Shown piece by piece: positions 1 to 64,000 of a stretch of 64,000 nucleotides of DNA; the stretch's first letter is position 1; every line of letters starts with the position of its first letter. Position numbers and translations under genes: made by a program. The notes under the pieces were generated by a model. It made no database searches. It saw only the letters and a program-made list of their open reading frames with translations, and had not been told where the DNA came from. The stretch is from Buttiauxella gaviniae (GTDB lineage: Bacteria; Pseudomonadota; Gammaproteobacteria; Enterobacterales; Enterobacteriaceae). The stretch is taken from the NCBI RefSeq assembly GCF_040786275.1, contig NZ_JBFMVT010000002.1, forward strand, positions 248,001 to 312,000. The letters are read 5' to 3'.

Positions 1-1159
1 CCGTCTCGATTTTGCGCGCGTCACCCATGATGTAATCCAACTCGCCACACGCTTCGTCCGGCTCGGTCAAATTCAGCGTTTGGGCAAACCAGCCTTCGCG
101 CATCATTTCGATACTCATCCAGGCTTCCAGCGCCCCGCAGGCACCTAACGTATGGCCGAAGTAACTTTTCAGAGAAGAGATGGGCGTTCGGGTACCGAAA
201 ATAGCCGCTGTTGCGTGGCTTTCGGCAATGTCGCCGCGATCGGTTGCGGTGCCGTGAGCGTTGATATAGCCGATATCACTGGCTGCAAGCCCCGCCGAAC
301 GCAGGCCGCGCTCGATACAAATCTGCATGGTTTCTTTCTGCGGCTGGGTGATATGCGCCGCATCGCAGTTGGTATGGAAGCCGACGATCTCAGCAAAGAT
401 CGTCGCCCCACGCGCTAATGCGTGGTCAAGATCTTCGAGGATCAACGTCCCTGCCCCTTCGCCAATCACTAGCCCATCGCGCTGCTTATCAAACGGCGAC
501 GGCGTGCTGTGCGGCTGGTCGTTACGCTGGCTGGTGGCAAATAAAGTATCAAATACTGCCGCTTCAGACGGGCACAACTCCTCTGCGCCACCGGCAACCA
601 TCACCGTCTGGTAGCCATGACGAATCGCTTCCCAGGCATAACCAATCGCCTGGCTGCCGGATGTGCACGCACTGGACGTCGGGATCACGCGCCCGCGCAA
701 ACCAAAGAATAATCCGGTATTGACCGCCGCCGTGTGCGGCATCATCTGCACATAAGTGGTGCCGGTGATATTACGGGTATGTTTCTCGGTGAGCATGGTG
801 GCAAATTCGCTCACCGGCCCGGTGCTGCCGGTGGAGGAACCGTAGGCAATACCGGTTTCGCCGCTGGTTAAAATTGCGTCATCGAGCAAACCGGCCTGGG
901 TCAACGCCAGTTCCGTTGCACGCGTGGCAAGCAGCGAAACTCGCCCCATCGCCCGAATGCGCTTGCGGGTGTAATGTTCCGGCAGGGTAAAATTATCGAC
1001 GGGCGCACCGAGCAGGGTGTTTAACCCGTCGTAGATTTGCCATTCCGGCATATGACGCACGGCGTTTTTGCCAGATTTCAAACCCGCAGCAATATCCTGC
1101 CAGTTGTCGCCAAACGCCGTCACGCCGCCCATTCCAGTCACTACCACACGGCGAATCAC
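1..1159 (-). CDS. apeR: ApeR-type beta-ketoacyl-ACP synthase (partial, C-terminus off the window)
   Basis: Condensing enzyme (KAS II fold) of the aryl polyene pathway, cytosolic, acting on ACP-bound chains. Reading back from the GTG at 1159 about 386 residues are visible. They include the nucleophile loop SSACTSGSQ and the two catalytic histidine motifs NAHGTAT and FGHTLGACG, so it is an active-type synthase and not a chain-length factor. The GTG is chosen because it overlaps the TGA of the upstream reductase gene (GTGA) and has GGAGG eight bases before it. The usual family length of about 400 residues implies that only some 20 residues are missing. Last visible gene of the ape operon. The letter R is assigned by gene order. 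Confidence 0.9.
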   Translation of the reverse strand, partial: MIRRVVVTGMGGVTAFGDNWQDIAAGLKSGKNAVRHMPEWQIYDGLNTLLGAPVDNFTLPEHYTRKRIRAMGRVSLLATRATELALTQAGLLDDAILTSGETGIAYGSSTGSTGPVSEFATMLTEKHTRNITGTTYVQMMPHTAAVNTGLFFGLRGRVIPTSSACTSGSQAIGYAWEAIRHGYQTVMVAGGAEELCPSEAAVFDTLFATSQRNDQPHSTPSPFDKQRDGLVIGEGAGTLILEDLDHALARGATIFAEIVGFHTNCDAAHITQPQKETMQICIERGLRSAGLAASDIGYINAHGTATDRGDIAESHATAAIFGTRTPISSLKSYFGHTLGACGALEAWMSIEMMREGWFAQTLNLTEPDEACGELDYIMGDARKIET

Positions 1160-1887
1160 AGCATGCCTCCGTTAATGGAGATAACCTGGCGCGTAACATA
1201 GCCCGCAACCGGCGACATCAAATAACGCGCAAGCCCCGCCACTTCTTCAGGCTGGCCCATACGTTGCAGGGGGATCAGGCGCATCGCTTCATTGAGCGCC
1301 GCCTCTTCCATTTCAATCATGCCGGTGTCAATAAGCCCCGGCGCAATGCAGTTCACGGTGATTTTGCGCTTCGCCAGCTCAATCGCCAGCGCTTTGGTGG
1401 CCCCGATAATCCCCGCTTTTGCCGCGCTGTAGTTGACTTGCCCACGGTTGCCCATCAGGCCCGATACCGACGAAAGGGTAATAATGCGCCCGCCTTTGCG
1501 CAGGCCGATCATTGGCATGACGCATGGCTGAATCACGTTGTAAAAACTGTCGAGATTGGTACGGAGAACGTCATCCCAGTCATCCTCGCTCAATGCCGGA
1601 AACGCACCGTCGCGGGTGATGCCCGCGTTGTTCACCACGCCCCAATAAGCGCCGTGAGTTTCGATGTCAGCTTCAATGACGCTGCGGCACTGGCTGCGGT
1701 CGGCACTATCAAACTGCATCACGCGACCGGTTCCGCCCTGAGCAGTAATTTGCTCAAGCGTTTGTTGTGCGCCCGCTTCGTCACGATGGTAATGCACCAC
1801 CACGGCAAATCCGTCGGCGGCGAGCCCCAGGGCAATCGCCTTGCCGATTCCCTTGCTGGCACCGGTTACTAATACCGTCTGTGTCAT
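1156..1887 (-). CDS. apeQ: 3-oxoacyl-ACP reductase, FabG-like SDR (ApeQ)
   Basis: NADPH-dependent ketoreductase that would reduce the 3-keto group after each condensation in polyene assembly. It is a classical short-chain dehydrogenase of 243 residues. The N-terminal cofactor motif is TGASKGIGKA, NNAG follows near residue 87, the catalytic serine lies in LSSVSG, and YSAAK supplies Tyr and Lys. The length matches FabG. It sits 15 bp after the dehydratase gene and overlaps the next synthase gene by 4 bp, so it is translated within the ape operon. A FabG of primary fatty-acid synthesis is less likely, because the fab cluster is not here. Confidence 0.92.
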   Translation of the reverse strand: MTQTVLVTGASKGIGKAIALGLAADGFAVVVHYHRDEAGAQQTLEQITAQGGTGRVMQFDSADRSQCRSVIEADIETHGAYWGVVNNAGITRDGAFPALSEDDWDDVLRTNLDSFYNVIQPCVMPMIGLRKGGRIITLSSVSGLMGNRGQVNYSAAKAGIIGATKALAIELAKRKITVNCIAPGLIDTGMIEMEEAALNEAMRLIPLQRMGQPEEVAGLARYLMSPVAGYVTRQVISINGGML

Positions 1888-1902
1888 CTTGCTGCTATCC
1901 CA

Positions 1903-2361
1903 TTAAAATAGTTGTTTTAATTCATTATTATCAGGTTGATAAGTATTTACCCGCCCGCTCGCCAGGACGTTACCATCCGCGAGAATTTGTCCTTCAAAAC
2001 TGCCAATTTTTTCATCACGCATCAGGAGCGTGACGTGACAATCCAGCACCGCGCCCTGCGGCATCACCCCTGCCGGGCAGCGCAAACCTCGTCCGCCCAA
2101 CAGCATGCCAATCCGGCTGGCCTCTTCGCCATTCTCTAAGGCATGCCAGCCAGACCACACGCCTACCGTCTGGGCAATCAGTTCGATGGCAAACCAGCCC
2201 GGCAAATTTCCCTCGGCATTGAGAAACGGCGCAAGTACGCCCTGATGGCTCACCGTCACCCGGCAATGCGCGCTTTCCTGTTCAACCGCCACCACCGACT
2301 CAAGCAGACACATCGGCGCTTCGTGCGGCAAATAATGGTCGGGGGCAAGAAAATCAGTCAT
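1903..2361 (-). CDS. apeP: ApeP-type hotdog 3-hydroxyacyl-ACP dehydratase
   Basis: Small hotdog-fold protein (152 residues) expected to dehydrate 3-hydroxyacyl-ACP. In the aryl polyene pathway ApeP is reported to work as a heterodimer with ApeI. The region around residues 55-75, with NLPGWFAIELIAQTVG, is the hotdog helix seen in this family. ATG at 2361 is preferred over an in-frame TTG six bases upstream because GGGAG lies at correct spacing before the ATG. The start overlaps the end of the preceding synthase gene by 8 bp, indicating translational coupling. Confidence 0.88.
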   Translation of the reverse strand: MTDFLAPDHYLPHEAPMCLLESVVAVEQESAHCRVTVSHQGVLAPFLNAEGNLPGWFAIELIAQTVGVWSGWHALENGEEASRIGMLLGGRGLRCPAGVMPQGAVLDCHVTLLMRDEKIGSFEGQILADGNVLASGRVNTYQPDNNELKQLF

Positions 2362-3526
2362 GAGCAACTCCCAAAATCAGGCTGGTATTATTGCCGCCAA
2401 AAGCAAATGAGTTCGAAAGCATGGTTGGCCGGGTCTGTGGCTGCGGCGCGGAGAGTAAACCACAAGCCGCAAGGCTCGGGTCTTGATGCGTATCAGTGAA
2501 ATCTTGTGCAGGCAGGGGCAAGTTACGCGACAGGAGTAAATAACAGAGCACCGCTTCGCAGGCTCCGGCGGCACCTAACGTGTGGCCGGTCAGGTGTTTT
2601 GTCGAGCTGGAAGGAACGTTTTCACCGAACAGTTGATTCACCACTTTCGCCTCGATTTCGTCATTCAGACGCGTGGCGGTGCCGTGCATATTAATATAGC
2701 CAATCTCCGTGGCGTCGAGTTTTGCCTCGCGCAGCGCCATTTCTATCGCACGAATCGCCCCCATGCCTTCAGGATGCGGAGCCGACATATGCCAGGCATC
2801 GGAAGATTCCCCCACGCCCAGCAAACGCACTGTTCCCGGCTCTTTAGTCAGCAATATCAACGCGCCCGCTTCGCCGATGGTAATCCCGTTGCGCCCGGCG
2901 CTAAACGGTTTGCAGCGCACATTGCTTAATGATTCAAGGCTATTAAAGCCATTGATGGGCATGCGGCTTAACGTATCGGCTCCGCCAACGATCGCCGCAT
3001 CCACCATCCCGGATTCAATCAACCGTTTGCCGGTAATAATCGCTCGTGCGCTGGAGGAACAGGCGGTGGAAATCGTCAGCGCCGGGCCAAACAGTTGCAG
3101 ATAGTCGCTAAGGAAACGCGACGGGTCGCCGAGTTCCTGCTGACCGTAACGATAGGACGCAGGCGCATGACCCGCGTGACTGCCGCTAACCATGCGGTCG
3201 CCTTCATCCAACCCGGAAGTGCTGGTCCCTAACACCACCGCCACACGTTCGTTGCCGTAGCGGGCAATCACCTCATTAACCTGCGGGCGGATTTGTGCCA
3301 GCGCCGCCAGCAATAAACGGTTGTTACGGCTGTTGTATTGCGGTGTTTCTGGCGCAATTTCAGGCAGTTCGCCAGTGACGCGCCCAACCCAACATTCGCC
3401 CTGCTGCAACCAGGCGTTGCTATCCGGCCCCATGCCTGGCGCTATGTTGGCCTGTAGATTCGCCGCAGTTTCGTCAAGGTTGTTGCCCAACGCGCTGACC
3501 ATTCCGGCGGCAGAAAAAGTAATCAT
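2354..3526 (-). CDS. apeO: ApeO-type beta-ketoacyl-ACP synthase
   Basis: Active condensing enzyme of the aryl polyene type II system, 390 residues. The Cys-His-His triad is complete: ISTACSSSAR holds the nucleophile, MHGTATRLND the first histidine, and HLTGHTLGAAG the second. In the family literature the ApeO synthase pairs with the chain-length-factor protein ApeC, which is also encoded here at the promoter-proximal end of the operon. Only two bases separate it from the lipoprotein gene upstream. Confident as a KAS; the pairing partner is taken from family knowledge. Confidence 0.92.
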   Translation of the reverse strand: MITFSAAGMVSALGNNLDETAANLQANIAPGMGPDSNAWLQQGECWVGRVTGELPEIAPETPQYNSRNNRLLLAALAQIRPQVNEVIARYGNERVAVVLGTSTSGLDEGDRMVSGSHAGHAPASYRYGQQELGDPSRFLSDYLQLFGPALTISTACSSSARAIITGKRLIESGMVDAAIVGGADTLSRMPINGFNSLESLSNVRCKPFSAGRNGITIGEAGALILLTKEPGTVRLLGVGESSDAWHMSAPHPEGMGAIRAIEMALREAKLDATEIGYINMHGTATRLNDEIEAKVVNQLFGENVPSSSTKHLTGHTLGAAGACEAVLCYLLLSRNLPLPAQDFTDTHQDPSLAACGLLSAPQPQTRPTMLSNSFAFGGNNTSLILGVAHD

Positions 3527-3528
3527 GA

Positions 3529-4104
3529 TTAGCTTTCCAGGTGCTGAATGGTGATGACATACCCGAAACGATGATGCTGGACGCTTACCGGCTGGCGGCT
3601 GCCATTACGCATCAGATAGTGAATGGTTTCGATTAATTCGCCCTGGTCATCACGCAAATCACGACGGGAATCGCTATCTTTGAGCGTCCATCCGGCAGGG
3701 AGTTGCGGCTGCCAGGCGCTGACTGGCCAGTAGCTCAACATAATATCCGCCAGAACCTGACTGGCTGGCGGTAATTCTGGCAGCGTAATGGATTGCTCGG
3801 TTTTCACCCCTTCGTCGGAATAGGTCAGGCGGAATAAGCGGATCCCCAGCGGCGAAAGCCCCGCCAACATAATTTTTTGCGAATCAGCATTAAGCAGCAC
3901 CATCAGCGATTGGGTTTTGCCCTTCACCTGCGCGGTTAATAATTGCTGTTCAGTGATTGAGGGGGAAATTCCCGGCGCGGGCAGCGTCACCAACGTGCCC
4001 GGTTTTAGCCAGGCCTGCGGGCGGGTGTTGTCGGGTTTTGGCGTGCTGCACGCGCTAAGTAATAAGCTGCCAAGCAGTAAAATCAGTTTCGGTAATGTTT
4101 TCAT
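3529..4104 (-). CDS. apeN: DUF3261 lipoprotein of the ape operon (ApeN)
   Basis: Predicted lipoprotein of 191 residues. The N-terminus is a signal sequence ending in the lipobox LLSACSTP (Cys about residue 19), so the mature protein is lipid-anchored in the envelope. It belongs to the DUF3261 proteins found in aryl polyene clusters. The genes for an MMPL exporter and a LolA-like carrier precede it, and its start overlaps the exporter stop. A role in moving or anchoring the lipid-linked pigment at the outer membrane is an inference from this context; no catalytic motif is visible. Confidence 0.8.
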   Translation of the reverse strand: MKTLPKLILLLGSLLLSACSTPKPDNTRPQAWLKPGTLVTLPAPGISPSITEQQLLTAQVKGKTQSLMVLLNADSQKIMLAGLSPLGIRLFRLTYSDEGVKTEQSITLPELPPASQVLADIMLSYWPVSAWQPQLPAGWTLKDSDSRRDLRDDQGELIETIHYLMRNGSRQPVSVQHHRFGYVITIQHLES

Positions 4105-6434
4105 TTTTCTCTCTTTCCCTTTCCGTGGGTGGATGTGGGTAACACTAAAGGTGCGGTCAGAAATGCGCAGAAGATCCCGCAGCTCAGCACAATGCCAAAA
4201 CTTGCAATGGCCTGGGTCTGGCTAAAGACCAGCATTCCCAATGTAAAGAGCGTGGTCAGCAACGCCACGGTGATAGCTAAAAGCGAGGTCAACGGTGTGC
4301 CGCGCGGGTTGCTAAAGAACAGGGTGTAATTGATGCCAATCCCGAGCACCAGCACTAACGCCAGCAGCGAGAACAGATTCAAGGGATGGCCGCTAAAGGC
4401 GAGTGCCGCGAGTCCACCGCCAAGGGATAACAGCGACGGAACCACGCTTAGCAAGCCGCGTTTCACGCCAAGCCGCAGCACGAAGCTGAGTGCTATCGCC
4501 CCTACGGCCAGCGCCAGCAATCCCGCCAGCAAACTGCGGAAATGGCTGAACAACGCATTGAACATCACTTTTCTGTCAACCCAACTGACGCCCGGTAGTG
4601 TTGCCGCAATATTTGCCAAAGCTGCGCTGTCGTGAACGCCGCTTACCGGCACCAGCGCCCCGCTTTTGCCATCCGGTAACGAGAGCCACAGCAAACGCCA
4701 GCCGCTGCTGATCACACTCTTTTGCCAGAGATCCGGCGTGACCGCCATCTGCTGTAGATTCGGGGCGTTCACGGGAACCCCGCTTTCCGCCAGCCGTTTT
4801 TGCAAAGTTGGTGCGGCGTCACGCAGTAACTGCAAATCGGCCTGCTGCTGTTTAAGTGACGCGAGCGGAATCAGGCGGTAACTGTCGATAGCTTTATTGC
4901 CGCGCGCCGCCGCGAGAACAGGAGCCAGTTTTTCCAGCCGCTGCAGAGTTTGCTCGGCCGTATCGCCGTAAACCACGAACCATTTCTGATCCATTCCCTG
5001 CCCGGTCAGCGCAGTAATCGCCTGCTCTTCACGCACCAGATCCTGCGGCAGCGCCTGGAAGCTGGCGATGTCATCATTAATTTTCAGGGACGCTATGCCC
5101 GCGAGGCTCACCACCAGTAATGCCAGCGGCAGGCCGAAGCGAACGGCTTTGTTGTTCTGCCATGCATTCAGCCAGCCGTTGAGTAACCGCTTGAATGGCA
5201 CCGGTCTGACAGGCAAACCGCGCACAGCAAACGGATACCAGCACACCACCGTCAGGCAGGAAGCAATGAGCCCGCTGGCGGCAAACACTGCGAGCTGGCG
5301 AATACCGGGGAACGGCGCGAGGATCATAATCAGGTACGCAATAGCGGTGGTCGCCAGCGCCAGCAACAACGCAGGAAGCACTTTACGCAGGCTTGCGATG
5401 GGGGAGTTTTGCTCGCCGTGGACCATTCTTTCGGTGAGATAATAGAGCGTGTAATCCGCCGAAACGCCGACGATGCTCATGCTCATCACCAGGGTTATCA
5501 GATGCAGCTCGCCAAAACAGAGCAGCGTGATAGCGACTCCCGCGAGTGCGCCAATACCCACCGAGATGATACACAGCAGTAAAGGCCGCACCGAGCGAAA
5601 CACCAGCAACACCAACAGCAGCACGCCAATTACCGTCGCCAGCCCGAGCGTTGAAACGTCATGTTTTGCCTGCTGGCTCGCATAATCGCTATAGAAAAGC
5701 GTACCGCGTGACATTACCTCTGCCTGCGGGAAATGCTGTTTGAGGTTTTGCGCTAACCCATGCAGGCGCTCAACCGCCGCCCGCCCTTGCTGCATATCAA
5801 ACGAAGATCCATTTAGCTCGCCATGCAGTAAATACCAGTAACGCCCCTGTTTATCTCGCGCCACCAGCCAGCCGTTTTGCAAGCGCAGTTGGCTGGCGGT
5901 TTGTTGCAGCGCCAGTTGCGAGCCGCGCACAAGCATCAGCGGATCGTTCTTCAGCTCTTTACCGCTGACGCCCGAAAAAGCGGAGTAAAGCTGCGACAAT
6001 ACCCATTGCGCCTGCGCTTCACCGCCGTTTTGCAACCGGCTGCGGGTCTGGTTATCCACCAGGCCATTGCGGTGCTCGAAGTAGAATTTCCCCCACTCCT
6101 GCTGGCCTTTTGCATCCATCGGGCCCTGCACATTTTGCAGGAAAGGCTGCTGTTGCAGTTGCGCTTGCCACCAGAGTGCGGCGGCGCTGTCCGGCTTATC
6201 TCCAGGGCTTACCATCCACATCATTTGCCGGTCGAGACGTTGCAAAAACCCGTTCTCAATGTCCGGAGGGATTTTCCCGAGGCTACTTGCAGGCAGCAGC
6301 GACAATACGCTGCTGTCGAGCCGCGCCTTCGGCAATAGCGCGCAGAGTAACACGACCAGCAGGGCGACTACCGCCAGCCAGCCCCAGGCAAGACGGCGAT
6401 GCACGTCAGAAAGCGAAGCGCTGTTGCTCTTCAT
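4101..6434 (-). CDS. apeM: MMPL/RND-superfamily lipid exporter (ApeM)
   Basis: Inner-membrane exporter of 777 residues with the two-fold MMPL layout. There is one N-terminal helix, a soluble loop of about 220 residues, five or six clustered helices, a second helix and loop, and a final helix cluster. Motifs SADYTLYYLTER in the first half and GINYTLFFSN in the second lie in the transmembrane cores where MMPL proteins carry their Asp/Tyr relay; the second copy has Asn in place of Asp. It probably flips or exports the aryl-polyene lipid. It overlaps the LolA-like gene by 29 bp and the lipoprotein gene by 4 bp. Confidence 0.87.
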   Translation of the reverse strand: MKSNSASLSDVHRRLAWGWLAVVALLVVLLCALLPKARLDSSVLSLLPASSLGKIPPDIENGFLQRLDRQMMWMVSPGDKPDSAAALWWQAQLQQQPFLQNVQGPMDAKGQQEWGKFYFEHRNGLVDNQTRSRLQNGGEAQAQWVLSQLYSAFSGVSGKELKNDPLMLVRGSQLALQQTASQLRLQNGWLVARDKQGRYWYLLHGELNGSSFDMQQGRAAVERLHGLAQNLKQHFPQAEVMSRGTLFYSDYASQQAKHDVSTLGLATVIGVLLLVLLVFRSVRPLLLCIISVGIGALAGVAITLLCFGELHLITLVMSMSIVGVSADYTLYYLTERMVHGEQNSPIASLRKVLPALLLALATTAIAYLIMILAPFPGIRQLAVFAASGLIASCLTVVCWYPFAVRGLPVRPVPFKRLLNGWLNAWQNNKAVRFGLPLALLVVSLAGIASLKINDDIASFQALPQDLVREEQAITALTGQGMDQKWFVVYGDTAEQTLQRLEKLAPVLAAARGNKAIDSYRLIPLASLKQQQADLQLLRDAAPTLQKRLAESGVPVNAPNLQQMAVTPDLWQKSVISSGWRLLWLSLPDGKSGALVPVSGVHDSAALANIAATLPGVSWVDRKVMFNALFSHFRSLLAGLLALAVGAIALSFVLRLGVKRGLLSVVPSLLSLGGGLAALAFSGHPLNLFSLLALVLVLGIGINYTLFFSNPRGTPLTSLLAITVALLTTLFTLGMLVFSQTQAIASFGIVLSCGIFCAFLTAPLVLPTSTHGKGKREK

Positions 6435-7011
6435 GGGTCAATTTCTGCGGTTCCGGTCGGTGGTCACTGAAGGTGATTTCGGTGAAATCCCCCTGTAAAT
6501 CGTCAAGCGCAATGCGGTTCAGATACTTATCGCCCTCTAACGTAATGGTACTGAACAGCTTATCGAGAGGCGTGGTGGTTGGGGTTAAGACCAGTTGCCA
6601 CTGGCCGTTGCCCTGGTCGGTAAAGACGCTGGAAAAGTTTTCATCCAACACTTTGCGATCGGCCTGGAACAGAGCGCGTAACAAATGGTTGAACTGGAAC
6701 ATTTGCGGATTGCTGTCGGCGGTGATGATTTGCGGTGCCTGGCTGCCCATCACCTGCACCATATGGCTGTCATCAAGCACCAGCGTCATCGGGAACGGGT
6801 GCTGTTGCTGCCACCACAGACCTTTGCTTTTCGCGATCAGCACTTCACCGCTGGAGTGCAGCGGCTGCGCCATCCCGCTAATTTGCCTGTCCTGCTGGAA
6901 TTTAGCCCGCACCACCTGCTGAGAGGCGAAGCGGTGCTGGACGTCATCGAGGGTGATTGCGCTCGCCGTAAAGCTGATACACAGCAAGGCCATCAAAATA
7001 ATCTTATTCAT
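6406..7011 (-). CDS. apeL: LolA-like periplasmic lipid carrier (ApeL)
   Basis: Secreted protein of 201 residues with a Sec signal peptide at residues 1-18 (ending TASA). The rest resembles outer-membrane lipoprotein carrier LolA: FQQDRQISG near residue 40 starts the half-barrel, followed by regular beta-strand segments. The housekeeping lolA lies elsewhere in enterobacteria, so this is a dedicated copy that would shuttle a hydrophobic product between the MMPL exporter and the outer membrane. The start overlaps the thioesterase stop by 8 bp. The substrate is inferred. Confidence 0.82.
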   Translation of the reverse strand: MNKIILMALLCISFTASAITLDDVQHRFASQQVVRAKFQQDRQISGMAQPLHSSGEVLIAKSKGLWWQQQHPFPMTLVLDDSHMVQVMGSQAPQIITADSNPQMFQFNHLLRALFQADRKVLDENFSSVFTDQGNGQWQLVLTPTTTPLDKLFSTITLEGDKYLNRIALDDLQGDFTEITFSDHRPEPQKLTHEEQQRFAF

Positions 7012-7429
7012 GACTCAAGCCCATGCGTTCAAAAAGTATTTGAGGAGAGACAAAACAGAGCTCTCCGCTTGTTGCCTCAACGGCAACCTGAATGGTGTAA
7101 CCCGTGGTGGTGCGTTTACCGCTTTCGGCGTCGACAATTTCATAGCCGATTTTCAGGCGGTTTTCGTACTCCAGTACCGTCGCCCGCACCAGAATTTGCT
7201 GCTCAAATTTGACGACATCACGGTATTTGACGCGGGTATCAACAACCGGCCAGACATAACCGGATTCACTCATGGCGCGGTAGCCATAATTAAACTGGCC
7301 CAGCAACGCTTCACGCGCCACCTCAAAGTAGCGAAAATAGTTACCGTGCCACACAACACCCATCGCATCGACATCATGGAACGGGACTTTGATGCTGACC
7401 TCTACAGAAAAACGGGGGTCATTTAACAT
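7004..7429 (-). CDS. apeK: 4HBT-family acyl-ACP/CoA thioesterase (ApeK)
   Basis: Hotdog thioesterase of 141 residues. The segment DVDAMGVVWHGNYFRYFE near residues 19-36 carries the Asp and the HGNY pattern of YbgC/4-hydroxybenzoyl-CoA thioesterases. It would release or edit acyl chains during pigment synthesis. Its start overlaps the end of the large glycosyltransferase-acyltransferase gene by 7 bp. It is distinct from the two hotdog dehydratases of the same operon, which lack this motif. Confidence 0.85.
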   Translation of the reverse strand: MLNDPRFSVEVSIKVPFHDVDAMGVVWHGNYFRYFEVAREALLGQFNYGYRAMSESGYVWPVVDTRVKYRDVVKFEQQILVRATVLEYENRLKIGYEIVDAESGKRTTTGYTIQVAVEATSGELCFVSPQILFERMGLSHE

Positions 7430-9117
7430 CCGGACTCCTTTTCTGGCGGCAGTTGCCAGAAATCATAAAAATTAAACCAGTCGAGCGGCGAACGCAGGGC
7501 ATAGTACTCAAGTCGCCGCGCATAGTTATCAATATTTTCTTGTAGTGCCTGCGCCCGCGTGCTGCGCGGGAGCAGCAGCGGGTCGGCAAAGTTTTCCGCA
7601 TGAATGCGTAATTTGCCCTGCTCACGCAAAACCATCATCAGAATGACCGGGCATCGTAATGCCGCCGCAAGGATAAATGGCCCTTGGGCAAACGGTGCGG
7701 GGCTCCCCATAAACGGGCTCCAGCACACTCGCCGTTCGCCGCCGCGCTGCGGGTTAACGGCGAGGCGATCCCCGACGATCGCCACCCACTCCCCTGCTTC
7801 CAATTTTTCTTGTAACAGCATGGCGGTTTCGGGCCCGATATGGCTCACAGGCAATAAATTCACCCCGGCCTGCGGGGCAATTTCTTCGATTATCTTACGA
7901 AAACGCTGGGCGTTATCGGTAAAGACCAGGGCATTAATAATTAGCCCGGCTTCAACCTGCGCCAGCGCGCGGCTGGCTTCAATGTCGCCTAAATGCGCAG
8001 CGAGGATTAGCTTCCCCTGCCCCACCTGCGGGCGTAAAACGTCGCGGCTGCCGGGGGCAAATTCAATATCTCGCCCCCAAAGAATATCGCCCCGCCAGGC
8101 GGCAATTTTATTCAGCATCGCATCGCCAAAGCGTAAAAAATGACGATAGCTGTTTAGGCCCGCTGGCAGTTGAATATTTTGCCGCAGCGCCTGTTCACGC
8201 ACACGCGTAAGCCACTGCTGCGAAGCCTTGCGCTGCGGCCCGCCGGTCAGCCACATCCACGCCACCACCGGATAAAGCAGAGCGTTAAAGGTGCGACGGC
8301 CAAAACGCTGATAGATAGCGAGCATTAAGCGCATGCCTGCCAGCCCTTTGCGCTCCGGCACCTGCGCCCAGTGCGCGGTTTTACGACGGCGAGAAAGCAG
8401 CGCCGGAATGCGCGGTAGCATGCCGAAAAACAGCCGGGTGTGCATCCATGAGATGCGCAGGTTATCGCGCAGCGCATCAAAGTGCGACAGGCCGTCAGGT
8501 GGGTAAATCACTCTGGTACCCAAAAAATGGCTGTCGGTGCCAGCCCAGTACAAACGCACCATAATTTCGGTATCAAAATCCATGCGTTTACCGGGGCGAT
8601 ATTTCTCAATCACCGCAAGCGTTGCCGCCAGCGGGTAGACGCGGAATCCGCACATGCTGTCTTTCAGTGACAGGGATAAGGTTTCGATCCACACCCAAAC
8701 GTGCGTGACATAGCGCCCGTAAAGCCGTGATTTTGGCACTGAGTCATCGTAAATCGGCGTGCCGGAGATCAGGCTTTCAGGATGTGTGCGGGCTTCATCT
8801 AAAAAACGCGGCACATCTTCAATACAGTGTTGACCATCGGCATCTAACTGAATGGCGTGCGTAAAACTGGCCTTGAGCGCGGCGTTCAGGCCGGTTATCA
8901 CCGCGGCACCTTTTCCCTGGTTGGTTTTAAGCTCAATCAGGGTAACGCCGGTTAATTGCGCCAGACACTGCTTCGTCTCAGGCTCGCTGCCGTCATCAAC
9001 AATAATGCACGGCAGCTCAAACGGTTGCAGACGCGCTAATACGCCCGCCATCGTAGCGCCGTGGTTATAACAGGGGATCACCACGCACGGGCGAAAAGCC
9101 GCCGCGGTTACGGACAT
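7423..9117 (-). CDS. apeJ: Glycosyltransferase family 2 fused to LpxL-type acyltransferase (ApeJ)
   Basis: Two-domain protein of 564 residues. Residues 9-230 form a GT-A glycosyltransferase of family 2, with VVIPCYNHG, IIVDDGSEP and the metal-binding LDADGQH. From about residue 300 the protein resembles LpxL/HtrB lysophospholipid acyltransferases, including the AHLGDIE motif (His-X4-Glu) near residue 383. It may attach a sugar and an acyl group when the polyene is built onto a lipid anchor. ATG 9117 overlaps the dehydratase stop by 10 bp. The fusion is seen directly; substrates are unknown. Confidence 0.87.
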   Translation of the reverse strand: MSVTAAAFRPCVVIPCYNHGATMAGVLARLQPFELPCIIVDDGSEPETKQCLAQLTGVTLIELKTNQGKGAAVITGLNAALKASFTHAIQLDADGQHCIEDVPRFLDEARTHPESLISGTPIYDDSVPKSRLYGRYVTHVWVWIETLSLSLKDSMCGFRVYPLAATLAVIEKYRPGKRMDFDTEIMVRLYWAGTDSHFLGTRVIYPPDGLSHFDALRDNLRISWMHTRLFFGMLPRIPALLSRRRKTAHWAQVPERKGLAGMRLMLAIYQRFGRRTFNALLYPVVAWMWLTGGPQRKASQQWLTRVREQALRQNIQLPAGLNSYRHFLRFGDAMLNKIAAWRGDILWGRDIEFAPGSRDVLRPQVGQGKLILAAHLGDIEASRALAQVEAGLIINALVFTDNAQRFRKIIEEIAPQAGVNLLPVSHIGPETAMLLQEKLEAGEWVAIVGDRLAVNPQRGGERRVCWSPFMGSPAPFAQGPFILAAALRCPVILMMVLREQGKLRIHAENFADPLLLPRSTRAQALQENIDNYARRLEYYALRSPLDWFNFYDFWQLPPEKESGC

Positions 9118-9458
9118 AATTTGATTTTCCCGCTGCTTGCCGGAACGTCGCCCTGTTCGCTCAACAAAGTGTAGCTAAAACTTAAAATGCTCCGTTCGGC
9201 GTCCCATTGCAGATTCAGCTCAAGCTGGCTTTCAGGCACAATCGGGCGCTGGAATTTAACGTTTTCAATGGAATGAAAACGCATGCCCGGTGCGAGTTCG
9301 GCCCCAAAAGCCATCACCCAATCGAGTTGCGCCACGCCGGGCAACAACGGTTGTACGGGAAAATGGCCGGCAAACCAGCCTAATGTGGCAGGAACGGCTA
9401 AACGCAGACTGAGTTTGCCCGCGTCAGGGTGTGAGCGCTGTAACTCAACGGGTTTCAT
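9108..9458 (-). CDS. apeI: ApeI-family hotdog dehydratase
   Basis: Hotdog dehydratase of 116 residues, FabA/FabZ-like, expected to act with ApeP on 3-hydroxyacyl-ACP. The segment GHFPVQPLLPGVAQLDWV around residues 33-50 matches the FabZ pattern of catalytic His followed by P-x-L-P-G. A longer in-frame reading begins at 9524, but ATG 9458 is better: AGGAG lies ten bases upstream, and the ATG overlaps the stop of the AMP-ligase gene, as elsewhere in this operon. Confidence 0.88.
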   Translation of the reverse strand: MKPVELQRSHPDAGKLSLRLAVPATLGWFAGHFPVQPLLPGVAQLDWVMAFGAELAPGMRFHSIENVKFQRPIVPESQLELNLQWDAERSILSFSYTLLSEQGDVPASSGKIKLCP

Positions 9459-10767
9459 CAAATAACTCCTGTAATTGCGCCCACGCACGTTTGCTTTGGC
9501 TGTTGAGCGGAATGCGCTCCACAAACCGCCAGTAACGTGGAATGGCTATCGGCTCAAGCCAGGCGCGGAGCGCTTCTCGCCAGAGCGATGTGCTGCTGCG
9601 ATCGGCATCTGACGCCACAATCACCGCACCGAGTGCAATACGATGACCACGCGTAATCGGAATGACCGCCGCCTCTTCAACGCCCGGCAAGGCCAATAAA
9701 CGGCGTTCAACTTCGCTGAGCGAGATACGTTTTTCTTCAATTTTAACAATGCGGTCACGGCGCCCCAGCAGGCGGAATGTTCCCTGCGGTGTAAACTCGA
9801 GCAAATCATCGAGCGGCCTGCATCTGTGGGAAATTAAAGGGGATTCAACCTGCCACCCTTCATCCTGCGAAATAAAACGCACAGCAGGAAATGGCTGCCA
9901 TTCAGGTGCCGGTTGTGAGTGCTGCCGCCATGCAAGCACCCCGGTTTCGGTGGTGCCATAAATTTCTGATACCGGCGTTTTCAGCCATGCCAGCACCCGT
10001 TCTGCGGTGTCGTCATCCAGTTTTCCGGCAGCAGAAACCACACGGGTCACCGCCGGTGGCGTAAGGTTCATATCCAGGCGCTTTAAAAATGCCGGGCTGC
10101 TGATAAACAACAAGGGGGGCCCCGAGTGTGCGCCCAGTTGTTCAGGGAAATGAATCATCGCCGCATCCGTCGGCAAGCCCAGCGCCATCGGCAACATTAT
10201 CCGGAAAGTAAAACCATACAGATGCTGATGCGACACCGACCCCACCACCCGGCAATCGCCCAGGCTTTCGCCCCAAAGCTCCGCCAGCCAGGCAATCTCT
10301 TCATCAAGCGCACGCACTGATTTAAATATTTGGGCCGGTTCACCGGTTGAGCCGGAGGTAAAGAGCACCACGCCTGCATTCGCTGGAACAGGTGCAAACG
10401 GCTCAATAGCCGTATACGCCAGGCGTTGCGGGTTAATGACCGGACAAGTGAGATTCAGCGCGGAGTCGCTTATCACGCCATAAAAATGGTGTTGTTGTTC
10501 GCGCAACTGAGCTTCCCGGCTGTGACCAGGCATCACCGGCGTTTTGCCCGCGTGCAGCGTTGCCAGAAGTGCCGCAATGAACGTATATCCGTTGTCAAAA
10601 CAGAGCGCCCAACGCTCGCCAGGCTGCACCTTTAGCCAGGCATAAATTCGCTGCACGTCATTAATTAAATCAGCCTGCGTAAATTCATGCCCACCGTTAA
10701 ACGCCACAACCTGTTGCGGATGGCGGCTGGCGGTAAGCCAGAGTGCGAGGGGTAAACGTTTATTCAT
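9445..10767 (-). CDS. apeH: AMP-dependent acyl ligase (ApeH), probable aryl starter loading enzyme
   Basis: ANL-superfamily adenylating enzyme of 440 residues, shorter than typical acyl-CoA synthetases. Core motifs are present: LFTSGSTGEPA (P-loop-like, about residue 132), YGTTETG (about residue 260), and LLGRRDRIVKIEEKRISL for the C-terminal hinge. In aryl polyene systems this protein activates the aromatic acid starter and loads it on an ACP. The two ACP genes lie just upstream in the operon. It overlaps apeG by 8 bp. Confidence 0.88.
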   Translation of the reverse strand: MNKRLPLALWLTASRHPQQVVAFNGGHEFTQADLINDVQRIYAWLKVQPGERWALCFDNGYTFIAALLATLHAGKTPVMPGHSREAQLREQQHHFYGVISDSALNLTCPVINPQRLAYTAIEPFAPVPANAGVVLFTSGSTGEPAQIFKSVRALDEEIAWLAELWGESLGDCRVVGSVSHQHLYGFTFRIMLPMALGLPTDAAMIHFPEQLGAHSGPPLLFISSPAFLKRLDMNLTPPAVTRVVSAAGKLDDDTAERVLAWLKTPVSEIYGTTETGVLAWRQHSQPAPEWQPFPAVRFISQDEGWQVESPLISHRCRPLDDLLEFTPQGTFRLLGRRDRIVKIEEKRISLSEVERRLLALPGVEEAAVIPITRGHRIALGAVIVASDADRSSTSLWREALRAWLEPIAIPRYWRFVERIPLNSQSKRAWAQLQELFDETR

Positions 10768-11329
10768 AGCGACGCCTTACCCGCTGCCTGACAAGCCATT
10801 CGCAGGCAAACAGTAATCCCATTAATAAATAGCTCACCATCCCGTTCCACAGCGTCCACCAGTGAATGTTGCCCGCAAGGCAGGTAAACAAGGATACGGA
10901 GCCGTTAAAGAGGAAGAAAAAACACCAGATTTGAGTGACTTTGCGCGTGTAACGCACACCCTCAGGGGGGAGTTCGCCTTCACGCCAACGCGCCAGACGT
11001 TCAACAATCGTCATCCGGCTAAACAGCGACGAGCCAAATAACGTCAGCATGACGGCATTAACCACCACCGGGTACCAGAGCAGTAATTGCGCCTCACGCA
11101 TCCAGATACTGGCGATGCACAATACCGCCCCTGCAAGCGCCAGCCCTTTGAATGCGCGGCTTAATGCGCCGGTTTTACCGCGCAGCGCACAAAGACGCAG
11201 CACAAAACAGAGGGCGAGGATCGGCAATAAAATGTGTAATTCTGGATATGTGAGGGCTAACCAGACGGCAAAGGGCCAGCCGAGTACGGCTAGCCCTCCT
11301 GCGATACTGAGTGCGCGTTTTGCCAGCAC
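10760..11329 (-). CDS. apeG: Inner-membrane protein of the ape operon, COG4648-like (ApeG)
   Basis: Integral membrane protein of 189 residues. Hydrophobic stretches suggest about five transmembrane helices, and the C-terminus is very basic (VRQRVRRRYE). It starts with GTG at 11329, three bases after the ACP stop. It is conserved in aryl polyene clusters, where no enzymatic function has been assigned that I know of. It may anchor the soluble synthase enzymes at the membrane, which is inference from its position between the ACP and starter-ligase genes. Confidence 0.75.
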   Translation of the reverse strand: MLAKRALSIAGGLAVLGWPFAVWLALTYPELHILLPILALCFVLRLCALRGKTGALSRAFKGLALAGAVLCIASIWMREAQLLLWYPVVVNAVMLTLFGSSLFSRMTIVERLARWREGELPPEGVRYTRKVTQIWCFFFLFNGSVSLFTCLAGNIHWWTLWNGMVSYLLMGLLFACEWLVRQRVRRRYE

Positions 11330-11332
11330 GCT

Positions 11333-11581
11333 TTACGACTCGCTTTGTAAACGCTCAACCGCGTCTACGACATCCTGTACGGTGCGAACCGTTTTAAAAT
11401 CTTCCGGTTTGATTTTTTTACCGGTGCGTTTTTGCAGATGAACAACCATATCTACCGCATCAATGCTATCAAGGTCTAAATCTTCATAGAGACGAGATTG
11501 CGGGGTGATTTGTTCAGGAGAAAGTTCAAATAACTTAACCAGTAACCCAGTGACTTCCTGATAAATAGCTTCTTTATTCAT
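11333..11581 (-). CDS. apeF: Acyl carrier protein (ApeF)
   Basis: Four-helix acyl carrier protein of 82 residues, acidic as expected. The phosphopantetheine attachment serine lies in DLDLDSIDAVD (about residue 40). It is the second of two tandem ACPs. Aryl polyene pathways use both, and one of them carries the growing chain. The start is ATG 11581, 19 bp after the first ACP gene stops. Which of the two receives the aryl starter cannot be told from the sequence. Confidence 0.9.
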   Translation of the reverse strand: MNKEAIYQEVTGLLVKLFELSPEQITPQSRLYEDLDLDSIDAVDMVVHLQKRTGKKIKPEDFKTVRTVQDVVDAVERLQSES

Positions 11582-11600
11582 AACGTACTCGTGGTTTCAA

Positions 11601-11873
11601 TCAGGCGCTGTGCGCAGGGTTTTGACTTTTAATAAATGTGGCCAGATTCGCGACCGAGTAAAAATGTTCGCGCATCGCTTCGTTTTCAGCGGATAACACC
11701 ACACCATAACGTTTTTTAACCGCCAGGCCCAATTCCAGTGCATCAATAGAATCGAGTCCAAGACCGTCATTGCCAAATAACGCGGCCTCACTTTCAATCT
11801 CATCAACGCTTATCTCTTCAAGATTTAGCGTGTCAATAATGAGTTGTTTAATATCGGTCTCTAAGGATTCCAT
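11601..11873 (-). CDS. apeE: Acyl carrier protein (ApeE)
   Basis: Acyl carrier protein of 90 residues with the 4'-phosphopantetheine site GLGLDSIDALE (Ser about residue 41). It differs from its neighbour by a longer loop before the modified serine and a more basic helix III (KKRYGV). It lies 15 bp downstream of the acyltransferase gene. No phosphopantetheinyl transferase gene is visible in the window, so the holo form must depend on an enzyme encoded elsewhere. Confidence 0.9.
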   Translation of the reverse strand: MESLETDIKQLIIDTLNLEEISVDEIESEAALFGNDGLGLDSIDALELGLAVKKRYGVVLSAENEAMREHFYSVANLATFIKSQNPAHSA

Positions 11874-11888
11874 ATATCCATCCAGGTC

Positions 11889-12659
11889 TTAACGAGAACC
11901 AGGAACCAATTCCTGGCATAAATATTGGCTAAGACGACGCGCGGCTAACGCGGGCGCATCGTCGTGACTGGCTATAAAGCATTGGCTGTCGATCCGCTGT
12001 TTTACACTGACGGTAATCATCGGTTTGCGCTTCGGGATCTGGTACCAACGGCTCTGTTTATCCAGAAAACGCTGGTCACAGTGAATGTGCACCAGCCGCA
12101 GTTCACACCCGCTGCGCACGGCAATATTCGCCGCGCCACGCTGGATCACCAGCGGTTCCCCAGGGCGCGTGCGCGTGCCCTCCGGAAAAATAAGTATCGC
12201 CTCCCCTGCCGCCATTCTGCGCTGGCTTTCAGGCAGTAGCGTTTCCCCCTGGCTATTGACCAGATAATCCGCCGCGCGAATCACGCCGCGAAAACAGGGA
12301 TTGTTCACAAGGCTTGCTTTCACCAGGCAGCCAATATGCGGTGCCTGCGAAGCAATAAATACATAGTCCAGCAGCGTCGGGTGGTTGGCGACAATTAAAC
12401 ACCCGCGATCGGCGCGGAGCTGTTCGCTATTCTCAAAGCGGTAATCGAATACCCCAATGCCACGCCCGATGCGTAAAAATAGCCGGAAACTGGCGGCGAT
12501 ACTACGGCGCGCCATGTCCCGCCGTTGGTTATTATCCCGAACGAACAGTAACAGTAAGTTAAACCACACCAGCGAGAGCGCTAAGCCGCCGCTGCCAAAC
12601 AGAATAAACATCCCGCCCGTCATCAACACACGCCAACACCACTTGATGCGCGCGCCCAT
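11889..12659 (-). CDS. apeD: PlsC-like lysophospholipid acyltransferase (ApeD)
   Basis: Membrane-bound 1-acyl-glycerophosphate acyltransferase family protein (256 residues). It has the catalytic NHPTLLD (HX4D) and the substrate motif FPEGTRTRPG. One N-terminal hydrophobic segment (about residues 10-40) probably anchors it to the inner membrane. A longer in-frame start exists at 12728, but ATG 12659 is preferred because it overlaps the stop of the preceding gene (TGATG), a classic coupling arrangement. It may transfer the finished polyene acyl chain to a lipid anchor. Confidence 0.85.
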   Translation of the reverse strand: MGARIKWCWRVLMTGGMFILFGSGGLALSLVWFNLLLLFVRDNNQRRDMARRSIAASFRLFLRIGRGIGVFDYRFENSEQLRADRGCLIVANHPTLLDYVFIASQAPHIGCLVKASLVNNPCFRGVIRAADYLVNSQGETLLPESQRRMAAGEAILIFPEGTRTRPGEPLVIQRGAANIAVRSGCELRLVHIHCDQRFLDKQSRWYQIPKRKPMITVSVKQRIDSQCFIASHDDAPALAARRLSQYLCQELVPGSR

Positions 12660-13381
12660 CAGTGGCGACTCCAGCGCCAGACCAGACGCTCGCCCGGCAA
12701 GGTAAACGTCTGCGCCCCACTGCACCAACCGTGCAGAAATGCCAGGCTCTGCGGTAGCGCTTGCGCGGCGTGAATTGCATGCGGCGCCGTTTCACACTGC
12801 ATCTGCGTGCCCGCTTCCAGCAATAACCCCACCGCAAACGGAATATTCACCGCCTCGCCGGGAAGATGCGGATGGTAAAATTCCGGTATCAGGCCATCGA
12901 AATCTACCAATAGTACGCGCTGATACCCGGCGTGATGCAAAGACGCCACTTCTATTAGCGCCTGCGCAAAGGTGTCATATCCGGCAGAAACGGAAGATGA
13001 AACTAGCGCCTGCTTCGCCGCAATGGTGGTGTTGCCCACGGCTGAATTGTGTACCGACATCGCAAAATCCGTAGGTGAAAGGCTTTCACCTTCCGCAAGC
13101 GCGGTTAATATCCGGAAATTTCGTTCCAGTTCGCCGTGGCGGCTGGCAAAAACCAGGGCATCCACTTGATGGCGAGAGAAAACCGCTAAGGCACAATCCA
13201 CCGCAAGACGGCTGCCTGACGCCAGGCGACGCGCGGTCATCATCGGTAGATGGGTGCTTTTGGCAAGCGGGGCTGAAATATCAATCTCAGCGGGGCTTTT
13301 ACTCCATGCTTGCCAGTCATCGCTTGCAGATAAACCAGGGGCACTGGCTTGCCAGTCGATAATGTTAAACGCTAACTTCAT
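12659..13381 (-). CDS. apeC: Ketosynthase-like chain-length factor (ApeC), first gene of the ape operon
   Basis: Ketosynthase-fold protein of 240 residues, only the N-terminal half of a normal KAS. The nucleophile elbow region (SAVGNTTIAAKQ to SSVSAGYDTF) has no cysteine, so it cannot condense by itself. This matches the chain-length-factor subunits that pair with ApeO. ATG 13381 is the first coding base of the operon, and the 214 bp before it separate the gene from ymdA and must hold the operon promoter. No apeA or apeB-like gene lies upstream. Confidence 0.83.
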   Translation of the reverse strand: MKLAFNIIDWQASAPGLSASDDWQAWSKSPAEIDISAPLAKSTHLPMMTARRLASGSRLAVDCALAVFSRHQVDALVFASRHGELERNFRILTALAEGESLSPTDFAMSVHNSAVGNTTIAAKQALVSSSVSAGYDTFAQALIEVASLHHAGYQRVLLVDFDGLIPEFYHPHLPGEAVNIPFAVGLLLEAGTQMQCETAPHAIHAAQALPQSLAFLHGWCSGAQTFTLPGERLVWRWSRH

Positions 13382-13569
13382 GCTAAGTACCCGTACTCAT
13401 CTGCGACGCCCCGTCAGATATATCCTTTGGGATACACCCCGACTATAAAATAAGTCTTAATTTTGTGAGATTTTTCTAACGTTGCTTATATTTCATGCGT
13501 GTTGAATTTGCCCCGGCGCGGAATAGTAACAAAAAAGGGTAAGAAATAAATGCATGAGATAATTTCAAA
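13382..13569 (-). promoter_or_regulatory. Probable ape operon promoter region
   Basis: AT-rich non-coding stretch between ymdA and apeC. All sixteen downstream genes are packed with overlaps or gaps under 20 bp, so this is the only sizeable space for their promoter. I cannot pin -35/-10 boxes with confidence. Several TATA-like runs occur around 13440-13500. Confidence 0.5.
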
Positions 13570-13588
13570 GGCCTGCTATTCGCAGGCC
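13570..13588 (-). terminator. Hairpin after ymdA
   Basis: Perfect 7-bp stem GGCCTGC/GCAGGCC with a 5-nt loop just after the ymdA stop. On the minus strand it is followed by TTTGAAATT, a short T-tract, so it is a plausible but weak terminator. If leaky, csgBAC-ymdA transcription could run on into the ape operon. Confidence 0.5.
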
Positions 13589-13595
13589 CCGGATG

Positions 13596-13907
13596 CTAGC
13601 GGTATGTTACTTCGACGATAGCCAGTTTATGTTGGGCATCGAGATAACGAATTTGGGTAGTTTCTACGGCATTACTATGAGGTACGAAATTATTCAGCTT
13701 GTTGTAGGAAACGGTTTGTACAACGGGTTGGCCGTTTTGCGAGCATGAGAATTTAACTGACTGTTCCTGCGGCGATAAATGGCATCCCTCTTCAACTATC
13801 GCCCCCTGAAAATGAATCACACCGCTGCTGGCCTGCGCGTTCAGTAAAGGCAACATCAGAGTGAAAACGGGCAAAAGTATTGAACGTCTTAAACTTAATC
13901 TCTTCAC
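13596..13907 (-). CDS. ymdA: YmdA-like secreted protein beside curli
   Basis: Small exported protein of 103 residues with a Sec signal peptide (residues 1-26, ending AQA) and two cysteines (in EGCHLS and FSCSQN) that could form a disulfide in the periplasm. Sequence and position next to csgC match E. coli YmdA, whose function is not known to me. Start is GTG 13907 with AGGAG eight bases upstream; the nearby ATG is out of frame. It lies 111 bp after csgC on the same strand, so it may be read with csgBAC. Confidence 0.82.
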   Translation of the reverse strand: MKRLSLRRSILLPVFTLMLPLLNAQASSGVIHFQGAIVEEGCHLSPQEQSVKFSCSQNGQPVVQTVSYNKLNNFVPHSNAVETTQIRYLDAQHKLAIVEVTYR

Positions 13908-14018
13908 GCCATGAACTCCTCAACAAAATGGTACAGGGGTTATCGGCACATTGACTTCGGAACCACAGTTAAACTCTGGTAGAGAGAAGAAATAAAATCC
14001 ACATCCCGATTACATTAA

Positions 14019-14348
14019 TTAAACATGCCCCGGTGATGCCCACTGTTTTTCAAGATGAATATCTTTCCCGTCGGTTACGGTAACGCTGATGGTCACCGTA
14101 TCACCCGGCGAAAGCGTAAGGCTCATCCGGGATAATGTGGTGGGTTCATTCGCCTTAATCAGCACGCGATTACTCTGGCTACTGTTACTTTGCCCGGAAA
14201 TGCCGGAACTCAGCGCGGTGAGTTTCACTCTGCACTGGCAGTCCTGGGTAAGTGTCGCAACGGGTACGATGGTCCAGGTGTTTCCTTGCTGCTGGGTATC
14301 AAAGGTGAGCTGATTACCGAGAGCCGCAAGCAATAATAAAGTATGCAT
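14019..14348 (-). CDS. csgC: Curli assembly protein CsgC
   Basis: Periplasmic curli accessory protein of 109 residues, an Ig-like fold with a CxC motif (DCQCRVK near residue 37) as in E. coli CsgC. The family keeps CsgA soluble and blocks amyloid formation in the periplasm. The first eight residues are a short hydrophobic signal (HTLLLLAA). A longer in-frame reading begins at 14459, inside the end of csgA. ATG 14348 is correct, as GGAGGAAAG precedes it and the length matches the family. A strong hairpin lies between csgA and this gene. Confidence 0.92.
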   Translation of the reverse strand: MHTLLLLAALGNQLTFDTQQQGNTWTIVPVATLTQDCQCRVKLTALSSGISGQSNSSQSNRVLIKANEPTTLSRMSLTLSPGDTVTISVTVTDGKDIHLEKQWASPGHV

Positions 14349-14373
14349 ATTCTTTCCTCCCGATGAAAAAAAG

Positions 14374-14402
14374 AAAAACAGGGCAGCAAAGGCCCTGTTT
14401 TT
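14374..14402 (-). terminator. csgA-csgC intergenic attenuator/terminator
   Basis: Ten-bp perfect stem AAAAACAGGG/CCCTGTTTTT with a 9-nt loop in the csgA-csgC spacer, followed on the minus strand by CTTTTTTT. It has all features of an intrinsic terminator but sits inside the operon. It would lower csgC output relative to the structural subunits. Confidence 0.75.
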
Positions 14403-14421
14403 ATATAGTGCAGAATCTTGA

Positions 14422-14889
14422 TTAGTGCTGTTGAAGATTCGCCTGGTTGCCGAAACCAATTTGAGTCAGCTCAACAGAAGAGTCAGCAGCGGTCTGGTTA
14501 ACAGTGGCATTGTTGCGGTAGCCGTATTGGCTAACATCAATGGTTGAATCTTTAGCTTCCCATTGATCAAGCGTCGCGCTGTTGGAGACGCCTTTTTGCA
14601 CCAGAGTAATATCAGCGTTATCCGCGCCCTGGCCTACATCGGCAAAGTTACCACTACCATATTGTTTAATATCAGTAGTTGATTTTCTGGCATCGGCTTG
14701 CAGCGCGGTTGCCTGGTTATTAGCACCATTTTGGTACACTTTCAGAGTTGATTCTGGGGCACTATTATTGCCGCCGTTGTTGCCGCCGCCATTACCGCCA
14801 CCACCACCCCAATTAAATTGAAGATCGGATGCCATTGCACTGCTTGAAACCACCACTACTGCGATTGCTGCCATTTTGAAAAAGTTCAT
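14422..14889 (-). CDS. csgA: Major curlin subunit CsgA
   Basis: Amyloid-forming subunit of curli fibres, secreted through CsgG. It has 155 residues: a signal peptide (1-20), a glycine/asparagine-rich N-terminal tract (GGGGGNGGGNN, about 27-42) and five curlin repeats from about residue 47. Each repeat has the pattern S-x5-Q-x-G-x-x-N-x-A-x3-Q; the second repeat keeps the spacing with a shifted Gln, and the last repeat ends in GFGNQANLQQH. The Gly-rich tract is a few residues longer than in E. coli (151 residues). It lies 47 bp after csgB, as in the E. coli operon. Confidence 0.97.
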   Translation of the reverse strand: MNFFKMAAIAVVVVSSSAMASDLQFNWGGGGGNGGGNNGGNNSAPESTLKVYQNGANNQATALQADARKSTTDIKQYGSGNFADVGQGADNADITLVQKGVSNSATLDQWEAKDSTIDVSQYGYRNNATVNQTAADSSVELTQIGFGNQANLQQH

Positions 14890-14936
14890 GGTGAAACCCC
14901 CATTGTATTGAGAATGTTAGTCCAAATAGTCACGTA

Positions 14937-15392
14937 TTAACGTTGAATAACGCGTACCGCCATTTGAGACTGTTTCTGTACAACAACTGCTGTTTTCTGC
15001 GTGCCTTGTTGAATAATGCTTGCCTTATTAGCCGAGCCGTGCTGGATAATAAGTGCAGCATTACCAAACGAGTCCTGCTTAATATCTGCGTCATTGCCGT
15101 AGCCTGACTGCGAAACATAAGCAACGTTATAACTCCCTGATTGTTCGACGTTCGCACGGTTACCAGAGCCTGTCTGATTAACAACCGCTAATTGCCGGGT
15201 TCCATTTTGATCAACATTAGCACTATTGCTTTTGCCATATTGACCGACTATTGCTGCCTGATTAAATGACGCTTTGCTTAATTCATTTGTAGCAAAGTTA
15301 TATTCCGACTTTGCGAGATCAGGATTATTCGCAAATACATAACCAGGCGCACCCAGCAATGCTAACATCATAAATAACGATCTGTTTTTCAT
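14937..15392 (-). CDS. csgB: Minor curlin nucleator CsgB
   Basis: Surface nucleator that templates CsgA polymerisation, 151 residues as in E. coli. A signal peptide (1-21) is followed by five imperfect curlin repeats with QYGxxNxAxxxQ spacing (for example QYGKSNSANVDQ). The last repeat is basic and less regular (ending MAVRVIQR), typical of the membrane-associating tail of CsgB. First gene of the csgBAC operon, reading away from csgDEFG. Confidence 0.96.
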   Translation of the reverse strand: MKNRSLFMMLALLGAPGYVFANNPDLAKSEYNFATNELSKASFNQAAIVGQYGKSNSANVDQNGTRQLAVVNQTGSGNRANVEQSGSYNVAYVSQSGYGNDADIKQDSFGNAALIIQHGSANKASIIQQGTQKTAVVVQKQSQMAVRVIQR

Positions 15393-16261
15393 GTTGTCAC
15401 CCTAGACCTGGATGCAGCCATTGAAATAACTCTTCCAATTTAAACTGCCTGCAAATGTTAACGCTAGCGATGAAAGGTTATTGCTGCGTTACGGAAATGA
15501 GTATGTCTGGCGAAACATTTAAAATATCTCACCCGCACGTTGTATTTTTATATTTCCACTCATTACAAAGCATGAGAATAATAAAAAAACTCAAATACAA
15601 CAAAGGGTTCAGAATTGAGCATTTTAAAGTGAGTGGCATTTTTTAAAATCCTGACGTTAATCAAGCGTGATTTTGCCGTTTGGTTGGATTGAAAGAGTCT
15701 CCAGAGCCAATTTTTAGCGGGTGTTTGTCACGAAGATGAGTTTTCTTAAGAGAGTTGACCAGCGAGAATGTAACGGGCGTTATTTACATATGTTAAGTTT
15801 AAAACCACACTTAACAAAAAACATAAAAACCATTAAAATCAATAAAATAAAATGATTTGTATGATTTTTAAAATTGTGCAAATTATAATTCGTGTACAAC
15901 TTTCGTATTAAAACTAAATAGCCAAAAACCAATGCTGCAACATTTTAATATCTACAGTTACATTATGTAACATCTTTAACACTTGCTTTAAGATTAGTAA
16001 CCGCTAGATTGAAATCAGCAGTAACATTTTGTTTAACACATTAAGTCAAAGCGCGACTTTGCGTTATTTGACATTGATATATCCAATAGAATTTTGAATG
16101 CAGAATGAGGATAGTGATGAATCGCTACGCTATCTGCAAACAGAAATTTTATGGGTATAAAATATTCCAAACACAGCAGTGCAGCATCTATCAGTACCTC
16201 TGGTGAATTAACTTTATGTTAGTTCAGCTGTTTGATGCGCAAACTCGGATGGGGTTTCATC
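15393..16261. promoter_or_regulatory. csgB-csgD divergent control region
   Basis: AT-rich intergenic region of 869 bp between the divergent curli operons, holding both promoters. The equivalent E. coli region is about 750 bp and integrates OmpR, IHF, H-NS, RpoS and others. I see no convincing gene: the 63-codon frame at 15455-15646 lacks a good ribosome site and similarity. The last 20 bases before csgD (GATGGGGTTTCATC) match the E. coli csgD leader, so the sRNA-controlled 5'UTR is probably conserved. Confidence 0.85.
15525..15535 (-). promoter_or_regulatory. CsgD-binding motif upstream of csgB
   Basis: On the csgB strand the sequence CGGGTGAGATA matches the reported CsgD consensus CGGGKGAGNKA at every position. 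It lies about 130 bp before the csgB start, consistent with direct CsgD activation of csgBAC. Confidence 0.7.
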
Positions 16262-16927
16262 ATGTTTAATGAAGTCCACACAATGAATAGCCAGGCGTTA
16301 AATGCTCAGACTTTATTGTTGATCACTAAACCCTCGCTACAGGCTACTGCGTTATTACAGCATTTAAAGTCTTCTCTTTCTATCAATGGGAAACTCCATA
16401 ATATTCAACGTTCTCTAGAAGAAGTCGTTGGTAATGTCGTGGTGCTTTTCGATATGGTAGAAGCAGATAAAAAGCTGATTAACTACTGGCAAGATAATTT
16501 GAGCCGTAAACATAACAGCATTAAGTTGTTGTTATTAAACACCCCAGAAGAGTATCAATTCCGTGATATTGAAAACTGGCCACATATAAATGGCGTGTTT
16601 TACATGTCTGAGGAAGAACCGCGTGTGGTTGAAGGGATTCGCGGCGTGATGGCAGGTGAATGCTACTTCTCACAAAAGTTAGCCAGCTACCTGATTAATC
16701 ACTCAGGGAATTATCGCTTCAATAATGTTGAGTCATCCCTTCTGACTCACCGTGAGAAGGAAATACTTAATAAATTGCGTATTGGCGCTTCGAATATCGA
16801 AATCGCTCAGTCGTTATTTATAAGTGAAAACACGGTAAAAACGCATCTCTATAATCTTTTCAAGAAAATATCCGTCAAAAACCGCACTCAGGCGGTTTCC
16901 TGGGCTAACGATAACCTCAGGCGATAA
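16262..16927 (+). CDS. csgD: LuxR-family biofilm master regulator CsgD
   Basis: Transcription activator of curli and cellulose genes, 221 residues. The N-terminal half is an atypical receiver-like domain. The C-terminal LuxR helix-turn-helix spans about 155-215: [18 protein letters not shown], then [20 protein letters not shown] 16262 aligns with the E. coli start MFNEVH; ten more in-frame codons upstream are not needed. It carries about five extra residues near 6-12 compared with E. coli (216). First gene of csgDEFG; its stop lies 4 bp before csgE. Confidence 0.96.
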
Positions 16928-16931
16928 CGTG

Positions 16932-17321
16932 ATGAAACTAAAAGCTGCTTTACTGCTGGCGTCGGTTTTAGTCTGCGCCTCCGGGGGCGTACGCGCCGTT
17001 GAAGTGGAAGTCCCCGGATTATTAACGGATCACACCGTTTCTTCCGTGGGGCATGACTTCTATCGCGCCTTTAGTGACAGGTGGGAAAGCAGCTTTACCG
17101 GGAATTTAACTATAAATGAGCGACCCAGTGCTCGTTGGGGAAGCTGGATCACCATCACTGTCGATCAGGATGTCATATTTCAGGCTTTTTTATTCCCCTC
17201 TAAACGCGATTTTGACCGCAACGTCAATATTGCACTGGCTCAAACCGAAGAAGCGATCAATCGTCGGCAAATTAACAAGGCATTGTTGAGCACCGGCGAT
17301 TTAACAAGCGACGAATTTTAG
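16932..17321 (+). CDS. csgE: Curli secretion specificity factor CsgE
   Basis: Periplasmic cap that gates the CsgG channel for CsgA, 129 residues as in E. coli. Signal peptide residues 1-22 (ending GGVRA), then the conserved [16 protein letters not shown] start of the mature protein. ATG 16932 gives the family length; a GTG one codon earlier is possible. It follows csgD by four bases. Confidence 0.95.
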
Positions 17322-17330
17322 GAGGCTGTC

Positions 17331-17747
17331 ATGCGTATCACTCATGCAGTTTTGTCTTTGCTGCTCATTTCGCCCCTTTCCTGGGGTGGAAATATGACGT
17401 TTCAGTTTGTGAACCCGAATTTTGGGGGAAACCCCAATAACGGCTCTTTTTTACTTAACTCTGCACAAGCACAAAACTCGTATACCGACCCAAGCTTTGA
17501 TGATGATTTCGGCATTGAAACACCAACCGCACTGGATAACTTCACTCAGGCAATTCAGTCGCAACTTCTTGGTGGCTTGCTAAGTAATATTAATACTGGC
17601 AAACCAGGCCGCATGGTAACCAATGATTTTATTGTCGATATCGCTAACTCTGACGGGCAGTTGCAATTAAATGTCACTGACCGAAAAACAGGGAAAACAT
17701 CCACCATCCAGGTCGCTGGCTTACAAAATAATTCCACTGATTTCTAG
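17331..17747 (+). CDS. csgF: Curli nucleation/anchoring protein CsgF
   Basis: Extracellular partner of CsgG that positions CsgB at the surface, 138 residues as in E. coli. Signal peptide 1-19, then the Asn/Gly-rich mature N-terminus [14 protein letters not shown] that plugs into the CsgG barrel in known structures. GGAGG lies 5 bp before the ATG, and the gene begins 9 bp after csgE. Confidence 0.96.
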
Positions 17748-17787
17748 TGGGAATTAAATAATCAAAAAGTATTTAAGGATAAACATC

Positions 17788-18621
17788 ATGCAGCGTTTAT
17801 TTCTCATCGTAGCGGTGTGTTTATTGAGTGGATGTTTGACAGCACCACCAAAAGAAGCAGCGAAACCCACACTGATGCCTCGGGCGCAAAGTTATCGTGA
17901 TTTAACCCATTTGCCGGAATCAAAAGGTAAGCTGTTTGTCTCGGTTTATAATATTCAGGATGAAACCGGGCAATTTAAACCTTATCCAGCAAGTAACTTC
18001 TCAACGGCGGTACCGCAGAGTGCGACCGCAATGTTAGTAACCGCTTTAAAAGATTCACGCTGGTTTGTTCCGCTAGAGCGTCAGGGCCTGCAAAACCTGT
18101 TGAACGAACGTAAAATTATTCGTGCCGCACAGGAGAATGGTACCGTTGCCGAGAACAACCGCAGACCGCTTGAATCTTTAGTCGCGGCAAACGTCATGGT
18201 TGAAGGTTCGATTATTGGTTATGAAAGTAATGTGAAATCGGGTGGTGTGGGTGCGCGGTATTTTGGTATCGGCGGCGAAACCCAGTATCAGCTTGATCAA
18301 ATTGCCGTGAACCTGCGTGTGGTTAACGTTAGTACCGGTGAAATATTGTCATCCGTAAATACCAGTAAAACCATTTTGTCTTATGAAGTGCAGGCCGGGG
18401 TATTCCGTTTCATTGATTACCAACGACTGCTGGAAGGCGAAATTGGCTATACCACCAATGAACCGGTAATGATGTGTTTAATGTCAGCCATTGAGACCGG
18501 GGTTATTTATCTGGTTAACGATGGTATTACGCGCGGCCTGTGGGATCTGCAAAATCCAAAAGATATTAATAACCCGATTCTGGCGAAATACAGAGAGATG
18601 TCCGTCCCTCCAGAGTCCTGA
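17788..18621 (+). CDS. csgG: Curli secretion channel lipoprotein CsgG
   Basis: Outer-membrane nonameric pore for curlin export, 277 residues as in E. coli. Lipobox LLSGCLTAPP (Cys 16) gives a lipidated N-terminus. Conserved core segments include VYNIQDETGQFKPYPASNFSTAVPQ around residues 52-76 (constriction loop) and NERKIIRAAQ. Last gene of csgDEFG, followed at once by a terminator shared with ycdZ. Confidence 0.97.
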   Translation: MQRLFLIVAVCLLSGCLTAPPKEAAKPTLMPRAQSYRDLTHLPESKGKLFVSVYNIQDETGQFKPYPASNFSTAVPQSATAMLVTALKDSRWFVPLERQGLQNLLNERKIIRAAQENGTVAENNRRPLESLVAANVMVEGSIIGYESNVKSGGVGARYFGIGGETQYQLDQIAVNLRVVNVSTGEILSSVNTSKTILSYEVQAGVFRFIDYQRLLEGEIGYTTNEPVMMCLMSAIETGVIYLVNDGITRGLWDLQNPKDINNPILAKYREMSVPPES

Positions 18622-18636
18622 TAACTATCAGATAAT

Positions 18637-18662
18637 AAAAAACCAGCCTAGGCTGGTTTTTT
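18637..18662. terminator. Bidirectional terminator between csgG and ycdZ
   Basis: Perfect inverted repeat AAAACCAGCC/GGCTGGTTTT with a 2-nt centre, A-rich before and T-rich after on both strands. It ends the convergent csgDEFG and ycdZ transcripts. Confidence 0.9.
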
Positions 18663-18673
18663 CATTTATTTCG

Positions 18674-19168
18674 CTATTCCGCGATCTCTTTCTTCGCAAG
18701 AACCTGAGTTTCAGATTTCGTTTTTCGCGCCGCAAGCCACAGCCCACTGTTTTTCATCGCAAAACCAAACACCAGGCCCAGCAATAATGACGGAACCACC
18801 ATTCGCCATTCGCCCTGGTTGGCAAAAGTCGCGCAGGCGCCGATAAACGTGCCGGGTACAAATGACAACAAGATATGTTTGGCCTGAACGCACATCAGGA
18901 ATGCCACGACGCCCGTCACCACATAGCCCAGAATCTCCAGGTGCGGTGCCATTGCGCTGCCATGAATAATCACTTGCGCCCACAGCACGCCGCTACAGAG
19001 CGTGCATGCAGAAATGAAAAGCCCCTTGATACCGCCCTGCGGACACGCAAAATACGCGGTACACCCGAGAAAGCCTGCCCAACTGATAAGGCCGAGACTC
19101 ACCGCAACCCAACCCCAGAGGCCGGAGAGGATGCCAGTCGTCAATGCCAGAGAAATAAGTATGTTCAT
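18674..19168 (-). CDS. ycdZ: YcdZ, DUF1097 inner-membrane protein
   Basis: Polytopic membrane protein of 164 residues (E. coli 163) with about five predicted helices and a basic C-terminus (AARKTKSETQVLAKKE). It belongs to DUF1097, for which I know no established function. Same strand as ghrA, ycdX and ycdY, 102 bp after ycdY, and convergent with csgG, as in E. coli. Confidence 0.92.
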   Translation of the reverse strand: MNILISLALTTGILSGLWGWVAVSLGLISWAGFLGCTAYFACPQGGIKGLFISACTLCSGVLWAQVIIHGSAMAPHLEILGYVVTGVVAFLMCVQAKHILLSFVPGTFIGACATFANQGEWRMVVPSLLLGLVFGFAMKNSGLWLAARKTKSETQVLAKKEIAE

Positions 19169-19270
19169 AGCGGCATATCATAGCAGAGCCTTTTCGCTCG
19201 ACTAGGATCTACCGCACATTTTTTGTAAATTGAAAATCAGCGTTACATTTTAAATGTGATTTAAATCACA

Positions 19271-19825
19271 TTACTCGTCATCTGACTCTTCCAGCTCATC
19301 GCGCATCGCCTGAATGGCCTCGCGGCTGATAGACGCAAGCGTGCGGTAGAATGCCGTCGTCGAATGCGCTTCGACTTTACCGAGGAATGTACCCGCCCAC
19401 GGCATAAGATAGTCGTCAAACAAGCGAACCTGCGCTTCGAACTCATCTTCCTGGGACTGATCTTCCAGCCAAGAAGCCGCCAGCAGCAAAGTACCAAAAT
19501 GGTCGGCTGGCGTTTCGGCCAGCGGCATACCGCGTTGCTTCAGAAACTCACGCACGTCACCTTCGTTGCTCCCCTCTTCCCAGGCTGAACGGTATGGCGG
19601 CACGCTGCACTCTTCGCCAACGAACAGCGCGTTAAAATCCGCAGCGAGTTGTTGAGGATCGCAACTTTGTTGCAGGCGAGCCAGTTGCTCGTCTTGTTCG
19701 AGCGGCCAGTGCTGCGCCAGTTTGCCTTCGCGGATCATCGTCAGCAGCGGAACTAACAGCGGGTCCTGAGGCTGGCGGTAAAAGAGCGATCCTAAAACGC
19801 GGCAAATAATTGAAAATTCATTCAT
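19271..19825 (-). CDS. ycdY: YcdY, TorD-family redox chaperone
   Basis: All-alpha chaperone of the TorD/DmsD family, 184 residues as in E. coli. The typical motifs are FxxLFxG-like (FNALFVGEE about residue 64), the YRSAWEEG segment, and DHFGTLLLAASWL. In E. coli YcdY is reported to stimulate the YcdX phosphatase, perhaps by helping zinc loading. Here it directly follows ycdX with 26 bp between them, supporting joint use. Confidence 0.93.
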   Translation of the reverse strand: MNEFSIICRVLGSLFYRQPQDPLLVPLLTMIREGKLAQHWPLEQDEQLARLQQSCDPQQLAADFNALFVGEECSVPPYRSAWEEGSNEGDVREFLKQRGMPLAETPADHFGTLLLAASWLEDQSQEDEFEAQVRLFDDYLMPWAGTFLGKVEAHSTTAFYRTLASISREAIQAMRDELEESDDE

Positions 19826-19851
19826 GCTTATGGCTATCCATTGAGTAGAAA

Positions 19852-20589
19852 TTAAAGTGTGGCAAATTCGTTGATGGGTTCCATGCCCCGGGATTCAAGG
19901 AAACCGAGCAGGCGATCAACTGAAACGTTCAAAATACGATCTTCCGGGAACTCCACTTCTGCCAGAATTTTGCGGCATTCGTCGAAATCCCCAAGAGTAA
20001 ATGCGGTATGGGAATCCGATCCCAATGCTAACCAACCGCCAGCATCACGTACCGCTGCGGCAATTGTGCGGCAGTTTGGGCCGCTGCCCTTGCGTGAGTG
20101 CGTAAACGACGAGTTATTGAGCTCCAGGGCGACATTATACTTTGCTGCAGCCTCGGCAATAGCAGGAATATCGACCGGGAATTTTGGGTTGCCCGGGTGG
20201 CTAATAATATGGACATTGCCGCTCGCCATGGTGGCAATCATCGCCTCTGTGTGCGTGGCACTGTCCTGCGGCGGGAAAACCGGTTCATGGAAGCCCGCAA
20301 TAATCAGATCAAGAGCATCCAGCATGGGGCCGGTGCAGTCGATTTCCCCGGCAGTATTTTTAATATTGGCCTCAATGCCACGTAAAATCCCGACGCCATC
20401 GACCATGCGGGGCCAAATGCGCATATTCACAAAATGCCAGTAATGCGGGGCGTCAGCCATGTCTGGGCCGTGATCGGTAATGGCAAAAAGTTTTATGCCT
20501 TTGCTTTTAGCGATCGCGATGTAGTCATGAAGGGTGCTGTAGGCGTGGGTACTGGCGACGGTGTGCATATGCAGGTCAACGGGATACAT
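19852..20589 (-). CDS. ycdX: YcdX, PHP-domain trinuclear zinc phosphatase
   Basis: PHP-family metal-dependent phosphatase of 245 residues. Metal ligands are visible at [14 protein letters not shown] (residues 5-18), [19 protein letters not shown] and LGSDSHTA, the standard PHP set. The E. coli protein is linked to swarming and its natural substrate is uncertain. It sits between ghrA and its chaperone gene ycdY on the same strand. Confidence 0.94.
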
Positions 20590-20646
20590 GGCTTTCTCCT
20601 TTTATCTCTTTCAGGCAAGGATAGCAGTTATCGCCACGGTTTTTTA

Positions 20647-20664
20647 GCCCGGCTCAGGCCGGGC
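20647..20664 (-). other. Hairpin between ghrA and ycdX
   Basis: Seven-bp GC stem GCCCGGC/GCCGGGC with a 4-nt loop, just after the ghrA stop. On the ghrA strand it is followed by TAAAAAACC and not by a T-run, so it is not a standard terminator. It may protect the upstream message end. Confidence 0.5.
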
Positions 20665-20670
20665 ACACTA

Positions 20671-21612
20671 TTAGTAGCCGTGATGCAAAGAGACCTGGCC
20701 GCCTGGGTTTTCACCGTTTTCGATTTGGCGGATCGTTTTCGCAATGTATTCCATCGCTTCTTGCGGACGCGTAACCGCTGCCAGATGCGGCGTTATGGCG
20801 ATGCGAGGATGCTTCCATAACGGACTATTCGACGGGAGAGGTTCCTGGGCAAACACATCGAGCATCGCGCCTTTCACTTTGCCGCTCTCAAGGGCTGCCA
20901 GCAGATCGCTTTCCACCAGATGCACACCACGGGCGAGGTTCATAACAAAGGCTTCATCTGCCAGTTGATTCAGCAGGCGGCTATTAATAATCCCCACGGT
21001 TTGCGGCGTATTCGGCAGCAGATTGATTAACACGCGTGTGCCGCTGAGAAAATCACTCAGTTGTTCATCACCGGCAAAGCTGGTTATGCCCGGGTAATCT
21101 TTTTTGCTTCGGCTCCAGCAGCGCACCGGGAAACCCCATGCCGCGAGGCTTTCAGCCACTTTACCGCCCAACACGCCCGCGCCGAGGACACCAATCGTAA
21201 AATCTTCCCGGCGATAATCTTCCAGCGGCTGCCATTTTGCCTGCTGTTTTAGTGCCTGGTAATCATCAAAGCGGCGGAACCAGTGGAGCACCTGGCTTAC
21301 GGCGTATTCCTGCATTTGCAGCGCCATGCCGGTATCTTCAAGACGAAACAGCGGGACACCGTTTGGCAGCATATCGGGATGAGCCTGAAGTTTGCTGAGG
21401 ATAGAATCCACACCTGCTCCTAAAGCAAAGACCCCTTTTAGCGTCTGACGCCCGCTAAGCATTTCGACCGGAGGATGCCAAACCAGCGCGTAGTCGGCAG
21501 GTTGGTTGTCTCCAGGATGCCACTGGCGAACGTTGGCACCGGGAAGTTGCTGCTGCATACCCTCCAGCCAGGTTTGCGTGTCAAAGGTGGGGTGGTGAAA
21601 AATAATCTCCAT
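20671..21612 (-). CDS. ghrA: Glyoxylate/hydroxypyruvate reductase A
   Basis: NADPH-dependent 2-hydroxyacid dehydrogenase of 313 residues (E. coli 312). The nucleotide motif is [13 protein letters not shown] (about 140-152), the catalytic Arg sits in NLARGVHL, a Glu in FAQEPLP, and the His in [11 protein letters not shown]. It reduces glyoxylate and hydroxypyruvate. First gene of the ghrA-ycdX-ycdY-ycdZ series. It reads away from the tRNA-Ser genes, as in E. coli. Confidence 0.95.
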
Positions 21613-21755
21613 GCTTTCTCCTTTTTTTCTTAGGCTTACGCGCAGTCCTTAACAATACATGAGATGAATCTAATTAAAAATCAGCGCGTGCTGCTGTTTT
21701 AAAAAGCAAGTTGTTTGAAGTTTGGCTAAACGCACGGAATTTATTAAAAAGTGAA

Positions 21756-21784
21756 TTGACGCCGCCCACACTTTTCCCTACATT
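21756..21784 (+). promoter_or_regulatory. Promoter of the first tRNA-Ser gene
   Basis: TTGACG and TACATT with 17-bp spacing, followed by AGCGCCCG, the GC-rich discriminator typical of stringently controlled stable-RNA promoters. The tRNA begins 34 bases after the -10. Confidence 0.75.
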
Positions 21785-21818
21785 AGCGCCCGTTCCAGAA
21801 GTAAAGGAACAACAAAAC

Positions 21819-21906
21819 GGTGAGGTGTCCGAGTGGCTGAAGGAGCACGCCTGGAAAGTGTGTATACGGCAACGTATCGAGGGTTCGAACCCCTCTCTCA
21901 CCGCCA
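21819..21906 (+). tRNA. serX: tRNA-Ser (GGA), first copy
   Basis: 88-nt class II tRNA with a long variable arm and encoded CCA. Anticodon GGA is at 21853-21855, and the T-loop is GGTTCGAACC. It differs from E. coli serX at only a few positions in the T-arm and acceptor stem. It lies beside ghrA, as serX does in E. coli, a known island integration site. Confidence 0.97.
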
Positions 21907-21918
21907 CATTTTAAGAAG

Positions 21919-21948
21919 AGCTCGTATGCAAATACGGGCTTTTTTTTC
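21919..21948 (+). terminator. Terminator after the first tRNA-Ser
   Basis: Nine-bp stem AGCTCGTAT/ATACGGGCT with loop GCAA and eight T. A near copy, with compensated changes, follows the second tRNA-Ser gene. Confidence 0.85.
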
Positions 21949-21961
21949 GCCCGTAACCCGT

Positions 21962-22087
21962 GGAGAGACGGGTGAGAACCCTCGACCCGAGGTTCGACAA
22001 ATGCTTTAGCATTTGGACGTCAGGGGCGCTTGCGTCCATGACGCCCGCAGGGCAAGCGCAGCGCAGTCAGCCCCTCTCTCACCGCCA
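21962..22087 (+). repeat. RtT-like repeat, copy 1, ending in the tRNA-Ser 3' end
   Basis: 126-bp unit starting GGAGAGACGGGTGAG and ending with the last 17 bases of the tRNA gene plus CCA (CCCCTCTCTCACCGCCA). Internal hairpins are visible: CCTCG/CGAGG, AAATGC/GCATTT and GGGCG/CGCCC. The layout (structured repeat after a tRNA, closing with a copy of its 3' end) is that of the rtT repeats of E. coli tyrT. Assignment to the Rfam RtT family is from memory. Confidence 0.75.
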
Positions 22088-22101
22088 CATTTCAAGAGAA
22101 A

Positions 22102-22129
22102 GTCTGAATTCACGTTCAGACTTTTTTTT
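22102..22129 (+). terminator. Terminator after RtT-like copy 1
   Basis: Stem GTCTGAA/TTCAGAC with loop TTCACG and eight T. The same terminator follows copies 2 and 3, which suggests each repeat unit is a separate transcript end. Confidence 0.85.
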
Positions 22130-22143
22130 CGCCCGAAACCCGC

Positions 22144-22269
22144 GGAGAGACGGGTGAGAACCCTCGACCCGAGGTTCGACAAATGCTTTAGCATTTGGAC
22201 GTCAGGGGCGCCTGCGACCATGACGCCCGCAGGGCAAGCGCAGCGCAGTCAGCCCCTCTCTCACCGCCA
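22144..22269 (+). repeat. RtT-like repeat, copy 2
   Basis: Tandem copy at a 182-bp period from copy 1, nearly identical. The few differences include GCCTGCGACC for GCTTGCGTCC in the loop of the third hairpin. It ends with the same tRNA 3' segment and CCA. Confidence 0.75.
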
Positions 22270-22283
22270 CATTTCAAGAGAAA

Positions 22284-22311
22284 GTCTGAATTCACGTTCA
22301 GACTTTTTTTT
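22284..22311 (+). terminator. Terminator after RtT-like copy 2
   Basis: Same GTCTGAA/TTCAGAC hairpin and T-run as after copy 1. The promoter of the second tRNA-Ser gene begins about 60 bases later. Confidence 0.85.
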
Positions 22312-22371
22312 CGCCCGTAACCCTGCATCGTTCATACCTTAACCGAACGGTACACAAACAGAAGATTAAAC

Positions 22372-22400
22372 TTGACCGAATGCGGTCGTATCCCTATAGT
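22372..22400 (+). promoter_or_regulatory. Promoter of the second tRNA-Ser gene
   Basis: TTGACC and TATAGT with 17-bp spacing, then AGCGCCCC, a GC-rich discriminator. Apart from the immediate leader CAAAACGG before the tRNA it is not a copy of the first promoter, so the second gene is independently driven. Confidence 0.75.
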
Positions 22401-22441
22401 AGCGCCCCGTTGCCCCCAGATGTTGGCAGCAGAAACAAAAC

Positions 22442-22529
22442 GGTGAGGTGTCCGAGTGGCTGAAGGAGCACGCCTGGAAAGTGTGTATACGGCAACGTAT
22501 CGAGGGTTCGAACCCCTCTCTCACCGCCA
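22442..22529 (+). tRNA. tRNA-Ser (GGA), second copy
   Basis: 88 nt, identical base for base to the copy at 21819, with CCA encoded. E. coli has a second tRNA-Ser(GGA) gene (serW), but far from serX; here the two lie about 620 bp apart. Confidence 0.97.
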
Positions 22530-22541
22530 CATTTAAAGAAG

Positions 22542-22571
22542 AGCTCGCATATCAATGCGGGCTTTTTTTTC
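22542..22571 (+). terminator. Terminator after the second tRNA-Ser
   Basis: Stem AGCTCGCAT/ATGCGGGCT and eight T. The paired change from the first copy (GTAT/ATAC to GCAT/ATGC) keeps the stem intact. Confidence 0.85.
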
Positions 22572-22584
22572 GCCCGAAACCCGT

Positions 22585-22710
22585 GGAGAGACGGGTGAGA
22601 ACCCTCGACCCGAGGTTCGACAAATGCTTTAGCATTTGGACGTCAGGGGCGCTTGCGTCCATGACGCCCGCAGGGCAAGCGCAGCGCAGTCAGCCCCTCT
22701 CTCACCGCCA
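22585..22710 (+). repeat. RtT-like repeat, copy 3
   Basis: Third 126-bp unit after the second tRNA, identical over most of its length to copy 1 (GCTTGCGTCC loop). It closes with the tRNA 3' segment and is followed by the GTCTGAA hairpin with one change (TTCAGGC) and a shorter T-run at 22725-22751. Confidence 0.75.
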
Positions 22711-22784
22711 CATTCCTAGAGAAAGTCTGAATTCACGTTCAGGCTTTTTTTCGCCCAAAATTCATCAACCGCCCCCGCAAAGCA

Positions 22785-22812
22785 TAAAAAAACCCGAACC
22801 TAAGTCCGGGTT
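22785..22812 (-). terminator. Terminator of the acr efflux operon
   Basis: On the minus strand, stem AACCCGGAC/GTTCGGGTT (one G-T pair) with loop TTAG and TTTTTT, starting 9 bp after the last pump gene. Confidence 0.85.
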
Positions 22813-22820
22813 GATGAGTG

Positions 22821-25800
22821 TTAATCCGATTTACGCTTACTAAATCGCTCTCGTATCACGACAAAGAACACCGGTACAAAGAAGATAGCCAGCAATGTCG
22901 CTGACAACATCCCGCCCATGACCCCCGTCCCGACAGCGTTTTGCGCCCCGCTCCCGGCCCCACGGCTTAATACCAGCGGCATTACCCCCAGAATAAACGC
23001 CAGCGATGTCATCAGAATTGGCCGCAGACGCATGCGCACCGCATCGAGCGTGGCTTCAATTAAGCCTTTGCCCTCTTTTTCCATCAGATCCTTCGCGAAT
23101 TCCACAATCAAAATTGCGTTTTTCGCCGACAGGCCAATCGTCGTCAGCAGCCCGACCTGGAAATAGACGTCATTATTCAAACCGCGCATCGCAGCGGCGA
23201 CTAATGCCCCAACCACGCCCAGCGGCACCACCAGCATCACCGAGAACGGTATCGACCAGCTCTCATAAAGAGCCGCCAGACACAGGAACACCACCACTAA
23301 CGAGATAGCGTATAGCGCCGGGGCCTGGTTTCCAGAAAGCCTTTCCTGATACGACATGCCCGTCCAGTCATAGCCAATCCCGGACGGCAGCTTAGACGCC
23401 AGTTGCTCCATAAGCACCATCGCCTCACCGGTACTTTTCCCCGGAGCCGCCTCGCCCAGCAGTTCCATGGATGGCAAACCGTTGTAGCGCTCAAGGCGCG
23501 GCGATCCGTACATCCAATGGGAGGAAGAGAAAGCCGAGAGCGGCGCCATCTGCCCGTTACTGCTGCGCACATACAGATTATTAATATCCTGCGGCAACAT
23601 GCGAAAACGCGCATCCGCCTGCACATACACCTTTTTCACACGCCCGTGATCGATAAAGTCGTTCACATAGGTGCCGCCCAACGCGCTGGCAATGGTCTGG
23701 TTGATATCCGCAAGGCTAATCCCCAGGGACTGCGCTTTTTCCTGATCGATTTCCAGCTTGTATTGAGGGGTGTCCTCAAGCCCATTCGGGCGCACACGCG
23801 TCAACATATCAGGATGTTTTGCCACCATGCCCATCAGCTCATTACGCGCACTGGTTAGCTGCTGATGGCCGAGGTTTGCCTGGTCGATCAGTTCAAAGTC
23901 AAAACCGGTGGCTGTACCCAGCTCCATAATGGCGGGTAAGTTAAACGGGAAGACCAGGCCATCACGAATTTTGCTGAAGGCTTTGGTGGCGCGTTCAACG
24001 ATGGCACCCACAGCGTTCTCCTTGCCGGAGCGTTCATCCCAGGGTTTCAGGCTAATAAACGCAATCCCGGAGTTTTGCCCCTGCCCGCTGAAGCTAAAAC
24101 CGTTAACGGTAAACACCGATTCAACGTTGGCCTTTTCGGTATCCAGATAATAATGCGTTACCTGGTCGAGCACTTTTTGCGTTCTTTCCTGGGTCGCACC
24201 CGCAGGAAGTTGCACCATGGTCATAAACACGCCCTGGTCCTCTTCGGGCAGGAATGAGGTAGGCAGACGCAAAAATAACACCGCCATCCCAACGACAATA
24301 ATCAGGTACAGCAGCAGATAGCGCCCGGTACTGCCTAAAATATTGCTGACGCTGTCGGTGTAGTGATGAGCGCTTTGGTTAAATTTATTGTTAAACCAGC
24401 CGAAGAAACCGGTTTTTTCATGGGTTTGGGAATCGATTGGTTTAAGCAACGTCGCGCACAGGGCAGGCGTCAGAATCAACGCCACCAACACGGAGAGCGC
24501 CATCGCCGAAACAATAGTTATTGAGAATTGACGGTATATTGCCCCGGTTGAACCGCCAAAGAAGGCCATCGGAATAAATACCGCCGACAGCACCATGGCA
24601 ATCCCCACCAGCGCGCCCTGAATCTGCTCCATCGATTTTTTGGTGGCTTCTTTCGGGGAAAGATGATCTTCGACCATCACGCGCTCGACGTTTTCTACCA
24701 CCACAATTGCATCGTCGACCAGCAGGCCAATCGCCAGCACCATACCAAACATGGTGAGGGTATTGATCGAATAACCAAACGCAGAAAGAACGGCGAATGT
24801 CCCCAGTAAAACAACCGGCACCGCAATGGTGGGAATTAATGTCGCACGCAGATTTTGCAGGAAGAGATACATCACCAGGAAGACCAGGATGATGGCCTCA
24901 AACAGCGTTTTCACCACTTCATGGATGGATATCTTCACAAAGGGGGTGGTGTCGTACGGGTAAACGATTTTCATCCCTTGCGGGAAGTAAGGCTGTAACG
25001 AGGCCAGTTTTGCTTTTATACCGGCAGCGGTATCCAGCGCATTCGCCCCTGTAGCAAGCTTAATACCTAGGCCTGCTGCGGCCTGCCCGTTAATCTTCGC
25101 CACCGTATTGTAGTTTTCACCGCCCAACTCAATACGTGCCACGTCGCTTAAATGCACCACCGAGCCATCCGGGTTCACTTTCAGCGTCACTTTGCCAAAC
25201 TCAATCGGGTCGCGTAAACGTGTCTGGGCAATGATAGATGCGTTAAGCTGCTGATTTTTAACCGCAGGCGTGCCACCTAATTGCCCGGCGGCAACCTGGT
25301 CGTTTTGCAATTTCAGTTGATTAACCACATCACCGGGGTTGAGCTGGTATTTATTCAACGCATCCGCATTAAGCCAGATACGCATCGCATACTGCGCACC
25401 AAATAGCTGAACATCCCCTACCCCGTTGGTTCGGCTAATCGCATCTTTAATGTTGGATGCCACATAGTCGGAAATATCATCCTGGGTAAGGTTGGGGTTA
25501 TCAGAAATAAACCCGGCCACCAGCAAGAAACTGTTCGATGATTTCTCAACGCTAATCCCCTGCTGCTGGACTTCTTGCGGCAGCAACGGCATCGCCAACT
25601 GCAATTTATTCTGCACCTGAACCTGAGCGATATCCGGGCTGGTGCCTGATTTAAAGGTCAGAGTGATCGTCACGCCACCCGCAGAATCACTGGTGGAAGA
25701 CATGTACATCAGGTTATCGATGCCGTTCATATTCTGTTCGATAACCTGGGTTACGGTGTCCTGCACCGTTTGAGCGTCCGCGCCTGGGTAGGTCGCCGTC

Positions 25801-25934
25801 ACCGCAACAGCCGGAGGCGCAATCGTCGGATACTGGGCGACAGGCAACTGGAGGATCGCAAGTGCACCGGCAATCATCAAAATGATCGCCAGTACCCAGG
25901 CAAAAATTGGTCGTTCAATGAAAAACTTAGCCAT
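22821..25934 (-). CDS. acrF: RND multidrug efflux pump, AcrF-like (second pump of operon)
   Basis: Proton-driven inner-membrane drug exporter, 1037 residues with twelve transmembrane helices and two large periplasmic loops. The relay residues are present: the Asp pair in [14 protein letters not shown] (about 405-418) and the Lys in [12 protein letters not shown] (about 940). It closely resembles E. coli AcrF/AcrB from [17 protein letters not shown] onward. It starts 12 bp after the adaptor gene, the usual acrE-acrF arrangement. The partner outer-membrane channel is presumably TolC, not encoded here. Confidence 0.92.
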
Positions 25935-25945
25935 TTCCCGAAACC

Positions 25946-27100
25946 TTAGTGTTTTTGCACAGGAGCGCTATCCGGCACGACCTGCACTGCAACACCAGGG
26001 CGAACGCGTTGCAGCCCGCTGACGATCACTTTATCGCCGGGCTTAACGCCTTTCGTAATCAGCCATTGATCGCCAATTGCCTGCGGGGCCATGACTTCAC
26101 GGACTTCTGCTTTATTGTCCTGACCTACCAGCATCACAGTGGCATCACCGCGTGGGTTACGCGTTACCCCCTGTTGCGGCACTAAAATCGCCTGCGGCTG
26201 AATGCCTTCATCAATTTTTGCCCGCACATACATACCAGGCAGTAACTGATGCTGTGGGTTTGGGAACACGGCACGTAAAGTAATGGAGCCGGTGCTTTGA
26301 TCAACGGTCACATCTGAAAACTCCAGCTCGCCGCTTAACGGATACGGCTGACCATCTTCCATCATCAGTTGTACCGCAGTTTTGCCGTTTGCTTTTTTCA
26401 GGCTGCCCTGCTCAACCGACTGTTTCAACTGCATAAAATCATTGCTCGATTGGGTGACATCCACATAGATCGGGTCGAGCTGCTGCACGGTTGCCATAGA
26501 TGACGCCTGGCCGTTAGTGACCAGCGCCCCTTCGGTAACATTGGATTTGCCGATGCGCCCATCAATCGGCGAACTGACTTTGGTGTAAGCGAGGTTAATG
26601 CGCGCATTTTCCACCTCCGCCTTCGCCGCCGTGACTTCTGCATCTGCCTGCTGAGCGGTGGCGACGGCCTGATCATATTCCTGATGACTGATATATTTTG
26701 TCCCCAGCAATGGCAGGTAACGTTTAACGGTCAGATGCGCGATATTCGCTGCTGCCTGCGCCTTGGCAAGCGCGCCTTGCGCACTATTCCATGCGGCCTG
26801 GTAAGGGGCTGGATCGATTTGATAGAGAGAATTTCCCGCAACGATATCACTCCCTTCGACGAAATTACGTTTCAGGATAATACCGCTCACCTGCGGGCGA
26901 ACTTCCGCTACACGAAAGGCGTCAGTACGTCCGGGAAGTTCAGTTGTCACAGCCAGCGGGGCTGCTTTAACGGTATACACATTGACTTGCGGCGTAGGCA
27001 ACTGTGCCTTTTCGTCGCCTTTATCATTACAACCCGTTAATACTCCCGCCGCGATCAAAAGCACAGAAGGCAGGATGATGAACTCGCCATATTTCTTCAT
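25946..27100 (-). CDS. acrE: RND periplasmic adaptor lipoprotein, AcrE-like
   Basis: Membrane-fusion protein of 384 residues linking the RND pump to TolC. The lipobox is [10 protein letters not shown], matching E. coli AcrE (GCNDKGEEK). It then shows a lipoyl half ([18 protein letters not shown]), a coiled-coil hairpin (about 100-175, rich in Ala/Gln/Lys) and the second lipoyl half [18 protein letters not shown]. It is the only adaptor gene between two pump genes, so both pumps would have to share it or borrow another. Confidence 0.93.
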
Positions 27101-27140
27101 TACTATTCCTTAAAGCATGATTCTTGAATTAAAACTTTCA

Positions 27141-27169
27141 GCCGTCGGGTGATTGCGAAACCCGTCGGC
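27141..27169 (-). other. Hairpin between first pump and adaptor gene
   Basis: Ten-bp stem GCCGACGGGT/ACCCGACGGC with one A-A mismatch in an 81-bp spacer. On the minus strand no real T-run follows, so it looks more like an RNA-processing or attenuation structure than a full terminator. Confidence 0.5.
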
Positions 27170-27181
27170 CATGAATATCTG

Positions 27182-30100
27182 TTATTTGGCTTTACCAAAA
27201 CGGCGGCTTATCACCACAAAGAAGACCGGGACAAAAAAGACTGCCAGCAGCGTGGCGGAAACCATTCCCCCCATCACCCCGGTACCCACGGCGTTTTGCG
27301 CACCACTCCCCGCCCCGCTGCTGATAACCAGCGGCAGTACGCCGAGAATAAAGGCCAGCGAAGTCATGAGAATCGGGCGCAGGCGCATCCGCACCGCGTC
27401 GAGCGTTGCCTCAATAAGCCCTTTGCCTTCTTTATCCATCAGGTCTTTTGCAAACTCGACGATAAGAATGGCGTTTTTGGCCGACAAGCCGATGGTGGTC
27501 AGGAGCCCGACCTGGAAATAGACGTCGTTATTCATCCCGCGTAGCGTGGCGGCAAGCAGCGCCCCCACGACCCCAAGCGGCACCACCAGCATGACGGAGA
27601 AGGGAATGGACCAGCTCTCATAGAGTGCGGCCAGACATAAAAAGACGACCAATAAAGAGATGGCGTACAGCGCCGGGGCCTGGTTGCCGGACAACCGTTC
27701 CTGATACGACATGCCGGTCCAGTCAAAGCCGATACCGGTCGGTAATTTCGCCGCCAAATCTTCCATCAGTAACATCGCTTCGCCGGTACTTTTGCCCGGC
27801 GTCGCTTCCCCAAGAATTTCCATGGAAGGCAGGCCATTGTAACGTTCAAGGCGCGGCGAGCCGTAAATCCAGTGCGCGCTGGCAAAAGCGGAAAAAGGCA
27901 CCATTTGCCCGCTGCTGCCGCGCACATACCAGCTATTGATGTCTTGCGGCAGCATGCGGCTCGATGGCCGCCCCTGGAGGTAAACCTTTTTCACACGACC
28001 ATGGTCGATAAAGTCATTCACGTAAGTACTGCCCAGACCGGTGGCAATCGTCTGGTTAATATCAGAAATACTGACGCCCAGCGCCTGCGCCTTCTCCTGA
28101 TCGATTTCCAGCTTAAACTGCGGCGTATCTTCCAGGCCGTTCGGGCGCACGCGTACTAACATATCCGGATGCTTCGAAATCATGCCCAGCAGTTGGTTGC
28201 GCGCCTGCGTGAGGGCGTTATGCCCGAGGCTTGCCTGGTCGATTAATTCAAAGTCAAAACCGGTGGCGGTGCCCAGCTCGGTGATAGCCGGTAAGTTAAA
28301 GGCGAAAACCATTCCGTCGTGAATCTGGCTAAACGCCCGCGTTGCTCGCCCCACGATGGCGGTCACTTCATTTTCTTTGCCCGGGCGCTTATCCCAGTCT
28401 TTTAGTCGCACAAAGGCCAGGCCGTTATTCTGGCCTTTACCGCTGAAGCTAAAGCCGTTAACGGTAAATACTGATTCGACATTGGCGGACTCTTTGGTCA
28501 GATAGTAATGGGTTATCTGATCCATGATTTTCTCGGTTCTGGCCTGCGTGGCTCCTGCAGGTAACGTCACCATGGTGAGGAAAACACCCTGATCTTCTTC
28601 GGGTAAAAATGAGGTCGGTAAATGAAGGAACAGCGCCGCCATTCCCGCCACGATCAGCACATAAAGCGCCATGTAGCGGCCGGTTCGGCGCAATATCTGC
28701 TTCACGCTGTCGGTGTAATGATGGGTGCTTTGCTCAAAGCGGGCGTTAAACCAGCCAAACAAACCGGTGGTTTTACCGTGGCTGCCTTTAGCAACCGGTT
28801 TAAGCAATGTGGCGCACAGCGCGGGGGTTAAAATCAGCGCAACCAATACGGACAGCGCCATCGCCGAAACAATGGTGATTGAGAACTGGCGGTAGATAAT
28901 GCCGGTCGAACCGCCAAAAAATGCCATCGGAATGAATACCGCCGACAGCACCATCGCAATCCCTACCAGCGCGCCCTGTATTTGCCCCATCGATTTTTGG
29001 GTGGCCTCTTTCGGAGGCAAGCCCTCTTCCACCATCACGCGTTCAACGTTTTCCACCACCACAATGGCGTCATCCACCAGCAAACCTATCGCCAGCACCA
29101 TGCCGAACATCGTTAAGGTATTGATGGAGTAACCGAACGCCGCAAGAACTGAGAAAGTGCCCAGCAGCACAACCGGCACGGCTATAGTAGGGATCAGCGT
29201 GGCGCGGATGTTCTGTAAAAACAGATACATCACCAGGAACACCAGCACGATGGCTTCGAGCAGCGTTTTGAATACTTCGCGAATAGAGATTTTGACAAAC
29301 GGTGTCGTATCGTAGGTGTAGACGACGCTCAACCCGTGCGGGAAATAGGGCTGTAAGTGGGCCATTTGTGTCTGCACCGCTTTGGCGGTATCGAGCGCGT
29401 TCGCGCCGGTGGCAAGTTTAATTCCCAGACCAGCGGCGGGTTTTCCGTTGTAACGGGCAATAACGTTGTAGTTTTCCCCCCCCAACTCAATGCGCCCGAC
29501 ATCGCGCAATTCAACTTTGGAACCGTCTGGCTGCACCTTCAGCAGGACATGCCCAAATTGCTCCGGATCGCGTAAACGCGTCTGGGCAATAATAGATGCG
29601 TTGAGCTGTTGGCCCGGCATAGCAGGCGTTCCCCCCAGTTGCCCGGCGGCTACCTGCGCATTCTGGGTTCTAATCTGGTTGATCACATCAAGTGTAGTGA
29701 GCTGATATTTATTGAGTTGGTTGGGGTCGAGCCAGATACGCATCGCATACTGCGCGCCGAATAACTGCACATCACCGACCCCTGCCGTACGACTAATGGG
29801 ATCTTTAATATTCGAGGAAATATAGTCTGCAATATCATCCTGACTCATGCTGCCGTCTTGAGAGATAAAACCAGCCACCATCAGGAAACTACTGGAAGAT
29901 TTCTTAACGCTTATCCCCTGCTGCTGCACTTCTTGCGGCAATAAAGGCATGGCGAGTTGCAGTTTATTTTGCACCTGAACCTGAGCAATATCCGGGTCGG
30001 TACCTGATTTAAACGTCAGCGTCACGGTCACGCTGCCCGAGGCATCGCTTGTGGAAGACATGTACATCAGGTTGTCCAGGCCGTTCATATTCTGTTCAAT

Positions 30101-30292
30101 GACTTGCGTCACCGTATCCTGAACGGTACTGGCATCAGCGCCTGGATAAGTTGCGTTAATAGCCACCGCAGGAGGGGCTATTGTCGGGTACTGCGCCACC
30201 GGCAAATTGATAATGGACAGCACACCGGCCAGCATCAAAATGATCGCCAGCACCCAGGCAAATATGGGGCGCTCGATAAAAAACTTAGCCAT
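27182..30292 (-). CDS. RND multidrug efflux pump, AcrB/AcrF-like (first pump of operon)
   Basis: Second complete RND exporter, 1036 residues, collinear with and highly similar to the pump at 22821-25934. It has the same relay motifs ([14 protein letters not shown] and [12 protein letters not shown]) and begins [17 protein letters not shown]. It is the promoter-proximal gene of the operon and precedes the adaptor, the reverse of the usual order. The sequences differ throughout, for example [11 protein letters not shown] against [11 protein letters not shown], so this is an older duplication or separate acquisition and not a recent copy. Confidence 0.9.
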
Positions 30293-30532
30293 GTAGAAAA
30301 ATTCCCTGTTAAAGGTCTAGCTCTGTAATGGATATAGAGAAGAGGAGTTTAACAGAGGCTTTATCAATTAATTATTCGTTCGTGTATGTATAACGCGCCA
30401 TTTCGCCACTGGACATAGAAAAATTTAAAGCCCACAATAATTCGTTTTTTAATTAGATGAATAACCAATAAGAAGAACAATATTTAAATCTGTTAATTCT
30501 TGTAACCAACCTACACGAAGGGTTTATTTATC
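30293..30532. promoter_or_regulatory. Divergent acrS / efflux operon control region
   Basis: AT-rich 240-bp region between the repressor gene and the pump operon. It contains TGTATGTA at 30383-30390, matching half of the TACATACA...TGTATGTA operator bound by AcrR/AcrS-type repressors. The second half-site is degenerate. Confidence 0.5.
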
Positions 30533-31150
30533 ATGGCAAGAAAAACAAAAGCAGATGCGCTAAAAACGCGTCAGCATCTGATTGATGTTGCTATCACACT
30601 ATTTGCTAAAAAAGGCGTCTCAACCACCACTCTTGCGGATATTGCAGACGCGGCGGGCATGACTCGCGGTGCTATCTACTGGCATTTTGATAGCAAAATT
30701 TCTCTTTTCAATGAAATATGGAATATTCAGCCCTGCATCTCTCAGGAAATAAGAAGAAAACTGAAACCTAAATTTCAGGATGATGATTTACAGTTATTAC
30801 GAGAGGTAACCATTGAAACATTAAAAGTTATCTCCACAGACCGCCGCCAGCATGAGTTATTACAAATTCTTTACCATTCATGCGAATTTACAGGTGAAAT
30901 GTATTCTGAGAGAGAAATTAGAGAACGATATTGGTTTAATCGCGAGAGAGTGAAAAAAATATTGCGGAATTGTATTTCGAAAGGGCAGATTCCGGTTAAT
31001 ACCAATATTGAACTGACTATAACCCTTATCCAGGGTTACTTCAGCGGTATCATCAAGAACTGGTTGATGCAGCCGGAAAATTTAAATCTTTATGAGCAGG
31101 CACCCGACGTGGTCGATAACCTGCTGGTGATGCTGAAAAAATCTTCATGA
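30533..31150 (+). CDS. acrS: TetR-family efflux repressor, AcrS/EnvR-like
   Basis: TetR-family transcription repressor of 205 residues. The helix-turn-helix (about 10-55) reads TLADIADAAGMTRGAIYWHFDSK, almost the AcrR/AcrS consensus. The C-terminal ligand domain keeps the ILYHSCEF and GYFSGIIKNWLM segments of AcrS. It is divergent from the pump operon, as acrS is from acrEF in E. coli, so local repression is likely. It is AT-richer than the pump genes. Confidence 0.88.
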   Translation: MARKTKADALKTRQHLIDVAITLFAKKGVSTTTLADIADAAGMTRGAIYWHFDSKISLFNEIWNIQPCISQEIRRKLKPKFQDDDLQLLREVTIETLKVISTDRRQHELLQILYHSCEFTGEMYSEREIRERYWFNRERVKKILRNCISKGQIPVNTNIELTITLIQGYFSGIIKNWLMQPENLNLYEQAPDVVDNLLVMLKKSS

Positions 31151-31202
31151 CAGCCGTTAATGGCAAAAAGGGCAATTGGCATGAGCCATCGCCCTTGCGC
31201 CC

Positions 31203-31964
31203 TCAGAGATCTTTAAACGTTGCCAGGCGATAACCGCGCTCGGCTATTGCATATTTCAGCGAGGCCGCCGTTAACACATCAAGCTCCGCGAGGCGCGGGT
31301 AGCAGTACTTGCTCGCCAGAATAGTGTTATCGATAAAGGAAGGGTGGCACATGATCTCTAACGATTGCTCGTCGCGAGCCATAGCACGGTCCAAAATCTC
31401 AAGGAACAGCGCTTCCGATATCGCATCCCCATAAAAACCACTGTCAAAACCCTGAGTGGTTTTGACATCGTGCAGCTCAATGCCACATGCCCGAGCCGCG
31501 TCATAATCGAAACGCACGGGTATGCCCTTCTCTTTTGCAAAGGCCGCAACGATGGGGTAAATCTGGGGAATCATATGAACATGGTGGTGGCTATCAATAT
31601 GCGTTGGCGCACGGCCAAACAATTCGATAAACCGCGCGAACTGGCATTCCAGCTCATGCTCGATCTCTGACAGCGGCAGCGCGTTCTCTTCTGCTCGCTG
31701 CCAAATCCATTTGCCCAGCTCACCCTTCTCATCCACAAGCCCAGGCATGGCAGACAGAGGCCGCCCCAGCGTCAGCACAAAGTGCATCCCCACCCCAAGC
31801 CCTGGATGTTTTGCACTCAGTTCAACCGCGTGTTTAATACCGGCGGCATTCACCATTGCGGTAGTCGATGTCACGACGCCGTGGGTAAATGCCTCGATAA
31901 TTCCGTAATTTTGCGCTTTGCAGAGCCCAAAATCGTCCGCATTAACAATTAATAACTTATCCAT
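31203..31964 (-). CDS. chbG: Chitooligosaccharide deacetylase ChbG
   Basis: YdjC-family metal-dependent deacetylase, 253 residues, removing one acetyl group from chitobiose/chitobiose-6-phosphate. E. coli needs this step for induction by ChbR and for hydrolysis by ChbF. Metal and active-site residues appear in NADDFGLC (about 8-15) and [10 protein letters not shown] (about 122-131), with a later MCHPSFID. Last gene of chbBCARFG, 45 bp after chbF. Confidence 0.94.
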
Positions 31965-32009
31965 TGTCGCCTCGCCAGGCAGCCCTCCCTTTACAGGGAA
32001 GGCTTCCGG

Positions 32010-33353
32010 TTATTTAAGTGCAGCAATTGCCTGCGCAAAGTTTGGCAGATTCGCTTCATGTGCAAGCAGCATATCCCGGGCAATTTTCTCAGCGTCTTTA
32101 TCCGAGTGGATCAGCGGGCTTAAATTCAGCGCCAGCAGAACATCATTAAAGTTGCCGCTCAGAGCAGCTTCGCTTGCCGCCACTTCGAAGCCTTTGATGG
32201 TATAGATAAGGCCCAGCACTTTTTCATCAAAATGGGTGATGCGCGGTGAAGGTGTTGCCCCATCACGGCCAATGGTACAGGTCATTTCAACCGCCCAGTC
32301 CGCAGGAATGTTATCAACATGACCGTGGTGCGGCACGTTAACGTAGTGCTCACTTTGCTTGTCATTGTAGATATCGCTGATCACTTCACAGGCCGCATCG
32401 GAATAATAGGCCCCGCCGCGCAGCTCCAGCTCTTTCGGCTTCACGTTCAAAGCCGGATCTTTGTAAAGCTCGAACAGTTGTTTCTCAACTTTCTGCACAA
32501 CCGTTGCGCGGGCGCCGCCTTTGTAGAATTCGCCCATTTCGATGGCGAGCATCTCTTTTTGCTTGAAGTAGTAGAGCAAATAAGAGCATGGCAGCAGGCG
32601 CAGAGAGCGGATCAGCCCTTCGCTAAACGGCAAGTCAAAAATGTTTTTCACCGAACCGGCGGTCAGCGTACCCGACGCCACGCCATCAAGCAGTTCATCA
32701 AAGCGAGAGGTTCCGTTAACCAGCACATCTTTGATGAACACCATATGGTTCAGGCCGAACAGGTCGATATTGAGCTCATCGGTTGGGGCGAGTTTTAAAA
32801 CATCTTTGATGAACATTTTCATGCCCACCGGGATGTTACATACGCCGATGAACTTCTTGAAATCTGTGTGGCGATAGACGGCTTCCGTCACCATACCGGC
32901 CGGGTTGGTGAAGTTAATAACCCAGGCATTCGGGCAAATTTCTTGCACGTCTTTAATGATGTCGAAAATCACTGGAATGGTTCGCAGACCTTTAAAGAGA
33001 CCGCCTGCACCGTTGGTTTCCTGGCCTAAATAGCCGTAGCTGAGCGGAATACGCTCATCAAGCTCACGGGCTTTAAGCTGCCCTACACGCAATTGGGTAG
33101 TGACAAAATCGGCATTGACCAACGCTTCACGGCGATCGAGTGTTTTATACAGTGCAATCGGTACACCCGCGCGTTCGATCATACGCAAACAAAGATCAAA
33201 GATAATATCTTGTTTCTCTTTGCCCGCCTCAACATCAACCAGCCATAATTCGCTGATCGGCAATTCTTCGTAACGTTTAATAAAACCTTCGAGTAATTCA
33301 GGGGTATAGCTGCTGCCCCCACCGATAGTGACGACTTTCAATTTTTTACTCAT
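32010..33353 (-). CDS. chbF: 6-phospho-beta-glucosidase (GH4) ChbF
   Basis: NAD- and Mn-dependent glycosidase of family GH4 that cleaves phosphorylated chitobiose/cellobiose in the cytosol; 447 residues (E. coli 450). The NAD-binding start is VVTIGGGSSYTPEL, the metal Cys and His lie in GVCNIPVGM and LFGLNHMVF, and GGAYYSDAA holds the catalytic tyrosine. It is unusual in being separated from chbR by 177 bp carrying an ERIC element. Confidence 0.95.
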   Translation of the reverse strand: MSKKLKVVTIGGGSSYTPELLEGFIKRYEELPISELWLVDVEAGKEKQDIIFDLCLRMIERAGVPIALYKTLDRREALVNADFVTTQLRVGQLKARELDERIPLSYGYLGQETNGAGGLFKGLRTIPVIFDIIKDVQEICPNAWVINFTNPAGMVTEAVYRHTDFKKFIGVCNIPVGMKMFIKDVLKLAPTDELNIDLFGLNHMVFIKDVLVNGTSRFDELLDGVASGTLTAGSVKNIFDLPFSEGLIRSLRLLPCSYLLYYFKQKEMLAIEMGEFYKGGARATVVQKVEKQLFELYKDPALNVKPKELELRGGAYYSDAACEVISDIYNDKQSEHYVNVPHHGHVDNIPADWAVEMTCTIGRDGATPSPRITHFDEKVLGLIYTIKGFEVAASEAALSGNFNDVLLALNLSPLIHSDKDAEKIARDMLLAHEANLPNFAQAIAALK

Positions 33354-33380
33354 GAGGACTCCGGTACAAGTTTATTGCAA

Positions 33381-33507
33381 TATACCCTTCATCTTTCAAA
33401 TTGGAGGTGCGTTGGCTGCTCTCGTTCACCCGAATAACTTATTTTAGTAAGCTCATCGGGATTCTCTCATTTGCCGTCTTCCTGCACTTTGAAATCTATT
33501 GGGTATA
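33381..33507. repeat. ERIC (enterobacterial repetitive intergenic consensus) element
   Basis: 127-bp imperfect palindrome, the standard ERIC length, bounded by TATACCC and GGGTATA with inner TTTCAAA/TTTGAAA. The core TTCACCCGAATAACTTA through GTAAGCTCATCGGGATTC aligns with the ERIC core used for the classic primer pair. It lies between chbR and chbF inside the operon, so it is transcribed and would fold into a long hairpin. Confidence 0.88.
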
Positions 33508-33530
33508 TATAATTAAAATGGGCATACAGA

Positions 33531-34367
33531 TTATTTAATACTGTATAATTGCTTCCGATAATGCTGCGGTGTAAACGACGTTAACTTTTTAAAGTTTTTA
33601 ATAAACATACTGGCGCTGCTGTAACCTGATTCGAAAGCAATATCGGTCACAGAATAGTTGGTAATTTCCAGCTGTTTTTTAGCAAAGTCGATTCTTATCT
33701 CATTGATAATTTGCATCGGTGTTTTGCTGTAATGGCGCTGTGTGGCGCGGGTTAAATATTCCTGCGACTTTCCAGACAGCTCAACCATATTCACTAAAGC
33801 TTTATCACCAAACATCGCTTTGCCATGCATCTGCTCAACGGTGTTTTTTAGCCAGACCGGAATATCACCGCCTGACTCAGATTCTTTATGATGACGCAGG
33901 CGGTTAACCACATAAAACGTCACCATTTCGAGAAACTCATTAAACTCGCCCTGACGGAAGTTTAATGATGCGGTCACAGATTCAATATAAGCCAGAAATT
34001 CATTTTTAATCTGATAAACCTGTGAAGCAATAAAACATGCCGGAAATAACGGTAAGTAATGCTGTTCAAAAAAAGCTTTGCTGATACCGACATTCAGAAT
34101 TCGCGTTGCGCCAAAGTCATAAAAACTTTGATGGTAGGAACCGAGCGGAATGAAAACAAAACTCCCTCTTTCCAGCAGCACACGTTTACCGTTTATTTCC
34201 TGATAATAACGTCCTGTCAACACCACCGTAAATTCATAATAATCATGCTGATGCAACCCGGAAACACTCTCAACTTTATTGTGGATGAACATGTGGAAAT
34301 GTTGACCATCAAAAAGCTGACTCTCGTGTGCCGTGTTGATTTCCATACTGACTACCGGTGGCTGCAT
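33531..34367 (-). CDS. chbR: AraC-family chb operon regulator ChbR
   Basis: Dual regulator of the chitobiose operon, 278 residues (E. coli 280). It has an N-terminal cupin ([21 protein letters not shown] about 37-57) and two C-terminal AraC helix-turn-helix units, including [31 protein letters not shown]. It represses without inducer and activates with the deacetylated sugar phosphate in E. coli. It starts 15 bp after chbA. Confidence 0.94.
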
Positions 34368-34381
34368 TAGAACTCCTTAAC

Positions 34382-34732
34382 TTATTTTATTTTCTCATGA
34401 AGCTCAATAAGTTCTGTGACCAGTTCACGTGCAAGCATGGAGGTCATCAGGTGGTCTTGTGCATGAACCAACACCAGGCTCACTTTGGTTTTGCCTTCGC
34501 CCTGGTCCGCTTCAATCAATTTGGTTTGCACCAAATGCGCTTCGTTAACGGCCAGACGAGATTGATCCATTAATTCCCACGCTTTCTCAAAGTCGCCGGT
34601 TTTCGCGATTTTCAGTGCCGTATAAGCAAGGCTGCGAGCCTGGCCGGAGTTAACAATTAACCCCATCACCACTTCTTCTAAATCGTTAATTTCGGCTTCG
34701 TTTTCTACTACGCTATCCAGATCGAACATCAT
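34382..34732 (-). CDS. chbA: PTS lactose/cellobiose-family IIA component ChbA
   Basis: IIA enzyme that passes phosphate from HPr to ChbB, 116 residues as in E. coli. The phosphorylated histidine is in VSLVLVHAQDHLMTS (the second histidine, DHL, by family comparison). The start at 34732 (MMFDLDS, preceded by GGGAGAG) is chosen over an in-frame one at 34780; ATG 34729 is an alternative. It follows chbC by 54 bp. Confidence 0.94.
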   Translation of the reverse strand: MMFDLDSVVENEAEINDLEEVVMGLIVNSGQARSLAYTALKIAKTGDFEKAWELMDQSRLAVNEAHLVQTKLIEADQGEGKTKVSLVLVHAQDHLMTSMLARELVTELIELHEKIK

Positions 34733-34786
34733 TCTCTCCCGGTATTTTAAAGCGGTTGGGGATTGTGCATCCCCAACCAAAGCTAC

Positions 34787-36145
34787 TTAAAATTTCAGTG
34801 CGTTAGCGATATCTTCTTCGCTTTCTTCTTCTTCAATAACCGCCTGCGCTTTGTTAGAGAGAAGAACGAATGGCATGTACACGAGCGTTGCGACACCGAG
34901 GTTAAACAAGGCGACCAACAGGGCTGCGATACTGCCGTTACTGTTAAAGAAGGCACCCAAACCGGTAGGCATGGTCCACGGAGCCAGGTTAGTGACCGGT
35001 GGAATAATCCCCATCGAGTAAGCCGCGAGCGTGATGGCTGCCAGAATCGGCTGCACCAGGACGAACGGGATAAACATCACCGGGTTCATGATAATTGGCA
35101 GACCGAACAGGATAGGTTCGTTAATCTGGAAGATGCCTGATGGCAGTGCCAGTTTTGCTACCTGACGGTGATCCGCACGGCGTGAAGCGATAAAGATAGC
35201 GATAATCAGACCCAACGTTGCCCCAGAACCACCCAACAGGATGTAGGAGTCGAGCATTGGTTTCGCCCAGAAGTGGAACTGTTTACCCGCCGCAATCGCC
35301 GCATCAACAGAACCGTACTGGTTATACAGCGCGATGTTTTCCAGTGCCCATGGAGTCATAATGCCGTTGTCCAGAGCGGTAAGCGCCAGAGAACCGTGTA
35401 CACCAAAGAACCACAGTAGGGAGTTGAACACCACATAGGCCCAGCCTACTACGCCACCCATTGAAGCCAGCGGTGTAGAAATTGAGTCCATTATAATCTG
35501 GTGGAAGTTACTACCGTGATTCGCCAGCAGCCAGGAAATAATCCCGAAAATAGACAGGATAATAAAACCTGGAATTAATGCTGAGAATGAACGCGATACC
35601 GAAGTCGGCACGCTATCCGGCAGCGTAATAACCCAATTTCGACGAATAACAAAAGTAAATAACTCAGCAACGACCAGACCGATAATAATACCGGAAATAA
35701 TATTTTGACCACCTAACCAGTTTGCACCAACCGCATAGGCTTCACCTACGCTATAAGGTGTAACCGTCATAAATGCTGCGACGGATAATAAACCTGCGGC
35801 GAGTGGATCGACTTTTCTCTCTTCGGCTAACGCCATACCAATGAAAAAAGGAGCCATCAGCGACATAATACCTAGTGTACCGTTGTACACATTGCCGCCG
35901 ATAGCTTTGAACCCATTTAGGGTTTCAATGGTCGAGGGGTCTAAACGGATGCCTAACGAGTAAAAAAATGAACCTGCGCCAAAACTCAGAAATACGTTGT
36001 TAATCAGAACAAACATTGCCCCAGCCAGGGTTAATGGCATTAATTTAATAAAACCATTTTTAATGGCATTAACGTGCGGCTGCTTTCCTATTTTTACAGC
36101 AAAAGGCAGGAGTACCTTTTCAAGCGAATCAATGACTTTACTCAT
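34787..36145 (-). CDS. chbC: PTS diacetylchitobiose permease IIC ChbC
   Basis: Inner-membrane sugar channel of the chitobiose PTS, 452 residues, the same as E. coli ChbC. About ten transmembrane helices. The IIC signature around [22 protein letters not shown] and the substrate-binding loop [23 protein letters not shown] are clear. The C-terminal tail is acidic ([17 protein letters not shown]). Its leader contains the ChiX pairing site. Confidence 0.95.
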
Positions 36146-36200
36146 ATTATTAATATCCTTGAAAGCCGTAATTGCTATTACGGCTGTAGGTGTAAGGTCG

Positions 36201-36211
36201 CTCTTTGACGG
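36201..36211 (-). promoter_or_regulatory. ChiX sRNA trap site in the chbB-chbC spacer
   Basis: The transcript reads CCGTCAAAGAG here, an 11-nt perfect complement to the CUCUUUGACGG seed of the sRNA ChiX as I remember it. In E. coli the chbBC spacer acts as a decoy that destroys ChiX and so releases chiP. Confidence 0.75.
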
Positions 36212-36245
36212 AAAATAAAATAATTACAACAATAAAATATACGTA

Positions 36246-36569
36246 CTATTGTGCTGCCGCCGCTTTCTTAATTGCTGCCACGGCCGCTTTTAACACACCC
36301 AACCCATCAATTTTACCGTACATCACAGAGTCAATAACTTCGACAGGTTTGGTGGGCAACAATCTTTGAATATCCGGAAGTTTGTAGGCAATTTGTGGGC
36401 CCAATAAAACAACATCTGCTTCCTTGCCCTTCTCACCTGCCAGTGATTCCGAAAAAGCTTCAATCTCTACCGGCACTTCATACTTTTCGGCCTGCGCTTT
36501 CATCTTTGAGACTAACAGCGAGGTTGACATACCAGCGGAGCAGAACAGGTAAATTTTCTTCTTTTGCAT
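36246..36569 (-). CDS. chbB: PTS lactose/cellobiose-family IIB component ChbB
   Basis: IIB enzyme that phosphorylates the incoming sugar, 107 residues (E. coli 106). The phosphocysteine lies in [13 protein letters not shown] (Cys 10). First gene of the operon. The start is ATG 36569 with GAGGAAG upstream; in-frame codons back to 36782 are leader sequence. The 264-bp space before it up to phoH should hold the ChbR/NagC/CRP-controlled promoter, whose sites I could not assign individually. Confidence 0.94.
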
Positions 36570-36784
36570 AAGTTCTTCCTCAAGTAGCAATACGCTGTAA
36601 CGGACTTCCGCTGCGCATTGTTGCCCTTCCAAAGCGGGTTTACGAAGAGAGACTGTCGTCTCTGATTGAAGAAAGTATACGGCATGCATTGGGCAGGAGG
36701 ATAATTCTGATTCTCTACAAATTGTCTCTCCTTGACCATTCGTTTTGATACCCTTCACATTTTGGGCAAATAATTCGCGCAAAG

Positions 36785-36812
36785 AAAAAAGCCCAAACGC
36801 TGTTTGGGCTTT
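36785..36812 (-). terminator. phoH terminator
   Basis: Stem GCCCAAAC/GTTTGGGC with a 3-nt loop and TTTTTT on the minus strand, just downstream of phoH. It separates phoH from the chb operon. Confidence 0.9.
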
Positions 36813-36833
36813 ACAATTCTATTACACCAGAAA

Positions 36834-37622
36834 TCAGTCGTAGGCATTCAACGTGCGCTGGCAAAGGGCTGAGCGCACACAATCTTGTTTGCCAAAACGA
36901 ACGATACCGACCATTTCATCCTCTTCAAAACGCGCCAGAGCGTCGCTCAGACCGGACTGTACGCCGCGTGGCAAATCACATTGCGTGATATCGCCATTGA
37001 CGATGACCGTTACGTTTTCCCCGAGACGAGTTAAGAACATCTTCATTTGCGCGGCGGTGACATTCTGCGCCTCGTCAAGAATAACCACCGCATTTTCGAA
37101 GGTACGTCCGCGCATATAGGCGAACGGCGCAATCTCTACTTTGCCAATTTCGGGACGCAGACAATACTGCATAAAAGACGACCCTAAACGACGCACCAGG
37201 ATGTCATACACTGGGCGGAAATAAGGGGCGAATTTTTCCGAAATATCCCCGGGTAAGAAGCCGAGATCTTCGTCAGCTTGCAGGACCGGTCGGGTCACAA
37301 TTATCCTGTCGACATCCTTATGTATCAGGGCCTCTGCGGCTTTCGCCGCGCTGATATAGGTTTTGCCGCATCCAGCTTCACCGGTGGCGAATATCAGCTG
37401 CTTTTTCTCGATGGCATTAAGATAGTGCTCCTGAGCCTCATTTCGCGCAGCTATTGGGGAGTTATCACGGCAATCTCTTGCCATACCGATAGATTCTACG
37501 CCGCTCATCTGCACAAGCGTGGTGACCGATTCCTCTTCGCGTTGCCGATGGCTGCGCGAATCCCGTCTCAGCACACGTTTTGCTTCACGACGAGCTTTGA
37601 TCACTGCTTTCTGTCTTCCCAT
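36834..37622 (-). CDS. phoH: PhoH family ATPase
   Basis: Phosphate-starvation-inducible ATP-binding protein with a helicase-like P-loop core, cytosolic. From ATG 37622 it has 262 residues, including Walker A ATGEAGCGKT, Walker B VVILDEAQN and a conserved VNGDITQCDLPRG. AAGGTG precedes this ATG. The frame stays open upstream to 37901, which would give 355 residues, close to the 354 quoted for E. coli PhoH. I chose the start of the conserved domain, but the longer form cannot be excluded. Confidence 0.88.
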   Translation of the reverse strand: MGRQKAVIKARREAKRVLRRDSRSHRQREEESVTTLVQMSGVESIGMARDCRDNSPIAARNEAQEHYLNAIEKKQLIFATGEAGCGKTYISAAKAAEALIHKDVDRIIVTRPVLQADEDLGFLPGDISEKFAPYFRPVYDILVRRLGSSFMQYCLRPEIGKVEIAPFAYMRGRTFENAVVILDEAQNVTAAQMKMFLTRLGENVTVIVNGDITQCDLPRGVQSGLSDALARFEEDEMVGIVRFGKQDCVRSALCQRTLNAYD

Positions 37623-38418
37623 GGATGGCACCTTACAGTTGGTTTCATTTCCCGCGTCACTACATAGGGCGCGATTATGCTTACTAACGGATGAGGTTTG
37701 GCTTCCTTTTAAGCCAGTAACTGCCGGTTGAGAGGATGCACCAGTCAGGCGATAGCCGCCGCTTAGCGCATCGTTGACACGTTGGTTAGTTGTGGAATCA
37801 GGAAATTTAGCGGTGAAGATAGCAAAGCCGGAGGAGAGGCCTCCGCGCTGGTTGGTGCGGGTAAGATGTTTTTTCAATCGTCCAGTACAGGACCCTACCA
37901 TTCGCGATCTCCAATGTGATTAAATTCACAGCCGGGAACTACCGCTAGTGCTTTAAGTACATCAAATTTTATCTTAATTGCAACTTTTATTTCACTTTAA
38001 TTCAACATTTACGCTTCGCCATGCGCCTCACTCTGTTATGGCATAAAACTATTACAGTTTTATATCAAAGATATAGCCATAGAGAAATCAGGTGAATATC
38101 AGGCAGGCAAATTGTTAGCAAATGAAAAATTAGCAGGGAAAGGATTTGGGTATTGGTGGGCATGCCCCCCCTTTTTCAGGGGGACATATTTGCGCCTCCA
38201 CCTGGGAAGCAGACACATAGTCATTCCATGTCCGATTCCCTATTTTTAAATCTTTTGTTTTGTGATGGAAGTCGAGGTTTTCATCTCAATCTAGCCCTAT
38301 TTTTACACGCCAAATTAACTGCCTATCAATTTGATTTTATTATATTTACCCGAGTTATGATTAATAAAAAACATCATGGCCTGGTCAATACATCCACGGA
38401 CAGGAAAGGAATAACAAA
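37623..38418. other. Non-coding region between phoH and vgrG
   Basis: About 800 bp without a convincing separate gene. 37623-37901 is open in the phoH frame (possible N-terminal extension or leader). From 37902 the DNA is AT-rich and should contain the divergent promoters of phoH and vgrG. An inverted repeat CTGTTAT...ATTACAG occurs at 38033-38057, but it does not clearly match a PhoB box. Confidence 0.6.
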
Positions 38419-40665
38419 ATGGCCAGTGACGGCACCCGCTTTACCTTTACCGCCGGGCGGACCCCGGATGACACCTTTGCCGTGGTGGGCTTTCAGCTCA
38501 CCCAGTCCCTCTCCTCCCTGTTTCGCCTTGAGCTGACCCTCGCCAGTAGCAACCCGGCCCTGGAATTCCGTAAAGTCCTCGACCAGGGGGGGACGCTGAT
38601 TATCCGGCAGGGCGAGGAGATTAAGCGCCGCCTGCGCGGTATCGTGACCTTCTGCGAGCAGGGCAACACCGGCAGACACCAGACGCTGTATCACATAACC
38701 ATGCGCCCGGAGCTCTGGCGCAGCTCCCAGCGGCAGAACTGCCGCAGCTTCCAGAATGTCGATATCCGCGCCATCTTTCAGACGCTGCTCAAGGAGACGG
38801 GCGTGCTCACCCACGACGCGCTGTTCCGCCGCCCGCACCCTTTCCGTGAGTTCTGCGTCCAGTATCAGGAAACCGACTTCGACTTCATCGCCCGGCTGGC
38901 CGCCGAAGAGGGGATTTTCTTCTGCGAGGAAGAATATCTGGAGCGCAACCTGCAGAAACTGACCTTCGCCGATGACAGCCGCGTGCTGCGCAGACTCGAC
39001 CCGCTGCCGTATAACCCCAACGGCGCGAATGAATCCAGCCGCTACTGCATCAACAGCTTCTGCCGCCGCGCACAAATCCGCCCGGCGCAGGTCACCACCC
39101 GGGACTACACCTTCAAAGCCCCGCTCTGGCCCGGGCAGTTTAATCACCGCCCGTCGGAGATGCCCAACCAGCGGGCGGTGTACGAGATTTTTGACTATCC
39201 AGGGCGCTTCAAGGACGCGCAGCGCGGGGCGGATTTTGCGAAATATCAGGTGGAGGGCTGGCGCAGCGACGTGGACTACGCCACCGGCACCAGCAACTCA
39301 CCCCGGCTCCAGCCGGGGCGCTGCTTCAGCCTGACGGACCACCCGCGCGCAGACCTCAACGACCTGTGGCAGGTGGTGTCCTGTACGTTAACCGGCAGCC
39401 AGCCGCAGGCGCTCACCGGGAGCGAAGGCCAGGGCACCACGCTCACCAACAGCTTCAGCGTCATCCCCGCCGTTCAGACCTGGCGCGCACAGCCCCCTCT
39501 CAAACCGCGGGTCGACGGCCCGCAAAGCGCCATCGTCACCGGCCCGCCGGGGGAGGAAATCTTCTGCGACGAGCACGGGCGGGTGCGGGTGAAATTCGCC
39601 TGGGACCGCTACAACCAGGCCGATGCGAAAAGCTCGTGCTGGATACGCGTCTCGCAGGCGTGGGCGGGCGCCGGATTCGGCAACATCGCCATCCCGCGCG
39701 TCGGCCAGGAAGTGATTGTCGATTTCCTCAACGGCGACCCGGACCAGCCGATTATCACCGGGCGCACCTACCACGCCGGCAACCGCGCCCCGGGCGACCT
39801 GCCGGGCACCCGAACGCAGATGGCTATCCGCTCCCAGACCTACAAAGGCAGCGGCTACAACGAGCTGATGTTCGAGGATGAGACCAATCAGGAGCTGCTG
39901 TCGATGCATGCCCAGAAGGACATGAAGACGGTGGTGCTGAACAACCGTGACACGGAGGTGAAAGCCGACCACACCGAAACCATCGGCAACAACCAGAGCA
40001 TCACCGTCGGGCTGGGGCAGACGGTAACGGTGGGCAAAGAAAATGCCGCCGGACACGACACAACCCTCAGCGTCGCGCATGACCGGAAGACAAACGTCGG
40101 TAATGACCAGACGCTGAGGGTGGCACACGACCGCACAGAAAATGTTGGTCACGATGACGCGCTGTACGTGGCGAACGACAGAAAAATCACGGTAAAAGGA
40201 AAGCAGGCGCACACCACCACCGGAGACCACGTCAGCCTGGTGAAAGGGAAATACAGCCTGGAGGTGAAAGACGACCTGGCGCAGAAGATTGCCGGGGCGC
40301 TGGGCATTGACGTTCAGGGCGATATTGCCCTGAAAAGCCAAAGCAAAATCACCCTGCAGGTGGGCGCCTCGTTTATCGTCATTCACCCTGCGGGCATCGA
40401 TATCACGGGGCCGAAAATCAACCTCAACGGCGGCGGCAGTCCGGGGACACCGGTCCCGACGCTGCAACCGGCGATGCTGAGTCCGCTGGAGGATGATGAT
40501 GGTGGGTTGTCCGGGTCACAGCAAGATGAAAACCAAGAGCCACAACAAAACCATGCAGGATCTGAATCATCCGAACCTGAACCTGACTTGAATCATATGT
40601 TTGCATCGCTGAAAGGGCTTGATGGTATTCAGAGCAATGAGCTTGTGTATAAACCATTTATGTAA
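38419..40665 (+). CDS. vgrG: T6SS spike protein VgrG (TssI)
   Basis: Trimeric spike tip of the type VI secretion system, 748 residues. It has a gp27-like N-terminal half (FRLELTLASSNPALEF to about residue 340) and a gp5 OB-fold with HGRVRVKFAWDRY near 390. The beta-helix region carries repeated NVGHD/NVGND motifs at about 520-600, and the DUF2345-type end is followed by a proline/glycine linker. From about residue 695 the tail is Glu/Gln-rich and its DNA is AT-rich, unlike the GC-rich body, suggesting a cargo-specific adapter. No other T6SS structural gene is in the window. Confidence 0.93.
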   Translation: MASDGTRFTFTAGRTPDDTFAVVGFQLTQSLSSLFRLELTLASSNPALEFRKVLDQGGTLIIRQGEEIKRRLRGIVTFCEQGNTGRHQTLYHITMRPELWRSSQRQNCRSFQNVDIRAIFQTLLKETGVLTHDALFRRPHPFREFCVQYQETDFDFIARLAAEEGIFFCEEEYLERNLQKLTFADDSRVLRRLDPLPYNPNGANESSRYCINSFCRRAQIRPAQVTTRDYTFKAPLWPGQFNHRPSEMPNQRAVYEIFDYPGRFKDAQRGADFAKYQVEGWRSDVDYATGTSNSPRLQPGRCFSLTDHPRADLNDLWQVVSCTLTGSQPQALTGSEGQGTTLTNSFSVIPAVQTWRAQPPLKPRVDGPQSAIVTGPPGEEIFCDEHGRVRVKFAWDRYNQADAKSSCWIRVSQAWAGAGFGNIAIPRVGQEVIVDFLNGDPDQPIITGRTYHAGNRAPGDLPGTRTQMAIRSQTYKGSGYNELMFEDETNQELLSMHAQKDMKTVVLNNRDTEVKADHTETIGNNQSITVGLGQTVTVGKENAAGHDTTLSVAHDRKTNVGNDQTLRVAHDRTENVGHDDALYVANDRKITVKGKQAHTTTGDHVSLVKGKYSLEVKDDLAQKIAGALGIDVQGDIALKSQSKITLQVGASFIVIHPAGIDITGPKINLNGGGSPGTPVPTLQPAMLSPLEDDDGGLSGSQQDENQEPQQNHAGSESSEPEPDLNHMFASLKGLDGIQSNELVYKPFM

Positions 40666-40677
40666 GGTAATAAGAGT

Positions 40678-42309
40678 ATGAATTCTCAACCAACACCAAT
40701 TTTTGATAAACCACATAATAAGCCAAAAGAATACGATGGTTTGCTGGGATGGTCAGCAGCCTGGAAATGCTATATTGATCAGGAAAACAAACCTGTCCCC
40801 CTCGACGATATAGAGTCATTATCACCTGAACAAGAAAGCGTTATTGTTCATAAGGGTGATACGCTTGGGAAAATTGCTAAGGAAAATTATTGTTCCGTCG
40901 AAGCCCTGACTTCTTTTAATGGATTGAAGAACCCCTCATTAATTTATCCAGGGCAGATAATAAAGATCCCACCGCAGCACTACTCTTACCCAAGTAGTGG
41001 AGATGAACAAATTGACGATCAATGCACTTTGTCATTTTCTTTTGAAGATTTAATTGAGCAACCCATTGCAGGTTTGAAAATTAAAATTGTATCAGGGCTG
41101 GGTGATGTGTATGAATCCATTACTGATGGAATGGGTAAAATAGAAGATCTCACCACTAAAGCTGAGGCTGAGTTGAAGGTTTTTGTTTCCAGTGCAGCCG
41201 GAAAGATAAAAGAGGTGGCCAGTTTTACCTCATCATATGGAAAGTTCGACATTATCCTGTCCAGTCCCAAAGTCCGGGTGAAAGGCAAAAGCATAGCCTT
41301 AACAGGATCGGCTGGAAGTGTAGGTAATTCAAGTAAAGATATTAACAAAGTGGATGCAGGTCGAGATCCACTGGGAGGCCCAAGAATTCATATAACTCAT
41401 GTCTGCCCGAACAGTTATGACTTATTTTTAAGCAAAAATATTATTTACTGGAACCAAATTATTGCCGCATCCGAGAGAAGCGGAATTATTCCACAAAGCA
41501 TTGCAGCAGTGATCAGTGCAGAAGCGGCAAAATATACAGGAGGAGTCTGGAACCCGAACTCCATTTGTATTGACTCGAAGAACACCACGAACGAAATCAC
41601 TTTATATAAAAGTTCTGCTGCTGGCATGACGCAGTTTTTAAATGGATCATGGATGTCAGAAACCTTCAGAGAGGGAACTTATCTCTATGAAAAAGCCTAT
41701 GAAAAAGGATTTTTAGCAGATAAACCTATGCTGGATAAAAATGGAGTGGAAATAAAAAACAAAAAAGGCGAAATTAAATACACTAAAAAATTTGAAGCCT
41801 CTCCTGATGTCTGGAAAACTTTAGATGAACTCAAAACAGAACGTTTTATTACAGGAAAAACACCTTATCCACGCAAAGCGTCATATGCTGTACAGCAATG
41901 GCTGGATCTCAGATTTAAACCAGAATATGCAATTATGGCCGCAGTGGATTACGGAATAGCCAATTTAGCATCACTGAAAAATGCAGGTTATAATATTGAC
42001 GAACTGAGCGACGCCGAGAAAGCTAAATTAATCTATCTGACTCATCATCTCGGATTAAGTGATGCAAAATTATTTATCAAAAACAAGATAACCGAAGATA
42101 AAGCAGAGAGATTACTGAAAGCTCAGATTGGGGTTAAATCCGCGGCTAAAAACTGTAAAACTCATGGGGGTTATATTAAGGCCCATAGATCATGGTTGAC
42201 AGAATATATAAACAACAATATTAATCTCGGTATCTATTTTTGCTCTGAGTTAATTAACCCGCCCAAACAAGAAGATACAAAACTGATTGATATATTGAGT
42301 AAAATTTAG
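40678..42309 (+). CDS. Putative T6SS peptidoglycan-hydrolase effector (LysM + lysozyme-like)
   Basis: 543-residue protein, 12 bp after vgrG. Residues 55-99 are a LysM peptidoglycan-binding domain (HKGDTLGKIAKENY...YPGQIIKIP). Residues about 110-205 look like a beta-sandwich linker. From about 260 the sequence resembles soluble lytic transglycosylases: a candidate catalytic Glu 282 in VISAEAAKY and the S-x-AAGMTQF segment at 312-320. There is no signal peptide, as expected for a VgrG-delivered effector acting in the target periplasm. The DNA is AT-rich relative to the backbone. The role is inferred from motifs and context. Confidence 0.8.
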   Translation: MNSQPTPIFDKPHNKPKEYDGLLGWSAAWKCYIDQENKPVPLDDIESLSPEQESVIVHKGDTLGKIAKENYCSVEALTSFNGLKNPSLIYPGQIIKIPPQHYSYPSSGDEQIDDQCTLSFSFEDLIEQPIAGLKIKIVSGLGDVYESITDGMGKIEDLTTKAEAELKVFVSSAAGKIKEVASFTSSYGKFDIILSSPKVRVKGKSIALTGSAGSVGNSSKDINKVDAGRDPLGGPRIHITHVCPNSYDLFLSKNIIYWNQIIAASERSGIIPQSIAAVISAEAAKYTGGVWNPNSICIDSKNTTNEITLYKSSAAGMTQFLNGSWMSETFREGTYLYEKAYEKGFLADKPMLDKNGVEIKNKKGEIKYTKKFEASPDVWKTLDELKTERFITGKTPYPRKASYAVQQWLDLRFKPEYAIMAAVDYGIANLASLKNAGYNIDELSDAEKAKLIYLTHHLGLSDAKLFIKNKITEDKAERLLKAQIGVKSAAKNCKTHGGYIKAHRSWLTEYINNNINLGIYFCSELINPPKQEDTKLIDILSKI

Positions 42310-42323
42310 CCAAAAGGTTACTT

Positions 42324-42866
42324 ATGAACAAAAAAATATTAAGTACGCTACTATTTCTAGCTCTTCCTGCCATTAGCTTTTCTGATTGCCGTCTTGCTAA
42401 TTCAGACTGTGAGATCACAACATTAGGCATTATTGAACTAACGTCAAAGGTTAATTCTGGAGACGGCTATTCTCATATAACCCTGAATGGTAAAGATATA
42501 TATAAGGCAAAAACCAGTTATATGGTTTTAAATACAAGCAATGCGGATTATTCTTTAAAAGAGAAAAAATATCTGATAACGAAAGCCATTATTTCGTATG
42601 TTTCAGATGCCCCGTGTAATCCAGATAAATCTACATCATATTGTAGTATGAATGTTATTCTGGATTTAACGAGCGGAAAACCTGTATTTTCTAATGAATT
42701 TTTTTCTGAATCAGGAGGAGGCTCACAGATTACATGGGTATCATGGGGAAAGGCCAATTCAATTATCGTAATCGATAATGAATTGCGGTTTAAATATTCA
42801 AATGGACATATTGAGAGAGTTACTAAAGTGAAAGATGCTACTGGCAATAGTAGTGATGTAAAATAG
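42324..42866 (+). CDS. Probable periplasmic immunity protein, copy 1
   Basis: Secreted protein of 180 residues with a Sec signal peptide (1-20, ending SFS). Four cysteines in two pairs, RLANSDCEI and DAPCNPDKSTSYC plus the N-terminal Cys, suggest disulfides. I do not recognise a named family. It follows the effector gene by 14 bp and a paralogue lies just downstream, the arrangement of immunity proteins against a periplasm-acting effector. The DNA is AT-rich like the effector gene. Immunity function is an inference. Confidence 0.7.
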   Translation: MNKKILSTLLFLALPAISFSDCRLANSDCEITTLGIIELTSKVNSGDGYSHITLNGKDIYKAKTSYMVLNTSNADYSLKEKKYLITKAIISYVSDAPCNPDKSTSYCSMNVILDLTSGKPVFSNEFFSESGGGSQITWVSWGKANSIIVIDNELRFKYSNGHIERVTKVKDATGNSSDVK

Positions 42867-42916
42867 CAGTTACCTGATCTATTAAAAATCCAAAAAAATT
42901 ACAGGGTGATATAATT

Positions 42917-43462
42917 GTGAATAACAAATCATTAAGCCTACTACTATTCTTAGTCAACCCTACAATGAGTTTTGCTGACTGTCACCCTGCGACTTCAGAC
43001 TGTATAAATACAACTCTAGGCCCTCTCGAACAGAGAACACGGTATCATTCTGATGATGGATACTCTCACCTTACGCTTAATGGCAAAGAAATATATAAAG
43101 CAAAAGATGATTACATAGTTATAGATACAGAAAACGCTGATTACATCGTAAAGGAAAAGAAATATCTCATATCAAAAGCCACTATTTCGTATGTTTCAGA
43201 TGACCCGTGTTATCCAGATAAACCAGGCTCACGATGTGCTATGAATGTCATTCTTGACCTGACAAGTGGTAAACCTTTAATTTCTAACTGGTTTTCCTCA
43301 GGTCATGCCGGAGGCTCACAGATTACATGGGTCTCATGGGGAAAAGCCAATTCAATTATCGTAATCGATAATGAATTGCGCTTTAAATATTCAAATGGAC
43401 ATGTTGAACGGGTTAATCAAGGGCAAAATTATGCTGGTGATAACAATGAAAGGAAACAGTAA
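42917..43462 (+). CDS. Probable periplasmic immunity protein, copy 2 (paralogue)
   Basis: 181-residue paralogue of the preceding protein, starting with GTG at 42917 with AGGGTGAT upstream. Signal peptide 1-20 (ending FADC). The C-terminal half is almost the same as in copy 1: GGSQITWVSWGKANSI and IVIDNELRFKYSNGH are identical, while the N-terminal 60 residues differ more. All the cysteines are kept. A tandem duplication with uneven divergence fits neutralisation of variant effectors. Confidence 0.7.
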   Translation: MNNKSLSLLLFLVNPTMSFADCHPATSDCINTTLGPLEQRTRYHSDDGYSHLTLNGKEIYKAKDDYIVIDTENADYIVKEKKYLISKATISYVSDDPCYPDKPGSRCAMNVILDLTSGKPLISNWFSSGHAGGSQITWVSWGKANSIIVIDNELRFKYSNGHVERVNQGQNYAGDNNERKQ

Positions 43463-43504
43463 ATAATAGGCGAAGGGGACGGGATATATGAGTTCAGGAC
43501 GACC

Positions 43505-43589
43505 TCACCCCGCCCCTCTCCCCCAGTAGTGGGAGAAAACTACCCACAGCTTCCTCTCGGAACTATCCCTTCTCCCGAAAGGGAGAAGG
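43505..43589. repeat. C/G-rich palindromic repeat before efeB
   Basis: Two hairpins: CTCTCCCcc...gtGGGAG and a perfect 9-bp CCTTCTCCC/GGGAGAAGG closed by GAAA. No T-run follows, so it is a palindromic repeat and not a simple terminator. It lies between the convergent immunity and efeB genes, and a related CCTCCCCCT palindrome occurs at 56804. Confidence 0.55.
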
Positions 43590-43620
43590 TTAGGATGACG
43601 GTGATATCAGTATTACCAGA

Positions 43621-44904
43621 TCAGGCTTCTATCAGCCCCTGCCCTAAATAATGCTCCCTGTCTTTAACACCCGGCATTACGAAGAAATACCCGCCGCCAA
43701 TCGGCTTCACATACTCCTCCAACGCTTCACCGTTAAGACGCTGCTGCACCGCCAGAAAACCTTTTTCAAGATCGTGCTGGAAGCAGACAAACAGCAGCCC
43801 CATATCCAGCTGCCCGGATTTGGACACACCCAATGAATAGCTATAACCACGGCGCATCATCAGATTTGATTGCGTCTCTTTCGTGCGCGGGTTGGCCAGG
43901 CGAATATGCGCATCCAGCGCAATCACATTTCCATTGGGATCGGCTGCATAATCCGGCTCATCGTGCTCGTTTTTCATGCCGAGCGGTGCACCACTGTGTT
44001 TATCGCGGCCAAAAATTGTCTGCTGCTCTTTAAGCGGCGTTCGATCCCAGGACTCAACGTGGAACTGTATAATGCGCACGGCCTGATAACTGCCGCTGAC
44101 CGCCCACGCGGGCTCCTGCTGGTCTGGCGTCACCCACACAATATTATCCATCAGCGGTTTATCTTCGCTATTTGGATTCGCCGTTCCGTCTTTGAACCCT
44201 AACAGGTTGATAGGCGTCTCTTTGCCTCGGCTGCGCGCGGCGTGGTTAGAGATAAACCCTTCCCGTTTCCAGCGCACACTCAGCAAATCCGGCGTGTGTT
44301 TGATGATGTCGCGCAGGGCGTGGATAACTGTGTCGGCGGTATTGGCGCAAATCTGGAGCAATAAATCACCGTGGCACAGACTGGCATCCAGCGAGTCATT
44401 GGCAAAACGCTCCATCTTTTGCAGCTTTTTCGGCTTTTGCCCTTGCAGGCCAAAACGTTCGTCAAACAGCGACGTCCCCGCAGACAGCGTGATAGTCAGG
44501 TTATCCGGGTAAATTTGCGCCCCAAGAATACCTGAGTCCATTGGCGGCATACGTGGATTTGGCGTATCCGGCGCCGGGCCACCGGTGGTGAGGAAATCGA
44601 AGCGTGCGGTCAGCAATTTGAACAAACGCTCGAGATCGGTTTTATCGCTGGCCAACACGTCGAAGGCAACCAGCATCATCGAGGCCTGCTGCGGAGTTAG
44701 CACGCCTGCCTGATGTACACCGTAAAACGGCTGCTTTTCCATGCGAGCGTCAGGCGGCAAAGTGCCAGGCGACGTTTCTTGTTTAGCGGCATGCGCCACG
44801 GGGCAACCACCGGTGAAGGCAAGGGCGCCACCCAGCGCGCCCAAACTTTTCAGTAACTGACGGCGCCCCGGTTGGTGGCCGCCGTGTTTAGTTTTTTCTT
44901 CCAT
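43621..44904 (-). CDS. efeB: Dye-decolorizing haem peroxidase EfeB
   Basis: Periplasmic DyP-type peroxidase of the EfeUOB ferrous iron system, 427 residues (E. coli 423). The N-terminal Tat signal [15 protein letters not shown] targets folded export. The DyP motif GFKDGTANP (about 230) and the haem-ligand His region are present. It begins 5 bp after efeO. In E. coli it oxidises ferrous iron for uptake and has been proposed to take iron from haem. Confidence 0.94.
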
Positions 44905-44909
44905 CGAAC

Positions 44910-46034
44910 TTAGTCCAGACCCAGTACGCCACGCAGTTGCGACAAATCTTCAGCCAGGGCGGTTACCGGCCCTTTCAACGCATTACGGTCCGCGTCAGTC
45001 AGTTTGTCATACGTCTCGTAACCGTCTTTGGTTTTGTACTTAGCGAGAATCGTGTCCACTTTCTTGAAATTGGCATCCACTTTTGCCAGCAGCGGTGCAT
45101 TATCTTTGGTCAATAACGGACGCAGCAGATTAACGATTTTCTGCGCACCATCAACGTTAGCCTGGAAATCCCACAGGTCGGTGTGGCTGTAGCGATCTTC
45201 TTCCCCGCTGATTTTGCTGGCCGCGACTTCTTCAATCAGGCCTGCAGCGCCACCAACCACTTTACTCGGCGGGAAGGCCAGCTCTGAAATGCGCGTTTGC
45301 AGATCCAGCACATCGCTATTTAGCTGGTCGGCATATTTTTCCATGCCTTTGGTGGAGTTATCACCAAACAGCGCTTTTTCCAGACGGTGGAAACCGGTGA
45401 ATTTCGGATCGTTAGCTTTCTGCTCGTAGTCATCCTCACGGGCATCAATACTGCCGTCGAGGTCCGAGAACAGCTCTGCGATAGGCTCGATGCGCTCGTA
45501 ATGCTGACGAGTTGGCGCGTACAAAGATTTCGCTTTTTCGATATCGCCCGCTTTCACGGCATCGGTAAAGGCTTTGGTACCTTTAACTAACTCGGCCACT
45601 TCCGCCGTGACATACGTTTTGTATTCGGTGATTGGCCCGGTCAATGCCAGCAGATCGTTTTTCGGTGCGGCCTGGTCGCCCACCGCTTTCACAATCAGTT
45701 TGCCTTTCGGGTTACTCAGCAGGCCACAGGTCATGTCGTACTCACCTGCTTGCAGGTTAGCCGTCATTTTCTGAGAGAAACCAGGAGCGATGTTTTCACG
45801 CTCTTCAACCACCATCACGCCTTTGAGGATCTCCCACTCCAGCGCTTTCTGGCTGTTGTTCTGAATAATAAACTGTGTTTTACCGGCGTTAACCGTAATG
45901 TTCATCGGTTCGCACTGTTTATCGGTCACAGAAACTTTTACCTGAGGAACATCAGCCGCCTGCACGGCAAAGGCAGAAGAAGCCAGCGCAAACAGAGCAG
46001 CATGCAACGCGTTACGACGAAAATGTGTAGTCAT
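44910..46034 (-). CDS. efeO: Periplasmic iron-binding protein EfeO
   Basis: Periplasmic component with a cupredoxin-like N-terminal domain followed by an M75 imelysin-type domain. It has 374 residues (E. coli 375), with a signal peptide up to about residue 26 (FAVQAAD). The M75 HxxE signature is in [10 protein letters not shown]. It hands iron to EfeU. It starts 62 bp after efeU and 5 bp before efeB. Confidence 0.95.
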
Positions 46035-46096
46035 GACCCATCCCTAAAAACAAGAGTATGTTGTAACTAAGCGGCGATGTGCTCGCCGCAAGATGA

Positions 46097-46930
46097 TTAA
46101 CGAACGTTATTTGTCGCCTGACTGCTAACGCGCGGGGGAATGAAAAACAGCACCAGCGCGGGGATCAGGTAAATAAAGTACATTCCCACTTCGCTTACCG
46201 TCGGCGCTTCCTGGTAACCAAAAATACCTTCGAGCAGCGTGCCGGTGAGAGAATGGGTAGAGAGAACATTACTGAGGTCAAAGGCGATGTCCTGGAAGTG
46301 GTTCCAGAGCCCGGCTTCGTGGAAGGCGCGAACCGCCCCCGCCGCAAGCCCTGCCGCCACCAGCAAAATAAACAGGCTGGTCCATTTGAAAAACACACCG
46401 AGGTTCAGGCGAATACCGCCCCAATACAGCAGGAAACCCAGCACGATTGCGGTGCCAAGGCCAAGCATCGCGCCCAGCGGCGGCATAATGCCCACATCCT
46501 GCTGGAATGCCGCCAGCAGGAAGAAGACCGACTCCAGGCCTTCACGGGCGACGGCGAAAAACACCATTAAGATCAGCGCCCAGCCGTGGTTGCCTTTGCT
46601 GTGTAGCGCGTTGTCGACCGCTTGTTCGAGCTGGACTTTCACGTTGCGCGACACTTTGCGCATCCAGAACACCATCCAGGTCAGAATAAAGACGGCGATC
46701 ACCGCAACGATGCCTTCGAAAAGCTCCTGCTCTTTTTGCGGAAATTCACCTGTCGTTTCGTTGATGAAAATCCCCAAGGCCAGGCAGAGCGCTGCCGCAG
46801 CCACAACCCCAATCCACATCACGCCAATCCACTGGCCGCGTTGAGTACGCTTCAGGTAGCTCGCAATGAGGCTAACAATCAGCGCGGCTTCCAGCCCTTC
46901 GCGTAACATAATGAGAAACGGAACAAACAT
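46097..46930 (-). CDS. efeU: Ferrous iron permease EfeU (intact)
   Basis: FTR1-family inner-membrane iron permease, 277 residues with seven transmembrane helices. Both REGLE motifs are present: MLREGLEAALI (about 8-18) and VAREGLESVFF. ATG 46930 aligns with the E. coli start MFVPF; a GTG three codons upstream is less likely. It is unbroken, unlike the frameshifted E. coli K-12 copy. First gene of efeUOB, with a Fur-like site upstream. Confidence 0.95.
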   Translation of the reverse strand: MFVPFLIMLREGLEAALIVSLIASYLKRTQRGQWIGVMWIGVVAAAALCLALGIFINETTGEFPQKEQELFEGIVAVIAVFILTWMVFWMRKVSRNVKVQLEQAVDNALHSKGNHGWALILMVFFAVAREGLESVFFLLAAFQQDVGIMPPLGAMLGLGTAIVLGFLLYWGGIRLNLGVFFKWTSLFILLVAAGLAAGAVRAFHEAGLWNHFQDIAFDLSNVLSTHSLTGTLLEGIFGYQEAPTVSEVGMYFIYLIPALVLFFIPPRVSSQATNNVR

Positions 46931-46988
46931 TCCTGACACCCCAACTGTGAACTCAGGTCAAAAGACGTAAAGAAAAGTAAAACCAAAC

Positions 46989-47007
46989 GATTGTGATTAT
47001 CATTACG
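46989..47007 (-). promoter_or_regulatory. Fur box upstream of efeUOB
   Basis: GATTGTGATTATCATTACG matches 14 of 19 positions of the Fur consensus GATAATGATAATCATTATC and lies about 60 bp before the efeU start, consistent with iron repression. Confidence 0.75.
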
Positions 47008-47052
47008 CAAAAAATAAACACAAGCGGAGAATATAGTTATTTATGAACACTT

Positions 47053-47079
47053 GTAAAAAAGGCCGCACAAGGCGGCCTT
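47053..47079 (-). terminator. putP terminator
   Basis: Stem AAGGCCGC/GCGGCCTT with TTTTTT on the minus strand, 25 bp after the putP stop. Confidence 0.9.
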
Positions 47080-47103
47080 AGAGGGAGTTTATGGGTACCG
47101 GGA

Positions 47104-48612
47104 TTACTCAGGCTGCAACTTTGTTGGCGGTGCGCTGTGGTAAATTTCATCGGCGTCGGCAAAGCGTTTTTGCATCGACGCACTCGGCGCTTTGCCCAGC
47201 AGGCTGACCACCACAATACCGACGCTACCGAACACGAAGCCCGGGATGATTTCATACAGGCCCAACCAACCGAACTGTTTCCAGACGATAACGGTCAGCG
47301 CACCGATAATCATACCCGCCAGCGCGCCGTTGCGCGTCATGCGTGACCACATGACCGAGAACAGAACCACCGGGCCGAAGGCTGCACCGAAGCCTGCCCA
47401 GGCGTAGCTCACCAGACCCAGCACGCGGTTTTCAGGATTAGCGGCCAGCGCAATAGCGATAAGCGCCACCAGCAACACCATGAAGCGCCCGACCCAAACC
47501 AGTTCGCTCTGCCCCGCATTTTTACGGAAGAACGCTTTATACAGATCTTCAGTAATCGCGCTGGAGCACACCAGCAATTGGCAGCTCAGGGTTGACATCA
47601 CCGCCGCCAAAATCGCAGACAGCAACACGCCCGCAATCCATGGGTTAAACAGCAGTTGTGCCAGTTCGATAAACACACGCTCACTATTCTGGTTAACCGC
47701 TCCCGCAAGCGATGGGTTATTAGAGAAGTAAGCAATACCGAAGAAGCCCACGGCGCACGCACCGCCCAGGCACAGCACCATCCACGTCATACTGATGCGG
47801 CGTGCATTAACGATGGTGTGGTGGGAATCTGCCGCCATAAAACGCGCCAGAATATGCGGCTGACCAAAGTAGCCCAGTCCCCAGCCCATCAGCGAGATGA
47901 TCGCCACAAAGTTCAGGCCTTTCAGCATATCAATGTTTTCAATGCTTTTTTGCTTGATAACCGCCAGTGAATCATCAAAACCGCCGACCGCAATCACCAC
48001 CATCACCGGCGTTAAGATCAGCGCGAAAATCATCAGGCTCGCCTGCACGGTGTCCGTCCAGCTTACCGCCAGGAATCCACCGACAAAGGTATAAATGATG
48101 GTTGCCGCAGCGCCCGCCCAGAGTGCGGTTTCATAGCTCATGCCGAAGGTGCTTTCAAACAGACGCGCCCCGGCCACGATGCCAGAGGCACAGTAGATGG
48201 TGAAGAACAGCAGAATAACTAACGCGGAGATAATCCGCAGGATGCGACTTTTATCTTCGAAACGTCCGGTGAAATAATCTGGCAGCGTCAGCGCATTATT
48301 GTTCACTTCGGTGTGAACACGTAGACGCCCGGCAACCAGTTTCCAGTTAATGTACGCGCCGACCGTCAGGCCAATGGCAATCCAGCTTTCAGAGATACCG
48401 GACAGGAAAATCGCCCCCGGCAGCCCCATCAGCAACCAGCCGCTCATATCTGACGCGCCTGCGGATAATGCAGTGACCACGCTACCCAGGCTGCGACCGC
48501 CCAGGATGTAATCATCAAAGTTTTTGGTAGAACGCCAGGCGATAAACCCAATTAATATCATGCCAAAGATATAAATGAAGAAGGTCACCAGCATTGGTGT
48601 ACTCATGGTCAT
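47104..48612 (-). CDS. putP: Sodium/proline symporter PutP
   Basis: SSS-family Na+/proline symporter of the inner membrane, 502 residues as in E. coli, with 13 transmembrane helices. Family segments include GGRSLGSVVTALSAGASDMSGWL in TM2 (Na+ site, about 38-60) and the conserved RFMAADSHHTI loop. ATG 48612 aligns with E. coli. It is divergent from putA and probably repressed by PutA. Confidence 0.96.
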   Translation of the reverse strand: MTMSTPMLVTFFIYIFGMILIGFIAWRSTKNFDDYILGGRSLGSVVTALSAGASDMSGWLLMGLPGAIFLSGISESWIAIGLTVGAYINWKLVAGRLRVHTEVNNNALTLPDYFTGRFEDKSRILRIISALVILLFFTIYCASGIVAGARLFESTFGMSYETALWAGAAATIIYTFVGGFLAVSWTDTVQASLMIFALILTPVMVVIAVGGFDDSLAVIKQKSIENIDMLKGLNFVAIISLMGWGLGYFGQPHILARFMAADSHHTIVNARRISMTWMVLCLGGACAVGFFGIAYFSNNPSLAGAVNQNSERVFIELAQLLFNPWIAGVLLSAILAAVMSTLSCQLLVCSSAITEDLYKAFFRKNAGQSELVWVGRFMVLLVALIAIALAANPENRVLGLVSYAWAGFGAAFGPVVLFSVMWSRMTRNGALAGMIIGALTVIVWKQFGWLGLYEIIPGFVFGSVGIVVVSLLGKAPSASMQKRFADADEIYHSAPPTKLQPE

Positions 48613-49028
48613 GCAAGTTCTCCAGATTATAGTTTTATCCCGTCACACGTTGAGCTGGCACCGTGATAGCTGCCATTCGAATTATTCAGGGAGTTTAGTA
48701 ATTTCACTTCGCAACTGTTTTAACACATCATTCACAATAAATTCACTGTACAAAAAATAGCTTTTTCCTGGAGGTTGCACTCGCTCACGTTTTTGAGGGT
48801 TGCACCCACAAAGAGTGTTAACCAGGTCAATAATTCGACTTATCAGGCGTCGTGCATCCAGTCGTTTTTCTTATTGATGATTTAACAATTCACTCTTTTT
48901 TCACCTTGCTATCTGGCTCACATTTAACAAGGTTGCACAAAGTTGCAACATGATAGATATTGCTGCGTAACTTCACTCAACCTCTTAATGTTTATCCGCC
49001 TGCTTACGGATAAAAAGGAGTCATCAGC
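48613..49028. promoter_or_regulatory. putP-putA control region with PutA operators
   Basis: 416-bp divergent promoter region. Four GTTGCA sequences, the core of PutA operators, occur at 48774-48779, 48799-48804, 48932-48937 and 48942-48947, all on the plus strand. They fit autorepression of putA and repression of putP by the PutA ribbon-helix-helix domain in the absence of proline. Confidence 0.8.
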
Positions 49029-52000
49029 ATGGCCACCACCATGGGCGTAAAACTCGACGACGCAACCCGCGAGCGCATTAAACACGCCGCTTCACGCATT
49101 GACCGCACACCACACTGGCTCATCAAACAGGCTATTTTTAACTATCTCGAACGCCTGGAAAATAACGACGAATTGCCAGAACTCCCTGCCCTGCTGGCGG
49201 GTGCGGCGAACGAAAGCGAAGAAGCCCCTGCGCACGTTGAAGAGCCTCACCAGCCCTTCCTTGATTTTGCTGAGCAAATTCTGCCCCAGTCCGTAACTCG
49301 CGCGGCCATCACCGCCGCCTGGCGTCGCCCGGAAACGGACGCCGTGCCGATGATTCTTGAGCAGGCGCGTCTTTCCCCTGTTATCGCCGAACAAACCCAT
49401 AAACTGGCTTATCAACTCGCCGACAAACTGCGCAACCAAAAGAGCGCAACCGGCCGGGCAGGCATGGTACAGGGTTTATTGCAGGAATTTTCACTTTCTT
49501 CACAAGAAGGTGTGGCCCTGATGTGTCTCGCCGAAGCACTACTGCGCATTCCTGATAAAGCGACGCGCGATGCGCTAATCCGCGACAAAATCAGCAACGG
49601 TAACTGGCACTCGCACATTGGCCGCAGCCCATCGCTCTTTGTTAATGCGGCCACCTGGGGGCTGTTATTTACCGGTCGCCTGGTTTCCACGCATAACGAA
49701 GCCAGCCTGTCTCACTCCCTGAATCGAATTATCAGCAAAAGCGGTGAGCCATTAATCCGCAAAGGCGTGGATATGGCGATGCGCCTGATGGGCGAGCAGT
49801 TCGTGACCGGTGAAACCATCGCCGAAGCGCTGGCAAACGCCCGCAAGCTGGAAGAAAAAGGCTTCCGCTACTCCTACGATATGCTGGGCGAAGCGGCGCT
49901 GACCGCCGCCGATGCGCAGGCTTACATGGTCTCTTATCAGCAGGCCATCCACGCCATTGGCAAAGCCTCTAACGGGCGCGGAATCTACGAAGGCCCGGGG
50001 ATTTCCATCAAACTTTCCGCGCTGCATCCGCGCTACAGCCGCGCACAGTACGATCGCGTCATGGAAGAGTTATATCCGCGCCTGAAATCCCTGACGCTGC
50101 TGGCACGCCAGTATGACATCGGGATTAATATCGACGCCGAAGAGGCGGATCGTCTGGAGATCTCCCTCGATCTGCTGGAAAAACTCTGCTTCGAGCCGGA
50201 ACTTGCAGGCTGGAACGGCATTGGCTTCGTGATCCAGGCGTATCAAAAACGCTGCCCGTTCGTGATTGATTACCTGGTTGATTTAGCCTCGCGCAGCCGT
50301 CGCCGCCTGATGATCCGCCTGGTTAAAGGTGCATATTGGGACAGCGAAATCAAACGCGCCCAGATGGACGGCCTGGAAGGTTACCCGGTTTACACGCGTA
50401 AGGTTTATACCGACATCTCTTACCTGGCCTGCGCGAAAAAACTGCTGGCGGTACCGAATCTGATTTACCCGCAGTTTGCCACCCACAACGCTCATACGCT
50501 GGCGGCAATCTACAACCTGGCGGGGCAAAACTACTACCCAGGGCAGTATGAATTCCAGTGCCTGCACGGCATGGGTGAGCCGCTTTACGATCAAGTGGTC
50601 GGCAAAATAGCGGACGGCAAACTCAACCGCCCTTGCCGCATTTATGCCCCTGTCGGCACACACGAAACGCTGCTCGCCTATCTGGTGCGTCGCCTGCTGG
50701 AAAACGGGGCGAACACGTCGTTTGTTAACCGCATTGCCGACAATACGCTACCGCTCGACGAACTGGTTGCCGATCCGGTCACCGCCATCGAAGGTATTGC
50801 GGGCAAAGAGGGCCAGCTCGGCCTGCCGCATCCAAAAATTCCGTTGCCAAAAGAGTTGTACGGTGCCAATCGCACCAACTCCAGCGGTCTGGATTTGGCG
50901 AACGAACATCGCCTGGCGTCCCTCTCCTCTGCCCTGCTTAATAGCGCAGCACAAAAATGGCAGGCGCTGCCGATTCTGGAAAACGCCGTTGTCGCGGGCG
51001 ATTTGGTCGCGGTGAAAAACCCGGCAGAGCCGAATGACGTGGTAGGTTTCACCCGCGAAGCAACAGCCGAAGAAGTTTCCCGGGCGCTGGAAAGCGCGGT
51101 GAACAACGCGCCAATCTGGTTCGCCACTCCGCCGCAGGAACGCGCCGCGATCCTTGAACGCGCGGCGATCATTATGGAAGGCCAGATGCAGCAGCTCATT
51201 GGCATTCTGGTGCGCGAAGCTGGTAAAACCTTCAGCAATGCCATTGCAGAAGTGCGCGAGGCGGTGGATTTCCTGCATTACTACGCAGGCCAGGTGCACG
51301 ATGATTTCGATAACGAAACGCACCGCCCGCTCGGGCCGGTAGTATGTATCAGCCCGTGGAACTTCCCGCTGGCGATCTTCACCGGCCAGATTGCCGCCGC
51401 CCTTGCGGCAGGCAATAGCGTGCTGGCAAAACCGGCTGAACAAACCCCGCTGATCGCCGCTCAAGGTATCGCCATATTGCTGGAAGCCGGTGTGCCCGCA
51501 GGCGTCGTGCAACTCCTGCCTGGCCGGGGTGAAACCGTCGGGGCACAACTGACCGGCGACAAACGCGTGCGCGGCGTGATGTTTACCGGCTCCACCGAAG
51601 TCGCCACGCTGCTGCAACGTAACATTGCTGACCGCCTTGATCCCCAGGGTCGCCCGACGCCGCTGATTGCCGAAACCGGCGGTCTGAACGCGATGATCGT
51701 GGATTCCTCGGCATTGACCGAACAAGTGGTGGTCGATGTTGTGGCGTCGGCATTTGATAGCGCCGGGCAACGCTGTTCTGCCCTGCGCGTGCTGTGTATT
51801 CAGGAAGATGTCGCCGAGCACACGCTGCAAATGCTGCGCGGGGCCATGGCGGAATGCCGCATGGGCAACCCAGGCCGCCTGACTACCGACATCGGCCCGG
51901 TTATTGACGCGCAAGCGAAAGAGAATATTGAGCAACACATCCAGACGCTGCGCAGCAAAGGCCGCAAAGTGTTCCAGGCCGCACGCGATAACAGCGTGGA

Positions 52001-52988
52001 TGCCAAAGAGTGGCAGAGCGGGACGTTTGTCGCGCCAACGCTGATTGAGCTGGAAAGTTTCGATGAGATGCAAAAAGAGGTGTTTGGCCCGGTGCTGCAC
52101 GTGGTTCGTTACAACCGCAGCAATCTGGACGCGCTGATCAACCAAATCAACGCCGCCGGATACGGCCTGACGCTCGGCGTGCACACCCGTATTGATGAAA
52201 CTATCGCGCAGGTGACCGGCTCCGCCCACGTCGGCAACATGTATGTGAACCGCAATATGGTGGGCGCAGTTGTTGGGGTTCAGCCGTTTGGCGGCGAAGG
52301 GTTATCCGGCACCGGCCCGAAAGCGGGTGGCCCGCTGTATCTGTATCGCCTGCTGGCAAACCGCCCGGACAGCGCCCTGCAAACCACGCTCAATCGCCAG
52401 GATGCTGAATTGCCGGTAGATACCACGCTTAAAGCAAGCCTTCAGGAAGCCCACCAGGCGTTGGCACAATGGTCAGCGAATAAAGGCGAGCTGAAAGCGG
52501 TGTGCGAACGTTTCGCCCAACTGGCACAAAGCGGCACCCTGCGTCAGTTACCGGGGCCAACCGGGGAGCGTAACACCTACGCGTTAATGCCGCGGGAGCG
52601 AGTGTTGTGTATCGCGGATAACGAGCAAGATGCGCTGGTGCAACTGGCCGCCGTCACAAGCGTTGGCAGCCGTGCGTTGTGGGCTGATGACAAACTGCAT
52701 CGTGATCTGGTCAAAGCCCTTCCGTCACGGGTGCAAAAGCAGATCGATTTTGCCAAAGAAGATGCGCTGCTAAGCACATCGTTTGATGCGGGGATGTATC
52801 ACGGTGATTCCGACCAGCTACGCGTGTTATGTGAAAAAGTCGCAGCCCGTGATGGCGCGATTGTTTCGGTGCAAGGTTTTGCACGGGGTGAAACGAATCT
52901 GTTGCTGGAGCGTTTGTACGTTGAGCGTTCGCTGAGTGTGAATACTGCGGCGGCAGGCGGTAACGCCAGTCTGATGACAATCGGCTAA
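49029..52988 (+). CDS. putA: Trifunctional PutA: repressor, proline dehydrogenase, P5C dehydrogenase
   Basis: 1319 residues (E. coli 1320). Residues 1-47 are the ribbon-helix-helix DNA-binding domain (MGVKLDDATRERIKHAASR). About 260-570 is the FAD-dependent proline dehydrogenase barrel (GPGISIKLSALHPRY and the later LVKGAYWDSEIK). About 650-1130 is the NAD-dependent P5C dehydrogenase, with SPWNFPLAIF and the catalytic Cys in SAGQRCSALR (about 917). The C-terminal domain completes the channel. It oxidises proline to glutamate at the membrane. Confidence 0.97.
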   Translation: MATTMGVKLDDATRERIKHAASRIDRTPHWLIKQAIFNYLERLENNDELPELPALLAGAANESEEAPAHVEEPHQPFLDFAEQILPQSVTRAAITAAWRRPETDAVPMILEQARLSPVIAEQTHKLAYQLADKLRNQKSATGRAGMVQGLLQEFSLSSQEGVALMCLAEALLRIPDKATRDALIRDKISNGNWHSHIGRSPSLFVNAATWGLLFTGRLVSTHNEASLSHSLNRIISKSGEPLIRKGVDMAMRLMGEQFVTGETIAEALANARKLEEKGFRYSYDMLGEAALTAADAQAYMVSYQQAIHAIGKASNGRGIYEGPGISIKLSALHPRYSRAQYDRVMEELYPRLKSLTLLARQYDIGINIDAEEADRLEISLDLLEKLCFEPELAGWNGIGFVIQAYQKRCPFVIDYLVDLASRSRRRLMIRLVKGAYWDSEIKRAQMDGLEGYPVYTRKVYTDISYLACAKKLLAVPNLIYPQFATHNAHTLAAIYNLAGQNYYPGQYEFQCLHGMGEPLYDQVVGKIADGKLNRPCRIYAPVGTHETLLAYLVRRLLENGANTSFVNRIADNTLPLDELVADPVTAIEGIAGKEGQLGLPHPKIPLPKELYGANRTNSSGLDLANEHRLASLSSALLNSAAQKWQALPILENAVVAGDLVAVKNPAEPNDVVGFTREATAEEVSRALESAVNNAPIWFATPPQERAAILERAAIIMEGQMQQLIGILVREAGKTFSNAIAEVREAVDFLHYYAGQVHDDFDNETHRPLGPVVCISPWNFPLAIFTGQIAAALAAGNSVLAKPAEQTPLIAAQGIAILLEAGVPAGVVQLLPGRGETVGAQLTGDKRVRGVMFTGSTEVATLLQRNIADRLDPQGRPTPLIAETGGLNAMIVDSSALTEQVVVDVVASAFDSAGQRCSALRVLCIQEDVAEHTLQMLRGAMAECRMGNPGRLTTDIGPVIDAQAKENIEQHIQTLRSKGRKVFQAARDNSVDAKEWQSGTFVAPTLIELESFDEMQKEVFGPVLHVVRYNRSNLDALINQINAAGYGLTLGVHTRIDETIAQVTGSAHVGNMYVNRNMVGAVVGVQPFGGEGLSGTGPKAGGPLYLYRLLANRPDSALQTTLNRQDAELPVDTTLKASLQEAHQALAQWSANKGELKAVCERFAQLAQSGTLRQLPGPTGERNTYALMPRERVLCIADNEQDALVQLAAVTSVGSRALWADDKLHRDLVKALPSRVQKQIDFAKEDALLSTSFDAGMYHGDSDQLRVLCEKVAARDGAIVSVQGFARGETNLLLERLYVERSLSVNTAAAGGNASLMTIG

Positions 52989-53009
52989 ACTCATGTAGAT
53001 TAAACACTA

Positions 53010-53080
53010 TCTGGTGGATGGCGCTTATCCGCTCTACAAAGGCCTTTTGTAGGCCGGGTAAGCGCAGCGCCACCCGACAT
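53010..53080. repeat. REP pair (BIME) after putA
   Basis: Two inverted REP-type units: TGGTGGATGGCGCTTATCCGC at 53010-53031 and GTAGGCCGGGTAAGCGCAGCG with ACCCGAC at 53048-53077. The GCGCTTATCCG/GGGTAAGCGC arms match E. coli REP sequences. It lies between putA and the next gene, 20 bp before the latter's start. Confidence 0.8.
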
Positions 53081-53098
53081 TAAGGGGAGTTCTCTGAC

Positions 53099-53491
53099 AT
53101 GAAACGCGTGTGTTTACTGCTTTCCGGCTTGTTGTTATCCGCAGGTGCGCTGGCCGATAGCTGTGACTCAGCCACTTCGCAGGCAAGTCTTAATGAGTGC
53201 TACGGCAACGAATATAAAAAGCAGGATGTTTTGCTTAATCAGACCTACCAGCAAGCGATGAAACTCGCCACTGACACCCAGAAAACTCAGTTAAAAGCGG
53301 CGCAAAATGCATGGATTGCTTTTCGCGACGCCGACTGTGCTTTTTTAACTTCCGGGGCTGACGGGGCGTCCGTCGCGCCGATGGTTCACGCGCAATGCAT
53401 GGCCGATAAAACCCGCGAGCGCAACGAGTTATTGAAAAGCACGATGCATTGTGAAGAAGGGGATGTGAGCTGCGTTTTCCCTCCGCGTTAG
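53099..53491 (+). CDS. LprI-like (DUF1311) secreted protein
   Basis: Exported protein of 130 residues: signal peptide 1-19 (ending ALA), then the DUF1311/LprI pattern DSCDSATSQASLNECYGNEYKKQD, LNQTYQQAM and AQNAWIAFRDADCAF. Six cysteines suggest disulfides. Members of this family include lysozyme-inhibitor-like proteins, but the function here is unknown. It is convergent with rutR, and the two stop codons overlap (53488-53491). Confidence 0.82.
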   Translation: MKRVCLLLSGLLLSAGALADSCDSATSQASLNECYGNEYKKQDVLLNQTYQQAMKLATDTQKTQLKAAQNAWIAFRDADCAFLTSGADGASVAPMVHAQCMADKTRERNELLKSTMHCEEGDVSCVFPPR

Positions 53492-54132
53492 CGAACCCGA
53501 ATCCCTTCGATAATCATCCGCTGCACGTTTTCCACCGTGCGGCGGAAAAATTCTTCATCGTTTAAATTACTCCCGGTCACCGCTTCCACCTGGCTTGCAA
53601 AGTCGGCGTAGTGCTGCGTGGTTGCCCACAGCATGAAGATCAAATGGTGCGGATCCACTTCCGCCAGTTTGCCGCTCTCAACCCAACCGGCAATGATCGC
53701 CGATTTTTCGTCGATCAATGATTTCAAATCACCCGTCAGTTCAGCTTTCAGGAGCGGTGCGCCCTGCAACATTTCCAGGCAGAATAACCGCGAGGCCTGC
53801 GGGTAATCGCGGGAAACCTCAAGTTTCAGGCGGATATATTCGCTTATTGCCACCAGCGGCTGTAAATCTTCACGGAACGCTCGCAGCGGCGCGAGCCAGA
53901 TATCCAGAATTTGTTTGAGCACCGCAATATAGAGCGCTTCTTTGGACGGGTAATAATAGAGAAGATTGGTTTTAGACAGTTGCGCGCGCTCGGCTATCTG
54001 TTCAATCGTGGTGCCGTGGATGCCAAACTGGGAGAAAAACTCCAGCCCGGCGGATAAAATAGCCTGCTTTTTCGCCGCAACGGCGCGAACACGCCGCCCG
54101 GTCTCTTTTGATGCTGCCACACCTTGTGCCAT
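53488..54132 (-). CDS. rutR: TetR-family pyrimidine regulator RutR
   Basis: Uracil/thymine-responsive TetR regulator of 214 residues (E. coli 212). The HTH reads TTIEQIAERAQLSKTNLLYYYPSKEALY, and the ligand domain keeps PQASRLFCLEMLQGAPLL and LIFMLWATTQHYADF of RutR. In E. coli rutR is divergent from rutABCDEFG. Here the gene upstream is an EamA transporter and no rut genes are present, so its targets are presumably elsewhere. Confidence 0.92.
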   Translation of the reverse strand: MAQGVAASKETGRRVRAVAAKKQAILSAGLEFFSQFGIHGTTIEQIAERAQLSKTNLLYYYPSKEALYIAVLKQILDIWLAPLRAFREDLQPLVAISEYIRLKLEVSRDYPQASRLFCLEMLQGAPLLKAELTGDLKSLIDEKSAIIAGWVESGKLAEVDPHHLIFMLWATTQHYADFASQVEAVTGSNLNDEEFFRRTVENVQRMIIEGIRVR

Positions 54133-54203
54133 GCGCCCTCTCTTTATTCTATTTTGCCGCTCAGGATAGCAAAACCGCCCGACGACAACGATCGGTTTGC
54201 CAT

Positions 54204-55133
54204 TCAGGTGCGCACTTCTTCATCAGGTAGCGACGATAGCGCCGCTTTTTTGCGCTTACGTTTAAGTTTTAGCTCGCTTACCAGAACACCAAGCACAATT
54301 AGCGCCCCGCCTAGCAACGCCAGGGCGGGTAACCGCTCCCCGGCGATACGGCCAAAAACGCCTGCCCAGACGGGTTCGCCGGTGTAAATCACCGTCGCCC
54401 GCGTCGGCGAAACGCTGCGCTGCGCCCAGTTCATTGTCACCTGAATAATGGCGCTAAAAATCCCCAGCCCCAGGGCAATGCCCAGTAAACCTGGGGTAAA
54501 AGCCGGTACGCTTTCACCTGCGGGGATCATAGTTGCAAAAGCGACGATTGAGGCGGTGGCAAGCTGCACGATGGTGACGCGCTTAATATCCACTTTGCCT
54601 GCCCAGCGGCTTATCAGAATAATTTCTGCGGCAATCGCAAGAGCGCTAATCAGCGTGATGATTTCACCTGCGCCCAGAGTGAGCGATGTGCCGTTCGGCC
54701 CGGCAAGGAAGATCAGGCCGACAAAAGCCAGCAACACGCCCACCCAGGACATAATCCCCGGCATTTTACCGAGGCAAACCCACTGCAACACCGGCACCAG
54801 CGGGACGTACATCGCAGTAATAAACGCCGATTTACTGCTCGGAATGCTCTGCAATCCCCAGGTCTGCATGCTGTAACCGATGGCAATCGAGATGCCAATC
54901 AATACGCCCGCTTTCACTTCCAGCCACGTCAGGCCGCGCAGCGATTTTACCGACAACAGCCCAACCGCCAGCGCCGCCGTAGCAAAACGCAACCCGACGA
55001 AGAAAAAAGGCCCGCTCAGGGTCATGGCGTATTGCACCGCAAGGAATGTTCCACCCCAAAACATGGTGATCAAAATAAGAATGGCTTCTTGAGGTTTTAC
55101 GGCAAGTTGATAACGGCGCAATAAAGCAAACAT
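54204..55133 (-). CDS. EamA/DMT-superfamily transporter
   Basis: Inner-membrane transporter of 309 residues with about ten helices in two EamA repeats (first FWGGTFLAVQYAMTLSGPFFFVGLRF, second from about 150) and a basic tail ELKLKRKRKKAA. I do not recognise a specific substrate. ATG 55133 is chosen since the longer frame to 55253 would start inside a terminator hairpin; the ribosome site is weak. It is upstream of rutR on the same strand, 71 bp apart, in the place where E. coli has the rut operon. Confidence 0.82.
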   Translation of the reverse strand: MFALLRRYQLAVKPQEAILILITMFWGGTFLAVQYAMTLSGPFFFVGLRFATAALAVGLLSVKSLRGLTWLEVKAGVLIGISIAIGYSMQTWGLQSIPSSKSAFITAMYVPLVPVLQWVCLGKMPGIMSWVGVLLAFVGLIFLAGPNGTSLTLGAGEIITLISALAIAAEIILISRWAGKVDIKRVTIVQLATASIVAFATMIPAGESVPAFTPGLLGIALGLGIFSAIIQVTMNWAQRSVSPTRATVIYTGEPVWAGVFGRIAGERLPALALLGGALIVLGVLVSELKLKRKRKKAALSSLPDEEVRT

Positions 55134-55214
55134 GAAAATACCAGAACAAACGGGAATAAAGAGAGGGGTACTAGTTTGCGGGTTGGCGTGAAACGCTGCA
55201 ATGGGAGGGGCAAA

Positions 55215-55242
55215 ATAAAACCGCCGGTACAGACCGGCGGTT
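55215..55242 (-). terminator. ymdF terminator
   Basis: Perfect 10-bp stem AACCGCCGGT/ACCGGCGGTT with a 4-nt loop, followed on the minus strand by TTTATTTT; 63 bp after ymdF. Confidence 0.88.
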
Positions 55243-55304
55243 GGGAGTTGCAATTAGCTATCTAAGATGATTCACCGATACTCAGCGAATTGCGGGTCAC
55301 CAGG

Positions 55305-55481
55305 TTATTTGCTGCTACCTTTACCGTGGCTATTTTTACCCCCTTTTTGGCCTGCTTCTGAGGCACGTTGCGGGTCATTTTTGAAGTTCCCGCCACTGTG
55401 CTGGCCACCTTTACGACCTGCTTCTGATGCTCTTTCACGGTCTTCAGCGAAATTACCTGACCCACCACGATGGTTTGCCAT
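55305..55481 (-). CDS. ymdF: YmdF, con-10/KGG-repeat stress protein
   Basis: Very hydrophilic small protein of 58 residues, almost identical to E. coli YmdF. It has two KGG motifs: RASEAGRKGGQHSGGNF and RASEAGQKGGKNSHGKG. This family is linked to general stress and is usually RpoS-controlled. ATG 55481 with GAGGTTAG upstream gives the MANHRGGSG start; the longer frame from 55526 is not supported. Confidence 0.93.
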   Translation of the reverse strand: MANHRGGSGNFAEDRERASEAGRKGGQHSGGNFKNDPQRASEAGQKGGKNSHGKGSSK

Positions 55482-56541
<1,060 letters not shown>

Positions 56542-56561
56542 ATGACGTTCTGGAGGAGTAC

Positions 56562-56789
56562 ATGCAGAATCAACAATCAAAAACTCATCACGTAGGTGAG
56601 TGGGCGAGTTTGAGAAACACGTCTCCTGAAATAGCCGAGGCTATTTTTGAAGTGGCGAAGTACGACGAAAAAATGGCTGAAAAAATTTGGGAAAATGGTA
56701 GCGATGAAGTGCTGTCGTTGGCTTTTGAAAAAACCGACAAAGATTCGCTGTTTTGGGGGGAGCAAACCATCGAGCGGAAAAACGTCTAG
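56562..56789 (+). CDS. yccJ: YccJ, small conserved protein
   Basis: 75-residue acidic protein like E. coli Ycc[35 protein letters not shown] is the conserved core. No function is established to my knowledge. It follows wrbA by 20 bp with GGAGG before the ATG, and is expressed with it in E. coli. Confidence 0.93.
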
Positions 56790-56803
56790 TTGGCCCCCAA
56801 ACG

Positions 56804-56825
56804 CCTCCCCCTCGCAAGGGGGAGG
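56804..56825. repeat. C/G-rich palindrome after yccJ
   Basis: Nine-bp perfect stem CCTCCCCCT/AGGGGGAGG with loop CGCA between the convergent yccJ and agp genes. No T-run, so at most a weak terminator. It resembles the palindrome at 43505-43589. Confidence 0.55.
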
Positions 56826-56851
56826 TCGGGAGCGGGTCATCAACCCCGCCC

Positions 56852-58093
56852 CTATTTCACCGTCTGCCCCAACACCTCGGTAAATTTATCCCACGGGCAA
56901 AAACCATCCACATCCGTCGGGCAACCGTTGAGCTGAAGCGTCACACGTTGCGGCGGCTGTTGCAGGCTTAGTACATCCGCCCGGCGCAACTGTTCAGTGC
57001 TTTGATACACATATTCCACCTTCATCAAATCACGATTCGTGTTGGCGTCATGCCAGCGCTGGAACATAATTTTGCCGCCGATTGGCGTACGCTCGTATTG
57101 CTCCGGCAACTGATAAGGTTTGAAATCCAGCGCGGTGAGCAACGATGCGATGTTGGAATCATGCCCTACCAGCAGGGTGATTTTCGGCCCCCGGGTATCA
57201 CTTCCCGCCAGCGCTTTCTGAATGTATTTAATCAGCGGCGCGGCAACGTTGCGAGCCACCTCCGGCGAAGTAAATAACGTATCCTGATAACTATTCTTCA
57301 ACTGGGATAACACGCGCCATTGCTGATCGGTTTTGATCTGCCCCCAGGCGACGTTATCGAGCGGGAATCCTTCGTAATACTGCAACGTAAACGCATCCAC
57401 CAGCGAGTTACCCACTTTTAGCGGGCCGCTTACGCCGGGCTCTTCCGTCGCGTTGGCGCTGAATTTATCGTGCTCTGCCGTTAAATCGCACTGCTGTTTT
57501 TCTTTGCAACTGGGCGAATCATTGAACGCCACGATCTGCTCAAGAAGTTTGTAGCTGTCATCGAGTTTGAAGTGCTCGCGCTGGGTTTCCATCGCCTTCA
57601 GCGCTTCTTGCTTAAACTCTGGCGAATCATTGGTGATAACCGGGTTAAACGTGGGATCCATAGTGCCCATTTTTTCCTGGTGATGGACAGGCACATCACA
57701 GCCGGGGAACGCACCGGTGATAAAGAACTGCGCCGTTGCAACGGTGCGCTGCAAACTGTTGGCGTAGGCATAGACACTTTGCGGCGTCGGGCATTCACCG
57801 CTTTTCACCAGCCCCTGTTGAGCAAGCCATTCGCGCAGATAATGCCCCATATAGACTTCCAGCACGCCGCCTTTGGTGGTGAGCTGGCCGCCGGGGACAT
57901 CCCACTCCGGCCAGGATTGCGCGGTAGACTGTTCCAGGACGCTGCCGTTGTTGGCAAGCGGCGCGCGCAAGTTATGGCGACTCATTAAGAGAACTTGTTG
58001 AAGCTGATAACCCTGTGGCGTCGTGTCGGCCTGCGTCATCGCCGGGGCGAGAAAAGCCATTGCCAGTAATGCCGCGATCGTTTTTTTATTCAT
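56852..58093 (-). CDS. agp: Periplasmic glucose-1-phosphatase Agp
   Basis: Histidine acid phosphatase of 413 residues (E. coli 413) hydrolysing glucose-1-phosphate in the periplasm. Signal peptide 1-22 (ending TQA), phosphohistidine motif [10 protein letters not shown] (about 38-47), proton-donor region LVGHDSNIA near 309 in place of the usual HD pair. Six cysteines match the disulfides of the family. It is convergent with yccJ, as in E. coli. Confidence 0.96.
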
Positions 58094-58212
58094 CCCTTCA
58101 TCCTCAAGATGTTAGTGCATAGCGTAATAACCGCCTAAGACGCATTCAGTGTGGCAGAAAAATCAGCCTTCACCTTTTGAGCCGATCGCAAAACCGCATG
58201 ATGATGAAAGAA

Positions 58213-58240
58213 GCGCTGCGCACAAATAAACGGGCAGCGC
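58213..58240 (-). other. Hairpin at the end of the lateral flagellar operon
   Basis: Stem GCGCTGC/GCAGCGC with a 14-nt loop, 26 bp after the last flagellar-region gene. On the minus strand only TTCTTTC follows, so termination would be weak. Confidence 0.4.
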
Positions 58241-58265
58241 GTTATAAAAAAACAGTAAACCGGTA

Positions 58266-59402
58266 TTAGCTGTGTGAAGTGCGATTGATCGCGGTTTTAA
58301 GCTCTTCAAAGCGGCGCGAGCCTTCCGTGTATCCCCACGCGGCCACTAACTCGGCTTTGCTGGGGATATTTGTCGCCTCACCGCCGCCCTGAATAACCGC
58401 TTTCGCCGCCTGCACTTGTTTGCTCAGGCTCTGGCGCAACGCTTTTAACTCCAGCGGATTCATGGCGCTGGCCTGTAACCCAAAGACCGAGCTTCCTTTC
58501 ACCGCCTGGGCAATCGTTTGTGCCGTCTGTTTCGCGCCTGGCAGATGCTGAAGCCCAAGAGCCGAAAAAACGCCGCTGCTAATCACGCTGTCGTCGAAAG
58601 GAATCGAACCATTTTCGTGGCGAATAATCGCTTTGCTTAACGCGCTCAGTACGGAGGGCGCGGTGAGATCAAGCCGTTCATGGGGAGAAACGCCCAGCGC
58701 CTGGCTCACCTTGCGAATGTAGGCCGAGGTGTCGTTATTGTCCTGTGCGGGTGCCCAGCGTGAAATCACTTTGCTGATGGTATCCAGGCCACGGCGATGA
58801 TAGGAAAGCAGGTTCATGCCCAACGCACGAATCCCGTGTTCCGGCGATGAAAATGTCGCAAAACGCCCGTCATTACCCGTTTGCCCCTGCCACTCAAAAA
58901 GCTCGCTGGCTTCCAGATTGCCGGGATTGTTATTCCGGATGCCGCGAATATTGCCCGCATCGGCGGCGCGCGCGGTCAAACCGTGCTCGCGAACCTGCTG
59001 GGTTGCAGGGCGCGACGTCGTCTGGACACTTTCATTCCACGGCTTACCGGTGCGGCTATTTTTACGCAGCGACAGGCGCTTCATCAGCGCGATCTGTTTT
59101 TCGCTCCAGCCCTGGCTTCTGGCGAATTTAACCAGTTGTTCGAGCGTGGGTGTGGTGGAGGCTGGAGCCGCCTGACGTGTGGTTTCCGAGCGAGGCGCAG
59201 GCGCGGCCAGTTTGACCTCTTCGGTCTGCTGCTTTTGTGAAGCCGAAAGCGCCTGCTGAAAAGAGGCGCTATTTGCGGGCGCGTTACTGGCAGTTTTCAC
59301 CGCGTCTGCGGTACTCGCCTGCGCGGTCGCCACCGGTTTTTCCGTGACTGCCTGGCCGACGTTTTTATGCTGACGGTAATAATACTGGGCAATAACCGAC
59401 AT
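58266..59402 (-). CDS. Lysozyme-fold-like protein encoded after lafU
   Basis: 378-residue protein I cannot name. Residues 1-90 are low-complexity (Ala, Thr, Gln), including SFQQALSASQ. About 85-120 is basic. Residues 153-265 (GIRNNNPGNLE, WQGQTGNDGRFATFSSPEHGIRAL, ISRWAPAQDNNDTSAYI) resemble the phage structural/lytic P5-type domain. The C-terminal 100 residues are helical. No signal peptide. It lies 65 bp after lafU on the same strand, so export by the flagellar apparatus and wall remodelling for lateral flagella is a possible role (inference). Confidence 0.7.
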   Translation of the reverse strand: MSVIAQYYYRQHKNVGQAVTEKPVATAQASTADAVKTASNAPANSASFQQALSASQKQQTEEVKLAAPAPRSETTRQAAPASTTPTLEQLVKFARSQGWSEKQIALMKRLSLRKNSRTGKPWNESVQTTSRPATQQVREHGLTARAADAGNIRGIRNNNPGNLEASELFEWQGQTGNDGRFATFSSPEHGIRALGMNLLSYHRRGLDTISKVISRWAPAQDNNDTSAYIRKVSQALGVSPHERLDLTAPSVLSALSKAIIRHENGSIPFDDSVISSGVFSALGLQHLPGAKQTAQTIAQAVKGSSVFGLQASAMNPLELKALRQSLSKQVQAAKAVIQGGGEATNIPSKAELVAAWGYTEGSRRFEELKTAINRTSHS

Positions 59403-59467
59403 GAGTTCCTCTCAAAATACACCGGCGGCTCCTTGATGCCGCCGGAAAAGCAAAATGCACGCGCGCT

Positions 59468-60394
59468 TTACGGAGCAGGCGTAGCCGGAGCCACAGGTTT
59501 CACCACGTCCACACCGTGCGTACCAAAGAATTGATACAGCGAATCGGCGGCGGCGTGGGTCAGCACCATAATTTCAATGCGCCGGTTAGCGGCACTGAGC
59601 GGTTGATCGGGCTTGAGCAACATGCGGTCAGCCATCGCGTTGACCTGGATAACTTTGTCTTTCATCATTCCGCCCTGCTCTAACGCAATACGTGCCGCTA
59701 AGGCGCGGTCGCCGGATAAGTTCCAGTTGTTATAGCGCGTCTGATCCCGATACATGGACGAATCCGTGTGGCCGGTAATAATGACTTTGTTATTAATTTT
59801 GTTGAACACGGGGGCTAACTGCGTCAGTAAACGCTGGAAGAACGGCGTCAAAATCGCGCTACTGCGCTGGAACATTTCCCGCTTCTGATCGTCCTGAATC
59901 AGGATGCGTAACCCCTGGGGCACAATTTCCATCTCAAGGTTGGACTGCGCATCAAAGGCTTTGGTGATTTCCATAATCACCCGCGCCAGTTCAACCATCT
60001 CCTGCTGCGAGCGTTTATTTACATCTTCCAGCGTTTGCGCCGACTGGCTCGCCTGGTCCAGTTGTTCAAGCTGGCGGGTTAGATCTTCCGTGCTCTGCTC
60101 GCCCCCCTGCATGCCGGGCATAATCATATTCGGGCCGTTAATCGCTTTCCCGCCGGATGAGAGCGGCGAGACGACCATGCCATCAAAAATAGATTCGCCC
60201 GTAAGCCTTGCGACCACCTCTTTACGCTCTTCTTCAGTCACCGAACTCATGATCCACAGCACCATAAACAGCGCCATCATCGCGAGCGTGAAATCGGCAA
60301 ACGCCACTTTCCACGCCCCACCGTGGGGCGCGTGATGCTCGCGGCGTGAAGCCCGCTTAATAATGGTGGTATGCGCTTGTTTCTTGCTACGCAT
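59468..60394 (-). CDS. lafU: Lateral flagellar motor protein LafU (MotB-like)
   Basis: Stator protein of 308 residues. A single transmembrane helix (about 30-52, AFADFTLAMMALFMVLW) carries the ion-binding Asp 34. The C-terminal OmpA-like peptidoglycan-binding domain includes ITGHTDSSMYRD and NRRIEIMVL. ATG 60394 overlaps the lafT stop (TGATG); a TTG one codon upstream is rejected. In E. coli Flag-2 clusters lafU is the last gene. Confidence 0.92.
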   Translation of the reverse strand: MRSKKQAHTTIIKRASRREHHAPHGGAWKVAFADFTLAMMALFMVLWIMSSVTEEERKEVVARLTGESIFDGMVVSPLSSGGKAINGPNMIMPGMQGGEQSTEDLTRQLEQLDQASQSAQTLEDVNKRSQQEMVELARVIMEITKAFDAQSNLEMEIVPQGLRILIQDDQKREMFQRSSAILTPFFQRLLTQLAPVFNKINNKVIITGHTDSSMYRDQTRYNNWNLSGDRALAARIALEQGGMMKDKVIQVNAMADRMLLKPDQPLSAANRRIEIMVLTHAAADSLYQFFGTHGVDVVKPVAPATPAP

Positions 60395-61257
60395 CAACCT
60401 TCACCAATCAGTTCGTTTACCCAGCCATCAAGCGTGGCGAAGGTCGGTTTGGTATCCATCGGCAGCATTTTGCGCCCGGCATCTACCGCCAGCAGCGTCG
60501 GCTTTCCAGCGACCTGATTCACCAGCACGGTACGCACGCACTCAAGCCCGGCCATCTGCTTTTTCGTCTGCTGCTCCATGGCGTTAGCGAGTGGGTCAAG
60601 CAGGCAGTAACAGATAAAGACCCCGAGGAAGGTTCCCACCAGCGCCGCCGCCACTTTCACGCCGACAATCGCAATGGAGCCGTCGATAGATTGCATGGTG
60701 ATGATGATGCCAAGCACCGCCGCACAGATACCAAACCCAGGCATCGCTTCCGCCGTACGCTGCATAGAACGGGACGGACGCAGCAGTTCTTCTTCCATCG
60801 CGCCCAGCTCCTGCTCCAGAATACCTTCCAGTTCGTGCTCGTTAATCTTGCCCATCGCCATTAAACGGAAGTTATCGGAGATAAATGTAATCAGCGCGTG
60901 GTCTTCCAGCACCAGCGGGTATTTGAGGAACAAATCGCTCTTTTCCGGGACTTCGATATGTTCATCCAGCACTTTCAGACCGCCGTCCTGAACCAGCTCC
61001 AGCAGTTCATAAAGCAGCATCAGCAACTGACGCTGATATTCAGCGGTATAGCTATTTTTGCGCATGGCGCTTTTGACTTGTCGCCACATCTCGATTAATA
61101 CCGGCTTCGGGTTCGCCAGCACCAGCGCCCCGACCCCGGCACCAATAATAATCAACAGTTCGCCCGGCACCCAAAATGCGGCCAGCCGTCCACCAGACTC
61201 CAGAAAGCCGCCCACTACACAGCCAAAAATGATCAATAGTCCTAGTAATTTTTGCAT
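60394..61257 (-). CDS. lafT: Lateral flagellar motor protein LafT (MotA-like)
   Basis: Stator subunit of 287 residues with four transmembrane helices. A large cytoplasmic loop (about 65-165) contains the charged rotor-contact segment (LLRPSRSMQRTAEAMPGFGI). The MotA-family GTFLGVFICYCLLDPLANAME follows. It pairs with LafU to drive the lateral flagellar rotor. It begins 7 bp after lafS. Confidence 0.93.
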   Translation of the reverse strand: MQKLLGLLIIFGCVVGGFLESGGRLAAFWVPGELLIIIGAGVGALVLANPKPVLIEMWRQVKSAMRKNSYTAEYQRQLLMLLYELLELVQDGGLKVLDEHIEVPEKSDLFLKYPLVLEDHALITFISDNFRLMAMGKINEHELEGILEQELGAMEEELLRPSRSMQRTAEAMPGFGICAAVLGIIITMQSIDGSIAIVGVKVAAALVGTFLGVFICYCLLDPLANAMEQQTKKQMAGLECVRTVLVNQVAGKPTLLAVDAGRKMLPMDTKPTFATLDGWVNELIGEG

Positions 61258-61264
61258 TGCTGTC

Positions 61265-61963
61265 TCACTGCGCTATGGCATCTTTAATTTTTTGGGTGAT
61301 TTTCTTATTCAACTGGCAAATCCTGGCCTCGGTGAGATCCAGCACCAGGGCAATCTCTTTGAGGCTCATTTCATGCTGATAGTAGAGGCTCAGGATAATT
61401 TGCTCGCGTTCATCCAGCCCGGCGAGTGCCGCGCGCAATGAATCGCTGATAATGATTTCGTCTTCCAGATTGCGGCTGTTAAAGCTGAAATCTGAATCCG
61501 TGGTGAGAAGATCGTCAAGGCTATGCAGCGCACTTGCGCTGTCGAGCAGCAGATACTCCTGATACTCTTCGGCGGTGATCGCAAGATGTTGTTTTATCTC
61601 TTCGAAATCCACATCTTTGCCCAGTTTGCGGCTGAGTTCTCGAATGGCATCATTGAGCTTGTGCGCTTTCTGGCGCAGCCGGCGCGGACGCCAGTCCAGC
61701 ACGCGCAATTCATCAAGAATCGAGCCGCGGATCCTTTGCGCTGCAAACGCGGCGAACTGTTCATCCGGCTTGCCGTAACGGCGAAGCGAGCTAAGCAGAC
61801 CCATCAGGGCGATCTGCTGCATATCTTCGCTGTCGATAACGCTCTGCGCCTGCCAGGCGAGCTGTTTTACAACCCGCTTAACCAGCGGGAGATATTGTGA
61901 AACGTAGCGCGACTCTTCCGCAGGCGTTAACGTTTCACTGGAGATAAAGGTGCTGCATTCCAT
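61265..61963 (-). CDS. lafS: Lateral flagellar sigma factor LafS (sigma-28 type)
   Basis: FliA-type sigma factor of 232 residues. Region 2 is YLPLVKRVVKQLAW to AAQRIRGSILDELRVLDW (about 25-90), and region 4 is LSLYYQHEMSLKEIALVLDLTEARICQLNKKI (about 190-221). It would direct late lateral-flagellin genes. It lies between the FliL-like and MotA-like genes, the Flag-2 order lafF-lafS-lafT-lafU. Confidence 0.93.
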   Translation of the reverse strand: MECSTFISSETLTPAEESRYVSQYLPLVKRVVKQLAWQAQSVIDSEDMQQIALMGLLSSLRRYGKPDEQFAAFAAQRIRGSILDELRVLDWRPRRLRQKAHKLNDAIRELSRKLGKDVDFEEIKQHLAITAEEYQEYLLLDSASALHSLDDLLTTDSDFSFNSRNLEDEIIISDSLRAALAGLDEREQIILSLYYQHEMSLKEIALVLDLTEARICQLNKKITQKIKDAIAQ

Positions 61964-61983
61964 TGTGCGTTCCTTTCCGATCG

Positions 61984-62475
61984 TTACTGCAACAACATTT
62001 TGCTAATGATCACATCGTTAAATGGCATCTCGTTTTTGAGCTGTTTAAAGCGCTCGCGATAGGCATTCATCAATTCATCGTGTAAATCATTCACGCTCAG
62101 GGTACGAACCAGGGCGTAATCCTTTTCGGTTAATAGTGCGACGGTGGCCCCGCGAATCGCCGGGATCATCATCTCAGTTTGTTTTACCGCGTCCTCGGTG
62201 GCAGCCGTTAAGGCCAGTTCGAGCAACATGTAGCGCTCTTTGCCACCGTCATTTTTCAGGGTGATCATGATGTTGTTAATTTCAACAAACAGCACCTGAG
62301 TCTCTTCTTCTGACGAAGAAAACATCTCTTTGACTTTTTGCCAGGATGACGGCGCGGGTACCGCTTCAGGTTCAGCGGCTTGCGTCGGTTGTGCAAAGTG
62401 CATCGTTCCCATCACGGCCAGCACAGAAGAGATAAGGGCGATTGCCAAAGCCATCGAAAAGGTTTTAATCGTCAT
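61984..62475 (-). CDS. lafF: FliL-like lateral flagellar protein LafF
   Basis: FliL-family basal-body-associated protein of 163 residues, with one N-terminal membrane helix (about 5-28) and a periplasmic domain (EINNIMITLKNDGGKERYMLLELAL). ATG 62475 is preferred to an in-frame TTG at 62487, which directly abuts the AAGAAG ribosome site. It lies 16 bp after the hook-length gene. Confidence 0.88.
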   Translation of the reverse strand: MTIKTFSMALAIALISSVLAVMGTMHFAQPTQAAEPEAVPAPSSWQKVKEMFSSSEEETQVLFVEINNIMITLKNDGGKERYMLLELALTAATEDAVKQTEMMIPAIRGATVALLTEKDYALVRTLSVNDLHDELMNAYRERFKQLKNEMPFNDVIISKMLLQ

Positions 62476-62491
62476 AGTGTTAGTCAACTTC

Positions 62492-63550
62492 TTATACTGT
62501 CATCAAAATAGATTTATCATCCCGCGAGCGCGTATCGCGCGCGGTGTCCTGCTGTTCATTCGCCAGAATCATTTCACTTTCGCGGCCGGATTGTTGCTGG
62601 CGCTGGCCCGGCTGTTGCTGCTGCGTTTGGTTTGATAAATGGACATCCACATCAACAAAATGCTGCTCGGTTAACGCCTGGCGCAGTTCGTTGCTCACCT
62701 GCTGTAACGCGCGGTAAACATCCCCCTGCCCGGCATTGATTTGTACCTGGATTTTCCCGGCTTCGATCTGCACGGCAATTTCAATGCGCCCCATATCAGG
62801 TGGATCAAGACGGATCGTCGCGTGTTGAATTTGGTTATTGATCTGCAAATTCAGGCGCTCGCCGAGTGCGTGTTGAAGCTGAGTGGAAAGCTCCTGCCCG
62901 CTGCGGTCTGCACGAATCGGGGCGTTGACCTGAACATGTGGCTGCCCGGCCGAGATCACCGGCACATTTCCCGCGGGCGTGGCGTTTATCCCGGCGATGC
63001 GCAGTGAATCTGCCGTAGCCGGTTTCAGCGTTGTTTTCGGGAGCGCTAACTCAGCGTGTTCAGGCGCAGGCGCCTCAGTATGCCGATTCGCCACCACTGA
63101 CGGCGGCACCACGCCTGATGTTTCAGGCGCAGAACGTTCCGCTTTTTCCGTCAAAGCAAGGGCATGTGCCTTATGGGATACAGGCACTTCAACGGCAACC
63201 GCTTCAACCGCAACGGGCGCTGCAGAACTTATCAGCACCGGGACATCTCTGTTTACCAGGGAAGCCAAAAATTGCTGTGCCATCTGTTGCACCTGCTCTT
63301 CGGGCAGCTCAGGCAACAGCGCTTCAAATGCGCTCTCTTCTTGCGCGATATCCACCGGTTCTTGCGGCGTGAGAGACGCAGACCCGGTGGCTACCAGCAG
63401 TTCTTCAAACAGCATTTCGCTGGTATTTGCACCCGCCGTTTCATCGACAACCTGCAACGTAGCCGTCGCCGGAGCCACCAGCGTATGCAACTGCGTTGAC
63501 TGCGGTAAATTGCCCGAATCCGAGGCGGAAAAAGCGAGGAAGTCACTCAT
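62492..63550 (-). CDS. lafE: FliK-like hook-length control protein LafE
   Basis: Exported molecular ruler of the lateral hook, 352 residues. The first 220 residues are low-complexity (Ala, Pro, Val, Glu). The conserved FliK C-terminal domain begins about 235: LNLQINNQIQHATIRLDPPDMGRIEI and QVSNELRQALTEQHF. The tail is Gln-rich. ATG 63550 overlaps the LafD stop by 8 bp, favoured over the frame from 63589. Confidence 0.9.
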   Translation of the reverse strand: MSDFLAFSASDSGNLPQSTQLHTLVAPATATLQVVDETAGANTSEMLFEELLVATGSASLTPQEPVDIAQEESAFEALLPELPEEQVQQMAQQFLASLVNRDVPVLISSAAPVAVEAVAVEVPVSHKAHALALTEKAERSAPETSGVVPPSVVANRHTEAPAPEHAELALPKTTLKPATADSLRIAGINATPAGNVPVISAGQPHVQVNAPIRADRSGQELSTQLQHALGERLNLQINNQIQHATIRLDPPDMGRIEIAVQIEAGKIQVQINAGQGDVYRALQQVSNELRQALTEQHFVDVDVHLSNQTQQQQPGQRQQQSGRESEMILANEQQDTARDTRSRDDKSILMTV

Positions 63551-63860
63551 TAACCACCTGCCCCTCTTCCTGGTCCATAAACACGGCATAGGAGAGTGCC
63601 CCTTCGCGCTGATTGCGCTGCTGGAGCATCTCTTTGCTTAATTCATCCCGTTTATGGCGCACCATTTGATGGACGTAGCTATGAACTTGCTGAAGCGTTC
63701 TCATCGCTTCACGCTTTTGATCAGAGATCTCACGTCCATGCATGCTGACCAGCGAGGCGGCAATGTCGCTATCCAACTGTTGGATTCTTTCCCAGTCTTG
63801 ACGCTTGCCCGCCGCGGCGAGCGCCCGCGTCTGCCAGTCAAGTAACTGCAAATCATCCAT
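63543..63860 (-). CDS. lafD: FliT-like lateral flagellar chaperone LafD
   Basis: Small, mostly helical, charged protein of 105 residues, like the FliT-type chaperones encoded after FliS. No strong catalytic motif. Its start overlaps the LafC (FliS) stop by 8 bp, and its stop overlaps the lafE start. Assignment rests on gene order (lafC-lafD-lafE) more than on sequence. Confidence 0.75.
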   Translation of the reverse strand: MDDLQLLDWQTRALAAAGKRQDWERIQQLDSDIAASLVSMHGREISDQKREAMRTLQQVHSYVHQMVRHKRDELSKEMLQQRNQREGALSYAVFMDQEEGQVVNE

Positions 63861-64000
63861 GGCGTTTACCCATTTCGTCCCAGCCTTCGCGCAGTTCGGT
63901 CAGAATGGTTTCCACTTCTTCAATGGCGGCGACGGACAAATTATTGCTGCCGTCATACAGGCGATAGACGCAGTAGTCGTACAAATTGGCGAGATTTTTT
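63853..64000 (-). CDS. lafC: FliS-like lateral flagellin chaperone LafC (partial)
   Basis: The last 48 codons of a FliS homologue run off the right edge: NLANLYDYCVYRLYDGSNN, then an acidic helix ending in REGWDEMGKRHG. NLYDY-like text and the final helix are FliS-typical. It would chaperone lateral flagellin. The rest of the Flag-2 cluster must lie to the right. Confidence 0.85.
   Translation of the reverse strand, partial: KNLANLYDYCVYRLYDGSNNLSVAAIEEVETILTELREGWDEMGKRHG

Follow-up and report, generated by a model that had tools for sequence, protein, structure and literature searches.

Two identical tRNA-Ser(GGA) genes on the forward strand of the window (the whole stretch of 64,000 nucleotides of Buttiauxella gaviniae that was analysed) are interleaved with three repeat units of the RtT/TLR kind, each ending in a copy of the 3' end of the tRNA. 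The locus is a real feature of a known family, correctly seen in the preliminary description, and its kind is not new. The units share one anatomy and have tails identical to the end of the tRNA; among relatives, arm and tail tend to vary with the local tRNA and the units are inherited by tRNA type. Such units are probably structured small RNAs of the tRNA 3' trailer, which would arise by terminator read-through and be cut at the tRNA-like tail; for this organism we infer the read-through, the processing and the released RNA. Judged by sequence comparison, new here are the tendency of the arm to follow the tRNA, the wide range of the family and the presence of GGA loops outside the window's family. 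No account of a left arm following the tRNA, or of the family outside Gammaproteobacteria, was found in the literature searched, which covered few subscription papers. The features of the locus are the following.

20671-21612, - strand: flanking open reading frame, presumably ghrA according to the gene order of E. coli
21756-21784, + strand: promoter-like site TTGACG-17-TACATT, 5' of tRNA-Ser gene 1 (consensus match 9/12; no proof of function)
21819-21906, + strand: tRNA-Ser(GGA) gene 1 (ARAGORN; RF00005, 48.4 bits)
21890-21906, + strand: source segment, the 3'-most 17 nt of tRNA 1 (exact pattern search)
21913-21946, + strand: terminator-like hairpin and T run, 3' of tRNA 1 (fold, z -4.4)
21951-22087, + strand: RtT/TLR unit 1 (RF00391, 36.1 bits, E 4.4e-5, under the gathering cut-off of 45)
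21960-21972, + strand: unit 1 left arm (A), complementary to its own tail (MFE fold; inverted repeat with the 3' part of the tRNA; covariation in relatives)
21988-21997, + strand: unit 1 arm C, like the 5' strand of the tRNA T-stem plus TTCGA (sequence; comparison across relatives)
22071-22087, + strand: unit 1 tail (D), copy of the tRNA 3' end including CCA (exact match)
22094-22129, + strand: terminator-like hairpin 3' of unit 1 (fold, z -5.5)
22133-22269, + strand: RtT/TLR unit 2 (RF00391, 34.8 bits; tail 22253-22269)
22276-22311, + strand: terminator-like hairpin 3' of unit 2 (36-nt sequence identical to that after unit 1)
22372-22400, + strand: promoter-like site TTGACC-17-TATAGT, 5' of tRNA-Ser gene 2 (consensus match 10/12; no proof of function)
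22442-22529, + strand: tRNA-Ser(GGA) gene 2 (ARAGORN; last 17 nt 22513-22529)
22537-22570 (approximate ends), + strand: terminator-like hairpin 3' of tRNA 2 (sequence by eye; direct repeat)
22574-22710, + strand: RtT/TLR unit 3 (RF00391, 36.0 bits; tail 22694-22710)
22718-22751 (approximate ends), + strand: terminator-like hairpin 3' of unit 3 (sequence by eye; direct repeat)
22821-25934, - strand: flanking open reading frame

The two tRNA genes predicted by ARAGORN are identical over 88 nt, as had been described from the letters. Two units follow gene 1 and one follows gene 2; they start 45, 227 and 45 nt 3' of a tRNA-Ser on the same strand, and their starts are spaced by 182 bp (units 1 and 2) and 441 bp (units 2 and 3), in line with the tandem pair of 182-bp period reported earlier. 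The near-identity attributed to the three units also stands (133, 136 and 134 of 137 positions for the pairs 1-2, 1-3 and 2-3), but not the length of 126 bp, since RF00391 gives 137 nt for each. An A-rich/T-rich hairpin was recognised by eye after each tRNA and each unit, which agrees with the terminator previously placed behind each unit, and two of these five hairpins were folded (z = -4.4 and -5.5). The consensus terminator scan listed none of the five on the + strand and, on the - strand, gave one site overlapping the hairpin behind tRNA 2; no promoter-like site inside the units was listed by the consensus scan. Elsewhere in the window, positions 36839-37032 (+) strongly match Ysr251 (RF02855), a Yersinia sRNA of Rfam (173.5 bits, cut-off 100). 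A layout like that of the window, with two tRNA-Ser(GGA) genes and two units between them, is encoded in Serratia marcescens NZ_CP042515.1; this record is labelled as a plasmid, and ghrA lies close by with one transporter gene intervening. The record is possibly a chromosomal piece.

All three units end in CCCCTCTCTCACCGCCA, i.e. the last 17 nt of tRNA-Ser(GGA) with the CCA included, exactly as first read. A search of the complete 4.76-Mb genome returned this 17-mer five times, namely in both tRNAs and all three units, which excludes chance; the reversed pattern is absent from the same 4.76 Mb. The copy is limited to 17 nt by tRNA nt 59, which is A in the tRNA and G in the units, and nt 58 matches again.

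The likeness to RtT proposed in the preliminary description is supported by the covariance model RF00391, which aligns over positions 1-130 of 130 in all three units with significant E-values of 4e-5 to 9e-5 (1-kb search), although the scores (36.1, 34.8 and 36.0 bits) lie under the curated cut-off of 45 bits. In the same genome, twelve RtT matches were obtained at E up to 10, four of them above the 45-bit cut-off, and all twelve sit in tRNA loci (Tyr, Lys/Val, Pro, Ser(GGA), Arg(ACG) and an Arg-His-Leu-Pro cluster). At two tRNA-Pro loci of this genome (L022 and L029), a unit breaks off inside its core, downstream of an intact terminator and left arm; the broken unit is the second one in L022 and the sole one in L029. 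In E. coli strains g94 and 25403, the orthologous units behind serX are labelled RtT sRNA, an annotation that carries no expression evidence, and three RtT-like units follow serX in MG1655 (NC_000913.3, 1097565-1097652 region), unannotated in its own record.

The tRNA-linked repeats of E. coli were first described in 1978; K-12 has 22 of them, distributed over ten loci (Rudd 1999 as cited in PMC8144298). Each is identical at its 3' end, over 18-19 bp, to the tRNA or rRNA that precedes it, and those of tRNA operons are still without known function according to PMC8144298. The window units share with them the position after a tRNA, a 3' end identical to that of this tRNA, the presence of one to several repeats per locus and, as in rrnB, a terminator that separates the RNA gene from the repeat; they differ in that their tail copy has 17 nt instead of 18-19 and in that they are interleaved with two tRNA genes, each with its own promoter-like site. 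With RtT (RF00391) and RttR of tyrT they share the whole-length covariance match, the GAGAACC, GGTTCGA and CCC..AGGG motifs and the CCA end, but they score 34.8-36.1 bits against the 45-bit cut-off, and their first hairpin is of a Ser type (GACAAA...TTTG) instead of GAGCG..AGCGAG. As for RrA, RrB and RrF after 5S rRNA (PMC8144298), the repeat lies between two terminators and is expected to require read-through, but the window units have no GGA loops. A likeness of rtT to BIME repeats, as possible attenuators, has also been reported (PMC2965389).

The ending in a tRNA 3' segment, given as known from tyrT in the preliminary description, turned out to be general. The 204 RF00391 matches listed in 49 genomes were mapped to their loci, 199 of them with and five without an upstream tRNA on the same strand. 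Among these matches, the tail copies the local upstream tRNA over at least 14 nt in 155 of 199 units from 41 genomes, and the copy has 18 or 19 nt (tRNA nt 58/59-76, i.e. starting in the T loop) in 146 of 199, as compared with 17 nt in the window; none of the 155 tails shares more than 8 nt with a tRNA for another amino acid. The source tRNAs of the RF00391 tails are Lys, Tyr, Ser(GGA, TGA, CGA), Pro(TGG, CGG, GGG), Arg(ACG), Glu and Gln. Among the 51 imperfect tails of the matches listed, nt 59-68 are intact with nt 69-76 altered in 19, the reverse holds in 13 and both parts are altered in 19; on average, these units match the tRNA with an identity near 0.9 over nt 59-65 and near 0.65 over nt 69-76, a profile biased toward nt 59-65 by the placement of imperfect tails, which gave the inner part extra weight.

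The family extends well beyond Enterobacterales. RF00391 matches at E up to 0.001 were found in 33 of 60 genomes of the window's family (among the matches listed) and in 21 of 119 genomes of the order; at E up to 1e-4, 37 of 299 genomes of the phylum have one. In a family of another class (f52), the tails copy Ser, Gln and Asp tRNAs, with a 19-nt match in 12 of 18 loci read. Furthermore, a census with a pattern of three conserved motifs, which is independent of the tail and of the tRNA position, gave at least 136 genome-contig matches, and 119 of the 136 listed fall within 900 nt downstream of a tRNA on the same strand. Among the matches listed, 71 have a 14-20-nt tail match (Ser, Lys, Tyr, Gln, Arg, Asp, Val, Pro and Phe tRNAs), a number that does not count six matches of 24 nt, which are probably the next true tRNA gene. 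The titles listed include two Kiritimatiellae bins (Arg, Ser), Verrucomicrobia (Ser), Deltaproteobacteria (Ser), Betaproteobacteria (Ser) and a Polarisedimenticolaceae bin (Gln); many matches are metagenome bins, some of whose labels may be wrong, and those without a tRNA, e.g. Glycomyces and Gemmatimonadetes, may be due to chance. Altogether, ten amino acids are represented among the source tRNAs in the loci read.

The left end of a unit resembles a reverse-complemented copy of the local tRNA that covers the T arm and part of the acceptor strand, and in which TGAG mostly takes the place of TTCG. This left arm is complementary to the part of the tail that corresponds to tRNA nt 59-68, and it pairs with the tail in the MFE structure of all three window units. 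Among the matches listed, 143 distinct units were compared by alignment: in 92 the left arm aligns better to the local tRNA than to any tRNA for a different amino acid, in 24 there is a tie and in 27 the local tRNA is beaten, Arg units losing in six cases out of seven. By duplex energy, the own tail is strictly the best partner in 63 of 108 units of the matches listed (Pro(CGG) 0/9, Arg 0/2); the 35 of 143 distinct units without a readable arm motif were excluded from this comparison and from the one within tRNA types. In the latter, an arm fits its own tail better than a diverged one in 191 of 348 comparisons among the matches listed, equally well in 130 and worse in 27, these comparisons sharing ancestry and thus not being independent. 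The arm-tail pairing rate, among the matches listed, is 0.83-0.90 at nt 59-65 and falls to 0.62 at nt 68 and 0.35-0.37 at nt 70-72. These data suggest that the left arm tends to change along with the tRNA, both between and within tRNA types, and weakly so for Arg and Pro. A retroviral-like primer copying was considered and dropped, as the best stretch of the arm lacks a CCA complement in nearly every example shown and extends beyond nt 58; nt 59-76 is the usual primer-binding length of retroviral-like priming.

The complementarity of the left arm to the tRNA, together with an early report on tyrT cited in PMC8144298, would also fit an arm acting as a trans antisense to the tRNA and tuning the stringent response. 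The own tail is nevertheless a nearer pairing partner for the arm, and later work assigned the tyrT phenotype to a reading frame close by (PMC8144298), so that this antisense role is extremely improbable. The withdrawal of the starvation claim for tyrT also counts against a strong role of the RNA in general, as does a table of an sRNA screen in which RttR has 97 +/- 9% and the other columns are empty (PMC4606813).

Covariation in RtT, with a tandem GA motif, had been noted earlier (PMC7657543, PMC8250186). An alignment was made of 39 dissimilar non-Ser units, eight of 47 non-redundant units (six Arg, one Lys, one Tyr) being excluded. The RNAalifold consensus fold of this alignment contained four pairs only, probably because of gaps, and was replaced by a named structure and counts of pairs. 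In the named structure of 33 pairs, 87.7% of cells are paired versus 77.4% in shuffled and 31-40 in slid controls, and 134 cells are altered on both sides versus 46 in shuffled ones, none of 500 shuffles reaching either value; the structure was named from the same 39 sequences, a choice that gives it an advantage over the slid controls. Alternative pairings also fit the 39 units: the pairing of arm C with the tail (T-arm, core in the loop) accounts for 82.7% of cells, with one of five pairs altered on both sides, and that of arms A and B for 82.5%. Given that every arm is similar to the T-stem of the tRNA, a switch between the two foldings is conceivable.

The transmission of the units was followed with their cores. 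Among the matches listed, all 121 cores are nearer to a unit from another genome that follows a tRNA for the same amino acid than to any unit of another tRNA in their own genome (142 of the 155 good units were cut to the core and 121 had both comparators; ties would count, and the comparison did not extend to units that follow other tRNAs in other genomes). Mobile spread between the tRNAs of one genome, a candidate explanation, is unsupported by this result. The preliminary description had suggested a spread by recombination through the tRNA 3' end; the varying copy number among E. coli strains fits recombination within an array, but, given the core result (121/121 among the matches listed), movement between tRNAs is old or rare.

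The copied block, nt 58/59-76, has the same extent as the direct repeats that flank many tRNA-located islands, and the tails could be read as attachment-site remnants of elements integrating at tRNA 3' ends, or as decoys, i.e. spare targets that protect the tRNA. Eight viral contigs carry the motif pattern. In five of them (L305, L307, L308, L309 and L311 of IMG/VR), a tRNA 3' fragment starting with GGTTCGAATCC and ending in CCA lies directly upstream of the RtT units, with no whole tRNA within 900 nt, as if prophages separated the tRNA from the units; the remaining three show neither feature. In these five contigs the prophage seems, from its arrangement, to have used the tRNA itself and left the units intact, and an insertion at the tRNA that spares the units speaks against the tails as integration targets. 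No element inserted at a tail copy was seen among the eight contigs, within the stretches read, the window units have no match in 50,697 phage records, and the cores, as described above, follow the tRNA type. We therefore regard remnants or decoys as very improbable.

A more serious competitor for the structured trailer RNA is that the units are passengers, i.e. tandem repeats gained and lost through recombination between short direct repeats, whose likeness to the tRNA is maintained by gene conversion and whose RNA is under no selection for a function. Indeed, the copy number is unlike among close E. coli strains, with three serX units in MG1655, four in g94 and two in 25403. A serX unit used as query has a near match in 3724 of 5426 E. 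coli genomes (3328 over at least 80% of its length) and none in 1702, so the repeats look dispensable and labile, which counts against the RNA reading; one to five matching places were found in each of 60 listed genomes (the last seven with fragments only) and up to 12 in the collection, these places not being exactly equal to units. A 175-bp VNTR in rtT RNA is also listed between Salmonella serovars (PMC2658671). Moreover, among the matches listed, perfect 18-nt tails are commoner in internal units (41/46) than in last ones (21/36; p = 0.0018) and occur in 85 of 116 single units, six of the 204 matches being dropped; a loss of tails that is commoner in last units would be odd if each unit needed its CCA, and it counts against processing at the tail. 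Against the passenger reading, the arm, tail and core hairpin pairs covary far above shuffled or slid controls, and the left arm tracks changes of the tRNA without being its direct copy, which is hard to explain by direct copying alone. Passengers are thus possible, but on the doubtful side.

A binding of CsrA to the units, like that of the rRNA-linked RrA/B/F of E. coli, was also weighed. GGA hairpin loops are enriched outside the window's family: per unit they number 1.00 versus 0.24 in shuffled sequences in the remote class (16 units, nine with one), 0.97 versus 0.25 in other named taxa (29 units among the matches listed, 14 with one), 0.79 versus 0.15 in other families of the order (14 units, seven with one) and, mildly, 0.41 versus 0.19 in Enterobacterales genera (17 census units among the matches listed); the census counts cover 46 of the 71 units with 14-20-nt tails among the matches listed. 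This signal could partly be due to GNRA-like loops. In the window's family, by contrast, GGA loops are depleted (0.07 versus 0.16 shuffled in 111 units, and 0 versus 0.19 in its 17 Ser units, among the matches listed), none of the three window units has the GGA hairpin loops of RrB, and 19 tRNA-linked members of E. coli were given less than 0.01 by a predictor of CsrA sponges (PMC8144298). Of the 26 RtT genomes examined for it, 24 encode CsrA, which has little weight as CsrA is common in these groups. In the genome of the window, csrA lies just upstream of a Ser(GCT)/Arg(ACG) tRNA cluster that bears two RtT-like units (G000:C2:881477-882848). A CsrA-binding role of the units is highly improbable. 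A wider and rather speculative version, which we consider unlikely, is that RtT/TLR is an old RNA family of several phyla that re-tailors arms and tail to its host tRNA, and whose original job, tying CsrA activity to tRNA output, would have been kept in E. coli by the rRNA-linked copies.

If the units are structured RNAs of the tRNA trailer, as we favour, each tRNA-Ser of the window would be transcribed from its own promoter and the majority of transcripts would end at the first terminator, while read-through transcripts would include one or two units, each followed by a separate terminator. In E. coli, the rRNA-linked members are produced by read-through of terminator T1 (PMC8144298). In the folded RNA, the left arm would pair with the inner tail (tRNA nt 59-68), the second hairpin and the core hairpins would stack inside the arm-tail helix, and the outer tail (nt 69-76, ending in CCA) would be largely unpaired. 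As the tail reproduces the 3' end of the tRNA, the enzymes of tRNA 3' cleavage and trimming could act at the tail too and release each unit. The idea, already in the preliminary description, that the units offer a CCA-like end to tRNA-processing enzymes is plausible and has already been proposed, with RNase E as the enzyme (PMC8144298). In E. coli, the annotated 3' end of rttR (171 nt) falls exactly at the CCA of the first unit behind tyrV, and the 173-nt form of RrB ends 3 nt beyond its repeat (PMC8144298). Northern signals were obtained for the RtTs of Actinobacillus (PMC4986893), and an upregulation of the RtT sRNA in the cold was reported in Thioalkalivibrio (PMC8092127). The two Actinobacillus RtTs are placed upstream of tRNA genes in PMC4986893, which counts against the trailer reading.

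The most natural guess is that the released RNA couples something to tRNA output, and a protein partner is suggested by the GGA loops found outside the window's family. Should an RNA function be confirmed, many bacteria would have tRNA genes accompanied by a small RNA in amounts that track tRNA synthesis.
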